Shown: positions 1 through 64,000 of the stretch, one piece after another
Layout: each line of letters starts with the position of its first letter
Position numbering within the stretch: position 1 is the first letter of the stretch
NCBI RefSeq assembly: GCF_014200015.1
Contig: NZ_JACHOT010000001.1
Span: 186,001-250,000, forward strand
DNA from: Aminobacter niigataensis
GTDB taxonomy: Bacteria; Pseudomonadota; Alphaproteobacteria; Rhizobiales; Rhizobiaceae
Direction of reading: 5' to 3'
DNA: 64,000 nucleotides
The notes under the pieces: generated by a model
The model's database searches: none
What the model saw: the letters and a program-made list of their open reading frames with translations, nothing else
Told to the model about the DNA's origin: nothing
Position numbers and translations under genes: made by a program

Positions 1-231
1 GTGTTTTACGAGATTGCCCAGCCACGCTTGATGGGGTGGAACGGAAAGCTCAATGTATCCGAACCCAATGGCCGCCATCCAGACACCGGCGCAGGCCATG
101 ATGATCTCGTCGATGTAGGCTGAAAACACGCTGTCGATCTTCCCCGAGTGAACCACCAGGAAACCAGAAATGGGGCTGAGCGACAAGCAGCACTGGTGGG
201 AGACCGGCAGTCCGCTACGCTTCGTTCGCCC
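1..231 (-). CDS. Possible N-terminal part of an unknown membrane protein (runs off the window)
   Basis: The minus strand stays open from the stop of the next gene (TAA at 234-232) to the window edge, in the same frame. The translated stretch contains a hydrophobic run (IIMACAGVWMAAIGFGY) and the end VPPHQAWLGNLVKH. No ATG with a ribosome site is evident; a GTG near position 153 is the likeliest start. No family was recognised. It may be the beginning of a gene that continues beyond base 1, or simply non-coding. Confidence 0.25.
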
Positions 232-459
232 TTACCTTTTCCAGTTCATGGCGATCGTTGCCGCACCCAGCACCGCTACGGCGCAGCCGAGAATGAACGG
301 CGGAATGAAATAGGACAGCGCCTCGCTGTCTTCCCAGCGCAGCCGGAAGTCGTTGCAGCCGGTGCCGCCGCCGTAGGCATTGAGCCAGACCCACATGCCG
401 AAGGTGGCCGCACAGATCAGCAGGCCTGCGGCGGCCAGGACATATCCTAGAGTGCGCAA
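232..459 (-). CDS. Small two-helix membrane protein, unknown function
   Basis: A 75-residue protein with a hydrophobic N-terminal segment (GYVLAAAGLLICAATFGMWVW) and a second near the C-terminus (FIPPFILGCAVAVLGAATIAM), separated by about 25 polar residues with one Cys. I chose the TTG start because a strong ribosome site (AGGAGG) lies five bases upstream; an upstream ATG at 522 has no such site and adds a non-conserved-looking tail. The following open frame (231-1) is in the same frame after the stop. Family not recognised; likely an inner-membrane protein. Confidence 0.6.
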   Translation of the reverse strand: MRTLGYVLAAAGLLICAATFGMWVWLNAYGGGTGCNDFRLRWEDSEALSYFIPPFILGCAVAVLGAATIAMNWKR

Positions 460-585
460 AGTGGCCTCCTGCCTCCCGCCGTTCCGGTCGAGCGACGTCC
501 GGGCCGCCGAAGGCTGAATCAATCCAGTGGGTTGGCCGGCGCGGCTGAGACGATGAATCCGCGCCGTGAGATGCCGTCCGTCCGC

Positions 586-1122
586 TCAGAGGCTCGGGCC
601 GTCTTCCGTAGCCGCCTTCTTGGCGCCCTTGGCAAGCCCTGTAAGACGATCGATGTAGGCCAGCAGCAGCGCCGACAGCACGAAGGTCAGGTGGATGAGG
701 GTCAGCCACATCAGCTGGTCGGAGGTGTATTGCTGGTTGTTGAGGAAGACCTGGAGCAGGTGGATCGACGAGATCGCGACGATGGTCGAGGCGACCTTGA
801 TCTTGAGCGAGCTGATGTCGATGGTGCCGAGCCAGTGGACCTCGCCGTCATGGTTGTCGAAGCGGCTGACGAAGTTTTCGTAGCCGGAGATGATGACCAT
901 CACCACCAGCGAGGCAACGAGTGCTGCGTCGATCAGGCCGAGCACCTTCAGGATGGTGTCGGTCTCGTCGAGCACCATGACCGTCATGACAAACCCGTAG
1001 AGCTTCTTGGCGAAGGACAGCGCGTAGATGGCGAGCGCCACAGCGAGACCGAGATAGAACACCACGAGCAGCCAGCGCGAGGCGAGGATGATGGATTCGA
1101 CGGCGTGTTCGAGGCGTTTCAT
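586..1122 (-). CDS. UPF0114 (YqhA-type) inner-membrane protein
   Basis: The 178-residue protein has the UPF0114/YqhA layout: four hydrophobic helices, with motifs such as SRWLLVVFYLGLAVAL near the N-terminus, VMVIISGYENFVSR in the middle, and a conserved second half containing SSLKIKVASTIVAISSIHLL. The length fits the family (about 160-180 residues). The function of the family is not established; it is an integral inner-membrane protein. The frame extends 53 codons further upstream, but that part is proline/arginine-rich and crosses a terminator hairpin, so the ATG at 1122 is preferred. Confidence 0.85.
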   Translation of the reverse strand: MKRLEHAVESIILASRWLLVVFYLGLAVALAIYALSFAKKLYGFVMTVMVLDETDTILKVLGLIDAALVASLVVMVIISGYENFVSRFDNHDGEVHWLGTIDISSLKIKVASTIVAISSIHLLQVFLNNQQYTSDQLMWLTLIHLTFVLSALLLAYIDRLTGLAKGAKKAATEDGPSL

Positions 1123-1189
1123 GAGACGTCCGAAATTTTGAGATTGGAAATCGAGGCGGTGCCGACGAATGCAACAGGTTTTGGGATAA

Positions 1190-1230
1190 AACAAGGCCCG
1201 GCCGCTGGAGGGGGATTCGGCCGGGCCTGT
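1190..1230 (-). terminator. Strong GC hairpin with T-rich tail, minus strand
   Basis: Ten-base perfect inverted repeat: GGCCCGGCCG at 1195-1204 pairs with CGGCCGGGCC at 1218-1227. Read on the minus strand it is followed by TTGTTTTA, as in an intrinsic terminator. It lies upstream of the UPF0114 gene and is the second hairpin after the OmpA-like gene, so it could end read-through or a small RNA. Confidence 0.6.
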
Positions 1231-1410
1231 TCTCCTGAAACGTCGGAGATGGGACGGGGCAGGGAACCACGTCGCTCTCAAAGTGGCATCAAAATCCAGC
1301 GAATCAATGGCGAAAGCCGGGTCATCGCGTGATTGTTACCGGGCAATGCGGCGTCTGGACGCCGGCAGGATGCCCGGTACCGGGCGCCATCCGGCCAGTC
1401 AAACGGGCAG

Positions 1411-1448
1411 AAAAAAGCCCGACCCGCGAGGTGCGGGCCGGGCCTTTT
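1411..1448 (-). terminator. Intrinsic terminator of the OmpA-like gene
   Basis: Inverted repeat GCCCGACCCGC (1417-1427) and GCGGGCCGGGC (1433-1443), three-base-class loop, followed on the minus strand by six Ts. It begins 16 bases after the stop codon of the OmpA-like gene. Confidence 0.85.
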
Positions 1449-1463
1449 GGGATGCCGCGTATG

Positions 1464-3536
1464 CTAGTTGGCGCTGGCGATGGGGGCCACCAGCGGGGTG
1501 ATGCGGCGGATGGCGACGCGGCGGTTTTCGCGCTCCGGCTGCTGCGACTTCACCTTGAGATAGCGCTCGCCATAGCCTTGCGTCGACAGGTTCTCCGGCG
1601 CGATGCCGAAGACATTGGTCAGCGCGTCGGCCACGGCTTCGGCGCGGCGGTCGGACAGCGCCAGGTTGGCGACGTCGGAACCGACGGCATCGGTGTGGCC
1701 TTCGATGAGGAAGGTTTCGGCCGGGTTCTTCTTCAGCATCTTCTCCATCGCGTTGGCGACGCCTTCGAGCTTGGCAATCTCGGCCTCGGGGATCGAGGCC
1801 GAACCGAATTCGAAGCTCAGCGTGTCGAGGTCGACACGGCGGGCGATGTCGCGCACGCGGGCCGAACGCTTGACCTCGTCGACCGAATAGAGGCGCTTGA
1901 CGCGCTCCACCGGCGGCTGCTCGAGGAAGTCGTAATAGGCGTCGTCATCTTCGACATACTGCGCATCGAGGATATATTCGTTGCGCGGGATGTGGAGCTG
2001 CAGCGGCGGCAGGTCGAGGCCTGGATCGCGCCATTCGTCCATCTCGCCGTAATACTGGTCGTCGACATAGCTCAGCACATATTCGCGGCCGTCGGGCGTG
2101 ATGCGCGAGCGCTGCACGACGTCGCCGTAGCGGTTGCGGATGGTGATGATCTGGTTGCCGTTCTCACGGACGATCACCTCCCGGGTGCGGCCGCGCGGCA
2201 GTTCCTCGTAGTACACCTCCTGGGCGTCACGCGTCATGCGCGGCCGGTCGTTGCTCTCGACGATGACCTGGTTGTTGATCTGGATGATCACCCGGTCGCC
2301 GATTTCGCGCAGCACTTCGGTGCCTTCAGGACGCGGCCTGCGGCGCAGGTCGACCTCGGGCATGCGCTCGATGCGGGTACCCTTCTCGGCGGTGACGGCC
2401 TGGATCTCGACCGGCTGGGCCTGTTCGGTCGCGGCCTTGTCGTCGACAGGCGGCGGGCCGGGATCGACCGGTACCGGCTGCGGCTGGACGGTCTGTCCAC
2501 CGGCCTGGCCTTCGGGCGCTGGCTGGCCTTCCTGGGCGGGCTGCGCAGGCTGGCCTTCGGCTGCCGGCTGCTGGCCGCCGGCCTGTGCGGGCGGCGTTTC
2601 CTTCTGGCTGTCGAGCAGCGGCGCCTCGTTCGGGTTCACCGGCGGTTGGTTTGCAGGTGCTTCGCCTTGCTGGGCCGGCTGTTGCGGCTGCTCACCCGTT
2701 GCAGGCTGTTCGCCGGTAGCCGGCTGCTCACCGGCAGCTGGTTGCTCGCCCGTTGCGGGCTGCTGAGGTTGCTCTGCCGCAGGTTGCTCGCCCTGGGCCG
2801 GAGCTTCGCCCGAAGGCGTTTCCGGTGCGGGGGCCTGCTCAGGTGTCGGCTCGGCAGGCTTCTCCGCCGGCTGCTCGGCAGGCTGTTCGGCCTGCGGCTT
2901 TTGCTCGGGCTGTGCTTCCGGCTGGGGAGCGACTTCGGGTGTCTGGGCTGGTTCCTCTGCAGCCGGGGCCTGCTCCTTCGGCTTGCGCTTGGGCGCTGGC
3001 TCTTCCGCCTGCGGTTCGGGCTGCGGTGTTGCCTCCGGCTCGGCGGCAGGCTGTTCCTGCTGCTGCTGTTCGGCGGCGGGCTCACGCTTCTTGCGCCTGG
3101 GGGCGGGCTCTTCCGCCTGCGGCTCCGGCTCTGCCTGCGGTGCGACCTCCTGCTGAGGCGCGGGTTCTTCCGCCGGTGCCTCGCGCTTCTTGCGGCGGGG
3201 CTCGGGTGCCGGCTCTTCGGCCTGTGGTGCCGGTTGTTCGGCCTGCGGCTCCGGCGCGGGTTCGGCCTGTGGCTGAGGTTCTGGCTGGGGCTCAGGCTGC
3301 GGTGCCGGCTCCGGTTCGGGGGCCGGCTCTTCGGCCGGGGCCTGCTGGGCGCCCTGGCGCGCCGCGCAGGCTTCGGCCGTTTCGCCTTCCTGGCAGTCCG
3401 ACTGCACGCGGATGAGCGGCAGCGATGTGCCCGCATCAGACAGCGCGCCATTCGGCAGCGGCAAGGCGCCCAACGGCGCGGATGCCATGAACAGGCCGAT
3501 TGCCGTGCCTGCGAGAATCCGTGGTTGGCGTTTCAT
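1464..3536 (-). CDS. OmpA-family outer-membrane/periplasmic protein with long Pro/Glu/Ala/Gln linker
   Basis: A 690-residue exported protein. Residues 1-25 look like a Sec signal peptide (MKRQPRILAGTAIGLFMASA). Roughly residues 55-330 are a low-complexity stretch of EPAPEPEP, AEEPAPRRKKRE and GEQPATGEQP-type repeats. A middle domain follows (about 340-560) that is charged and rich in Tyr and Asp. Residues about 570-680 form an OmpA C-terminal peptidoglycan-binding domain, with FGSASIP, IEGHTDAVGSDVANLALSDRRAEAV and LSTQGYGERY motifs. The start at 3536 is fixed by GAGGAGAT just upstream; a longer frame exists but lacks a ribosome site. It probably tethers the envelope to peptidoglycan. Family members in rhizobia are commonly annotated only as OmpA family. 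Confidence 0.85.
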   Translation of the reverse strand: MKRQPRILAGTAIGLFMASAPLGALPLPNGALSDAGTSLPLIRVQSDCQEGETAEACAARQGAQQAPAEEPAPEPEPAPQPEPQPEPQPQAEPAPEPQAEQPAPQAEEPAPEPRRKKREAPAEEPAPQQEVAPQAEPEPQAEEPAPRRKKREPAAEQQQQEQPAAEPEATPQPEPQAEEPAPKRKPKEQAPAAEEPAQTPEVAPQPEAQPEQKPQAEQPAEQPAEKPAEPTPEQAPAPETPSGEAPAQGEQPAAEQPQQPATGEQPAAGEQPATGEQPATGEQPQQPAQQGEAPANQPPVNPNEAPLLDSQKETPPAQAGGQQPAAEGQPAQPAQEGQPAPEGQAGGQTVQPQPVPVDPGPPPVDDKAATEQAQPVEIQAVTAEKGTRIERMPEVDLRRRPRPEGTEVLREIGDRVIIQINNQVIVESNDRPRMTRDAQEVYYEELPRGRTREVIVRENGNQIITIRNRYGDVVQRSRITPDGREYVLSYVDDQYYGEMDEWRDPGLDLPPLQLHIPRNEYILDAQYVEDDDAYYDFLEQPPVERVKRLYSVDEVKRSARVRDIARRVDLDTLSFEFGSASIPEAEIAKLEGVANAMEKMLKKNPAETFLIEGHTDAVGSDVANLALSDRRAEAVADALTNVFGIAPENLSTQGYGERYLKVKSQQPERENRRVAIRRITPLVAPIASAN

Positions 3537-3742
3537 CGTTGGAAATCTCCTCGAAGTGAACTTTGGGTCCCGTCCCGGCCCAAACAGATGGAACCCTGAA
3601 TGGTTCCGCTCCGCCCGGCAGTCGCATGGTTTCGGGGCATTTGCCCGACGGCAACAAGGCAATATCGTGGCTTCGCTGAACTGGCGATGAATGCAATGGC
3701 TGCGTGCTTGACGCGGCCGGCGATGCGCGCCAAATGCCTGCC

Positions 3743-4189
3743 ATGGACGAGCCTTACTGGAAAACGACGCCGCTGGAGGCGATGAGCCCCACCCAGTGGG
3801 AGGGGCTGTGCGACGGCTGCGGCAAATGCTGCCTGTCCAAGCTCGAGGACGAGGACACGGGCGAGATCTACTGGACCAGCGTCGGCTGCCGGCTGTTCGA
3901 CGGCTCCACCTGCCGCTGCTCCGACTATGCCAACCGCCTCGCGCGCGTGCCGGATTGCGTCGGGCTGACGCCTGACAACGTGCGCACCATCGCCTGGCTG
4001 CCCAGCACCTGCGCCTATCGGCTCGTTGCCGAGGGGCAGGACCTCTACTGGTGGCATCATCTGGTTTCGGGCAGCAGCGAAACCGTGCACGAGGCCGGCA
4101 TCTCGGTGCGCGGCAGGCTTACGGCCTCCGAGGACGATCTGGCCGAACCGGAAGACTATTTCGAGCACGTTCTCGAAGAAGAGCCGTAA
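3743..4189 (+). CDS. YcgN-type cysteine-cluster protein (UPF0260)
   Basis: A 148-residue soluble protein with the family cysteine cluster: CDGCGKCC near residue 24, then [18 protein letters not shown] and [11 protein letters not shown]. It belongs to the putative zinc- or iron-chelating CxxCxxCC group; biochemical role unknown. The start is ambiguous: ATGs at 3734 and 3743 are both close. I prefer 3743 because family members begin with a short peptide before the FWK/YWK motif. No neighbour suggests an operon. Confidence 0.85.
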
Positions 4190-4406
4190 GGCTCGCCATA
4201 TTCCCGACCATTTCGGCAGGCTATTTCGCGGTCGCGCGGCGACTCACAAACGCGTGATCGCATCATATTATCTAACGGAATCAGCAGCTTGCCAGATGAA
4301 CCGAAAATGAATGCACGGTTCGAAATCGGTTCAGCTTGGACGGTGCAATCTACAGCCATCGCTCAGGCAAAGACGGCTTGACGCCACGGAGTTCAAGGAG
4401 AAGACC

Positions 4407-4820
4407 ATGTTCGACAAGATCAAGACTGCCGCCCTTTCGGCCCTTATCGGCTTCAGCACGCTGGCCGCCATTCCCGCTACCGCGCAGGCAGACGGCCTCT
4501 ACCTGAACCTCGGCCAGGGCGAGCCGCGCGTCGGCATCTATGTCCAGGACGGCTACCGTGACAATGGCCGCTGGGACAACCGCAACGACGGCCGCTGGGA
4601 CCGCAATGACGGCCGCTGGGGCGGTCGCCCCGATCACGGCCGCTGGGATCGCCGCTGCACGCCCGACCGTGCGCTCGACAAGGCCGACCGCATGGGCCTG
4701 CGCCGCGCCCGCGTCGTCGACGTCAACCGCCGCACCATCACCGTCAGCGGCCGCAAGTATGGCGAGCGCGTTGCGATCAGCTTCGCCCGGGCCCCGAACT
4801 GCCCGGTGGTTCGCTGGTAA
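4407..4820 (+). CDS. Small secreted protein with Gly-Arg-Trp repeats
   Basis: A 137-residue protein with a clear signal peptide (ALSALIGFSTLAAIPATAQA, cleavage after about residue 31). Residues about 50-85 repeat a DGRWDRN/NGRWDNR unit four to five times. The C-terminal part (ALDKADRMGLRRARVVDV, then ITVSGRKYGERVAISF) looks like the small PepSY-like beta/alpha unit of secreted rhizobial proteins. AAGGAG lies seven bases before the ATG. Function unknown. Followed by several hairpins and a terminator. Confidence 0.75.
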   Translation: MFDKIKTAALSALIGFSTLAAIPATAQADGLYLNLGQGEPRVGIYVQDGYRDNGRWDNRNDGRWDRNDGRWGGRPDHGRWDRRCTPDRALDKADRMGLRRARVVDVNRRTITVSGRKYGERVAISFARAPNCPVVRW

Positions 4821-4892
4821 CAATGAGATCGGGCGTTGCCCGATCGGAGTAGCGGGAGCCCCTTTTCGCAAGAAAGGGCGTGGCTCCAAACA

Positions 4893-4926
4893 AAACCCCG
4901 GAGGCCTGGCCTCCGGGGTTTTTTAT
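4893..4926 (+). terminator. Intrinsic terminator after the Gly-Arg-Trp repeat protein
   Basis: Thirteen-base perfect stem: AACCCCGGAGGCC (4894-4906), one-base loop, GGCCTCCGGGGTT (4908-4920), then TTTT. Because of flanking A and T runs it could act in both directions. Confidence 0.9.
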
Positions 4927-4962
4927 TGCCTGCACTGAGGACTCCGGGAAAACCGGGAAAAC

Positions 4963-4995
4963 CAAGGGCTGCCGCTGCCGCCACGGCAGCCCTTG
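4963..4995 (-). terminator. Terminator of the SIMPL-domain gene
   Basis: Twelve-base perfect stem CAAGGGCTGCCG (4963-4974) and CGGCAGCCCTTG (4984-4995), ending 11 bases from the SIMPL stop codon; on the minus strand it is followed by GGTTTTCCC. Confidence 0.75.
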
Positions 4996-5005
4996 AGTAT
5001 CTGTG

Positions 5006-5725
5006 TCAGTTCTTCAGTTCGAAGGTGACGTTGACCTGCACGCGGTAGGCGTTTTCGCCGGCTTCGACGGGAACCGAACCCGCCGCCGCACGGTCGAACG
5101 ACTTGGCCTGCTGCAGCGGCATCGGCGGCGGCGCGAAGGACTGGTCGGCGATCTCGATCACCTTGCCGAGGCTGACGCCGGCGGCTTCGGCCAGGACCTT
5201 GGCCTTGGCGATGGCGTCGGCGACCGCAAGCTTGCGCGCCTCGGTGATCACCGTGTCGGGCTTTTCGTTGGTGAAGTTGATGCCGCCGCCCTGGTTGACG
5301 CCCAGCGACACCGCCTTGTCGAGGATCTCGCCGGTCTTGGTGATGTCGCGGATGCGGACCGACAGCGTGTTGGTGACCTGGTAGGCGACGAGTTCGGCTT
5401 CCTGCGATCCGTCGGGCTTGTTGGTGTAGTTGTAGCGCGGCTGGATCTGGATGCCGGCGGTCTGCAGGTCGCGTTCGGCGATGCCGGCGGCCTTCATCGC
5501 GGCGATGACGGCGGCCATGGCGTCGTTGTTGGCGTCGAGCGCCTCGCGCGCCGTCTTGGCCTCGCGCATCACCGACAGGGAAAGCAGGGCAAGATCGGGC
5601 GCGACCGAAGCTTCGCCTTCGCCGGTCACAATGATGCGCGGCGGCGGCTGGTTGTCGGCGCGGGCGGCGGCAGCGGGAACTGCGAGTGCCGCTGCAAGAG
5701 CGAGCGCCATGTATTTGCGATTCAT
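5006..5725 (-). CDS. SIMPL (DUF541) domain periplasmic protein
   Basis: The 239-residue protein has a signal peptide (ALALAAALAVPAAAARA) followed directly by the SIMPL domain: IIVTGEGEASVAPDLALLSLSV, IQIQPRYNYT, YQVTNTLSVRIRD and a C-terminal VNVTFELKN strand. The family (COG2968) is periplasmic or outer-membrane associated, with proposed roles in oxidative stress and signalling but no defined activity. GGAGAT stands eight bases before the ATG. Monocistronic, with its own terminator. Confidence 0.9.
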   Translation of the reverse strand: MNRKYMALALAAALAVPAAAARADNQPPPRIIVTGEGEASVAPDLALLSLSVMREAKTAREALDANNDAMAAVIAAMKAAGIAERDLQTAGIQIQPRYNYTNKPDGSQEAELVAYQVTNTLSVRIRDITKTGEILDKAVSLGVNQGGGINFTNEKPDTVITEARKLAVADAIAKAKVLAEAAGVSLGKVIEIADQSFAPPPMPLQQAKSFDRAAAGSVPVEAGENAYRVQVNVTFELKN

Positions 5726-5859
5726 AATATAATCTCCGTTGTCCTGAGCCCTTCGAGAGTGTCGAATAGGGGCGGATTATGGGTGGATTGCGGCAGCGCG
5801 CAACAGATGCGCGAAGATGGCTTGTGCCAGCGCGCAAAACTTACTATCCAGCCCGCGTG

Positions 5860-5935
5860 GGGCCTGTAGCTCAATGGTTAGAGCCGGCGGCTCATAACCG
5901 CTTGGTTGGGGGTTCGAGTCCCTCCGGGCCCACCA
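5860..5935 (+). tRNA. tRNA with CAT anticodon, probably tRNA-Ile2 (lysidine type)
   Basis: Seventy-six bases including an encoded CCA. The acceptor GGGCCTG pairs with CGGGCCC, the T loop is GGTTCGAGTCC, and the anticodon CAT is at 5893-5895 in a GCGG/CCGC stem. The anticodon arm and variable loop (GGCGGCTCATAACCGCTTGGTT) resemble E. coli ileX more than metT, so I favour the minor isoleucine tRNA whose C34 is modified by TilS. Elongator Met is the alternative. It lacks the three GC pairs typical of initiator tRNA above the anticodon loop. Confidence 0.92.
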
Positions 5936-6489
5936 TTCTTGTTCAAACAAACAATCTCTTTGCTCTTGCATTCCGCTGGTTGGACAGCGCAGCCAAGGGG
6001 GAGATATGGCTTGTTCATTTCGGCATATTTCGCAGAAGCAGTAGACTTGGGACTATAGGTCGACCGTCAAGGTATTATATGCGGTCCGGCCTGATGTCGG
6101 TTTCTCGGACACGTAAGGCAGGCGGCAGGGCTCGCTCCCTGAGACGCGAAGGCGGTCATATGCGACTCAAGACTTCTGCATGTACTGGGCGGAAGATCGA
6201 AATGCGCGCCTAAGTCGCCATTCGCCGGCCTGAGGTGTGGCGAGGCGAAATGGCCGGAGCCGAATCCGGTTTGTGCAACCTCATCCTTTGATACCAGGTG
6301 TTTTTCATCGCCTGATGATTTTCCCTGGCAGGAAAATAGTTTCACTCCCTTGATTTAATCTTCGCCCCAAAACAAAGTAGTCCGACCCACTTGCCCTTGG
6401 GTAACGTCCAAGCCTCCACCTAGTTGGGGCGAGGAAGCCACAAAGAAAAGCCGGGGACAGGGGCAGCCGGCATCAGAGGGGATGAATAT
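5936..6489. other. Intergenic region, no gene seen
   Basis: About 550 bases between the tRNA and the Amt-like gene, with no convincing coding frame. Visible structures are an imperfect inverted pair around 6208-6255 (CGCCATTCGCC and GGCGAAATGGC) and a dyad TTTTCC-N6-GGAAAA at 6319-6336 about 150 bases before the Amt start, a possible operator. I looked for and did not see a repeat of the tRNA 3' end that would mark an integrated element. Confidence 0.4.
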
Positions 6490-7839
6490 ATGGAAGGAAC
6501 GACAACAGCATTTTTCGCGGGACAGGTGACGCTCACCCAGCTTGTCCAGAATCTGGTCTACGCTTCAGGTACGGTGGGGGCGCTGACCGTGGTCGCAGGT
6601 CTTCTGATGATCGATGCGGGTACCACGCGAAGCGCCAATCTCTACAATTCCACGATCGAGAAGATGGTGGGCTTCTTCATCGGGTTTGCGACCTACTTCA
6701 TCATCGGCTTCGGCTTCTGGGCGGGGCAGTACTACATCATGTCTGGCGGAACCATGATGGATTCGCTCAAGGATTGGTGGTTCTTCGGGGCGCTGTCGAA
6801 CGCGCACGCACAAACTGTCGATCCGGCGGTCTGGCCCGGGCTCAATACGTTCCAGATCTTCATCTTCTTCCTTGCCTGTTTCGCAGGTATCGTGAACGTC
6901 CTGCTCCATTTCGCGGTGTCGGAGCGCATGAAGGCTTCCGCCTTCTACATCACCTGCGTCGTGGCCACCGTGGTCTCCTCGGTCTTGAGTTGGGCGGTCT
7001 GGGGGTCGGTCGGCCCGCTGACGAACGCCGGCTTCCACGACTTCTTCGGCATCGGGTTCGTCTATATCTTCCCGACGGGCATCGCGATGGTCCTGGTGCC
7101 GCAACTGGGCAAGCGCCCGGGCATGTTTGCGCCTCACCCGAAAGTGCCGTCCTACAAGGCACCTTCGATCGGGCTCGCCGCAACCGGCCTGATCACGATC
7201 TTTGCAGGCCTGCCGATGGTCATTCTGTCCTGCCTGTTCTTTTTCGACCCCGAGACCTATGCGGTTTCGGTGACCATGGCCAACACCAGCGTGGGCATTG
7301 CCTTCAACAACTACGGCATCTCCTGGGCGGGTGGCGCCATCACCGGCGCAATCATCTCCTACCGTACGAAGAACTACATCTATCTGCTGCTCGGCCCGCT
7401 TGCCGGGTACGTTTCGGGCGCGCCAGGCTTCGACGTCTACTTGCCCTGGCAGATGTTCCTGGTCTCGCTCGGGGCGCCGATTGCAGCCTGGATCGTCTAC
7501 AACTTCACATCGAAGCGTCAGATCGACGAGCACAAGCTCTTCCCGCTGTTTATCGGCGCGGGCTTCTATGCGCTCATCATGGTCGGGCTGGTCAAGTCGG
7601 GCACGCCGAGGGGCGGCTACTTCGGCGTCACCGAAGGCGCGTATGCGTTCCAGCACGGTCAAATCAGCGTGCTGATGCAACTTGCGGGCTTCGCGCTCTG
7701 CCTTGGCGCCGGGATACTGACCGGGCTGATCCTGTCGGTGGTGCTCAAGGCCACGACCGGGCTGCGGGTGCCGGAGGATGCGCAGGCGGAAGGGCTGGAC
7801 AAGCTGTTCTGGGGCCTCGAGAACGAAAGCAAGAGCTGA
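6490..7839 (+). CDS. Amt-family (ammonium transporter-like) channel lacking the twin histidines
   Basis: A 449-residue polytopic membrane protein. Family membership is supported by an ungapped match of residues 184-209 (D184 F185, ending LGKR) to the E. coli AmtB stretch that carries His168, by PHPKVP after it, and by the C-terminal GLRVPEDAQAEGLD, which matches the AmtB cytosolic tail. The residue aligned with His168 is Tyr192, and the residue aligned with His318 is Ile355, so both pore histidines appear to be replaced. D184 (AmtB Asp160) is kept. No glnK gene is adjacent, unlike classical amtB. The start at 6490 is preceded by GAGGGGA. Transport of ammonium should not be assumed; substrate and mechanism may differ. 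Confidence 0.8.
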   Translation: MEGTTTAFFAGQVTLTQLVQNLVYASGTVGALTVVAGLLMIDAGTTRSANLYNSTIEKMVGFFIGFATYFIIGFGFWAGQYYIMSGGTMMDSLKDWWFFGALSNAHAQTVDPAVWPGLNTFQIFIFFLACFAGIVNVLLHFAVSERMKASAFYITCVVATVVSSVLSWAVWGSVGPLTNAGFHDFFGIGFVYIFPTGIAMVLVPQLGKRPGMFAPHPKVPSYKAPSIGLAATGLITIFAGLPMVILSCLFFFDPETYAVSVTMANTSVGIAFNNYGISWAGGAITGAIISYRTKNYIYLLLGPLAGYVSGAPGFDVYLPWQMFLVSLGAPIAAWIVYNFTSKRQIDEHKLFPLFIGAGFYALIMVGLVKSGTPRGGYFGVTEGAYAFQHGQISVLMQLAGFALCLGAGILTGLILSVVLKATTGLRVPEDAQAEGLDKLFWGLENESKS

Positions 7840-7844
7840 GCGAA

Positions 7845-7880
7845 GCGCCGGTGCCGCGGCTCACGTCGCGGCACTGGCGC
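7845..7880 (+). terminator. Stem-loop after the Amt-like gene
   Basis: Fourteen-base arms GCGCCGGTGCCGCG (7845-7858) and CGCGGCACTGGCGC (7867-7880) with a single G-T wobble, starting six bases after the stop. There is no T run, so it may act as a 3' end stabiliser or weak terminator. Confidence 0.5.
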
Positions 7881-8114
7881 ACAGCATCATCCCGGACAGG
7901 AACCCATGTTCCACCGGGTATGCCGCAGGTGGCCGGTGGAAGGCATTGGCCGCCCGGTTGCTGTCTTGGAAGGTGCGCTAGCTAGATTGTCATTTTAGTG
8001 AATTCGCGCCCGCTGTCCGGGCACCAGATGGAGAGCCTTTTGATATGGAGGTATCCTGGCGGACTGGTTGGCGCTGAAAGGGGCGCTGGTGCACAAGCCG
8101 CCAATTGGCTGTGC

Positions 8115-9311
8115 TCATTCAACCAGTGCATCGCCGCCGACTGGGCTTGCGCTATCGAAGATCATGAACACGATTGGAGTCCCTGGCTCAGCGGTTGCGT
8201 CGGTACGCCTCGCGCCAACCTCACCGCTCCGGGGAGCGTTGTACTCGGCAACGATTTCACCGAATGTGTTTCGCTGGACAGCAAGTTTTTGTCCGGCCTG
8301 AACAGCTTCGTTGAGGCCAACCAACAGCTCAACAAAGCCGCCATGCGTTGCAATGATAGGCATCATCCCGTCCGCGACAAAGACATTGGAGTCCTTGCTC
8401 GTCCTGCCAATCGGTCCCGATACGATGCCATGATGTTTGAGGACGTTGGTCGTCCCCTCAACAAACAGCGCAATCATGTCGTGGTCGAGGATCCGGGGGC
8501 GACCGATCTCCGGAGTGAATGCAGGAATGCCGGCATCGATGAGGGCGTTGGCCAAGAGGCCGGGCTCAGCAGCGTTGTCGAAGATCTGGTCGATCGGGTA
8601 CAACTCCGCCATGGCGCGGACCTCCGGCAAATCCATCCGCGCGAGATGAAATGCGGTCATGTCCATGCCAGTAGCTGCTGTATGGAAGTCGATTGCGTAG
8701 TCGAGATTTGACCGCAGCAGCCTGTTGAACAGCAGACCGGCATGTCGCGACGGTGCGTCGGGGGCGTTCTCGTCGCCAGGGAACTGGCGATTGATGTCGA
8801 CCAGGTCGATACCGCGTCCGGAGCTCGGCCATCTCCGAGCCATTCCCTCAAGGGCGGGACGAGAGACATCGAATACCGCGATCACCGTCCCCGACATCGA
8901 GGTCGGATCCAATCCATTCATCACTGTCTGCACTGTGTGGACGGGGCTCATTTCATCGCCATGCACCCCGCTGATCAGCCCCAGCCTTTTTCCGGAACCA
9001 CTTCCCTTGGCTACGATGACCGAGACATACCAGTGCTGTCCCGTCGGCATTTGCACGCCTTGGAAATAGAAGCTGTGCTTCTTGCCTGGCTCGAGGTCGG
9101 CGACATCGAGCGAACTGATGACCGGTTTTCCGCCGATGGTATCACCCGTGAAAACGGTGCCTTTTCCATCAGCGGCCGACAAGCCGGCAGATGTCGATCC
9201 AGATTGCGCTTGGGCAGTTCCGGTCACGAGTGCGGCTGCCGCACCAACGGTTGCGACGGATCCGATCATGAAGCCGCGACGATCGACACTCTGGTCATTG
9301 CCAATTGTCAT
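8115..9311 (-). CDS. Tat-exported succinylglutamate desuccinylase/aspartoacylase-family (M14-like) hydrolase
   Basis: A 398-residue protein. The N-terminus carries a twin-arginine signal (DRRGFMIGSVATVGAAAALV), so it is exported folded. The zinc site is visible: H117 and E120 in SGVHGDE, and a second His in AIDFHTAATG. The candidate catalytic Glu is in FTPEIGR. Family enzymes hydrolyse N-acyl or amide bonds of small molecules; this substrate is unknown. The chosen ATG at 9311 follows GGAGGCTCCCC. Downstream residues form the usual small C-terminal beta domain (GGFVELLVGLNEAVQAGQ). It stands alone between convergent and divergent small genes. Confidence 0.85.
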   Translation of the reverse strand: MTIGNDQSVDRRGFMIGSVATVGAAAALVTGTAQAQSGSTSAGLSAADGKGTVFTGDTIGGKPVISSLDVADLEPGKKHSFYFQGVQMPTGQHWYVSVIVAKGSGSGKRLGLISGVHGDEMSPVHTVQTVMNGLDPTSMSGTVIAVFDVSRPALEGMARRWPSSGRGIDLVDINRQFPGDENAPDAPSRHAGLLFNRLLRSNLDYAIDFHTAATGMDMTAFHLARMDLPEVRAMAELYPIDQIFDNAAEPGLLANALIDAGIPAFTPEIGRPRILDHDMIALFVEGTTNVLKHHGIVSGPIGRTSKDSNVFVADGMMPIIATHGGFVELLVGLNEAVQAGQKLAVQRNTFGEIVAEYNAPRSGEVGARRTDATAEPGTPIVFMIFDSASPVGGDALVE

Positions 9312-9390
9312 GGGGAGCCTCCGTGTTTCATCACAAGACCACCGCGCAGGGCCCGCATCCAGGATTTCTGACAGCAGCGTGGAAAATGGA

Positions 9391-9690
9391 TCACCTGCGA
9401 ATGCGTCGAACATCCACCACACGCCCGGTGCGTGAGCTCAGCGCGATCTCAAACCTGCTGTTGCCACGCCGAGCATGGTAGATGAAAATCCTGCCGCGGC
9501 AGTCTATGCGTCGGACATCGCGGAAGCCTCTGTTCTGAAGTAGCCTTTGGCCTTGGCTGCAAGAAATGGCCCGGCCGTGATTCAGGCTGGTTCCAATTGT
9601 GATGTTGACGGTTACCGCCTGAGCGGGAGTGGGTGTCGCCAGCGGCATTGCAAGGCCGATCGCAAGACCCAGAGCCAGCAAACGTTTCAT
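9391..9690 (-). CDS. Small secreted basic protein, unknown function
   Basis: A 99-residue protein with a signal peptide (LLALGLAIGLAMPLATPTPAQA) and a mature part of about 75 residues that contains two Cys (AISCSQGQRLLQNRGF and RRIDCRGRIFIYHARR) and ends TGRVVDVRRIRR. The layout, one helix then a beta hairpin that ends in a basic strand, resembles small PepSY-like periplasmic proteins of rhizobia. The two Cys could form a disulfide. Function unknown. Confidence 0.7.
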   Translation of the reverse strand: MKRLLALGLAIGLAMPLATPTPAQAVTVNITIGTSLNHGRAISCSQGQRLLQNRGFRDVRRIDCRGRIFIYHARRGNSRFEIALSSRTGRVVDVRRIRR

Positions 9691-9780
9691 GACGAACCTC
9701 GATTACACAAACGACATCTGCCCGATGTCAGTTCCTCCACGAACCTGTTGTCAACAAGCTGTCCTTGCCTGCCAGCGTCT

Positions 9781-9814
9781 TTGGGACGTGAGGCATAGTA
9801 TCTGGACTCCGCGC
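9781..9814 (+). repeat. Copy A of a dispersed intergenic element
   Basis: Starts TTGGGACGTGAGGCATAG and continues with CTGGACTCC at the same spacing as the copies at 19276 and 21031. It lies between the divergent secreted protein (start 9690) and the lipoprotein (start 10033). Confidence 0.5.
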
Positions 9815-9903
9815 CAACCTTCGTCGTCCATGGGCGCCCACCAAATGGAGCAAAGTCGACTCGATCGTTTCAGCAAGGCAGCGGACCGCGCGAAACGCTA
9901 CGA

Positions 9904-9935
9904 TTGAGGCGCAGAGCATAGCATTGGGACGCTCA
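9904..9935 (+). repeat. Copy B of the dispersed intergenic element
   Basis: Reads TTGAGGCGCAGAGCATAG then CATTGGGACGC, matching copy D (21031) through GCGGAGCATAGACATGGGA with one gap. It sits about 100 bases before the lipoprotein start. Confidence 0.45.
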
Positions 9936-10032
9936 GCCAATCACTTCGACGTTTCAATCGACTAAAGCAATGGCAGCATTGTCGTCGGTGCCATGCAATC
10001 GGCATGGTGCACGGTTGTGGAGGAATCGATCG

Positions 10033-10344
10033 ATGATACGAACATTGAGTGAGGTTGCGGCTCTCCTTGTGATCGCGCTGGCTACGAGCGCGTGCAATAC
10101 GCCCCAGGAACGTGCACTCGGCGGAGCCGCTATTGGCGCAACAGGCGGGGCACTGGTTGGCCAGGCGATCGGCGGCAATACCGGGGCAACGGTCGCGGGT
10201 GCCGCAATCGGGGGCGTGGCGGGTGCCATGATTGGCGCCGGGACCGCTCCGGGCCAGTGCCGTTTCCAGCGGGTCGACAGCCGTGGACGACCGATGGTCG
10301 ACCGCTACGGCAGGCCGGTAACTTATCTCGCACCTTGCCGGTAG
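10033..10344 (+). CDS. Glycine-zipper lipoprotein
   Basis: A 103-residue protein with a lipoprotein signal (LLVIALATSAC, Cys at about residue 21). A long glycine-zipper segment follows (AIGATGGALVGQAIGG, then AAIGGVAGAMIGAG), as in Rickettsia 17 kDa antigen-like and YMGG-type outer-membrane lipoproteins. The C-terminal part contains RVDSRGRPMVDRYGRPVTY with two Cys. Probably anchored in the outer membrane; role unknown. GAGGAAT lies about eight bases before the ATG. Confidence 0.8.
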   Translation: MIRTLSEVAALLVIALATSACNTPQERALGGAAIGATGGALVGQAIGGNTGATVAGAAIGGVAGAMIGAGTAPGQCRFQRVDSRGRPMVDRYGRPVTYLAPCR

Positions 10345-10386
10345 ACGCTTTGTCGACCACCTAGAGGATCGGCGGCCTGTCAACTT

Positions 10387-10408
10387 CCGCAAACGGTTCT
10401 GTTTACGG
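10387..10408. promoter_or_regulatory. Inverted repeat just before the hydrolase start
   Basis: CCGCAAAC (10387-10394) and GTTTACGG (10401-10408) form a seven-pair dyad with one mismatch, two bases before the ATG at 10411. It could be an operator or a hairpin covering the translation start. Confidence 0.3.
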
Positions 10409-10410
10409 TC

Positions 10411-11139
10411 ATGCGCTGTTTGCTTGCATTGATGTTGTCTCTGTTTTGGTCTGGTGCGTCGGCGCAGGATTGCGTGGTGCTGCTTCATGGCCTTGGGCGT
10501 TCGGCCCCATCTCTGCTCCTGATCGAGGAGGCCCTGGAGGCCAATGACTTCAAGGTGGTGAATGATGGCTATCCGTCCCTGAATGCTCCCGTCGAAAAGC
10601 TGATCGCGCATGTCGACAAGTCGGTGGCCAGATGCGGGAAGTCTGGGAACGTCCACTTCGTGACGCATTCGCTCGGCGGAATCCTGGTCCGGGCCTGGCT
10701 GCAGCAGCATAGACCTGGAAATCTCGGCCGCGTGGTCATGTTGGGTCCGCCAAATGGCGGCTCCGAGATCATCGACGCATTCGGCGATCTCGCAATCTTG
10801 CAGATGCTCACCGGACCGGCAGGCCGGCAACTTGGCACCAATCCGGGCAGCATTCCCAACACTCTCGGGCCGGCGGATTTCAATCTCGGCATCATTGCCG
10901 GCGACAGATCGAACAACCCCGCGTTCTCCCAATTGTTCAGCGGCCCCAATGACGGCAAGGTTTCGGTCGAGAGCACCAAGCTCGAAGGCATGGCCGACCA
11001 TATCGTGTTGCCGACGTCCCATACATTCATGATGATCAATCCATTGGTCATCGTGCAGGTTCTGAACTTCCTTCGCGATGGACATTTCGACCACCACCTG
11101 ACCATGCGCGAGCTGTTCCGGCGCTTGTTGAGGAACTGA
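10411..11139 (+). CDS. Secreted alpha/beta hydrolase (lipase-like)
   Basis: A 242-residue protein with a signal peptide ([15 protein letters not shown]) and an alpha/beta-hydrolase fold: oxyanion motif [10 protein letters not shown], nucleophile in [10 protein letters not shown] (T-H-S-L-G) and a late His in [10 protein letters not shown]; a candidate Asp is in the GPNDGKV loop. Similar short enzymes are triacylglycerol-lipase-like or PGAP1-like. The substrate is unknown. The next gene starts 22 bases downstream on the same strand and is another alpha/beta hydrolase, so the two may be co-transcribed. Confidence 0.8.
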
Positions 11140-11161
11140 CCACTCCGGCTGAGAGGGATTG

Positions 11162-12448
11162 ATGTTCCGCTATCTCGCAATCTTCTGCCTTGTCGTCGCC
11201 GGAGCGACCATAGCCATATCCTTTTACCAGCCGCCCATGCGCCTTATGCCTACCCCGATCGTTTTCCTCGGCGGCCTTTCAAGCCCCTTCACCACCAATC
11301 CGGAGCACAAGTCAGACCCGGAGATCGCCCTCTTCTACGCTACCAACCGGCTTCCCGTCGGACCGCGCAACGATCGCCTCTATGCAGTCGTCCCGGGCAG
11401 GGATCTGCAGCTCGGGGAGGCGACGGTCAGAATCGGCGAGGAAGGTACAACCTGGGACAGGATCTATGCCTGGTCGACCGGTGCAAGCGACGACCGGCGG
11501 CCATTCCTCCATCTCAGCAATCTGAATGAGCAGGCGGCGATTGAGCCGGATCAGCCGCCTTCACCCGCAGCGATGGCCTGGTTCGACAAGATCGACCAAG
11601 CGTTGGCCGCCAGCCAGGATCGCGATGTCATTGTCTATGTCCACGGTGCCAACACCACCGTTGAACGTGCGGCGGGACAGGCAGCGCAGCTCCGCCATTT
11701 CACAGGCCGGACCTCTGTGGTTGTTCTATTCGCCTGGCCGACGGCCGAAAATTTCCTGAGATACCCGAGAGATATGGTGACCGCTTTTGGCGCGGCTCCC
11801 CAGCTTGCCAAGCTGGTCGAACTCCTGTCGCAGCACACCATTGCTGACAAGGTCGACGTGTTGACCTACAGCGCCGGCGGCACGGTCGGGAGCGACGCCC
11901 TGGCATTGGCGGGGCGCAAGGCAAAGCAGCCGGACGCCGCACCGGTGCGTATCGGCGAGGTTTATCACGCCGCCCCGGACGCCGATTTTCGACGTTTCGT
12001 GGCCGACATGCGCGATTACGCGGACGTGGCCGAACGCGTCACTGTTTCGGCCAATCTCAACGACAGCGCGCTCAGGCTATCGCAGGTAATAAACCGTGCA
12101 TCGCGCGCAGGCAGGCCTGATATGGAAGAACTTGATGCGGATGACACGAACTGGCTTCTGCAAAGCGCACGAGCCGACGGCCTCGAACTGCTTCGGGTGA
12201 GGCCGGAAAACATTCCCGGCCTGTCCCGAACCTCGCATACATTCTGGTATGACGATCCGTGGGTCAGCAGCGACGTGCTTATCACGCTGCTGTACGACCT
12301 GGCTCCCGGCGAGCGCGGCCTGATGGACGCGGCAGCTGCCTCCGGGGTTCACTACTGGACCTTCACGCCAGATTATCCCGATCAACTTGCCCATGTCGTG
12401 TCGCGGCTACGTCAGCAAGGAAAAATCTCCCCCGGAACCGGCGGCTGA
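11162..12448 (+). CDS. DUF900-type alpha/beta hydrolase, membrane-anchored
   Basis: A 428-residue protein with an N-terminal hydrophobic anchor (YLAIFCLVVAGATIAISF). The body matches the DUF900/COG4782 layout: FYATNRLPVGPRNDR near the start, DVIVYVHGANTTVERAA, VVLFAWPTAENFLRYPRD, and the nucleophile elbow LTYSAGGTVGSD. A late motif is RTSHTFWYDDPWV, supplying a His. It is a paralogue of the lipoprotein hydrolase encoded at 18048-19193. A TTG directly precedes the ATG at 11162; I chose the ATG. Substrate unknown. Confidence 0.8.
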   Translation: MFRYLAIFCLVVAGATIAISFYQPPMRLMPTPIVFLGGLSSPFTTNPEHKSDPEIALFYATNRLPVGPRNDRLYAVVPGRDLQLGEATVRIGEEGTTWDRIYAWSTGASDDRRPFLHLSNLNEQAAIEPDQPPSPAAMAWFDKIDQALAASQDRDVIVYVHGANTTVERAAGQAAQLRHFTGRTSVVVLFAWPTAENFLRYPRDMVTAFGAAPQLAKLVELLSQHTIADKVDVLTYSAGGTVGSDALALAGRKAKQPDAAPVRIGEVYHAAPDADFRRFVADMRDYADVAERVTVSANLNDSALRLSQVINRASRAGRPDMEELDADDTNWLLQSARADGLELLRVRPENIPGLSRTSHTFWYDDPWVSSDVLITLLYDLAPGERGLMDAAAASGVHYWTFTPDYPDQLAHVVSRLRQQGKISPGTGG

Positions 12449-12475
12449 CCCGGTATGAGCCACAATAACGGTTGT

Positions 12476-12492
12476 TTGCGTTGCTGACGCAA
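12476..12492. terminator. Small hairpin between convergent genes
   Basis: TTGCGT, five-base loop, ACGCAA, lying between the hydrolase (+) and the fused antiporter gene (-). It is short and its T tract is weak. Confidence 0.3.
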
Positions 12493-12531
12493 TTCTGGAC
12501 GGGAGCTCACTCGTGCCTTGCTGGAATCGAG

Positions 12532-15500
12532 TTAGCCCGCATGTCCAGCAATGAAATTGGCCGACAGTAGAAACAGCACGTAAAAGAGCGCCACGAGAAC
12601 ATACATCTGGCCGTCGCCAGTGTAGACCCTGCGCGTTGCTTCGGCTGAGACAGTGCCAAGGCGTGCGATACTCTCCCAGGCCCTCGTTGCCAGCGGCGCC
12701 GACCAGGGTTGCGAGATCTTGATGTAGTAGCGATAGAATTCGGCGATACCCGTGGCCGCAGTGCGGCCCTGGTCGAGGCGGTAAACGGTCCATCCGATCA
12801 GGAATAGAACGCCGGCGCCGGCAATCGAGGCGGCCATGACGGGAACCGGGTTCCAGTAGCCGTAGATCGTCTCGAGCGACATGCCCTCCCAGACCAGTGT
12901 TGAGGCGAAATAGGGGTCGATGGCAGTCGAAACCGGGTCCATGAACAGCTTGGGCTGGAAAGACAGGACGAGGATCGCCCCGACAAGCACGATTTGGGGC
13001 AGGAGAAGCTGCATCGGAGCTTCGCGGACGTGGACGGCGGCGGCCTGCGGCGGCGCGAGAAACAACGCGTGGGCGAGGCGGAACATGTAGAGCAGGCCGA
13101 TGAGCGTCGCCAGGATGCCTGCTGCCGCCAGCCCGTACCAGCCCTTGTCGACCATGGCGCTGAGCAAAAGCCATTTGCCGCCGAAGCCGGCGAGCGGGGG
13201 CAGGCCCGACATCGACACGAGGGCGACGACCGCAACGACAAAGGTCACGGGCATCCGGCGGGCGAGGCCGCCGAGCTCTTCGAGCCGGCGTGTGCCGCAA
13301 CGCAGGATCACGCCTGCGACAGCCAGGAACAGGATGCCCTTGACCATCAGATGGTTGGCGACGAGGTAAAGTGCCGTCACCCAGCCGAGATGGCTCATCA
13401 GCGCGATTGCCGTGATGATGTAGCCGAGCTGGCTCATGCTCGAATAGGCGAGCAGCCGCTTGACGTCGTCCTGCCTGAAGGCGAGGGCGGCGCCGATCAC
13501 CGTCGTCAGCATGCCGATCCAGCCCATGAGATGGGCAAGCTCCAGCCCGACCTGCGAGCCGATGGCGAGATAGGTGACCATGAACAGGCCGAAGATGGCG
13601 ACCTTGCTGACCACCGACGACAGCATTGCCGAGAGGTCGTCGTCGGCCTCGGCATAGGCGCCGGGCAGCCAGACATGGAAGCCGATCGCACCGGCCTTGA
13701 TGAGGAAGCCGAGCGCCAGCAGGGCAAAGGCGGACGCAGCATCCGTCCCGCCTGTCCGGAACGCCTGCAGCAGCGAGGTGCCGTTGGCCGCATCGGCGAG
13801 CGCAAAGCCGGCGAGCAGGCAAAAGGCTGAAGTCAGCGAGAACAACAGGAAGGGCAGGGCATGGGGATGGGCATGCCTGCCCTGCGCGATCATGAAGTAG
13901 GACGACAACGTGATCAGTTCCCAGGAGAAGAAAAACTCCAGGCTGGTTTGCGCCCGCATCATCGTAGCGATCGAAAGCAAGAGCACCGCCATCAGCGGAT
14001 AATAGCCGGGGCGGGAATCTTGCCTGTAGAGCGCGGCCGAGGCCACCACCAGGCCGCCGCCCAAGAGCACTGTAGCAAAAAGCCCTGACATGCCTGTTGT
14101 TTCAGATATCAGCCAGTTGCCCACGCCGAGCACGGCCAACAGCATCAGGCAGCATTTGACGCGCCCCGGCAGCCAGTCGAGCGCGTAAAGCACGATGCCG
14201 ATGATGAGCGGCGAAAACAGCCAGAGCGAGGCGGCACCGGCGAGTTGGGCCGCATGATAGCTGCCGATGGCCAGCAGCACTGCACCGCCTGCGGCCGGCA
14301 GCAGGTCACGCGCCGTGAAGGATACCGGCAGATCGCCGGGCATGGCCCGCGTCGCCTGCTTGAACCAGCCGAACATATAGGCGGCCTCCAGCAGCGAGCC
14401 GAGCAGGATCAGGGCGATCCAGACATAGAGCTGGGCGCCGGAAAGCTGCATGACTAGCTCCCACTTGGCCCAGAAGCCGGGGAAGGGCGGCAGGCCGGCA
14501 ATGGCGACAAGCAGAAGTGCAAAGACGAGCAGCACAAAAGGCCGCCCTGCGATAGTCGACCAGCCTGCGACTTCCGTTCTCTGCACCGCACCGGCGAGCC
14601 AGAACAGCCCGGCCTTGGCGAAGAGATGGTTGGCGAACAGGCCGCCGATGACCAGCGGCATGGAGGCGGCGGCACCCTGCTTCTGCAGCAAGGCCAGCGC
14701 CAGCATCATCAGCCCCATCTGGGCGATGGAGGAGTAGCCGAGCATGCGCTGGACGTTGGTCTGCTTGAGCCCGACGAGATTGGAAAACAGGAAGGTGGCG
14801 CCACCCGCCACCGCGATCAGCGAGAGGTGGTTTTCGAACAGCGGCAGGAGCTTGAGCAGCGCAAAGAACACGCCGGCCGAAACGCCGACCGATACCAGCG
14901 CGGCAATGCCTGCGGGTGCCGTCTCGTAGACGTCGAGGCCCCAGCCATTGGCCGGGAACGGCTTCAGTTCGAGGATCAGGCAAGCCAGGATGAAGATCAG
15001 CGCCGTGGTGCCGATCGGCCCGGCGATGAGTTCACGGCGTGCGATCAGCTCGTCGATGTTGAGCGTGCCGGTGACATGGTAGAGCAGCACCGAGCCGAGC
15101 AGCAGGAACGACGAGGCGATCACCGTCGCCATGATGTATTTGAAGCTTGCGGCGAGCGCTGCCGGGCCGCGCTCGAGCCCGAGCAGACCATAGGTCGCGA
15201 TCGACACGATCTCCAGGAATACGAACAGATTGAACAGGTCGCGGGTCATCACCATGCCGTTGATGCCCATGACGAGGATCAGGTAGAGCAGCAGTGCTGC
15301 GTAACTGTCGCGCAGCCGTGGCCACAGCTGCCAGGCGCCGAGCAGCGCTGCGATGTTGACGCAGAAGGTGAAGAAGCCCTCCCATGCGCCGAAGCGCAGG
15401 TTGATGGAGATCGGCGGCGTAGCACCTGCGGTATAAACCTCGATGGCTGGCTGGCCGTTGCGCAGCGCCCAGAAATTGACGCCGGAGACGGCGGCGATGC

Positions 15501-15627
15501 CGCAGAGGGCTGTGATGAAGGCCAGTGCCGGCAACGGCTTGGCGATGCGGTAGAGCAGGGGAATGAGGAAGCCGCCGCCGAGGCCGAGCAGGAAGATGTT
15601 CAGCGGCTGGAACAGCGCCTCTACCAT
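12532..15627 (-). CDS. Double MrpD-like proton-translocating subunit (two antiporter modules in one chain)
   Basis: A 1031-residue polytopic protein with two NuoM/N/MrpD-type modules. Module 1 (about 1-430) has the TM5 Glu in LFVFLEIVS (E139) and the TM7 Lys in LILELKPFP (K222). Module 2 (about 520-960) has E570 in FSWELITLSSY, K644 in FLIKAGAIGFHVWLP and K675 in SSVVSKVAIFGL. In module 1 the position matching K675 is Ala251. Typical MrpD has about 500 residues, so this is a tandem fusion that probably replaces separate MrpD and MrpA N-terminal units. It ends with a single helix (MYVLVALFYVLFLLSANFI). The ATG overlaps the end of the C-subunit gene by seven bases. It is the last gene of the operon. 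Confidence 0.9.
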   Translation of the reverse strand: MVEALFQPLNIFLLGLGGGFLIPLLYRIAKPLPALAFITALCGIAAVSGVNFWALRNGQPAIEVYTAGATPPISINLRFGAWEGFFTFCVNIAALLGAWQLWPRLRDSYAALLLYLILVMGINGMVMTRDLFNLFVFLEIVSIATYGLLGLERGPAALAASFKYIMATVIASSFLLLGSVLLYHVTGTLNIDELIARRELIAGPIGTTALIFILACLILELKPFPANGWGLDVYETAPAGIAALVSVGVSAGVFFALLKLLPLFENHLSLIAVAGGATFLFSNLVGLKQTNVQRMLGYSSIAQMGLMMLALALLQKQGAAASMPLVIGGLFANHLFAKAGLFWLAGAVQRTEVAGWSTIAGRPFVLLVFALLLVAIAGLPPFPGFWAKWELVMQLSGAQLYVWIALILLGSLLEAAYMFGWFKQATRAMPGDLPVSFTARDLLPAAGGAVLLAIGSYHAAQLAGAASLWLFSPLIIGIVLYALDWLPGRVKCCLMLLAVLGVGNWLISETTGMSGLFATVLLGGGLVVASAALYRQDSRPGYYPLMAVLLLSIATMMRAQTSLEFFFSWELITLSSYFMIAQGRHAHPHALPFLLFSLTSAFCLLAGFALADAANGTSLLQAFRTGGTDAASAFALLALGFLIKAGAIGFHVWLPGAYAEADDDLSAMLSSVVSKVAIFGLFMVTYLAIGSQVGLELAHLMGWIGMLTTVIGAALAFRQDDVKRLLAYSSMSQLGYIITAIALMSHLGWVTALYLVANHLMVKGILFLAVAGVILRCGTRRLEELGGLARRMPVTFVVAVVALVSMSGLPPLAGFGGKWLLLSAMVDKGWYGLAAAGILATLIGLLYMFRLAHALFLAPPQAAAVHVREAPMQLLLPQIVLVGAILVLSFQPKLFMDPVSTAIDPYFASTLVWEGMSLETIYGYWNPVPVMAASIAGAGVLFLIGWTVYRLDQGRTAATGIAEFYRYYIKISQPWSAPLATRAWESIARLGTVSAEATRRVYTGDGQMYVLVALFYVLFLLSANFIAGHAG

Positions 15628-15989
15628 TTGGACTCCGTCAGCGCGTCGATGGACAGAGTCTTCCTGGCGTCGTGGATGCGGATGGCGAAGGCCAGCATGA
15701 TGGCGGTGACCGAAAAGCCGATGACGATGGCGGTCACGACCAGGGCCGAAGGTACTGGATCGACCGCCCGCGTGGTCGCCTGCTCGATCCCAAGTGCGGT
15801 GTCGATGATCGGCGCCGTGCCGCCGGTGATGTAGCCGGTCGCCACCATGACGATGTGCAGCCCGGTGTCGAACAGGCCGAAGCCGATGATGATGCGCAGG
15901 ATGTTGCGGTGGCGCAGGATGCCCCACATGCCTATCAGCACCAGCAGGAAGCCGGTGGTCATGAGGAGCGTCGAGACAGGCAGGCCCAT
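15621..15989 (-). CDS. mrpC: Mrp-type cation/proton antiporter subunit C (NuoK-like)
   Basis: The 122-residue protein has three helices typical of MrpC/NuoK: LLMTTGFLLVLIGMWGILRHRNILRI, IIIGFGLFDTGLHIVMVATGY and SALVVTAIVIGFSVTAIMLAFAIRI. VVTAIVIGFSVTA is a strong family signature. It starts 15 bases after the B subunit and its stop overlaps the fused subunit's start, so translation is probably coupled. It forms part of the membrane arm beside the proton-pumping subunit. Confidence 0.92.
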   Translation of the reverse strand: MGLPVSTLLMTTGFLLVLIGMWGILRHRNILRIIIGFGLFDTGLHIVMVATGYITGGTAPIIDTALGIEQATTRAVDPVPSALVVTAIVIGFSVTAIMLAFAIRIHDARKTLSIDALTESKW

Positions 15990-16004
15990 GGCGTCTTCCT
16001 GCGT

Positions 16005-16694
16005 TCAGTTGCGAAAACGGTCGATGATGACGCTCAGTTCGGCGCCGACCTTGACGCCCAGCAGCGCCGAAATGACCGGAATGGCGCCGGCGCTGATCAG
16101 CGTGCCGAATTCACCCAAAGGCAGGATGTGGCTGTCGAGGAAGCCGGCGGCAAACACCAGCCCGAGGATGCCGATGCCGACATAGACGACCCCGGCAAGC
16201 GATTCCGTCACGCCGAGGAAGCCGTGGTTGAGCTTCGTTGCCGGCAAGGCGAGCATCAGAAGCATGGTTCCGGAGGCGACCACCGCACCGCCCTGGAAGC
16301 CGCCGCCGGCCGAGAGGTGGCCGTTCTTGATGACATAGGCGCCGAACAGAAAGATCAGCGGCAGGGTGATCTCGGCGCCGTTGCCGACGAGTTCGCTCGG
16401 GCGACGCGGCTCCCTACCGGGTTCTGAAGCCGTCGTGGTATCCTTGCCGCCCAACAGCACGCCGACGCCGGCGGCGACCATGAACAGCACCGCCACTTCG
16501 CCGAGCGTGTCGAAGCCGCGATAGGTGATCAGGATGCCGGTGACGACATTGGGCGCCCCGAGCTCGCGCGGCACCATGGCCAGATACTGTTCCGCGAGCG
16601 CGGACACGCTTTCGCGTTCGCCATAGCCGCCGACGATGCCGGCGAAGACCGCCCCGAACAAAAGCACTGCGAGCAGGGAAGAGGCCGCCTTCAT
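16005..16694 (-). CDS. MnhB/MbhE-type subunit: MrpA C-terminal piece fused to MrpB domain
   Basis: A 229-residue membrane protein in two parts. Residues 1-85 (VVTGILITYRGFDTLGEVAVLF) correspond to MbhE, the last piece of MrpA C-terminal regions. Residues about 105-225 carry the MnhB domain: LPLIFLFGAYVIKNGHLSAGGGFQGGAV and a late VKVGAELSVIIDRF. In many bacteria the first part belongs to MrpA. Here it is separate from the antiporter modules, as in archaeal Mbh and Mrp-Mbh-type clusters. The ATG at 16694 overlaps the G-subunit stop (ATGA). Confidence 0.88.
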   Translation of the reverse strand: MKAASSLLAVLLFGAVFAGIVGGYGERESVSALAEQYLAMVPRELGAPNVVTGILITYRGFDTLGEVAVLFMVAAGVGVLLGGKDTTTASEPGREPRRPSELVGNGAEITLPLIFLFGAYVIKNGHLSAGGGFQGGAVVASGTMLLMLALPATKLNHGFLGVTESLAGVVYVGIGILGLVFAAGFLDSHILPLGEFGTLISAGAIPVISALLGVKVGAELSVIIDRFRN

Positions 16695-17032
16695 GACACG
16701 TCCCCGTTGCCTTGCCGGTCGCCTTCCTCGCGCAGCGCATCGACCATGGTCGACGGCGCCATCGGCGTGCGGATGGCGTGCGCCGCTCGCGACAGCGCAT
16801 GCGACGAGAGCGGGTTGGTCATCAGCACGAAATAGGCAACGACCAGCAGCTTGAGCGCCCAGTCCGGGTGATAGAAGCCGAGCCCGGCGAGCACCAGAAT
16901 GTTGCCCAGTGTCGAGGCCTTGGTGCCGGCCTGGATGCGGGTGAAGGTGTCGGGCATACGCAGCAGGCCAAGCCCGGCTGAGAACAGGAAGAAGGCGCCT
17001 GTTAGCACCAGGATGCTGCCGGTCAGCTCCAT
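16691..17032 (-). CDS. mrpG: Mrp-type antiporter subunit G
   Basis: A 113-residue protein with three helices and the MrpG signature GLLRMPDTFTRIQAGTKASTLGN, followed by a helix ending ALKLLVVAYFVLMTNPLSSHALSRAAH. It has a short charged tail. GGGAGG lies eight bases before the ATG at 17032; a GTG at 17038 that overlaps the previous stop is an alternative. Its stop overlaps the next start. Confidence 0.92.
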   Translation of the reverse strand: MELTGSILVLTGAFFLFSAGLGLLRMPDTFTRIQAGTKASTLGNILVLAGLGFYHPDWALKLLVVAYFVLMTNPLSSHALSRAAHAIRTPMAPSTMVDALREEGDRQGNGDVS

Positions 17033-17034
17033 GG

Positions 17035-17277
17035 TCACTCCCTCCCACCGCCGGTGCGGCGGATCGCATAGAGGAAGATGAGCGTCGACAGGCCTGAGCC
17101 GATTGCGGCTTCCGCCATGGCGACATCGGGGGCGGCGAGAAGCACATAGGAGACTGCGGCAAACAGGCTCGCCAGCCCGGCGCTCACCATTGCTGCCATC
17201 AGGTTGTCGAGCCAGACGGCCAGCACGCCGCTGACCAGGATGCTGCCGCAGATCAGGATGACGAGCAGCTCGAGCAT
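17035..17277 (-). CDS. DUF4040 (MbhD-like) subunit, a piece of MrpA C-terminus
   Basis: An 80-residue three-helix protein: LLVILICGSILVSGVLAVW, NLMAAMVSAGLASLFAAVSYVLLAAPDVAMAEAAIGSGLSTLIFLYAI. The APDVAMAEAAIGSGL motif is typical of the MbhD/DUF4040 unit found as the C-terminal part of MrpA in large forms. I chose the ATG at 17277 preceded by AAGGGA; a GTG six bases upstream overlaps the F stop. It supports a Mbh-like split arrangement of this antiporter. Confidence 0.85.
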   Translation of the reverse strand: MLELLVILICGSILVSGVLAVWLDNLMAAMVSAGLASLFAAVSYVLLAAPDVAMAEAAIGSGLSTLIFLYAIRRTGGGRE

Positions 17278-17279
17278 CG

Positions 17280-17531
17280 TCACGGTCCCTTTTCGAGGAA
17301 GCGGGCGATGGCGAGTACGGCGAGGAAGCTGAGCAGGCCGTAGACGAGGGCGACGTCGATATAGACGAAGCGGCCTGACAGATGTGCGTAGAGCGCGATC
17401 AGCGCGATCGACACCACGGTCAGCATGTCGATGGCGACGACACGGTCGATTGCGGTGCGGCCGATCACCAGCCTTGCCACGCCGAAGACGATGGCGAAGA
17501 AGATCAGCACGCCGGCAATCTGAAGCAGCAT
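17280..17531 (-). CDS. mrpF: Mrp-type antiporter subunit F
   Basis: An 83-residue protein with three helices and the MrpF signature IGRTAIDRVVAIDMLTVVSIALIALYA, then FVYIDVALVYGLLSFLAVLAIARFLEKG. The ATG at 17531 comes right after the E stop; a TTG at 17540 would overlap it. Part of the continuous operon. Confidence 0.92.
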   Translation of the reverse strand: MLLQIAGVLIFFAIVFGVARLVIGRTAIDRVVAIDMLTVVSIALIALYAHLSGRFVYIDVALVYGLLSFLAVLAIARFLEKGP

Positions 17532-17532
17532 G

Positions 17533-18051
17533 TCAGCCAAACACCGCCTCCAGGTGCTTTTCGAACGGAGCCACGATCATTTCGGTTGCCTGGTCCGGGT
17601 CGGTCGTCTTCACGTCGAGCCAGTGGACGAACATCGTCTCGCCCCTGACGTCCATGACCAGCGAACCGGGTGTCAGCGCGATCGAGTTGGACAGCGCCAG
17701 CCTACCGATCGGCGACTTCAAGCGAATGCGGACCCTGACGATGCCGGGGTGGATGTCGATGCGCGGCGAATAGACATAGCGCAGCATGTTGAGATTGGCC
17801 TTCACCAGCTCGGTGAAGAAGACGCTGGTATAGGTAAGGAAGTGCCAGGCGCTGCGCGGCGTGACAGCGATGTGCCAGACATTGCTGCGGCGCGCGAAGA
17901 TCAAGGCGATGGCAAAGGAAATGACGGCGCCGGTGATGAGGATTGGCGTAGCCAGCGAGGCGTTGACGATCAGCCAGAGGATGAAGAGCAGCAGCCAAAG
18001 CACCGGCAGGCCACGGATTCCTTTCCCATCGGTCGGGGCCTGTTCGTTCAT
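17533..18051 (-). CDS. mrpE: Mrp-type antiporter subunit E
   Basis: A 172-residue protein with two N-terminal helices (VLWLLLFILWLIVNAS and ILITGAVISFAIALIF), a third around FLTYTSVFFTELVKANLNML, and a soluble domain with RIRLKSPIGRLALSNSIALTPGSLVMDV and a final VHWLDVKTTDP, all typical of MrpE/MnhE. The ATG overlaps the hydrolase stop (ATGA), so the upstream lipoprotein and this subunit are probably translationally coupled. Confidence 0.93.
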   Translation of the reverse strand: MNEQAPTDGKGIRGLPVLWLLLFILWLIVNASLATPILITGAVISFAIALIFARRSNVWHIAVTPRSAWHFLTYTSVFFTELVKANLNMLRYVYSPRIDIHPGIVRVRIRLKSPIGRLALSNSIALTPGSLVMDVRGETMFVHWLDVKTTDPDQATEMIVAPFEKHLEAVFG

Positions 18052-19193
18052 AGGCGACCCGCAAGTGCTACGCCGCCGAGGATGCGGCTGGGCAGATAGA
18101 TGACGAGTGCTGCGGCACCTTCGATGGCCGAGCCACCGTCGGCCAGCAGCGTCTCGCCGGCGCTGGCGTCGTCGCCTTCGATCAAGCGACGCAACAGTCC
18201 ACTCTGCCCGGCAAAGGCGATCAGCGTCGGCGAACTCGCGAAAATGTTATGCGAGCCGCCATCGACCTCGGACGCGTCAAGCACGGTGATGTGTTTCTGC
18301 TGCAGCAGCGCAATGTCGGAGCCGCTGCCGACGCGCGGGTGGCCGCCGGCGATGCGCCGGGAAATGCTGAGCGCCCGGTCGCGACGTGATACCACGATGG
18401 CGAAGGGCATCGGCAGTTCGCCAATGTCGCGGACCTGGCTCTGGAAGGCGTCGATGTCGATGTCGGGCGCTGCCAGCACCACGCCGCCGAGGCGCTTGAG
18501 GGCTTGCCGGCGGCCGGTCTGCGCCAGTTCCCGCAGCGCTTCCATGACCACATAGGCGCCCATCGAATGGCCGACGAGGATGACCCGGTTTGCCTTGGTC
18601 TGCGCCGCGATCTCGATCGTTTCCGCCAGTCCGCCGCGACCGACCACGGTGCTGTCGCGGTCGTAGACATAGAGCGGCAAGGCACCGCCCGAGGGCCAGG
18701 CATAATGCAGCGTGACCGCGCGGACATTGTAGTCATGGGCGATCTGCGCGGCCCGGAAGACGCTGTCGGCGAAGTTGTTGTTGTAGCCGTGCACGAAGAT
18801 GAAGATTTCGCGCTCTTGCGGCGGGCGCTGGGCCAGGGCGGCATCGAGCTGGGCGACAAACTGCTTGCGGCTGGCGATCTGCTGGTAGCTCTGGGCCACG
18901 AAATGCCTGGCCGGGTCAGGCGTTCGGCCGGTCTTTTCGACGTCGCCGGCGACGTGGTTCCTGGGGATGCCGATGTCGAATTTTGCGAAATTGAGCGTCT
19001 GCGAGCGTTGGGCCGAATAGGGCAGCGACAGGTTGTCGGATCGGGCGCGTGTGGTGGCGACGTAGACGGGCACAACCGCTGCAGACGCGGCCTGGTCGGT
19101 GGTCGCGCCAAGGCCAAGCACGGCGCGTGGGCCACCGCAGCCGGCGAGCAGCATCGCCATCAACAGAACGGAAAACAGACGCTTCGCCGACAT
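18048..19193 (-). CDS. DUF900 alpha/beta-hydrolase lipoprotein, first gene of the Mrp operon
   Basis: A 381-residue protein with lipobox MLLAGCGG (Cys at about residue 19), so it is probably anchored in an envelope membrane facing the periplasm. The DUF900 fold is clear: VYVATTRARSDN, FIFVHGYNNNFADSVFRAAQ, LHYAWPSGG, nucleophile in LVGHSMGAYVV, VVLAAPDIDIDAF, and a late SHNIFASSP His. The final segment (GAAALVIYLPSRILGGVAL) is hydrophobic. The start at 19193 is preferred over a nearby upstream ATG. Its stop overlaps the mrpE start, an unusual pairing of a hydrolase with a cation antiporter operon. Confidence 0.85.
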   Translation of the reverse strand: MSAKRLFSVLLMAMLLAGCGGPRAVLGLGATTDQAASAAVVPVYVATTRARSDNLSLPYSAQRSQTLNFAKFDIGIPRNHVAGDVEKTGRTPDPARHFVAQSYQQIASRKQFVAQLDAALAQRPPQEREIFIFVHGYNNNFADSVFRAAQIAHDYNVRAVTLHYAWPSGGALPLYVYDRDSTVVGRGGLAETIEIAAQTKANRVILVGHSMGAYVVMEALRELAQTGRRQALKRLGGVVLAAPDIDIDAFQSQVRDIGELPMPFAIVVSRRDRALSISRRIAGGHPRVGSGSDIALLQQKHITVLDASEVDGGSHNIFASSPTLIAFAGQSGLLRRLIEGDDASAGETLLADGGSAIEGAAALVIYLPSRILGGVALAGRL

Positions 19194-19275
19194 GCCTCGA
19201 TCCAGCAAGCTTACGCGCGATCAGAAGCAGCAAATCCGCGTGGCGGCAACCGGCGAAGCAGGCCGAGGCCAAGGA

Positions 19276-19317
19276 TTGGGACGCCAAGCATATCCTCGGG
19301 ATTCCATGCCAATCACA
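19276..19317 (+). repeat. Copy C of the dispersed intergenic element
   Basis: Forty-two bases that match copy D (21031-21072) at 34 positions without gaps, including TTGGGACGC, AGCATA, GGGATTCCATGC and ATCACA. It lies 91 bases before the first antiporter gene. Confidence 0.65.
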
Positions 19318-19407
19318 TGGCCGCCGGGCTCGGGCTAGATTGCCGTCATGGCGGAAGGACTTGTCGGGGCTGCCGCTGGCCAAAAAAATTGGTGACGACA
19401 CGATTCG

Positions 19408-20838
19408 ATGAACTCAGCCACTCAGCAGAAATTCTCGGTCTGGACCCTGATGGCGATGGTCGTCGGCTCGATGGTCGGCGCCGGCATCTTTTCGCTGCCG
19501 CAGGCCTTCGGTCGCGAGACCGGGCCGTTCGGTGCTTTGATCGCCTGGGCCATCGCCGGCGTCGGCATGCTGATGCTGGCTTTCGTGTTCCAGACGCTGT
19601 CGCGCCGCAAGCCCGACCTCGACGCCGGCATCTACGCCTATGCCAAGGCCGGCTTCGGCAACTATCTCGGCTTTCTCTCCGCCCTCGGCTATTGGTCGGC
19701 CGCGCTTCTCGGCAACGTGTCTTATTTCGTGCTGATCAAGTCGACGCTGGGGCTGTTCTTTCCGGTGTTCGGCGACGGCAACACCATCACGGCCATCGTC
19801 ATCTCGTCGATGCTGCTGTGGACCGTGCACTCGCTGATCCTGCGCGGCGTCAAGGAAGCGGCGGCGATCAACACCATCGTCACCTTTGCCAAGATCATCC
19901 CGATCTTCCTGTTCATCGTCTTCGTCATCTACGGCTTCAGCGCCGACATCTTCGCCGCCAACTTCTGGGGTGGCGAGGACGTCAGCCTGCGCAGTGTCGC
20001 AAGCCAGGTCCGGGGCACGATGCTGGTGACGGTATTCGTCTTCGTCGGCATCGAGGGCGCGAGTGTCTACTCGCGCTACGCCCGCAACCGCCGCGACGTC
20101 GGCGTGGCAACGCTGCTCGGTTTTCTCGGCGTGCTTTGCCTGCTCGTGCTGGTAACGATCCTGTCCTATGGCGTCATGCTGCGCCCCGATCTGGCAGCCT
20201 TGCGTAATCCGTCGATGGCTGGCGTGCTGGAGGCGGTGGTGGGGCCATGGGGCGCCAAGTTCGTCAGCGTCGGCCTGCTGATTTCAGTTGCCGGCGCCTA
20301 CCTGTCCTGGGTGCTGCTGGCGGCCGAAATCCTGTTCACTGCATCCCGCAACGAAACCATGCCGCGCTTCCTCGCGCATGAGAACAAGAATGGCGTGCCG
20401 TCGAACGCGCTGTGGCTCACCAATGCGGTCGTCCAGACCTTCCTGATCCTTACGCTCTTTGCCCAGTATGCCTTCCGGCTGGCGCTCGAACTCACCAGTT
20501 CGATGATCCTCATTCCGTATTTTCTGGTCGCCGCCTACGGCTTCAAGCTGGCCTGGAGCGGCGAGAGCTACGAAAAGGACCCGGCCGCGCGGCGTGGCGA
20601 GTTCGCCGTTGCTGCGATCGCCTTGGTCTACACGGCCTTCCTCATCTATGCGGCGGGCGCCAAGCACTTGCTGCTCTCGGCTGCCATCTACGGGCCCGGC
20701 ACGATCCTCTTCTTCATGGCGCGCATGGAGCAGGGGCGCAGGGTGTTCACGCCTGTGGAGACGGTGATGTTCGTAGTTGCGGCTGTCGGCGCGGCGGCTG
20801 CGATCTACGGCATCGCCACAGGTCTCATCGTTGTTTAG
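19408..20838 (+). CDS. Basic amino acid/polyamine antiporter (APA family, ArcD-like), copy 1
   Basis: A 476-residue, 12-13-helix transporter. The N-terminus has the APC signature [15 protein letters not shown], followed by [39 protein letters not shown] and [24 protein letters not shown], as in arginine/ornithine and lysine antiporters (ArcD/LysI type). Context supports arginine-ornithine or arginine-citrulline exchange, since arginine deiminase lies downstream after a paralogue. It is highly similar in motif order to the product of 21158-22591. No ribosome site is obvious before the ATG. A separate promoter is likely because 319 bases separate the two antiporter genes. Confidence 0.88.
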   Translation: MNSATQQKFSVWTLMAMVVGSMVGAGIFSLPQAFGRETGPFGALIAWAIAGVGMLMLAFVFQTLSRRKPDLDAGIYAYAKAGFGNYLGFLSALGYWSAALLGNVSYFVLIKSTLGLFFPVFGDGNTITAIVISSMLLWTVHSLILRGVKEAAAINTIVTFAKIIPIFLFIVFVIYGFSADIFAANFWGGEDVSLRSVASQVRGTMLVTVFVFVGIEGASVYSRYARNRRDVGVATLLGFLGVLCLLVLVTILSYGVMLRPDLAALRNPSMAGVLEAVVGPWGAKFVSVGLLISVAGAYLSWVLLAAEILFTASRNETMPRFLAHENKNGVPSNALWLTNAVVQTFLILTLFAQYAFRLALELTSSMILIPYFLVAAYGFKLAWSGESYEKDPAARRGEFAVAAIALVYTAFLIYAAGAKHLLLSAAIYGPGTILFFMARMEQGRRVFTPVETVMFVVAAVGAAAAIYGIATGLIVV

Positions 20839-21030
20839 CCAAGGCCGACAGCAGTCCCTGCGCATGCCCGTCGCTTGGTAGTTGCAACGCCGCAGGCGCA
20901 AGACGCCCGGCATGGCCGCGACCTGCAGCGCATTCTCAGAAGCAACTGTACGGTATTCGAGCATCTGCTTGATTGGCGCGATCTTTTCCGGATGGCGGCT
21001 TCGGTTCCTGATCCTTTGCGCTGCACAACT

Positions 21031-21072
21031 TTGGGACGCGGAGCATAGACATGGGATTCCATGCTGATCACA
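21031..21072 (+). repeat. Copy D of the dispersed intergenic element
   Basis: Begins TTGGGACGCGGAGCATAGAC and continues with ATGGGATTCCATGC; GCAT and ATGC bound an interior 14-base segment. It stands 86 bases before the second antiporter. The rest of the 319-base gap (20839-21157) shows no gene. Confidence 0.65.
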
Positions 21073-21157
21073 GCCCCACCCCTGCAATCCTATAGTTGAT
21101 CCTGAATTTCTTTCGCATCTCGATCGCGGACATGGGTTCGCTGCCAGGAGGGGGACC

Positions 21158-22591
21158 ATGGCTTCAAGCGATAATCAGAAGCTGTCGCTGTTTGCACTTA
21201 CGTCCATGGTCGTGGGATCGATGGTCGGTGCGGGCATCTTCAACCTGCCCGGCCGCTTCGGTGCAGCGACAGGTCCGTTCGGCGCCATCATCGCATGGGC
21301 AATCGCGGGAACCGGCATGTACATGCTGGCGCGGGTGTTCCAGGCGCTGGCCGAGAAGAAACCGGACATCGACTCCGGCGTGTTCGCCTATGCCAAGGCG
21401 GGCTTCGGCAACTACATGGGGTTCCTGTCGGCCTTCGGCTATTGGCTCGGCAGCTGCCTCGGCAACGTCTTCTACTGGGTTCTGATCGGTTCGACGCTGG
21501 GGCGGTTCTTCCCTGGCATGTTCGGCGACGGCAGCAGCGCCACCGCAATCATCGTGTCGCTGATCGGCATCTGGGCATTCCATTTCATGATCCTGCGCGG
21601 CGTCGAGCAGGCCACGTTCATCAACACCATCGTCACGATTGCCAAGATCGTGCCGATCCTGGTGTTCATCCTCGCGCTGGTCTTCGCCTTCAACTACACC
21701 CAGTTCTCCGAGAATTTCTTCGGCGGCGCCGACATGCCGGCCAAGACGCTGATCGCTCAGGTGCGCGACACCATGCTGATCACCGTGTTCGTCTTCCTCG
21801 GCATCGAAGGCGCGAGCGTCTATTCGCGCTTCGCCAAGGAACGCTCCGACGTCGGCAGGGCAACGATCCTGGGCTTCGTCGGCGTCACCGGCCTGATGGT
21901 GGCAGTGACCTTGCTGCCCTACGCAGCGATGCCGCAATCGGGGATCGCCGCCGTCCAGCAGCCGTCGATGGCGAGCGTTCTCGAGGCCGTTGTCGGACAT
22001 TGGGGCGCCGTCTTCATCTCCATTGGTGTCCTGGTGTCGGTGCTGGGCGCCTACCTCGCCTGGTCGCTGATCTGCGCCGAAGTGCTCTTTGCCGCCGCCA
22101 AGTCCAACGACATGCCGAAGCTCTTCGCCGCCCAGAACGGCAATCGGGTGCCGGCCAATGCCTTGTGGCTCACGAACATCGTCGTGTCGCTGTTCGTGAT
22201 CTCCACCTACTGGTCCCGCGACGCCTTCAACTTCATGCTCGACATGACGAGCGTCACGGCGCTGCTGCCTTACCTTTTGGTCGCCGGCTACGGCATCCTG
22301 ATTGCGCGCAGCGGAGAAGGCTACGAAACATCCCAGGGCGAACGTGGGCGGGATCAGGTCATCGCCTGGATAGCGGCGATCTACACCATCTTCATGTTCG
22401 TCGCCGCCGGGCTGAAATACGTCCTGCTCGTCGCCGTCCTCTTCGTGCCGGGTACGATCCTCTACTTCTGGGCACGCCGCGAACAGAAACTGCAGTTGTT
22501 CACCCCAACCGAGCTCATCGTGTTCGCCGTCACCCTGATTGCCGGACTGGTCGGCGTCTACGGTCTGCTGACCGGCACCATCACACATTGA
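21158..22591 (+). CDS. Basic amino acid/polyamine antiporter (APA family, ArcD-like), copy 2
   Basis: A 477-residue paralogue of the previous antiporter with the same motifs in the same order: [89 protein letters not shown] lies just before the ATG. The arginine deiminase gene starts only 20 bases downstream, so these two form an operon and this copy is the better candidate for the arginine exchanger of the pathway. Confidence 0.9.
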
Positions 22592-22610
22592 ACAGAAAGG
22601 CAGAAACGTC

Positions 22611-23855
22611 ATGACAAACGGCACTCCCCTCGGCGTTCATTCGGAAGTTGGCCAGCTTCGCAAGGTCATGGTGTGTGCGCCCGGTCGGGCCCACCAGCGC
22701 CTGACGCCCTCCAATTGCGACGATCTTCTCTTCGACGACGTGCTTTGGGTCGACAACGCAAAACGCGACCATTTCGACTTCATGACCAAGATGCGCGACC
22801 GCGGCGTCGAGGTGGTCGAGATGCACAACCTGCTGGCCGAAACGGTTGCCAATCCCGAGGCCAAGAAGTGGATTCTCGACCATCAGGTGTCGCCGAACCA
22901 GATCGGCCTTGGCCTGCTCGACGAAGTCCGCTCCTATCTCGAAGGGCTCACTGATCGCGAGCTCGCCGAAACCCTGATCGGCGGCCTCTCGACCCATGAG
23001 TTCCCCGAGGCCGTCGGCGGCGAACAGCTGGTGCTGATCCGCGACGCGGCAGGCGTCAACGAATATCTCCTGCCGCCGCTGCCCAACACGCTCTATACCC
23101 GCGACACCACGTGCTGGATCTATGGCGGCGTGACGCTCAACTCGCTCTACTGGCCGGCGCGCCACGAGGAGACGATCCTCACCACCGCCATCTACAAGTT
23201 CCACCCCGACTTTGCCGGCAAGGTCAATGTCTGGTGGGGCGACCCGACCAAGGATTGGGGACTTGCCACACTCGAAGGCGGCGACGTCATGCCGATCGGC
23301 AAGGGCAACGTGCTCATCGGCATGAGCGAGCGCACCTCGCGCCAGGCGATCAGCCAGGTTGCCGCTGCCCTGTTCGAGAAGGGAGCCGCCGAGCGTGTCA
23401 TCGTTGCGGCGATGCCCAAGCTGCGCGCGGCGATGCATCTCGACACCGTCTTCACCTTCGCAGACCGCGATTGCGTGCTGCTGTATCCCGACATCGTCAA
23501 CGGCATCGCCGCCTTCTCCTATCGCCCCGACGGCAATGGCGGCGTCGAACTGCACAAGGACAAGGGCAGCTTCGTCGAGACGGTGCGCGACTCGCTCGGC
23601 CTCAAAAAGATGCGCGTCGTCGAGACCGGCGGCAACGACTACATGCGCGAGCGCACCCAGTGGGACAGCGGCGCCAACCTCGTCTGCGCTTCGCCCGGCG
23701 TCGTCTTCGCCTACGACCGCAACACCTACACCAACACGCTGCTGCGCAAGGAAGGCATCGAGGTCATCACCATCACCGGCGCCGAGCTTGGCCGGGGCCG
23801 TGGCGGCGGTCACTGCATGACCTGCCCGATCATCCGCGACGCAGTCGACTACTGA
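22611..23855 (+). CDS. arcA: Arginine deiminase
   Basis: The 414-residue enzyme converts arginine to citrulline and ammonia. Motifs visible: [19 protein letters not shown] at the N-terminus, [18 protein letters not shown], the [23 protein letters not shown] core, [21 protein letters not shown], and the C-terminal GGGHCMTCP with catalytic Cys402. Length matches the family (about 405-420). It lies 20 bases behind an antiporter gene. No ornithine carbamoyltransferase or carbamate kinase gene follows; the next genes encode an efflux system. So the local set covers arginine deimination and exchange but not ATP recovery. Confidence 0.96.
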
Positions 23856-23930
23856 CGTCATCGTCTGTGCTTGTCCCTCCAGCGTTCGGCGAAAGCCGTG
23901 CGCTGGTTTTGGGTCGATGAGGAACCCGAA

Positions 23931-25031
23931 ATGGCATCACGTCCGTCTTCCACCAGCAGGCGCCTCCTTGGGCTGGCCGCTGTAGCCACAACCTCGCTGC
24001 TTGTCGCCGCCTGCCAGCGGGCGGAGGAGGCAGTCGAACTGCCACCGCGTCCGGTCAAGACGGTTGCCGTTTCCTTCAGTGCCGAGGACACGTTCGGCTC
24101 GCTCGTCGGCGACGTGCAGCCGCGCACCGAAACCAATTTCGGTTTTCGGCAGGGCGGCGAGATCAGGGAGCGCGACGTGGATGTCGGCGACCGCGTCGAG
24201 GTCGGCGCCGTGCTGGCGCGGCTGGACACCGAAGACGCCCAGGATGCCGTGCGCAAGGCCGAGGCCAATCTGTTTGCGGCGCAATCGAATTTCGACAATG
24301 CCGACCAGACGCGCAGGCGGCAGGAGCAGCTTTATCCGCGCACCATCAGCCGCGCAGCACTTGATGCGGCGACCGCCCAGGCAAACGCCGCGCGGGCAGG
24401 CGTCGACGCCGCGCAGGCCGCCGTGCGCGTCGCCCAGAACAATCTCGACAACCGCGTGCTGAAGTCCAACGCCGCGGGCGTGGTCACCGCGGTGGGCGGC
24501 GATGTCGGCCAGGTTGTCGGTGGCGGGCAGATGATCGTGCGTGTCGCGCAACTCGTCGACAAGGACGCGGTCTTCCAGGTGCCGGAGGCGACCATCCAGT
24601 CGGCCAGCCGCGATGTCCGCGTCGAGGCGCGCCTGCTCAGCAATCCGAACAGCAAGGCAATCGGCGCCGTCCGCGAGATTTCTCCGGTCGCCAATCCGGT
24701 GACCCGCAACTTCACGGTCCGGGTCGGGCTGGAGACGGTGCCTGACGACTTCCGCTTCGGCAGCGCCGTGCGCGGCACGGTACAGGTCGCCGGTGACCCG
24801 GTTGCCAGGCTGCCGATGACGGCCCTGTTCAACCAGGGCAGCCAGCCGGCCGTCTGGGTGGTGGATCCCAAGACGAATACCACGAAGCTGGTGTCGATAG
24901 AGGTCCATCGCTTCGAAACGAGTGACTTCCTCGTCGCCAACGGCTTGCAGGACGGCGACAATGTCGTGGTGGCCGGCGTGCAGCAGCTTCGCCCGGACAT
25001 GTCAGTGCGCCTGCTCGGGGCTGCCAAATGA
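23931..25031 (+). CDS. RND efflux periplasmic adaptor (membrane-fusion) lipoprotein
   Basis: A 366-residue adaptor with lipobox LLVAACQR. It shows the barrel-sandwich halves (FGFRQGGEIRERDVDVGDRVEVGAVLARLD and LKSNAAGVVTAVGGDVGQVV), an alpha-hairpin between them (AQSNFDNADQTRRRQEQL to ARAGVDAAQAAVRVAQNNLDN), and the beta-barrel and membrane-proximal domains. GAGGAACCCGAA precedes the ATG. Its stop overlaps the pump gene's start (ATGA). It links the inner-membrane pump to an outer-membrane channel that is not encoded here. Confidence 0.92.
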   Translation: MASRPSSTSRRLLGLAAVATTSLLVAACQRAEEAVELPPRPVKTVAVSFSAEDTFGSLVGDVQPRTETNFGFRQGGEIRERDVDVGDRVEVGAVLARLDTEDAQDAVRKAEANLFAAQSNFDNADQTRRRQEQLYPRTISRAALDAATAQANAARAGVDAAQAAVRVAQNNLDNRVLKSNAAGVVTAVGGDVGQVVGGGQMIVRVAQLVDKDAVFQVPEATIQSASRDVRVEARLLSNPNSKAIGAVREISPVANPVTRNFTVRVGLETVPDDFRFGSAVRGTVQVAGDPVARLPMTALFNQGSQPAVWVVDPKTNTTKLVSIEVHRFETSDFLVANGLQDGDNVVVAGVQQLRPDMSVRLLGAAK

Positions 25032-28000
25032 ACGAGGGCGGCTTCAACCTCTCGGAATGGGCCATCAAGCGGCAGGGGCTCATCGTCTTCCTGATGGTGC
25101 TTGGCGCCATCGCCGGGGCATTTTCGTTCCTGAATCTCGGTCGCAGCGAAGATCCCGACTTCACCGTCAAGACCATGCTGGTTCACGCCGTCTGGCCGGG
25201 CGGCACCATCGAGCAGACGGTCGACCAGGTGACCGACAGGCTGGAACGGACGCTGCAGGAAGTGCCGCGGCTCGACACGCTGCGCAGCCTGACCAGTGCC
25301 GGCCAGTCGATCATCTATGTCTCGCTCGAGGATTCGACCGCGCCGGATGAGGTCGCCGACATCTGGTACCAGGTCCGCAAGAAGGTCGGCGACATCCAGG
25401 CCACCTTGCCGGCTGGCGTGCGCGGCCCCTTCTTCAACGACGAGTTCGGCGACACCTTCGGCATCATCTATGCGCTGCAGTCGACCGACTTCAGCGATCG
25501 CGAGCTGCGCGACTGGGCCTACGAGGCGCGCAGCCGGCTGCTGCGTGTCCACAATATCGGCAAGGTCGAGATGCTCGGCACGCAGGACGAGACCATCTAC
25601 ATCGAGTTCTCGACCCAGCGTCTGGCAAGCCTGAGCATCAGCCCGGCGACGGTGATGAGCACGATCCAGGCGCAGAATGCCGTGATGCCGGCAGGCACCA
25701 TGACATCGGCAACCGACCGCACCATCCTCGAAGTGTCGGGCGACCTTCGCGACGAAAACGACATCCGTGAGATCAACATCCCGACCTCCTCGGGTTTCGT
25801 GCGGCTGGGCGACATCGCAACCGTCACGCGCGGCACGGTCGATCCGCCCCAACCGATGTTCCGCGTCAAGGGCAAGCCCGCCATCGGCGTTGCCGTTTCC
25901 ATGGCCTCAGGCGGCGACATTCTCGAACTCGGCCGCAACATCAAGCAGGTGATGACCCGCTTCGAGCACGACCTGCCGCTCGGCATCGACCTCGTCCATG
26001 TCGCCAGCCAGCCGGAGGTCGTCACCAGCGCCATCAGGGGCTTCACCGTCTCGCTGACCCAGGCCGTCATCATCGTGCTCGGCGTCAGCTTCCTGGCGCT
26101 TGGCTTCCGCGCCGGCATCGCCGTTGCGGTTTCGATCCCGCTGGTCCTGTGCATGACCTTCCTGGCCATGGAGATCAGCGGTATCGCCCTGCAACGCGTG
26201 TCCCTGGGTGCGCTCATCATCGCGCTGACGCTGATGATCGACGACGCCATGGTCGCGGTCGAAATGATGATGGCCAAGCTCGACGAAGGCTACGATCGCG
26301 TAAAAGCCGCGTCATATGCCTATACCTCGACGGCATTTCCGATGCTTGCCGGCACGCTTGTCACCATCGCCGGCTTCATCCCCGTCGGGCTCGCCCGCAG
26401 CGTATCGGGCGAATATGCGCGTTCGCTGTTCGTGGTCATTGCGGTCGCACTCATCGTCTCCTGGTTGATCGCGGTGCTGCTGACGCCGATCGTCGGTCTG
26501 GCGGTGCTGAAGTCGGGCGCAAAGTCGGCAAACAGGGGCGAGGGCGGTCTGGCGCGAGGATTCAAGAAGCTACTCCTTGCCTGCATCCGCATGCGCTACA
26601 TTGTCGTCGCCGGCACGGTCGCGCTGTTCGTCGTAGCGCTGCTTGCTGCGCCGCTGATGAAGCGGCAGTTCTTCCCGCCTTCCGATCGTCCGGAACTGAT
26701 GCTGCAACTGGTGCTGCCGCAAAGTGCGTCGCTGCAGGCGACTTCGGCGGAGGTGGACAGAGTCGAAAAGCTGCTCGCCACCGACAGGGACGTCGTCAGC
26801 TGGAGCTTCTATGTCGGCTCGGATGCCATCCGCTTCTACCTGCCCATGGACATCCAGGCGCCGGCGCCGTTCCGTGCCCAGGCGGTTGTGATCGCCAAGA
26901 GCGTCGAGGCGCGCGACGGCTTGCAGGCAAGGCTGCAAAGCGAACTCGACCAGCAGTTCCCTGATATCATCGCCCGTGTCTCGCCGCTGGAGATGGGACC
27001 GCCCGTGGGCTGGCCGGTCCAGTATCGCGTCATCGGCTCCGATGTTGCCGGTGTCCGCAGCCTCGCCTGGAAGGTCGCCGACGCCGTCGGCAATGTCAGC
27101 GGCGTCATCACGCCCAATCTCGACTGGAACGAGCCGATCCGGAAGGTGGTGATCGAAGTCGACCAGGATCGGGCGCGCCTCGTCGGCCTGAACTCGGCCG
27201 CCATCAGCCAGACGCTGTTTGCCACGGCATCAGGCCTGCCGATCACGCAGGTCCGCGACTCCATCTACCTGGTCAACGTCGTTGCCCGCGCCGCGGCTGA
27301 CGAGCGTGCCAATGTCGAAACGCTGCGCTCGCTGCAGATCCCGGTAGGACCGAACCAGACGATCCCGCTGGCCAGCATCGCCAACATCGAATACCGCACC
27401 ACCCAGCCGATCATCTGGCGGCGCGACCGCGAAACCACGATCACAGTGCAGGCCGACGTAGCGGAAGGCGTGATGGCCGACAGCGTCGTCGACCAGGCGT
27501 CAGCTGCGATCGACAAGTTGCGCCACGACAATCCAAATTACCGGATCGAGGTGGGCGGCTCGGTCGAAGGCGCCGAGACCGGCATGGGATCGGTGCTGGA
27601 GATGATCCCGCTGATGGCGATCGTCATGGTCATCATCCTGATGTTCCAGCTCCAGAGCATCCAGAAGTTGCTGCTCGTCATCAGCGTGGTGCCGCTCGGG
27701 CTGATCGGCGTCGTGCTGGTGATGCTGATCACCAACATTCCTGTCGGCTTCATCGCCGTGCTCGGCATGATCGCCCTGATCGGCATGATCACGCGAAACT
27801 CGGTGGTGCTCATCGACCAGATGGACAACCGGCTGGAGAGCAGCGGGATGTGCTGGCAGAGCGTCATCGACGTCACGGCCGAGCGCGTTCGTCCGGTGTT
27901 CCTGACCGCGGGTTCGACCATTCTCGGCATGTTGCCGATCATCCGCGATCCGTTCTGGGCGCCGCTGGCCTTCACCGTCATCGGCGGTCTGGTGGTGGCC

Positions 28001-28120
28001 GCCGTGCTGACGCTGATCTTCCTGCCTGCTCTCTACGTGCTTTGGTTCCGCATTCCGGAGGAACAGCCGGCATCGCCTGCACCGCAGGCAACGGCCCAGC
28101 CTGCCAGTGTGCCAGCCTGA
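25028..28120 (+). CDS. RND-family efflux pump
   Basis: A 1030-residue pump with the two-fold RND layout: an N-terminal helix (GLIVFLMVLGAIAGAFSFLNLGR), a large periplasmic loop with FFNDEFGDTFGIIYAL, a helix bundle with the conserved Asp pair in ALTLMIDDAMVAVEMM, a second periplasmic loop, and a C-terminal bundle (GFIAVLGMIALIGMITRNSVVLIDQMD). It resembles the HAE1 family of proton-driven drug or lipid efflux pumps. The start codon overlaps the adaptor stop. Substrate unknown. Confidence 0.93.
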   Translation: MNEGGFNLSEWAIKRQGLIVFLMVLGAIAGAFSFLNLGRSEDPDFTVKTMLVHAVWPGGTIEQTVDQVTDRLERTLQEVPRLDTLRSLTSAGQSIIYVSLEDSTAPDEVADIWYQVRKKVGDIQATLPAGVRGPFFNDEFGDTFGIIYALQSTDFSDRELRDWAYEARSRLLRVHNIGKVEMLGTQDETIYIEFSTQRLASLSISPATVMSTIQAQNAVMPAGTMTSATDRTILEVSGDLRDENDIREINIPTSSGFVRLGDIATVTRGTVDPPQPMFRVKGKPAIGVAVSMASGGDILELGRNIKQVMTRFEHDLPLGIDLVHVASQPEVVTSAIRGFTVSLTQAVIIVLGVSFLALGFRAGIAVAVSIPLVLCMTFLAMEISGIALQRVSLGALIIALTLMIDDAMVAVEMMMAKLDEGYDRVKAASYAYTSTAFPMLAGTLVTIAGFIPVGLARSVSGEYARSLFVVIAVALIVSWLIAVLLTPIVGLAVLKSGAKSANRGEGGLARGFKKLLLACIRMRYIVVAGTVALFVVALLAAPLMKRQFFPPSDRPELMLQLVLPQSASLQATSAEVDRVEKLLATDRDVVSWSFYVGSDAIRFYLPMDIQAPAPFRAQAVVIAKSVEARDGLQARLQSELDQQFPDIIARVSPLEMGPPVGWPVQYRVIGSDVAGVRSLAWKVADAVGNVSGVITPNLDWNEPIRKVVIEVDQDRARLVGLNSAAISQTLFATASGLPITQVRDSIYLVNVVARAAADERANVETLRSLQIPVGPNQTIPLASIANIEYRTTQPIIWRRDRETTITVQADVAEGVMADSVVDQASAAIDKLRHDNPNYRIEVGGSVEGAETGMGSVLEMIPLMAIVMVIILMFQLQSIQKLLLVISVVPLGLIGVVLVMLITNIPVGFIAVLGMIALIGMITRNSVVLIDQMDNRLESSGMCWQSVIDVTAERVRPVFLTAGSTILGMLPIIRDPFWAPLAFTVIGGLVVAAVLTLIFLPALYVLWFRIPEEQPASPAPQATAQPASVPA

Positions 28121-28128
28121 GCATTCGC

Positions 28129-28734
28129 ATGGAGACCGATGACTTTCCGGCGGACGGGCAGGGCGGTGCCATTGAAATCCGCCTCGAGGACGTGTCGCAA
28201 CTGTTCGAGACGATGGACCCGTTTCCGTTCCGGGAACGGGATCTGGCGCGGGACGCGGACGAGTACATTTGCGGCTGGGCAAGTGAACTGCCCGCCGACC
28301 GGCCGCTGGAAATCAGGATTCACCTGCCTGCGGCGGTAGCCGACAGTGCCGAGGTTCGTGGCCTCGACGCGTCATTGTCCAACTATTTCGGCTACCGCGC
28401 CGGCGTCGTGGCGCGCGAACTGTCCGATGAGTTCCGCATCGGCCGACGGGCGTTGCTGATCGGGCTTGGCGTGCTTGGCTTTTGCCTGCTGTTGGGCCAG
28501 GTGTTTGTCGCCCTCACATCCTATGGCCGCATCGGGCACTTCGTCGAGGAAGGTCTCATCATCGTCGGTTGGGTGGCGCTGTGGCGACCGCTCGAGATAT
28601 TTCTCTACGACTGGTGGCCGATAGCCCAGAAAAAGAGACTCTACCGGCGCCTGGCCGATGCCCGCGTGGGCGTCAGTTTCTACGACAAGGCGGGCGGCGA
28701 GGGTCTTGACCTTAAGTCGAGGCGCTCAAAATGA
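28129..28734 (+). CDS. Two-helix membrane protein next to the RND pump, unknown function
   Basis: A 201-residue protein: an acidic N-terminal cytoplasmic-type domain (FRERDLARDADEYICGW, LEIRIHLPAAVAD, SNYFGYRAGVVARELSDEF), two helices at about 108-128 and 142-160, and a basic C-terminal tail (QKKRLYRRLADARVGVSF). It starts eight bases after the pump stop, with no strong ribosome site, so it is probably translated from the same mRNA. I do not recognise the family. It could be an accessory component of the pump, or only co-transcribed with it. Confidence 0.7.
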   Translation: METDDFPADGQGGAIEIRLEDVSQLFETMDPFPFRERDLARDADEYICGWASELPADRPLEIRIHLPAAVADSAEVRGLDASLSNYFGYRAGVVARELSDEFRIGRRALLIGLGVLGFCLLLGQVFVALTSYGRIGHFVEEGLIIVGWVALWRPLEIFLYDWWPIAQKKRLYRRLADARVGVSFYDKAGGEGLDLKSRRSK

Positions 28735-28845
28735 AACGCAAGGCAAAGCGTTGGGACGCACCGCTAATCCCCGGCTCTTGCCCGCAGGCTATGCTGCTGT
28801 GCAACACGCTTCGCATCGTCCGATCTTGAAGCAAAAGGAGTTACC

Positions 28846-29349
28846 ATGTCTGACCTGATCGTCATCGTGTACCCGACCGAAGCCAAGGCCGAAGAAGTGC
28901 GCGAGCGCCTTTTCGAGCTGCAGAAACAATATCTCATCACGCTCAGTGACGCGGTCATCGCAACCAAGAACGATGCCGGCAAGATCAAGCTGAACCAACT
29001 GGTCAACACCACGGCCGCCGGCGCCGTCTCAGGCAGCTTCTGGGGCCTGCTCGTCGGCGTGCTGTTCCTCAACCCGCTGCTCGGTGTCGCCGTTGGTGCC
29101 GCGTCTGGCGCGCTTGGCGGTGCGATGAGCGACTTCGGCATCAACGACGCCTTCATGAAGGAGCTTTCGGGCAGCCTACAGCCCGGCAATGGTGCGCTGT
29201 TCGTGCTGGTCAAGGAAATGACCGCCGACAAGGTGCTGAAGGAGATCGCGGGCTTCGGCGGCGTGGTGCTCAAGACCTCTCTCGACGAAACCAAGGAACA
29301 GGCCCTGCGCGACGCCCTGCAAAAGGCATCTGCCGCGCCGGCGAGCTGA
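28846..29349 (+). CDS. DUF1269 membrane-associated protein
   Basis: A 167-residue protein of the DUF1269 family: LIVIVYPTEAKAEEVRERLFELQKQ at the N-terminus, a central hydrophobic segment (GLLVGVLFLNPLLGVAVGAASGALGGAMSDFGIND) and a C-terminal domain with FVLVKEMTADKVLKEI. AAAAGGAGTTACC lies before the ATG. The family is common in stress-related contexts in proteobacteria, with no defined activity. A short TTGGGACGC similar to the dispersed element starts at about 28750. Confidence 0.85.
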   Translation: MSDLIVIVYPTEAKAEEVRERLFELQKQYLITLSDAVIATKNDAGKIKLNQLVNTTAAGAVSGSFWGLLVGVLFLNPLLGVAVGAASGALGGAMSDFGINDAFMKELSGSLQPGNGALFVLVKEMTADKVLKEIAGFGGVVLKTSLDETKEQALRDALQKASAAPAS

Positions 29350-29457
29350 GGGGTTTAGCCTGGACATCGCAGCGGGCCGCAGCCCGGCCCGTTGCATCCG
29401 CCGCCACGCGTCGCGGAGCTGGTTGTCTGATTGTTTGACACAGGGGAGTTGGCCATC

Positions 29458-29832
29458 ATGAACCGCCTGTTTGCAAATCCTGCCGCATTGCTGCTCATGG
29501 CTCTGGGCATGCTGACGGCCTGCGTTCCCCAGTCGCCGGGCCCCGGTCCTGGCCCGTCGCGTCCGCAAGCATGCACATTCGAATATGCGCCCGTATGCGG
29601 ACAGCGCGGCGACCGCACCCGTACCTTCTCCAATTCCTGCATGGCTCGCGCCGACGGCTTCCGCGTGATCCATAACGGCCAGTGCCGCAGGCCCGAGCAG
29701 CAGCAGACTGCCTGCCCGGCGATCTATCTGCCGGTCTGCGCCGTCAGCGGCGCAAGGTGGCGCACCTTCTCCAACAGCTGCCTGGCGCGCGCCGACAATT
29801 TCCGGGTCGTGCATGAAGGCCGCTGCCGTTGA
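29458..29832 (+). CDS. Two-domain Kazal-type protease-inhibitor lipoprotein
   Basis: A 124-residue protein with lipobox LGMLTACVP, a short Pro/Gly linker, and two Kazal-like repeats. Each has a C-x(n)-PVCG/PVCA core, TFSNSC and A-R-A-D followed by a final G-x-C: about residues 39-78 and 86-124. The second repeat is close to the first, suggesting internal duplication. Kazal domains are typical of eukaryotic serine protease inhibitors but also occur as bacterial secreted proteins. Likely surface or periplasmic; the target protease is unknown. GGGGAG lies 11 bases before the ATG. Confidence 0.85.
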   Translation: MNRLFANPAALLLMALGMLTACVPQSPGPGPGPSRPQACTFEYAPVCGQRGDRTRTFSNSCMARADGFRVIHNGQCRRPEQQQTACPAIYLPVCAVSGARWRTFSNSCLARADNFRVVHEGRCR

Positions 29833-29847
29833 CGACAGTGCATCCAG

Positions 29848-30939
29848 ATGATCCGATCGAGGCAGTTGAAGTCGGGAAATGGGCAGCAGGGGTGGGGCAA
29901 CGGCAGCATGAACGCATATCTTGCCACCGGCATCCTGGTGCTCGCACTGCTGCGGGTGGGAGATGCGATCTTCGTTCCGCTCGTGGTGTCGCTGTTCATC
30001 ATAGCCCTGGTCTGGCCGATCCAGGCCGCGCTTCAGCGGTTCCTGCCACGGCTGCTGGCACTGTTCATCACGCTTTCAACGACGATCGCGATCGTTGTCG
30101 CCGTCGGCTCGTCCGTGGTCTGGGGCTTCGGTCGGCTCGGCCAATGGCTGTTCGTCAATGCCAGCAGGTTCCAGGCGATCTACGTCGACTGGACCGAATG
30201 GCTGGAAGAGCGCGGCGTGGCCGTTGCCGGACCGCTCGCCGACCGCTTCGACGTCAACTGGCTGGTTGGTTTCACCCAGGGCATTGCCGGCCGCCTGAAC
30301 AGCTTTGCCGGGCTGGCGTTGCTGGTCTTCGTGCTGGTGATGCTTGGACTGCTCGAGGTCGAGGACTTCAACCGGCGCCTGGAATCTCCCGCCGCCCAGC
30401 CATATGGCGCCCGCATTCGCGCCGCCAATCGCGAGATCGGCATCAAGCTGCGCCGCTTCATGGCCGTGCGCACCTTCGCCAGCGTGCTGACAGGCCTCGT
30501 GGTCTGGGGCTTTGCACTGGTGGCCGGGCTGGAGCTCGCGGCGGCTTGGGGCGCCATTGCCTTCGCGCTCAACTACATTCCGTTTCTCGGACCGTTCTTC
30601 GCGACCATGTTTCCGACCCTGTTCGCGATCGCGCAGTTCGAGTCGTGGCAGATGGCCTTCGTTGTGTTCATCGGCCTCAACCTGATCCAGTTCATGATCG
30701 GCAGCTATCTCGAGCCCATTCTCACGGGTGCTTCGCTGGCGATATCGCCCTTCGCGGTCATCTTCGCCGTGTTTTTCTGGAGCTTCATGTGGGGCATCTC
30801 GGGCGCCTTCATCGGCGTGCCGATCCTGATCGCCTTCATCGTCTATTGCGCCCAGGCACCATCGTCCCGCTGGATCGCAGCACTCCTTGCGTCGGGCAAG
30901 ACAGAGAAGCTGGAAGCGCAGGTCGAGCGCAAGGATTGA
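29848..30939 (+). CDS. AI-2E family (PerM/UPF0118) transporter
   Basis: A 363-residue protein with eight helices and family motifs: a paired N-terminal hydrophobic hairpin (VPLVVSLFIIALVWPIQ), a large soluble loop, then LNYIPFLGPFFATMFPTLFAI, NLIQFMIGSYLEPILTGASLAISPFAVIFAVFFW and WGISGAFIGVPILIAFIV. The family exports AI-2 in some bacteria and acts as Na+/H+ exchangers in others, so the substrate is open. The ATG at 29848 has a weak ribosome site. An internal ATG at 29908 (MNAYLATG) is a good alternative start. Confidence 0.88.
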   Translation: MIRSRQLKSGNGQQGWGNGSMNAYLATGILVLALLRVGDAIFVPLVVSLFIIALVWPIQAALQRFLPRLLALFITLSTTIAIVVAVGSSVVWGFGRLGQWLFVNASRFQAIYVDWTEWLEERGVAVAGPLADRFDVNWLVGFTQGIAGRLNSFAGLALLVFVLVMLGLLEVEDFNRRLESPAAQPYGARIRAANREIGIKLRRFMAVRTFASVLTGLVVWGFALVAGLELAAAWGAIAFALNYIPFLGPFFATMFPTLFAIAQFESWQMAFVVFIGLNLIQFMIGSYLEPILTGASLAISPFAVIFAVFFWSFMWGISGAFIGVPILIAFIVYCAQAPSSRWIAALLASGKTEKLEAQVERKD

Positions 30940-31165
30940 GACGGTCGTCCCTGTCGCAGCCTACCGGCCAACCATCGGCATTAACCGTCATGTTTCGGCC
31001 TCGTTGAACAAACCTTCGCGCGCGCTATGATATGTGCACGCGAAGGATCATGAGTGCAGGTGTCTCCTAGGCCAGCTTGAGCACGGACCTAAGTCTCAAG
31101 CCAGCCGCAGACGGCACCTGAAAACGCCACCGGGACGAGATGCACGTCCCAACGAGGGGGTTGGC

Positions 31166-32266
31166 ATGGTTGCTCCTGGTAGAAGCTTTGCGCCGGAGAA
31201 CCAGGATGGTTTTCTCGCCTCGGTAGGTCAGCACGACGGGCCTATTCCTCATTTCGAATTTTCGACCGATGATGTGGCGCGGGCCGATCAGTTCGACGCC
31301 TGGCGGCATAACTTTGCGACGATGCTCGACCTCACGCCAACCGGCAACTCGCCCGAGGTGATCGATGGCAGGCAGGTGATCTGGGACCTCGGCTGCCTGG
31401 CCTTCACCTCGATCAGCACCGGGGCGCTGAACTTCGCCAGCTTGCCCAACCATGTGCGCCGGGACACGCTCGATCACTGGATGATGACGCTGTTCCTCGA
31501 TGGGGCGGCAAGCACCGTCGCCGGCAGCCGGGCCTTTGACGGCGGCGTCGGCGCGGTACAGCTCCATTCTCTGGGGCAGCCTTTCGACGGGCATGTCACC
31601 GACAGCCACATGCTGATGCTGCTCATCCCGAGGGATTTCTTCCAGGAGCATTCCGGCGCCTTGAGCCTGGCGGAGTTCTCGACCCTCGGTGGCGGCATGG
31701 GCTGCTTGCTCGCCGATTACATCGTCGGCCTTGCCAAACGCCTGCCGACGTTGACGGTTGCCGACCTCCCCGGCGTGGCAGCAGCGACGCGCGCCATGAT
31801 CCTGGCCTGCATCGCGCCTTCACCCGATCATCTCGACGAGGCGAGGGCACCGGTTTCGAACATGCTGCTGGAGCGGGCGCGGCAATACATCAATGCCAAT
31901 CTCTACAACCCGAACCTCGACAATGACATGCTGTGCCGTGCGCTCGGCATTTCGCGTACCAGGCTCTATCGCCTGTTCGAGCCCAGCGGTGGTGTGATGC
32001 GCTACATCTTGCACCGGCGCCTGGTCGATGCTCATTCGAAGCTCGCCGACCCGACCGAGACCCGGCGTATCTTCGAGATCGCCGAACAGCGCGGGTTCAA
32101 CGATGGCGCGGAATTCAGCCGGGCCTTTCGGCGCGAGTTCGGCTACAGCCCGAGCGAAGTCAGGACACGCGGCCTGGGCGCCATACCGGCGAGACCGGTC
32201 GCCGACCTGGCCTCCCTCGAACCGGTCGAGCGGCTCGGCCATCTTCTCAGGCGCCTGCAGAGTTAG
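31166..32266 (+). CDS. AraC-family transcriptional regulator (copy 1)
   Basis: A 366-residue regulator. The N-terminal sensor part contains FDAWRHNFATMLDL and IWDLGCLAFTSIS, as in the AraC_binding_2 type. The C-terminal AraC helix-turn-helix pair covers about residues 255-350 (LLERARQYINANLYNPNLDNDMLCRALGISRTRLYRLFE and IFEIAEQRGFNDGAEFSRAFRREFGYSPSEVR). It is a paralogue of the regulator at 33633-34664. GAGGGGG lies six bases before the ATG. The stop overlaps the convergent MFS gene by four bases. Effector unknown. Confidence 0.9.
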   Translation: MVAPGRSFAPENQDGFLASVGQHDGPIPHFEFSTDDVARADQFDAWRHNFATMLDLTPTGNSPEVIDGRQVIWDLGCLAFTSISTGALNFASLPNHVRRDTLDHWMMTLFLDGAASTVAGSRAFDGGVGAVQLHSLGQPFDGHVTDSHMLMLLIPRDFFQEHSGALSLAEFSTLGGGMGCLLADYIVGLAKRLPTLTVADLPGVAAATRAMILACIAPSPDHLDEARAPVSNMLLERARQYINANLYNPNLDNDMLCRALGISRTRLYRLFEPSGGVMRYILHRRLVDAHSKLADPTETRRIFEIAEQRGFNDGAEFSRAFRREFGYSPSEVRTRGLGAIPARPVADLASLEPVERLGHLLRRLQS

Positions 32267-33432
32267 GTTTCGAGAACTTGCAGCTGGCGCCGGCTGCGCC
32301 CGACGGAAAGCGCGGCAACCGCGATCAGCACCATGCCGGTCGCTGCCACGCCAGCCATGAGAAGGTAGGTCCGCTCGCCCCAGCCGGCATAGACCTGACC
32401 GCAAAGCGCGGTCAGCAGCGCCATCAGGCCGGCCCACGCGCCGGCAAGCCATCCCTGGACCTGCGCCTGCATCGCGGGCGCAGCCAACTGGGCCAGCACC
32501 ACGATGCTTCCCACATGTGTGGCGCCGAAGGTGAAGCCATGGGTAAGCTGGAAAACGGCAAGCAGTTCGACGTTGGGGTCGAATGCCATGCACAGCCAGC
32601 GACCGGTCGCGACCGCAGCCCCCAACAATAGCAGGAACATCGCAGCTCTGGCATTGCCGACGAGACGCCCGGCGATTGCAAACACGGCGATCTCCGAAAC
32701 TACCCCCAAGGCCCAGAGCATTCCTGTCATGCCCTTGCCGATGCCTGTAGAGTGCCAGTGCAGCGTTCCGAAGGCGTAGATCAGCCCGTGGCTTGCCTGA
32801 ACACAGGCCGCTCCAATCACGACGAGGACGATAAGGGGGCCGGCGCTGCCGCTTGGTCGAAAGGCGTGGCGCTCGCTGTGGCGCGTCGACGGCAGCCTTG
32901 CGACGGTCAAGGCGGTTAGGGTCGTCAGCAAGGCCGAGGCGGTGAGCAGCCATATGATCATATCCGGCTCGAACCACATGAGCAGCATGCCACCGGAAAT
33001 GTTGGCCATGGCGAACGCGATCGAACCCCAAAGCCTGACGCGTCCGTAGTCAATGGCCGGCACTGTCGTGCGCGTCGCGCGCAGCGTGACGGCGTCGGCC
33101 AAGGCGATGAGCGGACCTTGCGCGAGGCCGATCGCTGCGACGAGCAGCAGGATCGGCAGGAAGGTGCTTGTTGCCCCGAGCAGGGGCGTGCCGATCGCAA
33201 CCGCCGCGGCACATATCAGAAGCGCGCCACTCAGGCGCGCCTGCCGGTCGGCGACAGCCGTGACCACCGGGTTGGCAACAACGCGCGCCAGGAGCGGCAT
33301 GGCCAGTATGATGCCGATGCGGCCATCATCGAGGTGCTGCGAACGCAGCCACACCGGAAAGAATGGCAAGTTGATGCCGAGTTCAAAGAACAGCGCGGCA
33401 TACAGCAGCGAAAAACGCAGGCCAGCAGGCAT
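32263..33432 (-). CDS. MFS transporter, HcaT (3-phenylpropionate permease)-like
   Basis: A 389-residue, 12-helix MFS protein beginning RFSLLYAALFFELGINLPFFPVWL, followed by ARVVANPVVTAVADR and IDYGRVRLWGSIAFAMANISGG, which match the HcaT/LacY-like group of sugar or aromatic-acid permeases. The second half contains LTHGFTFGATHVGSIVV. The start is near TTGAGGGCG. It is convergent with the AraC gene at 31166 and divergent from nothing; the second AraC gene lies 200 bases upstream on the same strand. Substrate unknown. Confidence 0.85.
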   Translation of the reverse strand: MPAGLRFSLLYAALFFELGINLPFFPVWLRSQHLDDGRIGIILAMPLLARVVANPVVTAVADRQARLSGALLICAAAVAIGTPLLGATSTFLPILLLVAAIGLAQGPLIALADAVTLRATRTTVPAIDYGRVRLWGSIAFAMANISGGMLLMWFEPDMIIWLLTASALLTTLTALTVARLPSTRHSERHAFRPSGSAGPLIVLVVIGAACVQASHGLIYAFGTLHWHSTGIGKGMTGMLWALGVVSEIAVFAIAGRLVGNARAAMFLLLLGAAVATGRWLCMAFDPNVELLAVFQLTHGFTFGATHVGSIVVLAQLAAPAMQAQVQGWLAGAWAGLMALLTALCGQVYAGWGERTYLLMAGVAATGMVLIAVAALSVGRSRRQLQVLET

Positions 33433-33632
33433 TCGCCCTCAACAATGATGTCATGAGCATCGGACATCTTTGGTGAGGCTGCCATCCATCTGCGCATTAG
33501 TACAGACGGCGAGGTGGCGAACTTGTTGATTGCTGTTCAGAAATTCCATTGATACGCAATGTGTCCGGTAAGAGCCGTCACGTTAAATCCAGGGCGACCG
33601 GACGCAGCTATGCCTTCACCTGCAGATCAGGT

Positions 33633-34664
33633 CTACACCTGCAGATACTGCAGAATTTCGCCGAGGCTCACCACCTGGTTGAGCAACTTGAGCGGCAGCC
33701 GTTTCGGCGACATGGGCAGTCCGACAGCCGCTGCCGCCCTGACTTCGCTTGGGGCACAGCCCATTTCGCTTCGAAAGGACCGACTGAATGTCGCAGCGTC
33801 TGCGAAACACAGCCTCTCGGCGATCCGAGCGATACTCGTCATCGAATTGGGGTCAGACAGCTCCTTGTAGGCTGCCAACAGCCGCTGGCGCTGGATGTAG
33901 CGCGCCACTCCGTGCAGCGGCTCAAAAAGGACGTAGAGTTTTGAACGCGAGAGGCCGAGTTGCCGGCACAGCTTGTCCGGCCCGAGATCGGGAGCTTGAA
34001 GCTCGTTGTGGATCATCTGGCGGGCACGCTCGAGCATCGTTGCCGCGATATGGCCGTGAGCTTCGGCGACACGGTCAGCTGTCGGCGCCAGGCAGGCTGA
34101 GATCATCGCGCGCATCGCCTCGATGGCCTTGGGCACCTCATGTCCCGGTATGTGTGGCAGCCGGCGTTCGAATGAGATCAGGAAGTCGGCGAGCAGCCCG
34201 CCCAGACCGTCCGGGCTGACACTCCCTGGGTGCTTGTCGAGTACGCCTGCCAGAGGCCGCAGCAGGTCGCGCGGGATGTAGACGGTAGACACGCTCGAAT
34301 CTGCTGCTGCGCCATCATAAGGGCGACCAAGCGAGCGGAAATGGACCTGGCGGCGAGGGACGTTTTGATCCTGTGCGGCATGCATTGCGCTTTCCGGCAG
34401 CACGAGGCACCAGTGGTCGAGTGGATCCTTGCCCAGATGATGCCATCTGCGCGGCACTTTGGGACCAGGCATGTACGACGTGGTGAAGGCGAGCTTGCCC
34501 AGGTCCCAGATTTGCTGCTCGAAGATGAAACCCTGCCGCGCTTCTGGACTTATGGAGACGTCGATCACCGAAGCATGGAAGGAGCGCCATGCCTCAAACT
34601 GGTGCTCGACCGGCAACTCGCGCGTATCGAATTTCAGCGTGGCAAGCAGTCCTGCTTCGTTCAT
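33633..34664 (-). CDS. AraC-family transcriptional regulator (copy 2)
   Basis: A 343-residue regulator, a paralogue of the product of 31166-32266. It shares the sensor motif HQFEAWRSFHASVIDV and IWDLGKLAFTTSYMPGPKV, and the AraC C-terminal helices (LLERARQMIHNELQAPDLGPDKLCRQLGLSRSKLYVLFE; IARIAERLCFADAATFSRSFRSEMGCAPSEVR). The start at 34664 is chosen over a longer frame whose extra part has no family resemblance. It and copy 1 flank the HcaT-like transporter, which is the obvious candidate target. Confidence 0.9.
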   Translation of the reverse strand: MNEAGLLATLKFDTRELPVEHQFEAWRSFHASVIDVSISPEARQGFIFEQQIWDLGKLAFTTSYMPGPKVPRRWHHLGKDPLDHWCLVLPESAMHAAQDQNVPRRQVHFRSLGRPYDGAAADSSVSTVYIPRDLLRPLAGVLDKHPGSVSPDGLGGLLADFLISFERRLPHIPGHEVPKAIEAMRAMISACLAPTADRVAEAHGHIAATMLERARQMIHNELQAPDLGPDKLCRQLGLSRSKLYVLFEPLHGVARYIQRQRLLAAYKELSDPNSMTSIARIAERLCFADAATFSRSFRSEMGCAPSEVRAAAAVGLPMSPKRLPLKLLNQVVSLGEILQYLQV

Positions 34665-34872
34665 GAAGTCTCCAAGATGCGGGTCGAACAAGCGGTCGCA
34701 ACTTGAGGTGGAGAATGACTGAGCGCAGGCCGGTCGGCAATAGGACGGCGATCTCTTCGCGGCGATCGATGGCGAGATCAAGCCGGACTACGCACGCCCA
34801 AGCGGAAGGAAATGACGGTCGCGGGCGGCTCCGCCTCCCGGTGCGCCGCGCGTTCCTAATTCCAGGTGTCTG

Positions 34873-34918
34873 CCGGCAGTGCGTTCGAGGCTCCCCATCT
34901 CGGCAAACGCACTGCCGG
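34873..34918. repeat. Long perfect inverted repeat in an otherwise empty region
   Basis: CCGGCAGTGCGTT (34873-34885) and AACGCACTGCCGG (34906-34918) are perfect 13-base arms around a 20-base loop. It sits in the 379-base gap between the AraC gene and the GreA-like gene, about 125 bases downstream of the latter, with no T run. No other gene or feature is evident in that gap. Confidence 0.7.
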
Positions 34919-35043
34919 TTCCGGGTTCGAACATCGCTCACGTTTGGGTCACGTCGGTGCAGCCAGCGATGCAAAGTGGATGACCATGACCAGGCAATAA
35001 AAGATGCCGGCAATTCGGTCGTGCGTCGTACCTCGCTATCCAG

Positions 35044-35526
35044 CTAAGAAATCGACAGGATTTCGAGTTCGCGCTGCCCTAGCTGCACAACATCGCCAAC
35101 GGTTTTGCCAATCAGCGCGATGGCAACCGGCGAGCCATGCGATATTGAAGCTTCAGACGGGTTGGCTTCATCCTCACCGACGATGCGGAAGGTCTGGGTG
35201 CGGCCGTCATCACGCTCGAACGTAACGGTGTGACCGAAGGCGACCACTTCATTGGATGCAGGCATCGGCATGAGCTGGGCCGTTCGGACGCGCTCGGCAT
35301 AATAGCGCATGTCTCGAAGCGGAACCGCCGACTGCCTTCGCCGCTCGTTGACATCTTCCAGCACGTTGGCTGCGTCGAGAGCCTGCTGGGCGCGCGCCAA
35401 TTCATCTTGCAGCATCTTGAGACCCGCCTCGGTGACGAGGTTGATCCGGTCGGAGATGGGGCGAGCCGGCAGGATGGTTTCCGATGCTGCCTCGGCGCTT
35501 TCCTCCTTGGCAAATGCTACGCTCAT
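35044..35526 (-). CDS. GreA/GreB-family elongation-factor-like protein
   Basis: A 160-residue protein. Residues about 30-85 form the N-terminal part (LVTEAGLKMLQDELARAQQAL... NERRRQSAVPLRDMRYYAERVRTA), and residues about 90-160 form the C-terminal FKBP-like domain (VAFGHTVTFERDDGRTQTFRIVGEDEANP and ISHGSPVAIALIGKTVGDVVQL). The coiled-coil tip lacks an obvious acidic pair like GreA's D41/E44, so RNA-cleavage stimulation is doubtful. It resembles the Rnk/GreA-like paralogues found in rhizobia. GGGGAG lies before the ATG at 35526. Confidence 0.85.
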   Translation of the reverse strand: MSVAFAKEESAEAASETILPARPISDRINLVTEAGLKMLQDELARAQQALDAANVLEDVNERRRQSAVPLRDMRYYAERVRTAQLMPMPASNEVVAFGHTVTFERDDGRTQTFRIVGEDEANPSEASISHGSPVAIALIGKTVGDVVQLGQRELEILSIS

Positions 35527-35783
35527 TGGTCGGGACTCCCCTTCGAACACCCTCAGCAATCGGATAACCTAGAGCCGGCAATAAAGCTCCCACAATTTGA
35601 CGGCTGGTCTCGGCCCAAAGTGGAGCAGCCAAGAGAGGTGAGGCTGGTGGATAGCCGGACTACAGAGGTCGATATAGGGATCGAAATGCGATCAGCGACC
35701 GCTCGGCTCGCCTTCTCCCGGAGTGGCTGGCCAAATCGGCCAACTCCAGCTTAACTCGGCAAGGAGCTCAGGAGTAGACACTC

Positions 35784-36137
35784 ATGGCAAAGCACCGGAT
35801 CTATACGACCGCCTTCGCAAGCATCTATCCTCTCTACGTCGCGAAAGCAGAGAAAAAGGGACGTACAAAAGCAGAGGTTGATCACGTCATCTCTTGGCTT
35901 ACGGGCTATGATCAGAAAGATCTAAAGGCTCAACTGGAAAAACAGACTGATTTTGAAACATTCTTCGCAGAGGCCCCCAAAATCAATCCGTCGCGAGCCT
36001 TGATCAAGGGCGTTATTTGCGGTGTCCGCGTGGAGGATATCGAGGAGCCAACCATGCGAGAAATTCGCTATCTGGATAAACTGATTGATGAGCTGGCGCA
36101 GGGAAAAATGATGGACAAGATCCTGCGAAGAAATTGA
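35784..36137 (+). CDS. DUF2200 protein
   Basis: A 117-residue soluble protein of the DUF2200 family ([41 protein letters not shown] and [27 protein letters not shown]). The start is preceded by GGAG. Its base composition looks about 48% GC, well below the roughly 60-65% around it, with many AAA and GAT codons. This suggests recent transfer. Function unknown. Confidence 0.85.
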
Positions 36138-36305
36138 ACTAGAGAGCCGTCAATCTCCGTCCATTTGAGATTGTCTCAGGTTTCTGGCCGTTGCATGGCG
36201 GATGCGATAGGCCTGCCAAATGCAAACCAGGCAGCAGCTCGACATCGGAATGGGCGTCGATACCGGGAGCTTCCCGGATTCGCGCCGAGCCGTGCTGACA
36301 GCCGT

Positions 36306-37226
36306 TCAAACCACCTCGGGTACCATCTCGCGCAGTACACGGCGCAGGATGTTTCGGGTGGCGATTGTGGCGGCTGAGGGCGCGCGGTCGCGGGCGGTGA
36401 CAAGCCGCACCTCGCGTACGATGGCCGGTTCGACCAAGGGACGCGCTACGATGCTGCGGCCCTTCAGCGCCGCCAGAGAATAAGCAGGCAGGATCGCTAT
36501 CCCGGCACCGTTTTCGGCCAGCGAAAGAGCCGTATTTATCTGGTGCACTTCCAGTTGGGGCCGCAGTGGCAGCCCGGCCGACTCGAAGCCGAACTCGGTC
36601 AGCAACCGAATGCTGCTCTCACGCGTCAGTGTGATGATCTGGTGATCTCGAAGCTCGGCCCAGCGGATCTGCTGGCGTCCGGCGAATTCGTCATCGGGGG
36701 TGCAGAAAACCATCAGGCTATCCTGCAGCCCCGGCTGAGAGTCGAGCCCCGCTTCGCCCGGAGAGAAAGTACCGACACCGAGATCGCAGCGGCCGCTTCT
36801 TACCTGCTCGACAATGATGTCGGTGCTGACATCCTCGATGCGCAGGACTAGCTCGGAATGTGCAGCCGCAACTTCGCGTAGAACGCGCGGCAGGATCGTG
36901 CCGGCGATAAGCGGTGGCGCGGCAATTCGCACGAGGCCGCGTTTCAGGCTGCTGAGGTCGCGCACATATTCGGCTGCGCGATCGATTTCGTTCAGGCCGG
37001 CAAGGGCACCGGTTGCGAAGGCACGCCCGGCGTCGGTCATATCGACCCGCCGGGTCGTGCGGTCGAAAAGCCTTGCACCTAGCACCAATTCGAGATCGCG
37101 GATCGTATGCGAGAGATTGGCTTGAGAGGTCTGCATACTCTCGGCCGCGCGGGAGAAATTTCCCAACTCGACCACAGCCTTGAAGGATTCGATTTGACGC
37201 AAAGTCGGGCGCATCGGCAAACTCAC
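36306..37226 (-). CDS. LysR-type regulator of the adjacent catabolic cluster
   Basis: A 306-residue LysR protein. The N-terminal winged helix reads TLRQIESFKAVVELGNFSRAAESMQTSQANLSHTIRDLELVLGARLFDRTTRRVDMTDAGR, and the effector domain is at about residues 95-300. It starts with GTG at 37226 (AGGACATAA before it); an ATG at 37214 is an alternative. It is divergent from the DapA-like gene with a 222-base gap, so it probably controls that cluster in response to a pathway compound. Confidence 0.9.
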   Translation of the reverse strand: MSLPMRPTLRQIESFKAVVELGNFSRAAESMQTSQANLSHTIRDLELVLGARLFDRTTRRVDMTDAGRAFATGALAGLNEIDRAAEYVRDLSSLKRGLVRIAAPPLIAGTILPRVLREVAAAHSELVLRIEDVSTDIIVEQVRSGRCDLGVGTFSPGEAGLDSQPGLQDSLMVFCTPDDEFAGRQQIRWAELRDHQIITLTRESSIRLLTEFGFESAGLPLRPQLEVHQINTALSLAENGAGIAILPAYSLAALKGRSIVARPLVEPAIVREVRLVTARDRAPSAATIATRNILRRVLREMVPEVV

Positions 37227-37241
37227 TTATGTCCTATCCTT

Positions 37242-37260
37242 CATGAATATATACCGAATG
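37242..37260. promoter_or_regulatory. Candidate LysR-type operator
   Basis: CATGAATATATACCGAATG is an imperfect dyad (CAT-N13-ATG) with a T-N11-A core, in the intergenic gap between the LysR gene and the DapA-like gene. Confidence 0.35.
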
Positions 37261-37448
37261 TTCGCCTTCACACATGAAAAAAAATGGGGCCCGATGTCAC
37301 AGGATTTGTCACGGCAGTGATTGAGGGGAGGAGATGTTTTTGGGCGGCCATGAGCACTGCCTGAGCCAAGTTTGCCGCGCCAGAACGGGCCCACTCTTCC
37401 TAGACAAGCACGCTACCGTCCGGTGCCGGACGACGATGAGGAACGCAT

Positions 37449-38973
<1,525 letters not shown>

Positions 38974-39054
38974 CTATGACCTCCGACAGCACCGTTTCAA
39001 TCGGGGCTGATAGGCAAAAGACTGACAATAACAAGCAACAGGGGACCTCGCATC

Positions 39055-40218
39055 GTGAAGAAGACCATTCTCGCATTCAGCCTCTTCGTGGGCCTTGCAA
39101 CCTCGGCCCTTGCCCAAGAGCCGGTGAAGATCGGCGTCATCACCACACTTTCCGGCCCGGGTGGCTATCTCGGCAAGGACGTCCGCGACGGCATGCAGCT
39201 TGCCATCAACGAGGAAGGCGGCAAGCTCGGCGGCGTGCCGGTCGACCTTATCGTCGAGGATGACGCAGCCAAGCCGGCGAATGGCCGCCAAATTGCCGAA
39301 AAATTCATGAACGAGCAGGGCGTCAAGCTGCTGTCCGGCATCATCTTCTCGAACATCGCCGGCGCGACCGTGCCGGACATCGTCGACAATGGCGCCCTCT
39401 ATATCAGCGCCAATGCCGGCCCTTCGGGTCTCGCCGGCAAGGAGTGCAATGAGAACTACTTCGTCGTCTCGTGGCAGAACGACACGCTGCACGAGGTGTC
39501 CGGCATAGCGGCCAAGGATCTCGGCTACAAACGCGCCTTCCTGCTGGCGCCGAACTACCAGGCCGGCAAGGACGCGCTCGAAGGTTTCAAGCGCACATTC
39601 AATGGCGAAATCATCGGCGAGATCTACACCCAGCTGGAGCAGACGGACTACTCGGCTGAAATGGCGCAGATCCGCGCCGCGGCACCCGACGTGGTCTATC
39701 AGTTCCATCCGGGCGGGCTCGGCATCGCCTTCGTGCGCCAGTACCAGCAGGCCGGTCTTCTGGGCAAATTCCCTATGGTGCTTTCGGAGGCCAACGCCGA
39801 TGGCGTAATGCTGAAAGCCCTTGGTGACGCGGTGATCGGCCAGGTCGCTACCAGCCATTGGGCCGAGGACCTGGACAACGAGGCGAACAAGGCCTTCGTT
39901 TCGGGCTGGAAGGCCGCCTATCCCGACCGTCCGCTGACCACTTACGCATCGCAGGGGTATGACACCGCGAAGCTGATCGCCTCTGCTCTCAAGGCAACCG
40001 GCGGCGTCGACGACATCGATGCGGTCCGCACGGCGCTGAGAAAGGCAGATTTCGTCTCTGTCCGGGGCGATTTCGCGTTCGGCCCCAACCAGCATCCGGT
40101 GCAGGACTGGCACCTCCTGGAGGTGGTCAAAGGCGAGAATGGCGTGGCGACCACGGTGACCCGCAAGAAATTGGCGGAAGATATTGGCGACAGCTATTCG
40201 GCCGCCTGCAAGCTCTGA
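39055..40218 (+). CDS. Branched-chain-type ABC transporter substrate-binding protein
   Basis: A 387-residue periplasmic protein: signal peptide (ILAFSLFVGLATSALA), then the type-I binding fold with VKIGVITTLSGPGGYLGKDVRDGMQLAINE, IAEKFMNEQGVKLLSG and YASQGYDTAKLIASALKATGG. It belongs to the HAAT/Leu-Ile-Val group, which also includes importers for aromatic acids. The start is GTG with GGGGA upstream. It is 81 bases after the dioxygenase gene. Together with the next four genes it probably imports the pathway substrate. Confidence 0.92.
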   Translation: MKKTILAFSLFVGLATSALAQEPVKIGVITTLSGPGGYLGKDVRDGMQLAINEEGGKLGGVPVDLIVEDDAAKPANGRQIAEKFMNEQGVKLLSGIIFSNIAGATVPDIVDNGALYISANAGPSGLAGKECNENYFVVSWQNDTLHEVSGIAAKDLGYKRAFLLAPNYQAGKDALEGFKRTFNGEIIGEIYTQLEQTDYSAEMAQIRAAAPDVVYQFHPGGLGIAFVRQYQQAGLLGKFPMVLSEANADGVMLKALGDAVIGQVATSHWAEDLDNEANKAFVSGWKAAYPDRPLTTYASQGYDTAKLIASALKATGGVDDIDAVRTALRKADFVSVRGDFAFGPNQHPVQDWHLLEVVKGENGVATTVTRKKLAEDIGDSYSAACKL

Positions 40219-40302
40219 CCTGCACCAGCCACCGAACCGGCCGAACTGGGTGCGCAAGCTGCGCATCCACGGATCGCATTACCCAGCGCAGGGCTTGCCG
40301 AT

Positions 40303-41217
40303 ATGACACTCATTCTCGAACAGCTTCTGAACGGTTTGCTTTACGGCATCACACTGTTCCTGCTGGCTGCCGGTCTGACCCTGATCTTCGGCATCATGGG
40401 CCTGATCAACCTCGCCCATGGCTCGCTTTACATGGTGGGTGCGTTTGTGGGGGCCTGGGTGGCCAGCCAGACAGGAAGCTTCTGGCTGGGCCTGCCTGCG
40501 GCGCTGGCCGGCGCCATGCTGGCCGGTTTTGCGATTGAACTGGGTGTCATGCGACGGCTGTATGCGCGCGACCACCTGGATCAGGTGCTAGCGACCTTTG
40601 CGCTGATCCTGATCTTCAACGAGCTCACCGTCCTGCTTTTCGGCCGTGAGCCGATGTTCGTCGAGCTTCCCGCCTCGATCGCAACGCCGATCGAGCTGCT
40701 GCCCGGCCTGGTTTATCCGCCCTTCCGTCTTTTGATCATCGCAGCCGGCCTTGGAGTGGCCCTGGGCTTGTATTTCCTGATCAATCGGACGCGCATCGGC
40801 ATGCTCGTGCGCGCCGGCTCGACCAATCGCGACATGGTCCGCGCGCTCGGTGTTGATATCCGGCTGCTCTACACGATGATCTTCGGCCTTGGCGCGCTGC
40901 TCGCGGGACTGGCGGGTTTCATGACCAGTCCGGTGCTGGCGGTCCAGGTCGGCATGGGCGAGCAGATCCTGCTGGCAACCTTTGTCGTGGTGGTCATCGG
41001 CGGCGTTGGTTCGATCAAGGGCGCCTTCGTGGCCGGCATCCTGCTCGGCATCGTCGACACATGTCTGCGTGCATTCCTCCCAGGAGTGTTGCGCGAGATC
41101 ATGGCCGGTCCGGAGGCTGACGCTCTGGGAGTCGGCATCGCATCCATGGGAATTTATCTGATGATGGGTATCGTGCTTCTGTTCCGGCCCCAGGGCCTGT
41201 TTCAGGCAGGCGGCTGA
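40303..41217 (+). CDS. Branched-chain-type ABC transporter permease (LivH-like)
   Basis: A 304-residue inner-membrane permease with family motifs FGIMGLINLAHGSLYMVGAFVGAW, INRTRIGMLVRAGSTNRDMVRALGVDI and FVVVVIGGVGSIKGAFVAGILLGIVDT. It begins 84 bases after the binding protein and ends two bases before the next permease start. Confidence 0.93.
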   Translation: MTLILEQLLNGLLYGITLFLLAAGLTLIFGIMGLINLAHGSLYMVGAFVGAWVASQTGSFWLGLPAALAGAMLAGFAIELGVMRRLYARDHLDQVLATFALILIFNELTVLLFGREPMFVELPASIATPIELLPGLVYPPFRLLIIAAGLGVALGLYFLINRTRIGMLVRAGSTNRDMVRALGVDIRLLYTMIFGLGALLAGLAGFMTSPVLAVQVGMGEQILLATFVVVVIGGVGSIKGAFVAGILLGIVDTCLRAFLPGVLREIMAGPEADALGVGIASMGIYLMMGIVLLFRPQGLFQAGG

Positions 41218-41219
41218 GC

Positions 41220-42206
41220 ATGCGGCAACATCTTATCTTCATCGCAGCGGCGATCGTGTGCCTGTCCGTCCTGCCCTTGGTGGCAGAGGCGACGGGCCAG
41301 CTGGCGCTGGTCGGCCTGACGTCGCGCATCATGATCTATGCGATTGCAGCAGCCAGCCTGAACTTCATCCTCGGCTATGGCGGGATGGTTTCGTTTGGCC
41401 ATGCGGCCTTCTTCGGTATCGGCAATTACGTGGTTGGCATCCTGTATTTCCACCATGCCGAGGGCGTGCCGCTCTGGGGCTTCATCCCCGGTTCCAACCA
41501 GCTTTTGATAACGCTGCCAACAGCGGTCCTCGTGGCTGGGTTCGCGGCGCTGGTCATTGGCTCGCTGGCGCTGCGCACCAGGGGCGTGCAATTCATCATG
41601 ATCACGCTGGCGTTTGCGCAGATGCTCTATTTCTTTTTCGTCTCGCTCAAGACCTATGGCGGCGAGGACGGTGTCATCGTGCGGGGCGCCAATGATCTCT
41701 TTGCGCTGAGCCTGCGCGACAAGACAGCGATGTATTACGTCATCCTTGTCGTGATGGTGTTGTTCTTCGCATTTCTTTGGCGGGTCGTGCACTCCTCGTT
41801 CGGCACGGTCCTGTCGGGCATAAGGCAAAACGAACGACGGATGACCGCGATGGGCATCAGCTCCTATCGCTACAAGCTTTACGGCTTCGTCCTGGCCGGA
41901 ATGGGCGCAGGCCTCGCCGGAGCTTTGATGGCGGTGTTCATGCGCTTTGCCAGCCCGGACACGCTCCATTGGACCAAGTCCGGCGAACTGCTGATCATGG
42001 TCATCCTCGGCGGTGTCGGCACTTTCTTCGGCCCAATCTTGGGCGCGGCGGCCTTCCTGATCCTGCAAACCTACCTCGCTGCCTGGACTGAGCACTGGCA
42101 GCTTGCCATGGGTCTGATCCTGCTGGGGATCGTGCTTGGCACCAAGGGTGGCGCCAAGGGGCTGTTCGACTCCATTGCCCGTAAGCTTCGGACGGAGCCA
42201 AGATGA
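41220..42206 (+). CDS. Branched-chain-type ABC transporter permease (LivM-like)
   Basis: A 328-residue inner-membrane permease with LNFILGYGGMVSFGHAAFFGIGNYVVG, the FGTVLSGIRQNERRMTAMGISSYRYK loop that contacts the ATPase, and MVILGGVGTFFGPILGAAAF. Its last codons overlap the next gene start (ATGA). Confidence 0.93.
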   Translation: MRQHLIFIAAAIVCLSVLPLVAEATGQLALVGLTSRIMIYAIAAASLNFILGYGGMVSFGHAAFFGIGNYVVGILYFHHAEGVPLWGFIPGSNQLLITLPTAVLVAGFAALVIGSLALRTRGVQFIMITLAFAQMLYFFFVSLKTYGGEDGVIVRGANDLFALSLRDKTAMYYVILVVMVLFFAFLWRVVHSSFGTVLSGIRQNERRMTAMGISSYRYKLYGFVLAGMGAGLAGALMAVFMRFASPDTLHWTKSGELLIMVILGGVGTFFGPILGAAAFLILQTYLAAWTEHWQLAMGLILLGIVLGTKGGAKGLFDSIARKLRTEPR

Positions 42207-42958
42207 ACACCATCCTGGCAATCGACGATCTGGTGAAACGTTTCGCAGGTCTGACCGCGACAGATCATGTGTCGTTGAACGTGGCGACCGGGCATATCCA
42301 TGCCTTGATCGGCCCCAACGGGGCCGGCAAGTCCACGCTGATCAACCTCCTCTGTGGCGAGCTGATCCCCAACGAGGGGCGGATAACGCTTCTGGGTGAA
42401 GACATTACCGCGTGTCCCGCCGCGGAGCGGATGAAGCGCGGCCTTGCGCGGACATTCCAGATCACGAACCTGCTGAACGATTTCACCGTGCAGCAAAACA
42501 TCAGCCTGGCGGTGCAAGCGAGGCAGGGAAACAACTTTCGCATCCTCGATACCGCGCGAGGGCGTGTTTCCATCCTGACCGAAGTGGATGAACTTCTAGC
42601 TGCCAGCCGCCTCGAGCCGCGTCGCGATGTGGTGGCGGGCAACCTTTCGAGCGGCGAACGCAAGCAGCTCGAGCTAATGATGGCGCTTGCTGGCCGGCCG
42701 AAGCTCCTGCTTCTCGATGAGCCGATGGCGGGGCTCGGCCGTTTGGAAAGCCAGCAGATGATCGAGACCCTGCGAGGTCTCCGCGGCAAGGTCTCCATGC
42801 TCCTGATCGAGCACGACATGGAAGCGGTCTATGCGCTGGCCGACCGTATCTCGGTCCTGGTCTATGGGCGGGTGATCCTGACCGGGACCGCCGACGATAT
42901 CCGGGCCAGCGATGAAGTGCGGGACGCCTATCTGGGGTTGGAGGACGAACTGTGTTGA
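42203..42958 (+). CDS. Branched-chain-type ABC transporter ATP-binding protein (LivG-like)
   Basis: A 251-residue ATPase: Walker A GPNGAGKST, ABC signature LSSGERKQLELMMAL (with S-S-G-E where S-G-G-Q is usual), Walker B LLLLDEPMAGLG and switch His in IEHDMEAV. The start overlaps the upstream permease by four bases, and the stop overlaps the second ATPase by seven. Confidence 0.92.
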   Translation: MNTILAIDDLVKRFAGLTATDHVSLNVATGHIHALIGPNGAGKSTLINLLCGELIPNEGRITLLGEDITACPAAERMKRGLARTFQITNLLNDFTVQQNISLAVQARQGNNFRILDTARGRVSILTEVDELLAASRLEPRRDVVAGNLSSGERKQLELMMALAGRPKLLLLDEPMAGLGRLESQQMIETLRGLRGKVSMLLIEHDMEAVYALADRISVLVYGRVILTGTADDIRASDEVRDAYLGLEDELC

Positions 42959-43653
42959 AGGTGCAGGGGCTCCAGGCTGCCTATGACCATGGCCAGGTGC
43001 TGTTCGATGTAAGCTTCGAGGTCAATGAAGGCGAACTCGTCACATTGATGGGCCGCAACGGGATGGGCAAGACCACCACGATCCGCGCCATCATGGGCCT
43101 TGTTCCGCCTGCGGGCGGACGGATCGAGATCGGGGGTCACGAGACTACCGGATTTTCCCCGGAGCGGGTGGCGCGGCTTGGCGTTGGCCTCGTGCCCGAA
43201 GGAAGGCAGGTGTTCCCGACGCTCACCGTGCGCGAGAATCTGGTCGCGACCGCTGCCAACCGCTCGGGGCGTTCGGACCCTTGGACTCTCGAGAAAGTCT
43301 ATGGACTTTTCCCTCGTCTGCGGGAGCGGACGAGCCAGATTGCAGGGACGCTCTCTGGCGGCGAACAGCAGATGTTGGCGGTTGGGCGTGCGCTGATGAC
43401 CAATCCGCATCTTCTCATCCTCGACGAGGCGACCGAGGGGTTGGCCCCGGTGATCCGGCTGGAGATCTGGAACTGCATCACCCGATTGCGCGCGCTTGGC
43501 CAGTCGATCCTGTTGATCGACAAGAACTTGGCAGTGCTGAAGAAACTCGCGGACCGGCATTACATCATAGAAAAAGGCCACGTCGTCTGGTCCGGCACCG
43601 GCACCGATCTCACGCGCGACCATGACAAGGTGCATTCCTATGTCGGTGTCTGA
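42952..43653 (+). CDS. Branched-chain-type ABC transporter ATP-binding protein (LivF-like)
   Basis: A 233-residue ATPase: Walker A GRNGMGKTT, ABC signature LSGGEQQMLAVGRALM and Walker B LLILDEATEGLAP. The expected His after the switch reads IDKNLAVL, so the usual catalytic His position appears replaced, as in some LivF proteins. The start is GTG at 42952 (or the following TTG), overlapping the LivG stop. Confidence 0.92.
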   Translation: MLKVQGLQAAYDHGQVLFDVSFEVNEGELVTLMGRNGMGKTTTIRAIMGLVPPAGGRIEIGGHETTGFSPERVARLGVGLVPEGRQVFPTLTVRENLVATAANRSGRSDPWTLEKVYGLFPRLRERTSQIAGTLSGGEQQMLAVGRALMTNPHLLILDEATEGLAPVIRLEIWNCITRLRALGQSILLIDKNLAVLKKLADRHYIIEKGHVVWSGTGTDLTRDHDKVHSYVGV

Positions 43654-44446
43654 GGATATCTGCCTCATCGGATGGGGCGCGATCGGTGCCCGGGTGGCAG
43701 CGCTCCTGGCCGAGCGACGGAGCCCGGTTCGTATCGTTGCCGTGGCGGTGCGTGATGCGAGCCGCAGTCGTCGGGACCTGCCCAAGGAAGCGGCTTTGAT
43801 TTCCCATCCGGCGGAGCTGGCGGGTGTCAAAGCGAAACTCGCCGTCGAGGTCGCGGGGCGTGACAGCGTCCTGCCCTGGGGTCGCGTGGTGCTTGAGGCC
43901 GGGATGGATTTCGCCATTTCCTCGACCTCGGCCTTTGTCGATGATCGCGTGCTGGCCGAGCTGACAAAACTGGCCCAGGCTCGTGATGCAAAGCTTCTGG
44001 TGCCGCCGGGCGCCTTGGGCGGGATCGATGCGCTGGCTGCGGCTGCGCGGCTGGGCCTTGCCTCGGTAGAACACCGGATCATCAAACCGGCGCGAGCATG
44101 GGCCGGCACCATAGCCGAGAACCGCTGCGACCTTGAGGCGCTAACCGAACCGACGGTGTTCTATGCGGACACTGCACGGGCAGCGGCCGATGCCTTTCCA
44201 CAGAATGCGAACGTGGCGGTGATCACCTCGCTGGCGGGGATAGGTCTCGACCGGACACGGGTCTCGCTTGTTGCTGATCCGACCGCGCTTTTCAACACAC
44301 ATGAGATACACGCTGAAGGCGATTTCGGGCGGATGGAAATCCGACTGGAAAACCGCCCGCTGGCGACCAACCCGAAATCCTCGGAGATGACCGCGCTGAA
44401 CCTGGTGAGGCTGATCGAGAACCGGGTGCTGCCGCTGCTGATCTGA
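43640..44446 (+). CDS. Aspartate dehydrogenase-like NAD(P)-dependent enzyme
   Basis: A 268-residue protein of the aspartate dehydrogenase (NadX) family: nucleotide-binding CLIGWGAIGARVAALL, EVAGRDSVLPWGRVVLEAG, and the domain-2 motif LVPPGALGGIDALAAAARLG. The C-terminal part contains NPKSSEMTALNLVRLIENRVLPL. It could form iminoaspartate or reduce/oxidise a different amino or imino acid from ring cleavage. The start overlaps the LivF gene by 14 bases, so it is the end of the first transcription unit. An in-frame ATG at 43622 is an alternative. Confidence 0.85.
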   Translation: MSVSEDICLIGWGAIGARVAALLAERRSPVRIVAVAVRDASRSRRDLPKEAALISHPAELAGVKAKLAVEVAGRDSVLPWGRVVLEAGMDFAISSTSAFVDDRVLAELTKLAQARDAKLLVPPGALGGIDALAAAARLGLASVEHRIIKPARAWAGTIAENRCDLEALTEPTVFYADTARAAADAFPQNANVAVITSLAGIGLDRTRVSLVADPTALFNTHEIHAEGDFGRMEIRLENRPLATNPKSSEMTALNLVRLIENRVLPLLI

Positions 44447-44949
44447 CCACACCTTGATATGGGGTCTGCTGCGGATCCGGTCACCGAGACATGGCAGTGC
44501 TTTCCATGTCCATGAATGCGGACCGCAGCGCCCCCATTCACCTAGCGCCGCTCACGGCAAGATCATGAGCTAGCGGCGGCTGCGATGTGGCCCGTGCGAT
44601 ACCCCCCCACCTACTGGCGCCGCCCCCTGCGCTCTGCCCGACATTGGCTCCTCAGTGGCGGCTGAAAGCGGCACGCCGATCGAACGTGCCTCATCGCACC
44701 GCCTGTTACCCGCGTGCAGGTCTTAGGCTGGCGCTGTTCCGTAAGGCGCATGGGAAAGAAGGGCGTGATGCAATGCATCTCCCATCCCGGTTCGCCACAA
44801 CCAATTCATGTGAAAAATGACATAGATTTATATGAGTCTTGAGAATTGTCTCATGAGTGGGAAAGGGCGACTATTCTGCACGAACTGAAGCATCCATGGC
44901 TCGGGTTCATCGATTTCGAAAGCCGTCGAGTACATTAGGGACTATTTTC
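44447..44949. other. Intergenic region, no gene seen
   Basis: About 500 bases between the aspartate-dehydrogenase-like gene and the aldehyde dehydrogenase gene. I see no coding frame or clear remnant. The last 130 bases are AT-rich with an ATGAG-N13-CTCAT dyad near 44832-44855, which may be a promoter or operator for the second transcription unit. Confidence 0.35.
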
Positions 44950-46377
44950 ATGCAGATTTCCGATGTCCGTCTCTTCATCGGCGGCGAGTGGCGCAAGACC
45001 AAAGAAACGCTTCCCGTCATCAACCCCGCCGACGAGCAAATGATCGGCACGGTCGCTGTGGCCGAGACCTCCGATCTCGAAGCCGCGGTAAGCGCCGCTG
45101 CCGAAGGCTTCCGTGTCTGGTCCCGCACCTCGCCGGCCGAGCGCGCCCGCATCATGCTGAAGGCTGCGGCGCTGATGCGCGAGCGGATCGAAGAGATCGC
45201 CCTCTCGATTACCCTGGAGAACGGCAAGACCCTCAACGAAGCACGGCTTGAGGTAATCCGCGGCTGTGAATTCTTCGAATGGGACGCCGGCGAAGCGGTA
45301 CGCTTCTACGGCAGGGTAATCCCGAGTGCGCCTGGCATCCGCTACATCGTGCTGCACGAGCCAATCGGCCCGGTAGCAGGTTTTGCGCCCTGGAATTTCC
45401 CGATGAGCCAACCGGCGCGCAAGATTGCCGGGGCGTTGGCAGCGGGCTGCTCGATCATCCTGAAATCCTCGGAAGAGACGCCGACCGGCGCTACCCATAT
45501 CGCCAGAGCGTTTGTCGATGCAGGACTTCCTGCCGGCGTTCTGAACCTGGTCTATGGCATCCCGTCGCGGATATCGGAGTTTCTGATTCCGCGTCCCGAA
45601 ATCCGTGCCATCGCGTTTACTGGCTCGACGCCGGTCGGCAAGCATCTCACCGAGTTGGCGGCGCGCTACATGAAACCCGCGCTGATGGAACTGGGCGGCC
45701 ATGCTCCGGTAGTCGTCTGCGAGGATGCCGATCCGGTCGCTGCCGGCATTGCTTCCGCCAGTCGAAAATATCGCAACGCTGGTCAGGTTTGCACGTCGCC
45801 GACGCGGTTCTTTGTGCATGAGGCGCTTTATGATCGCTTCGTCACCGCCTTCACCGAAACCGCTGCCAAGGTACGTGTTGGCAATGGGCTGGATCCCGAG
45901 ACCACGATGGGGCCGGTTGCAAACAACCGCCGCATCGCTGCGCTGGAAGAACTGGTGGCGGACGCGCAGTCGCGCGGCGCACGCTTGCTCTTCGGTGGCA
46001 GCCGGCTCAAGAACAATGGATATTTCTTCCCACCGACGGCACTCGCCGACTTGCCCGACGATGCTCGGGTGATGCGTGAAGAACCCTTCGGCCCGCTGGC
46101 AGTGATCAATCCGGTTGTGTCGATCGACGAGGCCATCGACAAGGCGAACAGCCTGCCCTTCGGGCTTGCCGCCTACGGCTTCACCAACTCGGTCGCAAAT
46201 GCCGACAGGCTGATGAGTGGGCTCGAGGCCGGCAATATTTCGATCAACACGCTTGAGGCTTCGGTGGCCGAGACGCCCTTCGGGGGGGTCAAGGAAAGCG
46301 GCCTCGGGCGGGAGGGCGGTACCGAGGGACTGCATCATTATACGGTGGTCAAGAACGTCTCGTGCCGGATCCTTTGA
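44950..46377 (+). CDS. NAD(P)-dependent aldehyde dehydrogenase (succinate-semialdehyde dehydrogenase-like)
   Basis: A 475-residue ALDH: substrate-side FAPWNFPMSQPARKIAGALAAG, catalytic Glu in MELGGHAPVVV, and catalytic Cys in YRNAGQVCTSPTRFFV. The C-terminal FGGVKESGLGREGG is typical. Closest in style to the SSADH/GabD group. In this cluster it may oxidise a semialdehyde or an aldehyde released by oxidative dealkylation. The start at 44950 was chosen because the conserved part begins there; a longer frame exists upstream. Confidence 0.92.
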   Translation: MQISDVRLFIGGEWRKTKETLPVINPADEQMIGTVAVAETSDLEAAVSAAAEGFRVWSRTSPAERARIMLKAAALMRERIEEIALSITLENGKTLNEARLEVIRGCEFFEWDAGEAVRFYGRVIPSAPGIRYIVLHEPIGPVAGFAPWNFPMSQPARKIAGALAAGCSIILKSSEETPTGATHIARAFVDAGLPAGVLNLVYGIPSRISEFLIPRPEIRAIAFTGSTPVGKHLTELAARYMKPALMELGGHAPVVVCEDADPVAAGIASASRKYRNAGQVCTSPTRFFVHEALYDRFVTAFTETAAKVRVGNGLDPETTMGPVANNRRIAALEELVADAQSRGARLLFGGSRLKNNGYFFPPTALADLPDDARVMREEPFGPLAVINPVVSIDEAIDKANSLPFGLAAYGFTNSVANADRLMSGLEAGNISINTLEASVAETPFGGVKESGLGREGGTEGLHHYTVVKNVSCRIL

Positions 46378-46513
46378 TTGGCGTGCAAGGCACGGGCCCT
46401 TTAGCGCGGATTAATCGGAAGAAGTTATGGAGCCGCGCTGCCTACTGATTGAGGGCCGCAACGAGGCCGGACAGGTGGAGTACGCCGAGAACCGGCGCGA
46501 CAGGGAGAATAAA

Positions 46514-47713
46514 ATGATCGACCGACCAGAAAGCGACGTGGATTTGTTCACGACCGAGGTCATGAAGGATCCTTATCCGGTCTATCGTATGTTGCGGGAC
46601 CTTGGACCGGCGGTTTGGCTGGCCAAGCACCAAGTCTGGTGCATCACCCGATATGAGGGGGTTAAGCGTGTGCTGGGCGACTACCGCACCTTCACCACTT
46701 CGAAGGGCGTGGCGATGGACCCTGCGGTGAACGAAGCGACCTCCGGTCCCGGCCGCGCCAATTCGCTGACCAGCGATCCCCCGTTGCATGACGAAATTCG
46801 CCGCGTCACAGGCGCGCCGCTGACGCCGCGGGCGCTGGCGGAGATCAAAGAGCAGATCGAGACCACCGCGCGTAATCTGGTCGACGATCTATGCAAACGG
46901 CGCACGGTGGACGGTATGGTCGATGTGGCGCAAGTACTGCCGCTGACCATCGTCTCAGAAATGGTTGGCCTTCCAGAAGAGGGCAAGAAGTCGATGCTGC
47001 GTTGGGCGGCGGCGACCTTCAACGCTATGGGGCCCATGAACGAGCTTGGTTCGGAGGCGCTGCCACAGATTCGCGAACTGCATCAGTTCTGTATCAACGA
47101 TGCGGTACCGGGTAAGCTCAAGGCCGACGGCTGGGCCGATCGGATCTACCAAGCTGCGGCGCGGGGCGAGATTCCGGCACAACAATGCCCCGGCATGATG
47201 CGGGAATACATCGGCCCGAGCCTGGATACGACAATCTTTGCCACCGGCCATCTGCTGCGCCACCTGGGCGACAATCCGGATCAGTGGCAGCTTCTTAGAA
47301 ACAATCGGTCGTTGCTGCCAGGTGCCATTAACGAGGCACTGCGGATGGAGGCTCCAATCCGGCTGTTTAGCCGCTATGTTCGCGCCGAATCGACGTTCGA
47401 CGAAATCGTCATTCCGGAAGGCGCACGGCTTCTGGTGCTTTATGCCTCGGCCAACCGCGACGAGCGGAAATGGCAGGATCCGGACAGGTTCGACATCACG
47501 CGCAAGAACGGCGACCATGTGGCGTTCGGCTTCGGCATTCACACTTGCGCTGGCATGCACCTAGCCAAGCTGGAAATCACCTCGCTGCTGAACGCCATGC
47601 TCGACCGCATCGCGAGGTTTGAGGTCGGCGAACCAGTGATCTCGATGAACAACACACTGCGCGGATACGATCGTCTGCCGCTGACAATCTATCCGGCTGA
47701 AGTTGCGGTGTGA
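46514..47713 (+). CDS. Cytochrome P450 (CYP199-like)
   Basis: A 399-residue soluble P450. The heme loop is FGFGIHTCAGMHLAK, with ligand Cys345. The K-helix is EALR, and the I-helix reads IGPSLDTTIFATGH, where SLDTT resembles the GLDTT of CYP199A enzymes that demethylate or hydroxylate benzoates. GGGAG lies seven bases before the ATG at 46514. It is followed after 10 bases by a reductase gene, giving a self-contained two-component system. Substrate inferred only from context: an aromatic, possibly a methoxy- or aminobenzoate. Confidence 0.93.
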   Translation: MIDRPESDVDLFTTEVMKDPYPVYRMLRDLGPAVWLAKHQVWCITRYEGVKRVLGDYRTFTTSKGVAMDPAVNEATSGPGRANSLTSDPPLHDEIRRVTGAPLTPRALAEIKEQIETTARNLVDDLCKRRTVDGMVDVAQVLPLTIVSEMVGLPEEGKKSMLRWAAATFNAMGPMNELGSEALPQIRELHQFCINDAVPGKLKADGWADRIYQAAARGEIPAQQCPGMMREYIGPSLDTTIFATGHLLRHLGDNPDQWQLLRNNRSLLPGAINEALRMEAPIRLFSRYVRAESTFDEIVIPEGARLLVLYASANRDERKWQDPDRFDITRKNGDHVAFGFGIHTCAGMHLAKLEITSLLNAMLDRIARFEVGEPVISMNNTLRGYDRLPLTIYPAEVAV

Positions 47714-47723
47714 GGTAGTTGGC

Positions 47724-48707
47724 ATGATCGAGGAAAATATCATGCAGCGCGCCGATCCCGAATGGCAGCGCGTCCGCATCGCCGGCCGGGTCAAGGAATC
47801 GGAACGGATCATCTCCCTGGAACTGGTGGCTGCAAGCGGTGGCGATCTTGCGCCGTTCGAGGCTGGCGCGCATGTCGACGTGCGGATCAGCCCAACAACT
47901 ACGCGGCAATATTCGCTTCTGAACAATCCTTCCGAGCGGCATCGGTACCGGATAGGAATCTTGCGCGAACGCGAGTCCCGTGGGGGGTCGGAAACGATCC
48001 ACGGTTCCTTCTTGCCGGGGCTGGAAATCGAGGTCTCACCACCGCGAAACCATTTTCCGCTCAACCCGGATGCCAGCGAGGTTCTGTTGCTCGCTGGCGG
48101 TGTTGGTGTGACGCCGATCATGTCGATGGCACAGAAGCTTGCCGAAGATCGCGTACCCTTCACCATGCATTATTGTGTGCGGAGCGAAACGTGCACCGCT
48201 TTTGCCCGTGAACTGTTGGACGGACCATTCGGCGATCGGGTGGTCCTTCATATCGATACGGGACCCGAAGCGCAGCGGTTCTCCGCCATGGATGCTCTCA
48301 AGGGAGTGCAGCCGGGCTCGCATCTCTATGTCTGCGGTCCTGGAGGTTTCATCGATCATGTAGTGAAGATGGCGGCGTTCGCTGGATGGGAAGGGCACCA
48401 GATCCATCTTGAGCGCTTTACCGCCGCTCCTTTGGTCTCTGAGGCCTTTACAGTCGTGGCGCAGCGTAGCGGCATTGAGGTTCAGGTCTCTGTTGGCCAG
48501 CGCATTTCGGAGGCCCTGCGCGAGGCTGGCGTCGAGATCGAAATGTCTTGCGAGGCAGGTGTGTGCGGCACCTGTTACACGCGGGTGCTGGAAGGGGAGC
48601 CCGACCACAAGGACAGTTTCCAAACCAATGCCGAATTGGCTGCGAACGAGGGAATAGCAATCTGCTGCTCGGGCTCGAAGTCGCCTCGGCTGGTGCTTGA
48701 TGTCTAA
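47724..48707 (+). CDS. PDR/VanB-family flavin and 2Fe-2S reductase
   Basis: A 327-residue reductase in phthalate-dioxygenase-reductase order: FMN domain (RQYSLLNNPSE), NAD domain (LLAGGVGVTPIMSMAQ and LYVCGPGGFIDHV), then a C-terminal plant-type ferredoxin domain with C276, C281, C284 and C314. It can carry electrons from NAD(P)H to the P450 next to it. GAGGT lies nine bases before the chosen ATG. Such reductases are usually paired with Rieske oxygenases. Pairing with a P450 is less common but known for this fold in other arrangements. Confidence 0.93.
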   Translation: MIEENIMQRADPEWQRVRIAGRVKESERIISLELVAASGGDLAPFEAGAHVDVRISPTTTRQYSLLNNPSERHRYRIGILRERESRGGSETIHGSFLPGLEIEVSPPRNHFPLNPDASEVLLLAGGVGVTPIMSMAQKLAEDRVPFTMHYCVRSETCTAFARELLDGPFGDRVVLHIDTGPEAQRFSAMDALKGVQPGSHLYVCGPGGFIDHVVKMAAFAGWEGHQIHLERFTAAPLVSEAFTVVAQRSGIEVQVSVGQRISEALREAGVEIEMSCEAGVCGTCYTRVLEGEPDHKDSFQTNAELAANEGIAICCSGSKSPRLVLDV

Positions 48708-48852
48708 ACATCGGCGAAGGTAGGGACGATCTCGCAGCAATGACATTTTGACGGCGGATCGCAACAACTTCTAGCTTACGAAGTTCGGGGCGGAGATCGA
48801 AGCGGTGATGGAGGCTGTTGGGCCTGATGCCGGTTTTGTGGAACGCAGTTAA

Positions 48853-48960
48853 CCGAGACTAATTCTCGGCCCTGGTGCACCTCTGGCGAGTGAGCCATCG
48901 GAAGCCGATCGCCTTAGACTCCGGCTTCCACATTCCAGCGAACCTGAAGACGTTCTTCAG
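48853..48960. terminator. Cluster of hairpins between convergent genes
   Basis: Three inverted repeats: CCGAGA/TCTCGG (48853-48869), GGAAGCC/GGCTTCC (48900-48929) and CCTGAAGA/TCTTCAGG (48942-48960). They lie between the reductase (+) and uxuA (-) ends and probably act as bidirectional ends; none has a strong T run. Nothing coding is seen in 48708-48956. Confidence 0.4.
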
Positions 48961-50159
48961 GAGCTCTTTCCGATCGCGTGGATCATCCCACGCAATTCTG
49001 CCATTGCCTTGACCAGTCCGATAGGCGTGTATCCCGGTACGAAGTCCGCTCTTTCCTGATCGTAGAGGATTCGACAGGCGTGGTCTGCGCGGTAGGGGAT
49101 CTCCCAGTCGGCAATGCCTTGCCTGCGCCTGCGTGCCTCTTCCGCCATCAGAAGCGTGAGAACATCGTGGAGGTCGAACGCGCCTGTGCCGCCCAGATGC
49201 TCAGCCTCGGTGAAGCTTCCGAATTCGTCACGGAAACGTATGCGCCGGGGATGGGCATAAAAGATGCGCTGACCGAACCTGTCGATGAAATCCGTCAGCA
49301 CATTGTCGCGCCTGCTGGCGAGAGAACCCGAGCAGAAGATCATGCCGGCGCGCGGCGACGACACGCCATCGAAGATTCTCGCAAAATCTTCCAGGGTGCT
49401 GGCGATGCGCGGCAGGCCGCACAATGGAATCGGCGGATCGTCGGGATGGATGGCAAACACCGCTCCCTCCGCCTCGCACGTGCGCGCCACCTCGCCGAGG
49501 AACTCGATCAGGTTTTGCCGATAGGCTTCGGTTCCCACCTTTTGATAGGCACCGAGCAATGAATGGAACTCGCCGCTGCCATATTGCCCGGGACCGCCTG
49601 GCAGGCCGCGCGTAAGCATGGTCAGCAACTCCTGCCACCGTTGCGCTGGTGTTTCGTGATGGCGCCGGCGGGCCGCCACGGCGAGTTCCGGATCGATCTC
49701 CTCCTCGGCGCCGGGCCGCTTCAGCAGATGGATGTCGAACACCGCAAAATCGACAGCATCGAAGCCCAACGCCTCGGCGCCGCTTTCAAGCCTTGTGTCC
49801 AGCCCGGTCCGAACCCAATCGAGCAGCGGCATCACGGTAAAGTTGATACGGCGTACGCCCGCTTGCGCCAGCCGCCGCACCGTTTCCTGGAAATTTGCGG
49901 TCAGCCTCGCGCTGCTCTGGCGGCCCAGCTTGATGTCGTCGTGAATGGCGATGCCGCCGAGCGTATCCCATTCCAGCGGTGTTTGCCCGGTGGGAGCGGT
50001 CTGGACAAGTCTCTTCAACTCGTCGATAGCATCTGCCTCCCACAGGCATCCAGGGGGCAGGTGGGACAGGCTGGCTTCGATGCTGGTCGCACCCGACTGG
50101 CGTATCCAGTCGATCGTCATCGGATCCTGTGGACCGAACCACCGCCATGTTGCGCGCAT
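48957..50159 (-). CDS. uxuA: Mannonate dehydratase
   Basis: A 400-residue UxuA enzyme that dehydrates D-mannonate to 2-keto-3-deoxygluconate. Motifs: RATWRWFGPQDPM, GCLWEADAI, VFAIHPDDPPIPLCGLPRI, SPRAGMIFCSGSL (C and S near metal), FYAHPRRIRF and FDLHDVL. GGGAGGAAACAACTCG leads to the ATG. It is divergent from the PucR gene, with only 98 bases between the starts. It fits the sugar-acid theme of the neighbouring operon. Confidence 0.94.
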   Translation of the reverse strand: MRATWRWFGPQDPMTIDWIRQSGATSIEASLSHLPPGCLWEADAIDELKRLVQTAPTGQTPLEWDTLGGIAIHDDIKLGRQSSARLTANFQETVRRLAQAGVRRINFTVMPLLDWVRTGLDTRLESGAEALGFDAVDFAVFDIHLLKRPGAEEEIDPELAVAARRRHHETPAQRWQELLTMLTRGLPGGPGQYGSGEFHSLLGAYQKVGTEAYRQNLIEFLGEVARTCEAEGAVFAIHPDDPPIPLCGLPRIASTLEDFARIFDGVSSPRAGMIFCSGSLASRRDNVLTDFIDRFGQRIFYAHPRRIRFRDEFGSFTEAEHLGGTGAFDLHDVLTLLMAEEARRRRQGIADWEIPYRADHACRILYDQERADFVPGYTPIGLVKAMAELRGMIHAIGKSS

Positions 50160-50257
50160 CGAGTTGTTTCCTCCCTTACTGAAATGAATTTTTGGACCGC
50201 TGAAAGAAAAATTTGCACCATGGCGCGCACGCCCGAAGTAATCCCTGCCGAGGCTCC

Positions 50258-51856
50258 ATGCTGAGCCTGCGCGAAATACTGGATTGGGAAATCCTCTCCG
50301 GCCACACGGTCATAGCCGGCACAGGCTCTCTGGCCGTCGATGTCCGGTCGGTCACCGTCATCGACGCTCCTGATGCGGTGAACTGGGTAAAGCCGCACGA
50401 ATTCGTCGTGACCAGCACCTATCCGGTCCAGCAAAGCCCGGATGCGCTGGTTGTCCTGATCGAACAGCTCGCCGCGCGCAATGCCGCGGGTCTTGGCGTC
50501 AAGCTGACGAGGTACCTGCGCGAATTTCCCGACAACGCGTACCGCCGCGCCGAGGAGCTTGGATTTCCGATCATTTCCCTGCCGGGGCCGCTGGCGTGGA
50601 GCGATCTGATCGGCAGGGTGTTTTCCCATGGCGGTCAGCAACAGGGCAAGGAAGCGGCTTATCTCAGCGCCATCTACCGCGCCTTTTCGCAGCATCGGAC
50701 GGGCATTGGCTCGCTGCGCGAGCTGTTCGAACTGGTGGCCGGCTTCATCAATCTGCCGGTGGTCCTTGCCCTTGAAAATGAAGCGGGCTTGCAGATCGAA
50801 AGTCGGGGGGTCACGGCGGCGGAGGCTGAAATGCTGGCGGAAGCCCTCATCGAGGGTGCGGCGACGGGCGCCCAGCCGGACGACGTACCTCTGCGCATGA
50901 CGGTCGCTGGCACGAAGGTCGTGGTGGCGCGTTCGGGAATGGGGGCGAACGGCGGCGGCATGGTGGCTGTCATCGAGCGCGAACTGAGCGCTTCCGAGCC
51001 CGACCTCGAGTGCTTGCGCCTCTCCGTACACCTCCTGCTGACGCTGGTGGACGCCAATGCTGGCACGCGCGCCAATCTTGCGAGCAATGCAAAACTGCTC
51101 GGCGATCTGCTTGATCCCATGCTTTCGCGCGAAGCCAGGAATGTTCTCATTGCCAAGGCTCTGCCTCCGGCAAATGGATGGCATGCGGTGGTTGCCCGCA
51201 TTTTTGATGCCGATACGCTCGATGGCGCACTGTTCAGGCTGCGCCTGCGCCAGTTTTCGCGGCGCCACAAGGCGTTGTTGCTCGAGGAAGAGGATGGCAG
51301 CGAGTACGTCATTGCCGTGCCGGTGCCAGGAGCCGATCCCCGTTCCAGCGAAGCCGTGCTGCGCGAACTGCATCAGGTTTTCGAGCGGCAACTCGAACAC
51401 GCCGATGGCCTTCTCTATGGTCTTGGCCAGTCCGGACCGGCGGACCTGTCCGAGGTAGCTATCCTGCGGCGTGAGGCCAGGGAAGCAATGACTTTCGGCA
51501 TCAGGCTGAACGGCTTCAATCGCATCAGCCGGCATGAGGACATGCTGCTGCTGCGGCTGCTCGCGCATCCGTCCGTCATCGAGGAAAGCCGCCCTGGCTT
51601 CCTGCGACTTCTCGAACCGCTGCTGGCCATGGGCGACCAGGGAGCGACGCTCATGGAAACGATGAAGGTATGGCTGCGGGAGGATGAAAGCATGCCTCGC
51701 ACCGCCGAGCTTCTGGGCCTCCATGTCAACACGGTCCGCCAGAGGCTGGAGCGATGCCGCTCGGTGCTCGGCCTGACCGATTTCAGGACCGATACGCGGC
51801 TTCGCCTTTACGCGGCACTGCAGCTTCTTCCCATGCTGACGAACGCAGAGGGCTGA
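50258..51856 (+). CDS. PucR-family transcriptional regulator
   Basis: A 532-residue regulator. The N-terminal PucR domain (LSLREILDWEILSGHTVIAGTGSL and WVKPHEFVVTSTYPV) is followed by a GAF-like middle region and a C-terminal PucR helix-turn-helix (TLMETMKVWLREDESMPRTAELLGLHVNTVRQRLERCRSVLG). Family members control purine, amino acid or sugar-acid catabolism. It lies between uxuA and the nine-gene operon, so it is the likely regulator of both. Confidence 0.92.
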   Translation: MLSLREILDWEILSGHTVIAGTGSLAVDVRSVTVIDAPDAVNWVKPHEFVVTSTYPVQQSPDALVVLIEQLAARNAAGLGVKLTRYLREFPDNAYRRAEELGFPIISLPGPLAWSDLIGRVFSHGGQQQGKEAAYLSAIYRAFSQHRTGIGSLRELFELVAGFINLPVVLALENEAGLQIESRGVTAAEAEMLAEALIEGAATGAQPDDVPLRMTVAGTKVVVARSGMGANGGGMVAVIERELSASEPDLECLRLSVHLLLTLVDANAGTRANLASNAKLLGDLLDPMLSREARNVLIAKALPPANGWHAVVARIFDADTLDGALFRLRLRQFSRRHKALLLEEEDGSEYVIAVPVPGADPRSSEAVLRELHQVFERQLEHADGLLYGLGQSGPADLSEVAILRREAREAMTFGIRLNGFNRISRHEDMLLLRLLAHPSVIEESRPGFLRLLEPLLAMGDQGATLMETMKVWLREDESMPRTAELLGLHVNTVRQRLERCRSVLGLTDFRTDTRLRLYAALQLLPMLTNAEG

Positions 51857-51891
51857 AGCAGAAACGTTCCTGCCAGCCCTCCGCGCTGTGC

Positions 51892-52644
51892 TCATTGGAC
51901 GATGTTTTCCAGCGTCCCGATGCCCGAGATCTCGACCTCGATCCGGTCGCCAGACTGCATCGGGCTCACACCCGAAGGGGTTCCGGTGATGATGACGTCG
52001 CCCGGCTCGAGCGTCATGATCGAGCTGACGAACTCGATGATGAAGGACGTCGGGAAAATCATGTCTGCCGTGGTCGAGTCCTGCCGGACTACCCCGTTCT
52101 GGAGGAGACGGATGCTCTGGGCATCAGGGTTCAGATCCGTTTCGATCCATGGTCCCATGGGCTTGTAGGTGTCGAACGACTTGGCCCGCGTGAATTGCTT
52201 GTCCTTGAGCTGGAGGTTGCGGTTCGAAACGTCGTTGGCGCAGGTGTAACCCAAAACGACCGATGCAGCCTCGGCTGCCGGAACGTTGCGGGCGCGTTTC
52301 TTGATGACAATGGCAAGCTCGGCCTCGAACTCGACGCGCTGCTCGTGACTGTCCAGAACGATTGCCTCGCCGGGGCCGATGATCGCCTGCGGCGAGCACA
52401 TGAACAGCATCGGTTCGTCGGGGAGCGGCAGGCCGGATTCACGGGCGTGCAGGACGTAGTTGAGCCCGACGCAGACCAGTTTGCCCGGCTTCACCGGAGC
52501 AAGAAGCTTGACCGCGGCAAGCGGCAGGGCATCCGCCGACGGCACAATCTCGCCGAAAGGACCGTCGGGCAGGGTGCGCACCCCATCGTTGTCGAGCAGG
52601 CCCCAATGCTCGGCGCTGTTATGGGCAAAGCGTACGATCTTCAT
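51892..52644 (-). CDS. Fumarylacetoacetate hydrolase (FAH)-family enzyme
   Basis: A 250-residue FAH-fold protein: CVGLNYVLHARESG, metal ligands Glu in EFEAELAIVI and Asp in YTCANDVSNRNLQ, substrate loop KSFDTYKPMGPWI, and ITGTPSGVSPM at the end. Family enzymes hydrolyse or dehydrate beta-keto or 2-keto acids. It is the last gene of the minus-strand operon, 18 bases after the TIM-barrel gene, and probably acts on the final keto acid of the pathway. Confidence 0.9.
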   Translation of the reverse strand: MKIVRFAHNSAEHWGLLDNDGVRTLPDGPFGEIVPSADALPLAAVKLLAPVKPGKLVCVGLNYVLHARESGLPLPDEPMLFMCSPQAIIGPGEAIVLDSHEQRVEFEAELAIVIKKRARNVPAAEAASVVLGYTCANDVSNRNLQLKDKQFTRAKSFDTYKPMGPWIETDLNPDAQSIRLLQNGVVRQDSTTADMIFPTSFIIEFVSSIMTLEPGDVIITGTPSGVSPMQSGDRIEVEISGIGTLENIVQ

Positions 52645-52662
52645 AACTATGTCCTGTGTGGG

Positions 52663-53475
52663 TCAGTGCTTGTCGTAATGTCGATTCAGCCAGCGGATGG
52701 ACTGCGCCATCGCCGCTTCGGCGTCGGGAACCTGGAAATGCTCGGCGGTGATCCAGCCGTCGTAGCCGATCGCGTCGAGGTCGTTCAGGGCGGCGGCGAT
52801 ATCCCAGTCGCCATGGCCGACGGCCCGGCGGTCGCTGTCGCAGACATGGTAGTGCCAGAACAGGTCGCCAGCCTTCCGAAGGCTGTCGCGATGCACTTCC
52901 CCTTGGATGGTGATGTGGGCCAGATCGAGCATCAGGCCGATGTTCGCCCGCTCAAGGCCTCGCACGAAACGCAGGGCTTCGGCCGTGCCCATCAGGAAGT
53001 TTGCATATTGATGGTTGACGGGCTCCAGAACGATGGACGTATCGGGGCGCGCGTCCGCGGCCGCCTGCATCCCCTCGATGACCCACGCTTCGGTCTGGTC
53101 GCGCGCGATCCCGTCGAGATAGCGACCGCGCATGCGCCCGACATTGACCATGGCACCGAAGCGTGCCGCCAGGTCCATGGCCGCGATCATTCGCTCCAGC
53201 GTCTCGGCCCGGCGTGCCGGATCGGGGTCGGCAAGGGAGAGCTTGTCCTCGCCGTAGACTTCACCCGTGCAGATGGCTGGCATGGCGAGGCCCGCATCTG
53301 CAAGCTGACGCTCGATCAGGCCATGATCGAGGGCGCGGGGATCGCGCACGAGGAGCTCGACGCCGTCATAACCCAGTTCGCGGATTCGGGCGAAACAGGC
53401 CGAAGCGTCGCCCTGTATCGCGGTGACCCGTGCCGGCGCCACTTCCGGAGTGGCGTACATGTAAGCGAGCTTCAT
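52663..53475 (-). CDS. Sugar phosphate isomerase/epimerase-like TIM-barrel protein
   Basis: A 270-residue xylose-isomerase-like TIM barrel (AP_endonuc_2): FARIRELGYDGVELLVRDPRALD, PAICTGEVYGED, a metal-type Glu in SIVLEPVNHQYAN, LMLDLAHITIQGE, HYHVCDSDRRAVGHGDWD and WITAEHFQVPDAE. It may be an epimerase or isomerase of a sugar acid. The start overlaps the UxaA large-subunit stop (ATGA). Confidence 0.85.
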   Translation of the reverse strand: MKLAYMYATPEVAPARVTAIQGDASACFARIRELGYDGVELLVRDPRALDHGLIERQLADAGLAMPAICTGEVYGEDKLSLADPDPARRAETLERMIAAMDLAARFGAMVNVGRMRGRYLDGIARDQTEAWVIEGMQAAADARPDTSIVLEPVNHQYANFLMGTAEALRFVRGLERANIGLMLDLAHITIQGEVHRDSLRKAGDLFWHYHVCDSDRRAVGHGDWDIAAALNDLDAIGYDGWITAEHFQVPDAEAAMAQSIRWLNRHYDKH

Positions 53476-54680
53476 TGCATGAAACTCAGGTCGTTGCGCT
53501 TGACCATCTCCGCATGGATCACTTCCTTGCGCAGCACGCTGACATTGGGGATGGCGAACTCCTGTATGTGGAAATATTCGGCCTTGCCTTTTTCGCCGCG
53601 CGCGGTGCGCATCACGAGATCGACCAGTTCCTCCCCGACCTGGCGCAGCGATTTCGTGCCCTCCAGAATGTCGCCTGCGCTGATGTCGATGTCGTCGGGC
53701 ATCTCGCGGAAGACGCGGTTGTTGGAGCTTACCTTCAGAACGGGGGCGATGGCCGAACCCGAAGGCGTGCCCTTTCCAGTGGTGAAGAGCACCATGTGGG
53801 CGCCACCGATGATCTTGCCGGTCACCGACGATATGTCATAGCCGGGCGTGTCCATGATGATGACGCCCTTCTCGTGAGGTTGCTGGCCGTAGTCGACGAC
53901 CTCGGTGATCGGGCGCGTGCCTGCCTTGTAGATGCAGCCGAGCGACTTTTCCTCGATCGTCGTCAGCCCTCCCTCGATGTTTCCGGGCGAGATGAACACG
54001 CCGCTGTCGTCCTCGGTGCTCATCGACAGCTCGATCTCGTAGGCCTTGATGCGGCGCATGAGTTCGTCGCGCACCTCGGGCGTCTTGCCGCGGCGATAAA
54101 GGACGCTTTCGGCGCCGACCATTTCGGTGAGCTCCGACAGGATGACCGTTCCGCCTGCGTCGACGATGATGTCGGCGGCCTCGCCCACGGCTGGGTTGGC
54201 CGTGAGCCCGGAGAAGGCATCCGAAGAGCCACATTCGAGGGCAATGATGAGTTCGGATAGATCGCCTTCGTCCGTCGGCTGTACCGCCAGCTCGGCCGTC
54301 ATGCGTTCCACGATCTCTACCCCGGCGTCCGAGGTCGTGCGCGAGCCGCCGGCTTTCTGGACGACCAGCCGCTCGACCGGTCGCCCCGATGCCTTGATGG
54401 CATCGAACACTTTCGAGCCGGATGCGGTTTCGCAGCCGAGGCTCACCACCAGCACCGCACCGACATTCGGGTGCACGCCATGGCCGATGAAGGCCTCTTC
54501 GGTGGTGCGGTTCTCTTCCGCGTCGAAGGTGCAGCCATAGGGATGCATGAATGTCGCGGCACCGGTGCGGTTGGAAATGTCCATCGCGACACGGTTGACG
54601 CAGGCCACTGTGGGGATGACCAGCACATGGTTTCGGATGCCGATGCGGCCGTCTGGCCGACGATAGCCTTGGAACTTCAT
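53472..54680 (-). CDS. UxaA-family dehydratase large subunit (altronate dehydratase/SuyB-like)
   Basis: A 402-residue protein matching the C-terminal catalytic part of altronate/galactarate dehydratases: YRRPDGRIGIRNHVLVIPTVACVNRVA, HPYGCTFDAEENRTTEEAFIGHGVHPN, VSLGCETASG, IIALECGSSDAFSGLTANPAVGEA. The Cys and His in these loops are candidates for iron binding. It works with the small SAF-domain protein from the preceding gene. Split enzymes of this family include altronate dehydratase and sulfolactate sulfo-lyase (SuyAB), so the exact substrate is open. Confidence 0.88.
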   Translation of the reverse strand: MKFQGYRRPDGRIGIRNHVLVIPTVACVNRVAMDISNRTGAATFMHPYGCTFDAEENRTTEEAFIGHGVHPNVGAVLVVSLGCETASGSKVFDAIKASGRPVERLVVQKAGGSRTTSDAGVEIVERMTAELAVQPTDEGDLSELIIALECGSSDAFSGLTANPAVGEAADIIVDAGGTVILSELTEMVGAESVLYRRGKTPEVRDELMRRIKAYEIELSMSTEDDSGVFISPGNIEGGLTTIEEKSLGCIYKAGTRPITEVVDYGQQPHEKGVIIMDTPGYDISSVTGKIIGGAHMVLFTTGKGTPSGSAIAPVLKVSSNNRVFREMPDDIDISAGDILEGTKSLRQVGEELVDLVMRTARGEKGKAEYFHIQEFAIPNVSVLRKEVIHAEMVKRNDLSFMQ

Positions 54681-54698
54681 GACAGCGCTCCTTTCAGC

Positions 54699-54986
54699 CT
54701 ATGAATGGCGCCGGGCCTTGACGCCCCAGCAGTTGTGCGTGTGAACATGACCGCCCTCGGCTATGTCCGCGGTCGCTTCGCCGATGACCTCGCCGTATTT
54801 CAGGATTTGCTCGTGTTCCTGGATCGGCCGGATTGCGAGCTTGTGGCCCGCCGGCATGTCGTTGCGCGCGATGATCTCGCGGGTTTTCCCCTGTCCGGTG
54901 ATCAAGACGGCATCGCCGGCCGCGACTGGCCCGGTCAGCGTCGCGACATGATCCTGCGCACGTATAAGAATTGCCGTTACGGGCAT
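54699..54986 (-). CDS. UxaA-family dehydratase small subunit (SAF domain)
   Basis: A 95-residue SAF-domain protein: an N-terminal strand region (AILIRAQDHVATL), NDMPAGHKLAIRPIQEHEQILKYGEVIG, and the conserved end VHTHNCWG. It is the detached N-terminal domain of UxaA/GarD or the equivalent of SuyA. It starts one base after the transporter ATPase stop and precedes the large subunit by 18 bases. Confidence 0.88.
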   Translation of the reverse strand: MPVTAILIRAQDHVATLTGPVAAGDAVLITGQGKTREIIARNDMPAGHKLAIRPIQEHEQILKYGEVIGEATADIAEGGHVHTHNCWGVKARRHS

Positions 54987-54987
54987 C

Positions 54988-56622
54988 TCAGGACATCTCC
55001 ATTGAAGCTTCGTTGAAAAGGGTCGGGATCGCGGCCAGAAGCTGCTTGGTGTAGTCGTGACGCGGGGAGGACAGTACCTGCGATCCCGTTCCGGTCTCGA
55101 CGATCTGGCCGTGCTGCATCACCGCGATGCGATCGCACATCCGCGCTGCGACCCTGAGGTCATGGGTGATGAAGAGCATGGCGAAATCGAGTTTCTTCTG
55201 AAGCTCCTCGAACAGGTCGAGCACCTGCGCCTGAACCGACACATCGAGCGCCGACACGGGTTCGTCCGCGACGATGAGGACCGGGTCCATCGCCAGCGCC
55301 CTGGCGATGCCGACGCGCTGGCGTTGTCCGCCGGAAAATTCATGCGGATAGCGGTTGGCCGCATCTGGCTTGATGCCGACCAGTTCCAGCAGTTCGCGGG
55401 CACGGCGCCAGGCTGCGTCGCGTGCAACGCCCTGCGTCATGGGACCGATGGCGATCGACTGCCCGATGCTCATCTTCGGATTGAGCGACGAGAAGGGGTC
55501 CTGGAAGATCATCTGCACACGTCCGCCACGCTTGCCCTTCATCGCGCGGTGCCGGTTCAGCTCCTCGTCGGCAAAGACGAGGCTGCCGCCGTCGGGGGCT
55601 TCCAGCCCGACCACGCATCGTCCCAGCGTGGATTTGCCGGAGCCGGATTCGCCGACGATCCCGAGTGTCGAGCCCCGTTCGAGCGTGAAGCTGACACCCT
55701 TCAGGGCTTCCAGCTTGCGTTGCGCCTTGAACAGCCCCGACGACAGGAAGTAGGTCCGCTGGAGGTCCTTGGCTTCAAGCAGCGGCCTGGCCGCATTCTC
55801 GGGGCGAGGCGTCGCCGTTCCGGTGGGAATGGCCTCGATGAGTTGGCGGGTGTAGGCGGAGGCGGGGTTGCTCAGCACCTCGCGCGCCGGACCCTGTTCC
55901 TCGATGACGCCATTGCGCATGACGATGACGTCGTCGGCGATCTCGGAGACCACGCCGAAATCATGGGTGATGAAGAGCACGCCCGTTCCACGCCGCTCGC
56001 GCAGCGAAGCGATCAGCTTGAGGATCTGCGCCTGGGTTGTGACATCCAGCGCGGTGGTCGGCTCGTCGCAGATCAGCAGGCGCGGCTCGAGCATCATCGC
56101 GCAGGCGATCACCACGCGCTGGCGCTGCCCGCCCGAGAGACGGAAAGGGTAGCTCTCATAGAGCTCCTCCACCCGCGGCAGTCCGACGTCACTCAAGGCG
56201 GCAAGGGCACGGCGGCGACGTTCGACGGCGGGCAGGGACAAGTGGACTTCCAGCACCTCTTCGAGCTGCGCCCCGATCTTCATCAGCGGGTTCAAGGCGG
56301 CCATCGGCTCCTGGAAGACCATGCCGATCTCGCGGCCGCGCAAGGCGCGCATTCCCGCCTCGTCGAGTTTGAGAAGATCGAGCTCGCCGAAATGGATCGA
56401 TCCGGCTTTCGCCTCCAGATGCGGACGTGGCAGCAGACCCATGATGGCATCGGCAACGGTGGATTTGCCGGAGCCGGACTCACCCACGATGCAGACCGTG
56501 CGGCCCGGCATGAGGTTGAAGGATGCGCCGGAGACCGCGAGCTGGCGATCCGAGCCCTTGGGCAGCGAGATGTCGAGCCCCTGGACCCTGAGCAATGGAG
56601 TGGCGTCGGTCGACATGGCCAT
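54988..56622 (-). CDS. Fused dipeptide-type ABC transporter ATP-binding protein (DppD-DppF-like)
   Basis: A 544-residue protein with two ATPase halves. Half 1 (about 1-265): Walker [10 protein letters not shown], signature [12 protein letters not shown], Walker [14 protein letters not shown], switch THDFG. Half 2 (about 280-540): [39 protein letters not shown]. The start ATG overlaps the permease stop (TGATG). Fusion of the two subunits is known for this family. Confidence 0.93.
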
Positions 56623-57461
56623 CACCTGTTGCGCGAATGGATGTTGAGAGCGTCATTGAGCGCTTCGCCTAATACGTTCAGCGCCAGCACGGTTATGGCG
56701 ATGGCAAGCCCCGGGAAGGTTGCCATCCACCATGCCTGGCGCAGAACCGTGCGCGAGGCGCCGATCATGAAGCCCCAGCTCATCTGGTTGGGATCGCCAA
56801 GGCCGAGGAAGCTGAGGCTCGACTCCAGCAGGATGGCGGTCGCCACCATCAGAGAGCCCATGACGATGATGGGAGAGGCCACGTTGGGCAGAATCTGCCG
56901 GAACATGATGGCGAGCGCGCTTTGGCCCTGAAGCTTGGCCGCCAGCACGAAATCGCGGCTGCGCAGCGACAGGAACTCCGCCCGCACGAGGCGCGCGACC
57001 GGCGGCCAGGAGACGATGCCGATCGCCATGACGATGGAGCCCACGGAAGGTTGCAGGACAGCGACAAGAACCAGCGCCAGCGCGAAGCTTGGCACGACCT
57101 GGAATATCTCGGTGAAGCGCATCAGCGCGCTGTCGACGTGGCCGCCGCCATAGCCGGCGATTGCGCCTATGACGACACCAATGAACACCGAAACAACCGT
57201 CGAAACCAGCCCGATCAGCAGCGAAACCCGGCCGCCCCACACCAGGCCCGCGAGAATGTCGCGGCCGGTGGTGTCGGTTCCCAGCGGAAAACGCATGTCC
57301 GACATTGGGGGCAGAAAGGGGCGTCCGCCCATTGCCCATGGCCCGCGCGGGAACAGCAGCGGCGCCAGCAACGATATTGCGACGATGCCGAAGATAACGA
57401 TCACGCCGATCCACACTTCCGTGCGGGTGAACATGCGGCGAAGGACGGAGTTCGCGATCAC
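56622..57461 (-). CDS. Dipeptide-type ABC transporter permease (DppC-like)
   Basis: A 279-residue permease with an N-terminal helix (VIVIFGIVAISLLAPLLFP), FPLGTDTTGRDILAGLVWGGRVSLLIG and the EAA-type loop AAKLQGQSALAIMFRQILPNVASPIIV. The GTG start at 57461 is preceded by GAGGATT and overlaps the DppB stop. Longer frames upstream are read from the other permease and are not real. Confidence 0.92.
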   Translation of the reverse strand: MIANSVLRRMFTRTEVWIGVIVIFGIVAISLLAPLLFPRGPWAMGGRPFLPPMSDMRFPLGTDTTGRDILAGLVWGGRVSLLIGLVSTVVSVFIGVVIGAIAGYGGGHVDSALMRFTEIFQVVPSFALALVLVAVLQPSVGSIVMAIGIVSWPPVARLVRAEFLSLRSRDFVLAAKLQGQSALAIMFRQILPNVASPIIVMGSLMVATAILLESSLSFLGLGDPNQMSWGFMIGASRTVLRQAWWMATFPGLAIAITVLALNVLGEALNDALNIHSRNR

Positions 57462-58429
57462 AGTGCAATCCTCGGATCGATCACGGTGTAGATGAGGTCC
57501 GTGATGATGTTGAAGACGATGGCCAGCGCCGCCGCGACCAGGAAGGCGCCGAGCAGCAGGTTGTAGTCGCGTTGCAGCAGTGCATCGAACATGAGCCTGC
57601 CGATGCCGGGCCAGGCGAAGACGGTTTCGGTCATGATCGCGCCACCGACCATGTTGCCGGCCTGCAGCCCGGCAAGCGTCACCACCGGCAAAAGGGCATT
57701 GCGCAAGACGTGGCGGAACTGGATCCGCGTTTCGCCGGCACCTTTTGCGCGTGCGGTCTTGACGAAGGCCATCTGCGCCATTGCCATCATGTTGGCGCGT
57801 GTCATGCGGGTGTAGACGGCGATGTAGAAGAAGGAGAGGGCCAGCGTCGGCAGGATGAGATGCTTGGCGACATCCAGTGCGGCGGCCATGCCGGTAAGGT
57901 TGGCGCCGACGGAGCTGTAGCCGAATGCGGGCAGCCAGCCGAGCTGAATCGAAAAGACCAGAACCGCCATCAATGCCAGCCAGTACATGGGCGCGGCGTA
58001 GAAGATCAGCGCGGCAAAGCCGATCGCCCGGTCCACCCAGCCGCCGGGTCGGCGGCTGGCGAGCACGCCCAGCCCCACCCCGACAACCAGCGAAAACACG
58101 AAGGCGCAGACCGTCAGCAACAGCGTTGCAGGCAGCCGGTCGGCAATCAGTTGCGCAACCGTTTCCTGCTGGCGGTAGGAAAAGCCGAGGTCGAGCGTGC
58201 CAATGCGCGAGATGTAGGTCCACCACTGCACGAGAAGCGGCTGGTCGAGCCCGTACTGGATGCGCAATGCGTCCAGGAACCGCTTGTCGACCGCGCCCGC
58301 TTCGCCCGCCATCACGGCGACGGGATCGCCCGGCGCGGCGCGGATCAACAGGAAATTCAGGGTGGCAATGACAAAGAGCGCAACCACGCCCTGCACGATG
58401 CGCCCCAACAGAAATTTCAGACGGTTCAC
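57458..58429 (-). CDS. Dipeptide-type ABC transporter permease (DppB-like)
   Basis: A 323-residue permease: FLLGRIVQGVVALFVIATLNFLLIRAAPGDPV, YGLDQPLLVQWWTYI, and the EAA loop KTARAKGAGETRIQFRHVLRNALLPVVTL. I chose the GTG at 58429 (MNRLKF) with AGGGG upstream. An in-frame ATG at 58456 would start right at the base of a strong hairpin, with no ribosome site. Confidence 0.88.
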   Translation of the reverse strand: MNRLKFLLGRIVQGVVALFVIATLNFLLIRAAPGDPVAVMAGEAGAVDKRFLDALRIQYGLDQPLLVQWWTYISRIGTLDLGFSYRQQETVAQLIADRLPATLLLTVCAFVFSLVVGVGLGVLASRRPGGWVDRAIGFAALIFYAAPMYWLALMAVLVFSIQLGWLPAFGYSSVGANLTGMAAALDVAKHLILPTLALSFFYIAVYTRMTRANMMAMAQMAFVKTARAKGAGETRIQFRHVLRNALLPVVTLAGLQAGNMVGGAIMTETVFAWPGIGRLMFDALLQRDYNLLLGAFLVAAALAIVFNIITDLIYTVIDPRIAL

Positions 58430-58456
58430 ACTCTTCGCCCCTGAACAAAACCTCAT

Positions 58457-58481
58457 GGCAGCCCGGGAATGCCGGGCTGCC
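58457..58481 (-). repeat. Intercistronic hairpin between binding protein and permease genes
   Basis: Ten-base perfect arms GGCAGCCCGG (58457-58466) and CCGGGCTGCC (58472-58481) with a five-base loop, no T run. It probably stabilises the binding-protein mRNA and lowers permease expression. Confidence 0.65.
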
Positions 58482-58502
58482 AACTGACGCTGTTTGCGCG
58501 TC

Positions 58503-60074
58503 CTATTCGACCCGGGCGCGCCCGAGGCTATCGTTGAGGCCGACTGCCGACGAGATCAGGTTCTTGATGTTCGAGCGGTGGATCGTCGGCCAGATCATCT
58601 CGAACAGCCAGGCGAGGGGGACTTCCTCGGCGATAAGCGCCTGGGCGTCCTGATAGATTTTCGCACGCTTTTCCGGATCGATCTCGATCGCACCCGCGTC
58701 GAACAGCTTGTCGAGTTCAGGGTTGGAGAAGGCCGAAACGTTGTTCCAGGGCGAACCCTCGATGATGTTGGATGTCGTGTAGAGACGTGCGACACCCAGC
58801 GCCGGGTCGCCATACTGCGACATGTACGAGAAGGCGATGTCGTAGTCCTTCTCGCCCAGGCGCTGGTTCCAGCCAGCGACGTCGGTGGCGGTGAGCTCCA
58901 CCTGGATGCCGGCCTCGATGAGGTTCTCTCGCGCGATTTCCGCAAGCCGCTGCCAGGTTTCGCCATAGGGCAGGGGCAGCAGGCGGATCGGGCTGCCGTC
59001 ATATCCGGCTTCGGCGAGCAGTGCCTTGGCCTTCTCGACGTCGCGCGGGTACTGCTTGATGTTTTCCGAATAGAACCTGGTCGAGCTGTTCCATGGGCTC
59101 GGCGCGACCTTGGCATAGCCGAAGAAGGCGATGTCGCGCATGTTCTCGCGGTCGAGCGCATACATGATCGCCTGACGGATGCGCTTGTCCTGGATCCACT
59201 TGGACCCGTTGTTGAGCCACAGGAAGCATTGCGACCCCTGGAATTCCCAGCCCTTGGTCGTCAGTTCCGAGTTCGGCAATTCGGCGAGACGCTGCACGTC
59301 GAAATATTCGACAGCGCCGCCCGGCAGAACGTCGACCTTGCCGGTTTCATAGGCGGTCGCGCGGCTGGCGCCATCGGGGATGACGTGGAAATAGACCGCG
59401 TCGATCGTCGGCACGCCTTCCTCGTGATAGGTCTCGTTGGCGACCAACTTGAGGTACGAGCCCCTCTGCCATTCACCGAACTTGAGCGGACCGGTTCCGA
59501 TGGGAGCGTTGTTGACCGGATTGGTGTTGTAGTCCGTGCCTTCGTAAAGATGCTTCGGAAGCATCGGCATCGAGCCGACCTCGAAGGACTGGATGAAGGG
59601 CGCGAAGGGGGTCTTCATCTTGAAGTCCACCTTGTAGGGCCCGTCTGCGGTGATGCTCTCCACTGCCTTGAGGAAATTACGGACGCGCGGATGGGTCTCG
59701 CGCAGCATCTTGTCGACGCTGAAGACCACGTCTTCCGAGGTGAAGGGCTTGCCGTCGTGCCACAGCACATTTTCCTTCAGCTTGAAGGAATAGAACATGC
59801 CATCGGCTGCTTCTTCCCAGCTTTCGGCCAGCAGCGGGTGCGGTTTCAGGTCGGCGTCGAAACGCAGCAGACCTTCGAAGATGTTGCCGCCGACCATCTG
59901 CGAGGGCACGTTCTGATAGATGCCGATCATGATGCCGGGCGGCTCGGGCTGGACCACCACATTGAGCACGCCGCCCTTGGCTTGCGCCTGGGCCATGAGG
60001 GGAATGCCGCTGAGCACCCCGGCGCTGACGGTGGCAGCGGAAATCTGCAGGAATTGACGACGATCGAGTGACAT
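58503..60074 (-). CDS. Dipeptide-type ABC transporter substrate-binding protein
   Basis: A 523-residue periplasmic protein of the SBP_bac_5 family. The N-terminus has a twin-arginine-like signal (DRRQFLQISAATVSAGVLSG). The body shows PPGIMIGIYQNVPSQMVGGNIFEGLLRFD, LAESWEEAADGMFYSFKLKENVLWHDGKPFTSEDVVFS and LWLNNGSKWIQDKRIRQAIMYALDRE. Family members bind peptides, opines, glutathione or sugar conjugates. GGAGGAGT lies about nine bases before the ATG. Confidence 0.92.
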   Translation of the reverse strand: MSLDRRQFLQISAATVSAGVLSGIPLMAQAQAKGGVLNVVVQPEPPGIMIGIYQNVPSQMVGGNIFEGLLRFDADLKPHPLLAESWEEAADGMFYSFKLKENVLWHDGKPFTSEDVVFSVDKMLRETHPRVRNFLKAVESITADGPYKVDFKMKTPFAPFIQSFEVGSMPMLPKHLYEGTDYNTNPVNNAPIGTGPLKFGEWQRGSYLKLVANETYHEEGVPTIDAVYFHVIPDGASRATAYETGKVDVLPGGAVEYFDVQRLAELPNSELTTKGWEFQGSQCFLWLNNGSKWIQDKRIRQAIMYALDRENMRDIAFFGYAKVAPSPWNSSTRFYSENIKQYPRDVEKAKALLAEAGYDGSPIRLLPLPYGETWQRLAEIARENLIEAGIQVELTATDVAGWNQRLGEKDYDIAFSYMSQYGDPALGVARLYTTSNIIEGSPWNNVSAFSNPELDKLFDAGAIEIDPEKRAKIYQDAQALIAEEVPLAWLFEMIWPTIHRSNIKNLISSAVGLNDSLGRARVE

Positions 60075-60174
60075 TGAAACTCCTCCTGGAAAAAATCGTT
60101 GGTCCCTCTTGGCGGGAACTTGGATGTTGGGCGCCGGCCCTGACGCTCAGGATCGGCGCGGGACGTCTCCCCCG

Positions 60175-61389
60175 TTATTCGGGCGAGCGCAGAAAGCGGC
60201 GGGCCATTCCCGTGTAGATGCGGCGGGAGGCCAGAAAATCCGAAAGGTCGAGGCTCTCGTCCGTCTGGTGCGCCTCTCCGGGGTCGCCGGGGCCCAGTAT
60301 CAGGATGTCGGCGCCGAGAGATTGCAGAACCGAGCCGTCGGTGAAGTAGCTGGCGCCACCAGCTTCGCCGGCAGGCGCGCCCAGTTCATGCCTGATGTCC
60401 AGAGCCGTGCGAACGATCGCACTGCCGGCTGGAGTGTCGAGCGCCGGCAGGGAGTTGATCGTCTCGACGACGATCCTTCCGCCCTCGTATTCGGTTTCGA
60501 TTTCACGCGCGATCGTTCGTATCGCCGCGAGGATGTCGTCGTGGCTCTGCCCCGGAAGGGTGCGCATGTCGAATTCGGCGACCGCGCGGTCGGGGATGAC
60601 GTTGACCTGCGTGCCGCCCTGCAGGCGGGTGAGGCAGATGGTCGGCCGGCCCAGAAGCGGGTCGGATGCGGCGAGAGCGTCGAGTTCGAGCAGCCTTTGG
60701 CGAAACCGGACCACCATTTCCAGCGCATTGAGACCCATCTGCGGCATCGAGCCGTGGCTCGTGCGCCCGGTTGCCGTGAAGCTCAGCCACAGCGCGCCCT
60801 TGTGGCTGCGCACCGCCCGGTTGGAGGTCGGTTCGGCAATGATCATGGCGTCGAACGGGGCGAGGCTGCCGTCGCTGGCCATCAGCCTCGCGCCTTCGGA
60901 GCCGGTTTCCTCGCCATAGGTCACGGCCAGCGAAAGCCGGCCCGACCAGTCATCACGGGCGTGCAGGTCGAGGAAGCTGGCGATGAGGGCGGCAAGGCCG
61001 CCCTTCATGTCCGCGCTGCCGCGCCCATAGATGCGGCCACCCGCGACCGTCCCTCCGAATGGCGACTTTTTCCATTCGCGGTCGCCGAGGGGCACGGTGT
61101 CGCAATGCCCGCAAAAGACCAGGTGCGGGCCCGCACGGCCGCTGTCGAGGCTCGTGACCAGATTGGCGCGTCCGTCATCCCCCTGGATCGTTGTCGATGC
61201 GACGCCACGCTCGGCAAGATAGCTGTCCAACTCGGCCACAAAGCCTTGTTCACGGCCCTGCAATGCCGTCGTGTTGTGCTGCAACATCCACTGCAGGAGA
61301 GATATGCAATCGTCATCCGACAGGATGCCCGACTGGATAGTCGAAAGCGAACTGTCTTGTCTGGCAGGTTCTGGACGGGATTGAAGCAC
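60175..61389 (-). CDS. M20-family deacylase/peptidase (ArgE/DapE type)
   Basis: A 404-residue metalloenzyme. Zinc ligands are visible: His and Asp in CGHCDTVP, Asp in GRGSADMKGG, the Glu pair in YGEETGSEG and a late His in DPGEAHQTDE. The dimerisation domain lies at about residues 190-300. The GTG at 61389 has GAGGT at an ideal distance; a TTG at 61413 is an alternative. As first gene of the operon it may split an acyl or peptide bond in the imported compound. Its 5' region holds an inverted repeat at 61454-61484. Confidence 0.88.
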   Translation of the reverse strand: MLQSRPEPARQDSSLSTIQSGILSDDDCISLLQWMLQHNTTALQGREQGFVAELDSYLAERGVASTTIQGDDGRANLVTSLDSGRAGPHLVFCGHCDTVPLGDREWKKSPFGGTVAGGRIYGRGSADMKGGLAALIASFLDLHARDDWSGRLSLAVTYGEETGSEGARLMASDGSLAPFDAMIIAEPTSNRAVRSHKGALWLSFTATGRTSHGSMPQMGLNALEMVVRFRQRLLELDALAASDPLLGRPTICLTRLQGGTQVNVIPDRAVAEFDMRTLPGQSHDDILAAIRTIAREIETEYEGGRIVVETINSLPALDTPAGSAIVRTALDIRHELGAPAGEAGGASYFTDGSVLQSLGADILILGPGDPGEAHQTDESLDLSDFLASRRIYTGMARRFLRSPE

Positions 61390-61453
61390 GTTTGTTACCT
61401 CGTTGGATAACAAACAGCGTAGTCACTCTCGTCATATGCTGTCCATTGTGCTT

Positions 61454-61484
61454 TTATACATTGAGGATATTCTTAAATGTATAA
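61454..61484. promoter_or_regulatory. Perfect dyad, probable operator of the nine-gene operon
   Basis: TTATACATT (61454-61462) and AATGTATAA (61476-61484) are perfect nine-base arms 13 bases apart in an AT-rich stretch, 65 bases upstream of the M20 gene start. The rest of 61390-61694 shows no gene. Confidence 0.55.
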
Positions 61485-61694
61485 ATGTACATAACAAGAT
61501 TGGAATTAGGTCGAGGGATTTGACTGGTCGCACTTGGCATTGCCGCCAGTAGCCTCCGAGCGAAAATTGGGAAATAGCCCGAGGGCGGGCTGAAGCAACA
61601 GGGGTACGAAAGGGTCTTGTCGTCCTCCCAGGGCCAGGTTGACGCAGTCAATTGACGTCCTGCAGGCCCCTGATCTTTTCATCGAAAACGCCGC

Positions 61695-61725
61695 TTGACC
61701 TTCCAGTGCTGGAAGGGTGCAAGGT
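61695..61725 (+). promoter_or_regulatory. CueR/HmrR (MerR-family)-type promoter
   Basis: A -35 TTGACC (61695-61700) overlaps the dyad CCTTCCAG-TG-CTGGAAGG (61699-61716), and a weak -10 (CAAGGT) follows after a long 19-base spacer. This is the architecture of copper-responsive MerR-family promoters. It faces the CopZ-like gene 38 bases downstream. Confidence 0.7.
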
Positions 61726-61762
61726 CCAATTCACGGAGAGAGTAACTCGGGGGGAGAATTAC

Positions 61763-62014
61763 ATGTGCTCTAATCATCAGCATCACGACGACGTCGCGGC
61801 GGACGCTTCGGTCAAAGGCGTGACCTTCAAGGTCGACGACATGACCTGCGGTCATTGCGCCGGCATGATCAAGAAGGCGCTCGAGCACACCTTGCCGGGT
61901 GCTGCGTTTTCGATCGATCTTGCAAGCAAGCAGGTGACAGTCGCCGGCGATGCAGCGATTGCCGAAAAGGCCATCCAGACAGCCGGCTACCAGCCCGAGC
62001 GCCTCGCTCACTGA
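61763..62014 (+). CDS. Heavy-metal-associated (CopZ-like) copper-binding protein
   Basis: An 83-residue protein with a His-rich head (CSNHQHHDD) and an HMA domain: VKGVTFKVDDMTCGHCAGMIKKALE, with metal ligands in M-T-C-G-H-C, then DLASKQVTVAGDAAIAEKAIQTAGYQPE. It probably shuttles Cu(I) or a similar ion. GGGGGGAG lies six bases before the ATG. No copper ATPase or MerR regulator gene lies within the window. Confidence 0.9.
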   Translation: MCSNHQHHDDVAADASVKGVTFKVDDMTCGHCAGMIKKALEHTLPGAAFSIDLASKQVTVAGDAAIAEKAIQTAGYQPERLAH

Positions 62015-62163
62015 TCTATTCGGTGCCGGGCTGCCCGGCACCCGACCACTGACACACGGGGACGTCCGCGCGCCACAGGCGTGCGGCGAACGTTTTCGGC
62101 TACCCTGCGAGATGTGCAAGCGCAGCAGCGGGCCCATGGAATGAACTCCGGCAAGAGGCCAAA

Positions 62164-63345
62164 ATGCGCGACGAAACCCGTCTCCTTCACACCGCTGTCG
62201 ACGAACAGCCCTTCAACGCGTTGACGCCAGCGGTCCACCGCGGCTCGACCATCGTGTTCCCGACGGTTGAGAGTTTCCTCGCCCGCCACACGCAGTTCTA
62301 CGACGGCTATTCCTATGGGCTTTATGGCCACCCGGCCTCCAGAAACCTGGCGACCCAGATCGCCGCGCTCGAAGGCGGCGCCCGCAGCCTCATCGTGCCG
62401 TCGGGCATGGCGGCGATCATGGTCACCAATCTGGCGCTGCTTCGCGCCGGCGATCATGTTCTCTTGCCGGACGCCGTCTATGGACCGTCGCGTTCGTCAG
62501 CCGAAAAGTTCATGTCGGGTCTCGGGGTCGACGCAACGTTCTATGATCCGCTGATCGGCGCCGGCATCACCGCCCTGATGCGCCCGAACACCAAGCTGGT
62601 GTGGGTGGAATTGCCGGCCTCGTTTACGATGGAGGTCCAGGATCTCCCGGCGATAGCCAAGGCCGCCCATGCCCACGGCGCGCTTGTCGCCGCCGACGGC
62701 ACCTGGGCCTCGCCGCTGGGTTTCAAGGCGCTGCACCATGGCGCCGACATTGCGGTGCAGGCACTGTCGAAACATATCGGCGGCCACTCGGACCTGCTGC
62801 TGGGCAGCGCCACGGTCGCCTCGGAGGAGTTGTACCGGCGCATCAAGGACGCCAGCCGCTTCCTCGGGCTGGGCGTTTCACCCGACGATTGCTTCCTGGC
62901 GCTGCGCGGCCTGGGCACGCTAGCCGCCCGGCTGGAGCGCCAAAGTACTGCCGCCTTGAAGATCGCCGAGCGTATTGCCGAACATCCGAGCGTTGCTCGC
63001 GTGCTCTATCCACCGCTGCCCGGCGATCCGGGGCATGCGATCTGGCAGCGTGACTTCCGAGGCGCGAGCGGCGTCTTTTCCGTGGTTCTGCAGCCGCGTG
63101 ACGATCGCCATCTGTCGACCTTCATCGAACAATTGCGCCTGTTCCGTATCGGCGCGAGTTGGGGCGGCCTCCACAGCCTGGTCGCGCCCGTGCAACTCGA
63201 AGGCGCCCGCACAGTATCACCCTGGCGCGAAGAGGGGCCGCTCGTTCGCTTCAGCATCGGCCTCGAGCATCCCGACGACCTGTTGGAGGACATCGAACTC
63301 GGGCTCGACCGCTACGGCTTCCACCGGGAGGCGGCAGCCGAATGA
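62164..63345 (+). CDS. metC: Cystathionine beta-lyase-like PLP enzyme
   Basis: A 393-residue enzyme of the Cys/Met metabolism PLP family: GYSYGLYGHPASRNLATQIAALEGG, VPSGMAAIMVTNLALL, DGTWASPLGFKAL, PLP Lys in ALSKHIGGHSDLLLGSA, and IGASWGGLHSLV near the C-terminus. The order and spacing match MetC. An amino-acid binding protein gene follows 72 bases downstream, so it could act on an imported sulfur amino acid. GAGG lies before the ATG. Confidence 0.88.
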   Translation: MRDETRLLHTAVDEQPFNALTPAVHRGSTIVFPTVESFLARHTQFYDGYSYGLYGHPASRNLATQIAALEGGARSLIVPSGMAAIMVTNLALLRAGDHVLLPDAVYGPSRSSAEKFMSGLGVDATFYDPLIGAGITALMRPNTKLVWVELPASFTMEVQDLPAIAKAAHAHGALVAADGTWASPLGFKALHHGADIAVQALSKHIGGHSDLLLGSATVASEELYRRIKDASRFLGLGVSPDDCFLALRGLGTLAARLERQSTAALKIAERIAEHPSVARVLYPPLPGDPGHAIWQRDFRGASGVFSVVLQPRDDRHLSTFIEQLRLFRIGASWGGLHSLVAPVQLEGARTVSPWREEGPLVRFSIGLEHPDDLLEDIELGLDRYGFHREAAAE

Positions 63346-63417
63346 CCAAGGCTCTGGGCGCGCTGCGCTCCGGGAAACAGACGCGAAAATAAGATCACTG
63401 GGAGGAGGAGAACTGTC

Positions 63418-64000
63418 ATGAAAAGACATGCGTTTTGGGGACTCGTCGGACTGGGCATCCTGGCCACGCCGGCTCTCGCCGGCGAAGGCGACAGGGTCAA
63501 TGCGATCAAGTCGCGCGGTGAACTCGTTTGCGGCACCAGCACCGGCACGACCATCGGGCTGAGCACGCTCGACGCGTCGGGCAAGTGGGCCGGCCTTGAG
63601 ATCGACTATTGCCGCGCGGTCGCTGCGGCGATGTTCGGCGATGCCACCAAGGTCAAGTTCGCACCGCTGGAATTCAAGAACGCGTTCGCCGCCCTGCAAT
63701 CGGGCAGCGTCGACATGCTGGCACGCGCGGCGGCCTGGACCTACTCGCGCGACACGGAAATGAAGTTCGACTATGCCGGCGTCTATATGTATGACGGCCA
63801 GGGTTTCCTGGTGAAAAAGAGCCTCGGCGTCAGCAAGCTCGCAGAACTCGGCGGCGCCTCGGTCTGCGTCTCTGCCGGCACCACGTCAGAGCTCAACCTG
63901 TCCGATTATTTCAGGTCGAACGGCCTCGAATACACGCCGATCGTTGCCAACAGCCGCGAGCAGAACCTCGCCAATCTCGAGGCCGGGCGCTGCGACGCCT
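63418..64000 (+). CDS. Polar amino acid ABC transporter binding protein (AapJ/BztA type), 3' end cut
   Basis: The first 194 residues are present; the gene runs past the window. There is a signal peptide (WGLVGLGILATPALAG) followed by RVNAIKSRGELVCGTSTG and WAGLEIDYCRAVAAAMFGDATKVKFAPLEFKNAFAALQSGSVDML, typical of the AapJ/BztA general amino acid binding proteins. GGAGGAGGAG precedes the ATG. Together with the MetC-like gene it may form an amino acid uptake and breakdown unit. Confidence 0.92.
   Translation, partial: MKRHAFWGLVGLGILATPALAGEGDRVNAIKSRGELVCGTSTGTTIGLSTLDASGKWAGLEIDYCRAVAAAMFGDATKVKFAPLEFKNAFAALQSGSVDMLARAAAWTYSRDTEMKFDYAGVYMYDGQGFLVKKSLGVSKLAELGGASVCVSAGTTSELNLSDYFRSNGLEYTPIVANSREQNLANLEAGRCDA

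Follow-up and report, generated by a model that had tools for sequence, protein, structure and literature searches.

Genes of the locus

The window (the whole stretch of 64,000 nucleotides that was analysed) contains a LysR-type regulator gene on the reverse strand (36306-37226; PF00126 and PF03466), divergent from a run of genes located on the forward strand. The first of these encode a DapA-superfamily lyase (37449-38405; PF00701), proposed here to process 2-amino-3-carboxymuconate semialdehyde (ACMS) in place of the decarboxylase ACMSD, and 3-hydroxyanthranilate 3,4-dioxygenase (3-HAO; 38425-38973), whose open reading frame extends from 38398 and has a better ATG at 38425, after GGAG. They are followed by an ABC importer of the Liv/Urt type, composed of a substrate-binding protein (39055-40218; family models below their cut-offs), a LivH-like permease (40303-41217; UrtB/LivH models, also below cut-offs), a LivM-like permease (41220-42206) and the LivG-like and LivF-like ATPases (42203-42958 and 42952-43653). 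These permeases and ATPases are conserved in the cassette loci of other genomes. The names LivM, LivG and LivF come from gene position and from the annotated cassette L196 (a branched-chain amino acid ABC permease for LivM, ABC ATP-binding proteins for LivG and LivF). The gene of an aspartate dehydrogenase (AspDH)-like enzyme (43622-44446) comes next and, after a gap of 503 bases (44447-44949), that of an aldehyde dehydrogenase (ALDH) which is SSADH-like and not AMSDH-like (44950-46377). Further downstream there are a CYP199-like P450, probably outside the cassette (46514-47713; reading frame open from 46427, with the better start at 46514), and a PDR-type reductase, its likely partner (47724-48707, within a frame spanning 47703-48707).

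All the genes named by a sequence-only reading of this DNA are present, in the order and on the strands that it had given, with LysR divergent from a co-directional run. Its separation of 503 bases between two halves is also reproduced, since the ALDH start at 44950 was preferred over 44857. An alpha/beta hydrolase gene occupies the place of this gap in L026-L029 and L033; a remnant of it was sought in 44447-44949 and none was found.

3-HAO scores above both NCBIfam cut-offs for this enzyme (NF009763 and TIGR03037; 275.5 against 220 and 261.9 against 145.95 bits) and aligns at E 1.8e-73 with 1yfu, a bacterial 3-HAO of known structure. The His, Glu, Arg and four Cys positions of 1yfu are kept, in agreement with the full set of active-site residues claimed before.

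The DapA-like protein is below the dapA equivalog cut-off (83.5 against 206.15 bits). It shares with the DapA/NAL aldolase superfamily the PF00701 domain and the Schiff-base lysine (Lys177, kept in 31 of 31 sequences), but the Tyr/Thr relay of dihydrodipicolinate synthase (DHDPS) is not kept: the catalytic Tyr position is Phe124 in all 31 sequences (or residue 125, mostly Leu, Phe or Val, if gapped as against NAL), and the Thr positions are Lys59/Gln60, again in 31 of 31. In DHDPS the Lys forms the Schiff base, and Tyr and Thr belong to the proton relay. His118 and His152 of the DapA-like protein are invariant, like Lys59 and Gln60. The equivalog score and the missing relay speak against DHDPS proper, and an aldol mechanism would need a different acid/base. 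The nearest solved structure is N-acetylneuraminate lyase (NAL; 99 bits), there being no close solved relative. NahE and PhdJ, hydratase-aldolases of the same superfamily, split unsaturated oxo acids, with an aldehyde and a smaller oxo acid as products.

Aspartate dehydrogenase activity is predicted for the AspDH-like enzyme from its PF01958 (Asp_DH_C) domain, its NF009828 score (240.7 against a cut-off of 177 bits) and the family histidine. This residue, His227, is found in no fewer than 95% of the 73 stretches compared, and its retention fits an iminosuccinate-like substrate.

The ALDH of the cassette is 63-80% identical to 43 cluster ALDHs and 31-34% identical to three AMSDH-type proteins. 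With AMSDH residue numbering transferred by offset through L191, Ser takes the place of Arg464 in each of the 44 cassette ALDHs, Arg306 is present in all of them and Arg120 is kept in 43 (one gap). The Arg120/Arg464 pair is described in PMC4286809 as strictly conserved in the HMSDH family; in the light of the same paper the lack of Arg464 together with the presence of Arg306 argues against 2-aminomuconate semialdehyde (AMS) as the substrate. Among 54 full DapA loci, 29 contain an ALDH, 20 a molybdenum hydroxylase and none both; the five with neither lack an aldehyde oxidiser, which counts against the reading preferred below. In gene pairs with one of the two immediately ahead of DapA, the reading frames overlap in 26 of 26 cases for the Mo gene and in 10 of 16 for the ALDH gene. 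Mutual exclusion and overlap both point to an aldehyde substrate, and it is tentatively proposed, as part of the chemistry set out below, that a single-subunit molybdenum hydroxylase may replace the NAD-dependent ALDH in many genomes.

Distribution of the DapA-like gene and ACMSD

The combination of LysR, DapA-like, 3-HAO, importer, AspDH-like and ALDH genes recurs across several alphaproteobacterial families, so the gene set is not due to chance. Other loci (e.g. L009, L023, L026, L030, L048 and L081) likewise have a divergent LysR adjoining DapA, with 58-73% identity, and a Shinella plasmid contains a compact kynU-ALDH-LysR-DapA-HAO-AspDH set. The DapA-like gene was found on 47 plasmid records, from sources that include soil, plants and the sea.

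Within the best 80 of 558 3-HAO loci, the HAO-DapA gene pair occurs in 71, and nine are without DapA in the stretch examined. This set is biased toward close relatives, and the argument is therefore carried by a draw of 398 genomes from the whole phylum. 3-HAO is present in 26 of them, the DapA-like gene in 10 (best five or fewer candidates per genome scored) and ACMSD orthologues in nine; all 19 DapA-like or ACMSD genomes belong to the 26, with zero overlap. Fisher tests give 2e-13 for DapA with 3-HAO and 0.004 for DapA against ACMSD, values that are a guide only because the tests treat genomes as independent, which is untrue. The ACMSD search matched 14 genomes, five of which (31-36% identity, all without 3-HAO) were left out. 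In another 3-HAO search, the one that covered the same-genus genomes, a match in G021 (E 7e-4) was set aside as non-orthologous. AspDH is found in 10 of 10 DapA-type genomes and in two of the 16 other 3-HAO genomes. Seven of the 26 carry neither DapA-like gene nor ACMSD; one of them, G474, has RidA- and AMSDH-like genes beside 3-HAO.

The absence of an NbaD-type decarboxylase, already noted from the letters alone, holds more widely: ACMSD (NbaD) has zero matches in the window and zero in the whole source genome at E<=1e-40. None of the 87 DapA stretches that are 7 kb or longer matches ACMSD, hydroxy-oxovalerate aldolase or acetaldehyde dehydrogenase; these stretches correspond to 86 places (that of G005 was counted twice, as L103 and L189), and some of their genomes may coincide. 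Lower-pathway genes are carried by two ACMSD-type loci (L190 and L191). A RidA-family match (33-35%) appears in four of the 87 stretches, and a protein like the hydratase/decarboxylase family (34-40%) in three DapA loci (L059, L071 and L072). No RidA-type protein was seen among the cassette genes of the window, and what characterises the canonical ACMSD-type pathway (ACMSD, an AMSDH with Arg120/Arg464, a deaminase and lower meta-cleavage genes) is not what the cassette contains. The DapA-like enzyme, AspDH and an aldehyde oxidiser occupy the place that ACMSD, AMSDH, the deaminase and the lower meta-cleavage enzymes have in other 3-HAO loci, a replacement that is well supported by the genomic data.

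One ACMSD genome, G049, carries ACMSD and a RidA-type protein alongside the same Liv importer and hydrolase as the DapA type, so the input looks the same. In the 3-HAO tree it falls inside a seven-row group (100/99) whose remaining rows are DapA-type, and the enzyme of the window is placed in a set of 10 rows (95/88) that does not include the congener row L003. This tree has long branches (L163 and L150) and weak deep forks, and was used for these two placements only.

Origin and possible fate of the ring-opened compound

The substrate-binding protein has a paralogue (51% identity) next to tryptophan dioxygenase and kynureninase in another part of the same genome, where a tryptophan-kynurenine cluster exists, and kynureninase lies near 3-HAO in six loci of the best 80 of 558. 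This context points to kynurenine or tryptophan as the source of the cassette substrate; nothing that was found indicates the methoxyanthranilate suggested earlier. The importer type varies, being ABC in the window and TRAP in other genomes. A flavin monooxygenase gene adjoins the cassette in eight of nine congeners and has no match in the source genome; its identity as kynurenine 3-monooxygenase is supported by none of the models scanned, a set without a model for that enzyme. The alpha/beta hydrolase matches Pfam Abhydrolase_3/BD-FAE, with NCBIfam lipase/esterase models only below cut-off, and was not accepted as a proven kynurenine formamidase. One member of its family has the motif HGGYW, which we take to be of the kynurenine formamidase type.

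PMC10143591 outlines a trio of HAO, ACMSD and AMSDH for the kynurenine and 2-nitrobenzoate pathways. This trio has in common with the cassette the opening by 3-HAO and an aldehyde-oxidising enzyme, whereas the cassette type has instead a DapA-like enzyme, an AspDH-like enzyme and either a Mo hydroxylase or an ALDH that is SSADH-like. Clustered 3-hydroxyanthranilate (3-HAA) catabolism is also a property of Ascomycota, but the fungal cluster, according to PMC7842363, consists of 3HAO, ACMSD, AMSDH and a putative deaminase, and the window cassette is without ACMSD and AMSDH; the words aldolase and dihydrodipicolinate are absent from the main text of that paper. The fates of ACMS described in the parts drawn upon of both papers are ACMSD or quinolinate/NAD, and no description of an ACMSD-free, DapA-type 3-HAA route was found among the matches listed in searches of open-access papers (15 of 1,627 and 12 of 205 in two of them).

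The best explanation of the locus, to which we give an even chance as a whole, is that 36306-46377 is a cassette for 3-HAA catabolism without ACMSD, a branch carrying ring-opened 3-HAA past ACMSD via the DapA-like enzyme, AspDH and an aldehyde oxidiser, with the P450/reductase pair as a separate neighbour. The sequence-only reading had foreseen a 3-HAO pathway that is fed by an importer, does without ACMSD and leaves the product to DapA-like, AspDH-like and ALDH enzymes, and these genes indeed travel together. Whereas the replacement of ACMSD is well supported, for the chemistry we infer the following course. The importer would take up a kynurenine-type aromatic, and 3-HAO would open 3-HAA to ACMS. 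Lys177 of the DapA-like enzyme may form a Schiff base with the carbon that bears the amino group in ACMS or its acid, with release of ammonia, after which the enzyme would add water and cleave C3-C4 to give oxaloacetate or iminosuccinate together with an aldehyde of three carbons, either malonate semialdehyde or the corresponding dialdehyde. The ALDH or Mo enzyme would oxidise the aldehyde, before or after cleavage, and AspDH would recover the C4 part and the nitrogen as aspartate. Such a hydratase-aldolase split, which would avoid ACMSD and meta-cleavage and stop quinolinate formation, is held tentatively, at somewhat below an even chance. Points against the best explanation are the lost Tyr and Thr of the DapA-like protein, the full DapA loci in which AspDH is below threshold, the 3-HAO loci and genomes that have no DapA-like gene, the few RidA-family and hydratase/decarboxylase-like matches in DapA stretches, and the TIGR03218 matches given below.

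Tryptophan breakdown branches at ACMS, which closes to quinolinate unless taken by an enzyme. If the proposal is true, it would represent a third enzymatic fate of ACMS, adding a reaction to the textbook pathway, and would give functions to DapA-like and AspDH-like families for which current annotation stops at the superfamily; the carbon lost as CO2 in the canonical route might also be saved.

The DapA-like protein could simply be a Schiff-base decarboxylase replacing ACMSD and giving 2-aminomuconate or 2-hydroxymuconate semialdehyde, oxidised by the ALDH or Mo enzyme, with the AspDH-like protein reducing 2-aminomuconate as aminomuconate reductase would. The exact genomic exchange with ACMSD, the loss of the aldol Tyr and the carboxylate beta to the Schiff base, which would ease decarboxylation, are consistent with this, as are below-cut-off matches to the decarboxylase model TIGR03218 in six of 10 DapA-type genomes (five of nine ACMSD-type genomes have none); the distance of the ALDH from AMSDH-type proteins, its missing Arg464 and the lack of lower-pathway aldolase and acetaldehyde dehydrogenase in all 87 stretches make it doubtful. 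It is distinctly unlikely that AspDH acts early, converting ACMS or 2-amino-3-carboxymuconate (a 3-substituted iminosuccinate) into a substituted aspartate and leaving a later or side product to DapA. ACMS would contain the aminofumarate unit recognised by AspDH, and the enzyme accompanies all the DapA-type genomes of the draw, but it is below threshold in seven of 54 full DapA loci (L093, with a 32% match, among them), and reduction would remove the oxo or imino acid that DapA-family chemistry needs. Finally, ring closure of ACMS to quinolinate is non-enzymatic, as stated in PMC10143591, so 3-HAO could serve quinolinate/NAD synthesis beside unrelated neighbours; the repeated occurrence of its gene next to those for an importer, DapA, AspDH and an ALDH or Mo hydroxylase, and the restriction of the DapA gene to 3-HAO genomes in the draw, leave this very little credit.

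The P450 and its reductase

By sequence the P450 is closest to the CYP199 family (nearest structure 9g9q, E 4.9e-78), as had been proposed, a likeness distinct from formal identity-based CYP naming. CYP199 enzymes carry out benzoate O-demethylation with a ferredoxin and a ferredoxin reductase; the P450 of the window adjoins instead a reductase with a C-terminal 2Fe-2S domain (Fer2, residues 254-323), hence of the PDR type, also as first read.

The same reading had this pair make 3-HAA for the cassette from a methoxy- or N-substituted anthranilate. Adjacency, common direction and CYP199 likeness agree with it, and a gene for S-(hydroxymethyl)glutathione dehydrogenase near one P450 relative fits formaldehyde from demethylation. 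The source genome is also without the congeners' flavin monooxygenase, which makes local substitution by the P450 possible. On the other hand, neither gene occurs in any of the best 80 of 558 3-HAO loci, 3-HAO occurs in none of five genomes with a P450 orthologue, and none of nine same-genus genomes has the orthologue (best matches 25-29%), although eight have 3-HAO. The P450/reductase half of the gene set thus does not recur with the rest, and by the rule of refutation set in advance, that the pair and the dioxygenase fail to co-occur, the joint pathway does not hold up as a general rule; for this locus it is improbable. The pair is probably unrelated to the cassette.

Redox partners vary among the P450 relatives: those in L134, L197 and L198 adjoin separate ferredoxin and reductase genes, the one in L138 adjoins a ferredoxin gene, and beside the one in L137 no redox gene was identified. 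In G066 P450 and reductase are fused in one frame of 755 amino acids.

Gene content and extent of the cassette

Gene calling and family searches found in the window every gene that the sequence-only reading had named, and some start codons were improved. Next to a LysR gene on the minus strand, the plus strand carries genes for a DapA-family protein, 3-hydroxyanthranilate (3-HAA) dioxygenase (HAO), a five-gene Liv-type ABC importer, an AspDH-like enzyme and an aldehyde dehydrogenase (ALDH), which form the cassette (36306-46377), followed by a CYP199-like P450 and a PDR-type reductase. Family model scores identify the HAO as a true family member, and its alignment to the solved bacterial enzyme 1yfu matches the positions which we take to be those of the metal, the substrate and the rubredoxin-like cysteines.

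HAO relatives in named genomes were retrieved as the best 80 of 558, with up to 10 kb of flank on each side, and the genes around them were counted by tblastn with identity thresholds. Near these 80 loci were found the DapA-like gene (71), AspDH (58), LivH (50), an alpha/beta hydrolase (40), ALDH (36), a molybdenum hydroxylase (29), a TRAP substrate protein (19) and kynureninase (6). At nine loci no DapA was found in the stretch examined; 62 of the 80 loci span 19 kb or more, and eight of the nine are of that length. ACMSD, the textbook next enzyme, was found near none of the 80, and neither were the P450 and the PDR reductase. The UxuA-type mannonate dehydratase (minus strand) divergent from a PucR-type regulator, to the right of the P450/reductase pair (48957-51856), is a separate unit, placed outside the cassette because both genes are likewise near none of these loci in tblastn.

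The unit is smaller than first proposed, and the joint pathway that united cassette and P450/reductase does not hold as a general system. A P450 orthologue (38% identity or more) is present, besides the one in the window, in five of 151 genomes (its own and 150 relatives), namely G061, G063, G066, G114 and G124, none of which has HAO; none of the nine same-genus genomes (congeners) has such an orthologue, and eight of them have HAO. What is left of the proposed role is that the P450 could substitute for the congeners' flavin monooxygenase. In eight of nine congeners this enzyme and an alpha/beta hydrolase stand beside the cassette; searches of the window's genome matched neither at the thresholds applied. 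In one congener locus the monooxygenase adjoins a PcaD-like alpha/beta hydrolase (L099:3251-5270), and both also occur in five of the best 80 of 558 loci. Concerning the P450 itself, ferredoxin and reductase genes adjoin its relatives in three loci (L134, L197, L198); in L138 the relative has a ferredoxin gene beside it, and in L137 no redox gene was identified there. In G066, which lacks HAO, a natural fusion joins a CYP199-like P450 to a PDR-type reductase in one frame of 755 aa (L136:9662-11929), which supports a partnership between the window's reductase and its P450.

Exchange with ACMSD across the phylum

The phylum was sampled with 398 genomes and searched three times, with identical genome labels wherever comparable. 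HAO was found in 26 genomes, the DapA-like protein in 10 (at most five candidates per genome scored) and ACMSD orthologues in nine (at least 40% identity, E<=1e-78). The ACMSD search matched 14 genomes, and the five at 31-36% identity, all without HAO, were left out of the count. All 10 DapA-like and all nine ACMSD genomes fall within the 26, with no overlap; the other seven have neither, and in one of these (G474) RidA- and AMSDH-like genes adjoin HAO (AMSDH being 2-aminomuconate semialdehyde dehydrogenase). AspDH is present in 10/10 DapA-type, 1/9 ACMSD-type and 1/7 other HAO genomes, and kynureninase in 24 of the 26.

The ACMSD-type loci look canonical: L191 holds a RidA-type protein, HAO, ACMSD, ALDH, hydratase, acetaldehyde dehydrogenase, aldolase and decarboxylase, and L190 most of this set. 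The 87 DapA stretches that reach 7 kb or more (from 86 places) gave no match to ACMSD, aldolase or acetaldehyde dehydrogenase; three of these (L059, L071, L072) have a protein resembling the hydratase/decarboxylase family (34-40%), and four a RidA-family match (33-35%). The case for a missing meta pathway rests on loci and not on whole genomes, since TIGR03218 (4-oxalocrotonate decarboxylase family) gives below-cut-off matches in 6/10 DapA-type genomes and no match in 5/9 ACMSD-type ones. A natural exchange of the DapA-like for the ACMSD setting is provided by genome G049, where a RidA-type protein, HAO and ACMSD stand with the same Liv importer and the same alpha/beta hydrolase as in DapA-type loci, together with formate-tetrahydrofolate ligase (L108), and whose HAO is nested in a group of DapA-type HAOs in the HAO tree.

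Besides, a metallo-beta-lactamase-fold protein (AidB-lactonase-like, below cut-off) lies between the HAO and importer genes in eight congener loci (e.g. L099:10300-11262), and a 43% counterpart in an ACMSD-type cluster (L191:8450-9361) makes it a further 3-HAA-linked gene.

The DapA-like enzyme, the aldehyde-oxidising step and the proposed reaction

The DapA-like family is tight (60-86% identity to the window's protein), all 31 aligned members match PF00701, and no solved relative is close (best, 99 bits). The Schiff-base lysine shared with DHDPS is kept in 31/31 as Lys177, whereas the DHDPS catalytic tyrosine is replaced by Phe124 (31/31) or, with the gapping seen against N-acetylneuraminate lyase, by the variable residue 125; Lys59 and Gln60 take the place of the two threonines. 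These replacements rule out DHDPS, and together with Lys177 they indicate that the enzyme is probably a Schiff-base lyase for another substrate, with the invariant His118 and His152 as acid/base candidates. Among the matches listed, no DapA-like or AspDH-like enzyme was found described in 3-HAA breakdown in the open-access literature.

Of the best 80 of 558 loci, 54 have DapA and span 19 kb or more; among these, ALDH alone is nearby in 29, a molybdenum hydroxylase alone in 20, both in none and neither in five; the importer is Liv alone in 37, TRAP alone in 10, both in none and neither in seven. Looser criteria applied to 81 loci yielded 41 with ALDH, 30 with the molybdenum enzyme, nine with neither and one with both (L107), whose ALDH lies several kb off, beside another gene set. 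The hydroxylase subunit (CoxL-type, about 730 aa; L073:15580-17763 and 28 other loci of the best 80) is often directly upstream of DapA. Upstream genes overlap DapA in 26/26 hydroxylase pairs and, by 4 bases, in 10/16 ALDH pairs (best 80 of 558; start codons uncertain). The window's ALDH lies downstream of AspDH, as in L026-L029. Aldehyde oxidation being common to both enzymes, their shared substrate is likely an aldehyde.

The window's ALDH shares 63-80% identity with 43 cluster members and 31-34% with three AMSDH-type proteins, and its top-scoring model is SSADH, below cut-off (431.5 vs 646.35). According to PMC4286809, Arg464 of AMSDH binds the substrate and, together with Arg120, is strictly conserved across the HMSDH family. 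The Arg464 position is Ser in 44/44 cassette ALDHs, and Arg120 is kept in 43/44. All 44 also have Arg306, a carboxylate-binding position in SSADH. Taken together, the low AMSDH identity, the SSADH-like score and these residues make 2-aminomuconate semialdehyde an unlikely substrate.

On chemical grounds the ring-opened product, 2-amino-3-carboxymuconate semialdehyde (ACMS), would be an oxo-acid enamine bearing a carboxylate at C3, with a 3-substituted iminosuccinate as imine form. The DapA-like enzyme would exchange the ammonia of ACMS for its own lysine, after which C3=C4 would be hydrated and C3-C4 cleaved to oxaloacetate/iminosuccinate and a C3 aldehyde. AspDH, known to convert iminosuccinate into aspartate, would do so here, and the ALDH or molybdenum enzyme would take the simple aldehyde, before or after cleavage. 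We give hydration and cleavage about an even chance. Decarboxylation of ACMS at C3 by the same Schiff-base enzyme instead of cleavage appears rather doubtful. The C3-C4 cleavage would account for a dispensable lower pathway and for the occasional loss of AspDH, which is below threshold in seven of the 54 loci of at least 19 kb (best 80 of 558), L093 among them with a 32% match.

Source of 3-HAA and origin of the cassette

On another contig, the window's own genome has a cluster of tryptophan 2,3-dioxygenase and kynureninase (L188; contig C6, 174500-194400). This stretch also holds a benzoate-CoA-ligase-family protein (just below cut-off), a salicylyl-CoA-hydroxylase/oxidoreductase-type protein, which we take to be a 2-aminobenzoyl-CoA-type monooxygenase, and a Liv importer paralogous to the window's (42-58% identity). 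Since this cluster has a related importer, and a Shinella plasmid carries kynU in one block (GntR-ABC-kynU-ALDH-LysR-DapA-HAO-AspDH), the cassette is probably part of kynurenine-type metabolism.

With the window's HAO, those of Brucella/Ochrobactrum-, Shinella- and Ensifer-type loci share 84-88% identity (for one or two Brucella records, 82-83%; best 80 of 558) and those of the congeners 75-77%, so horizontal acquisition of the cassette is probable. In gene order, too, the cassette agrees with the Brucella/Ochrobactrum, Shinella and Ensifer types, though in one congener, G005, LysR likewise diverges from DapA and ALDH follows AspDH. The DapA-like gene occurs on 47 plasmid records.
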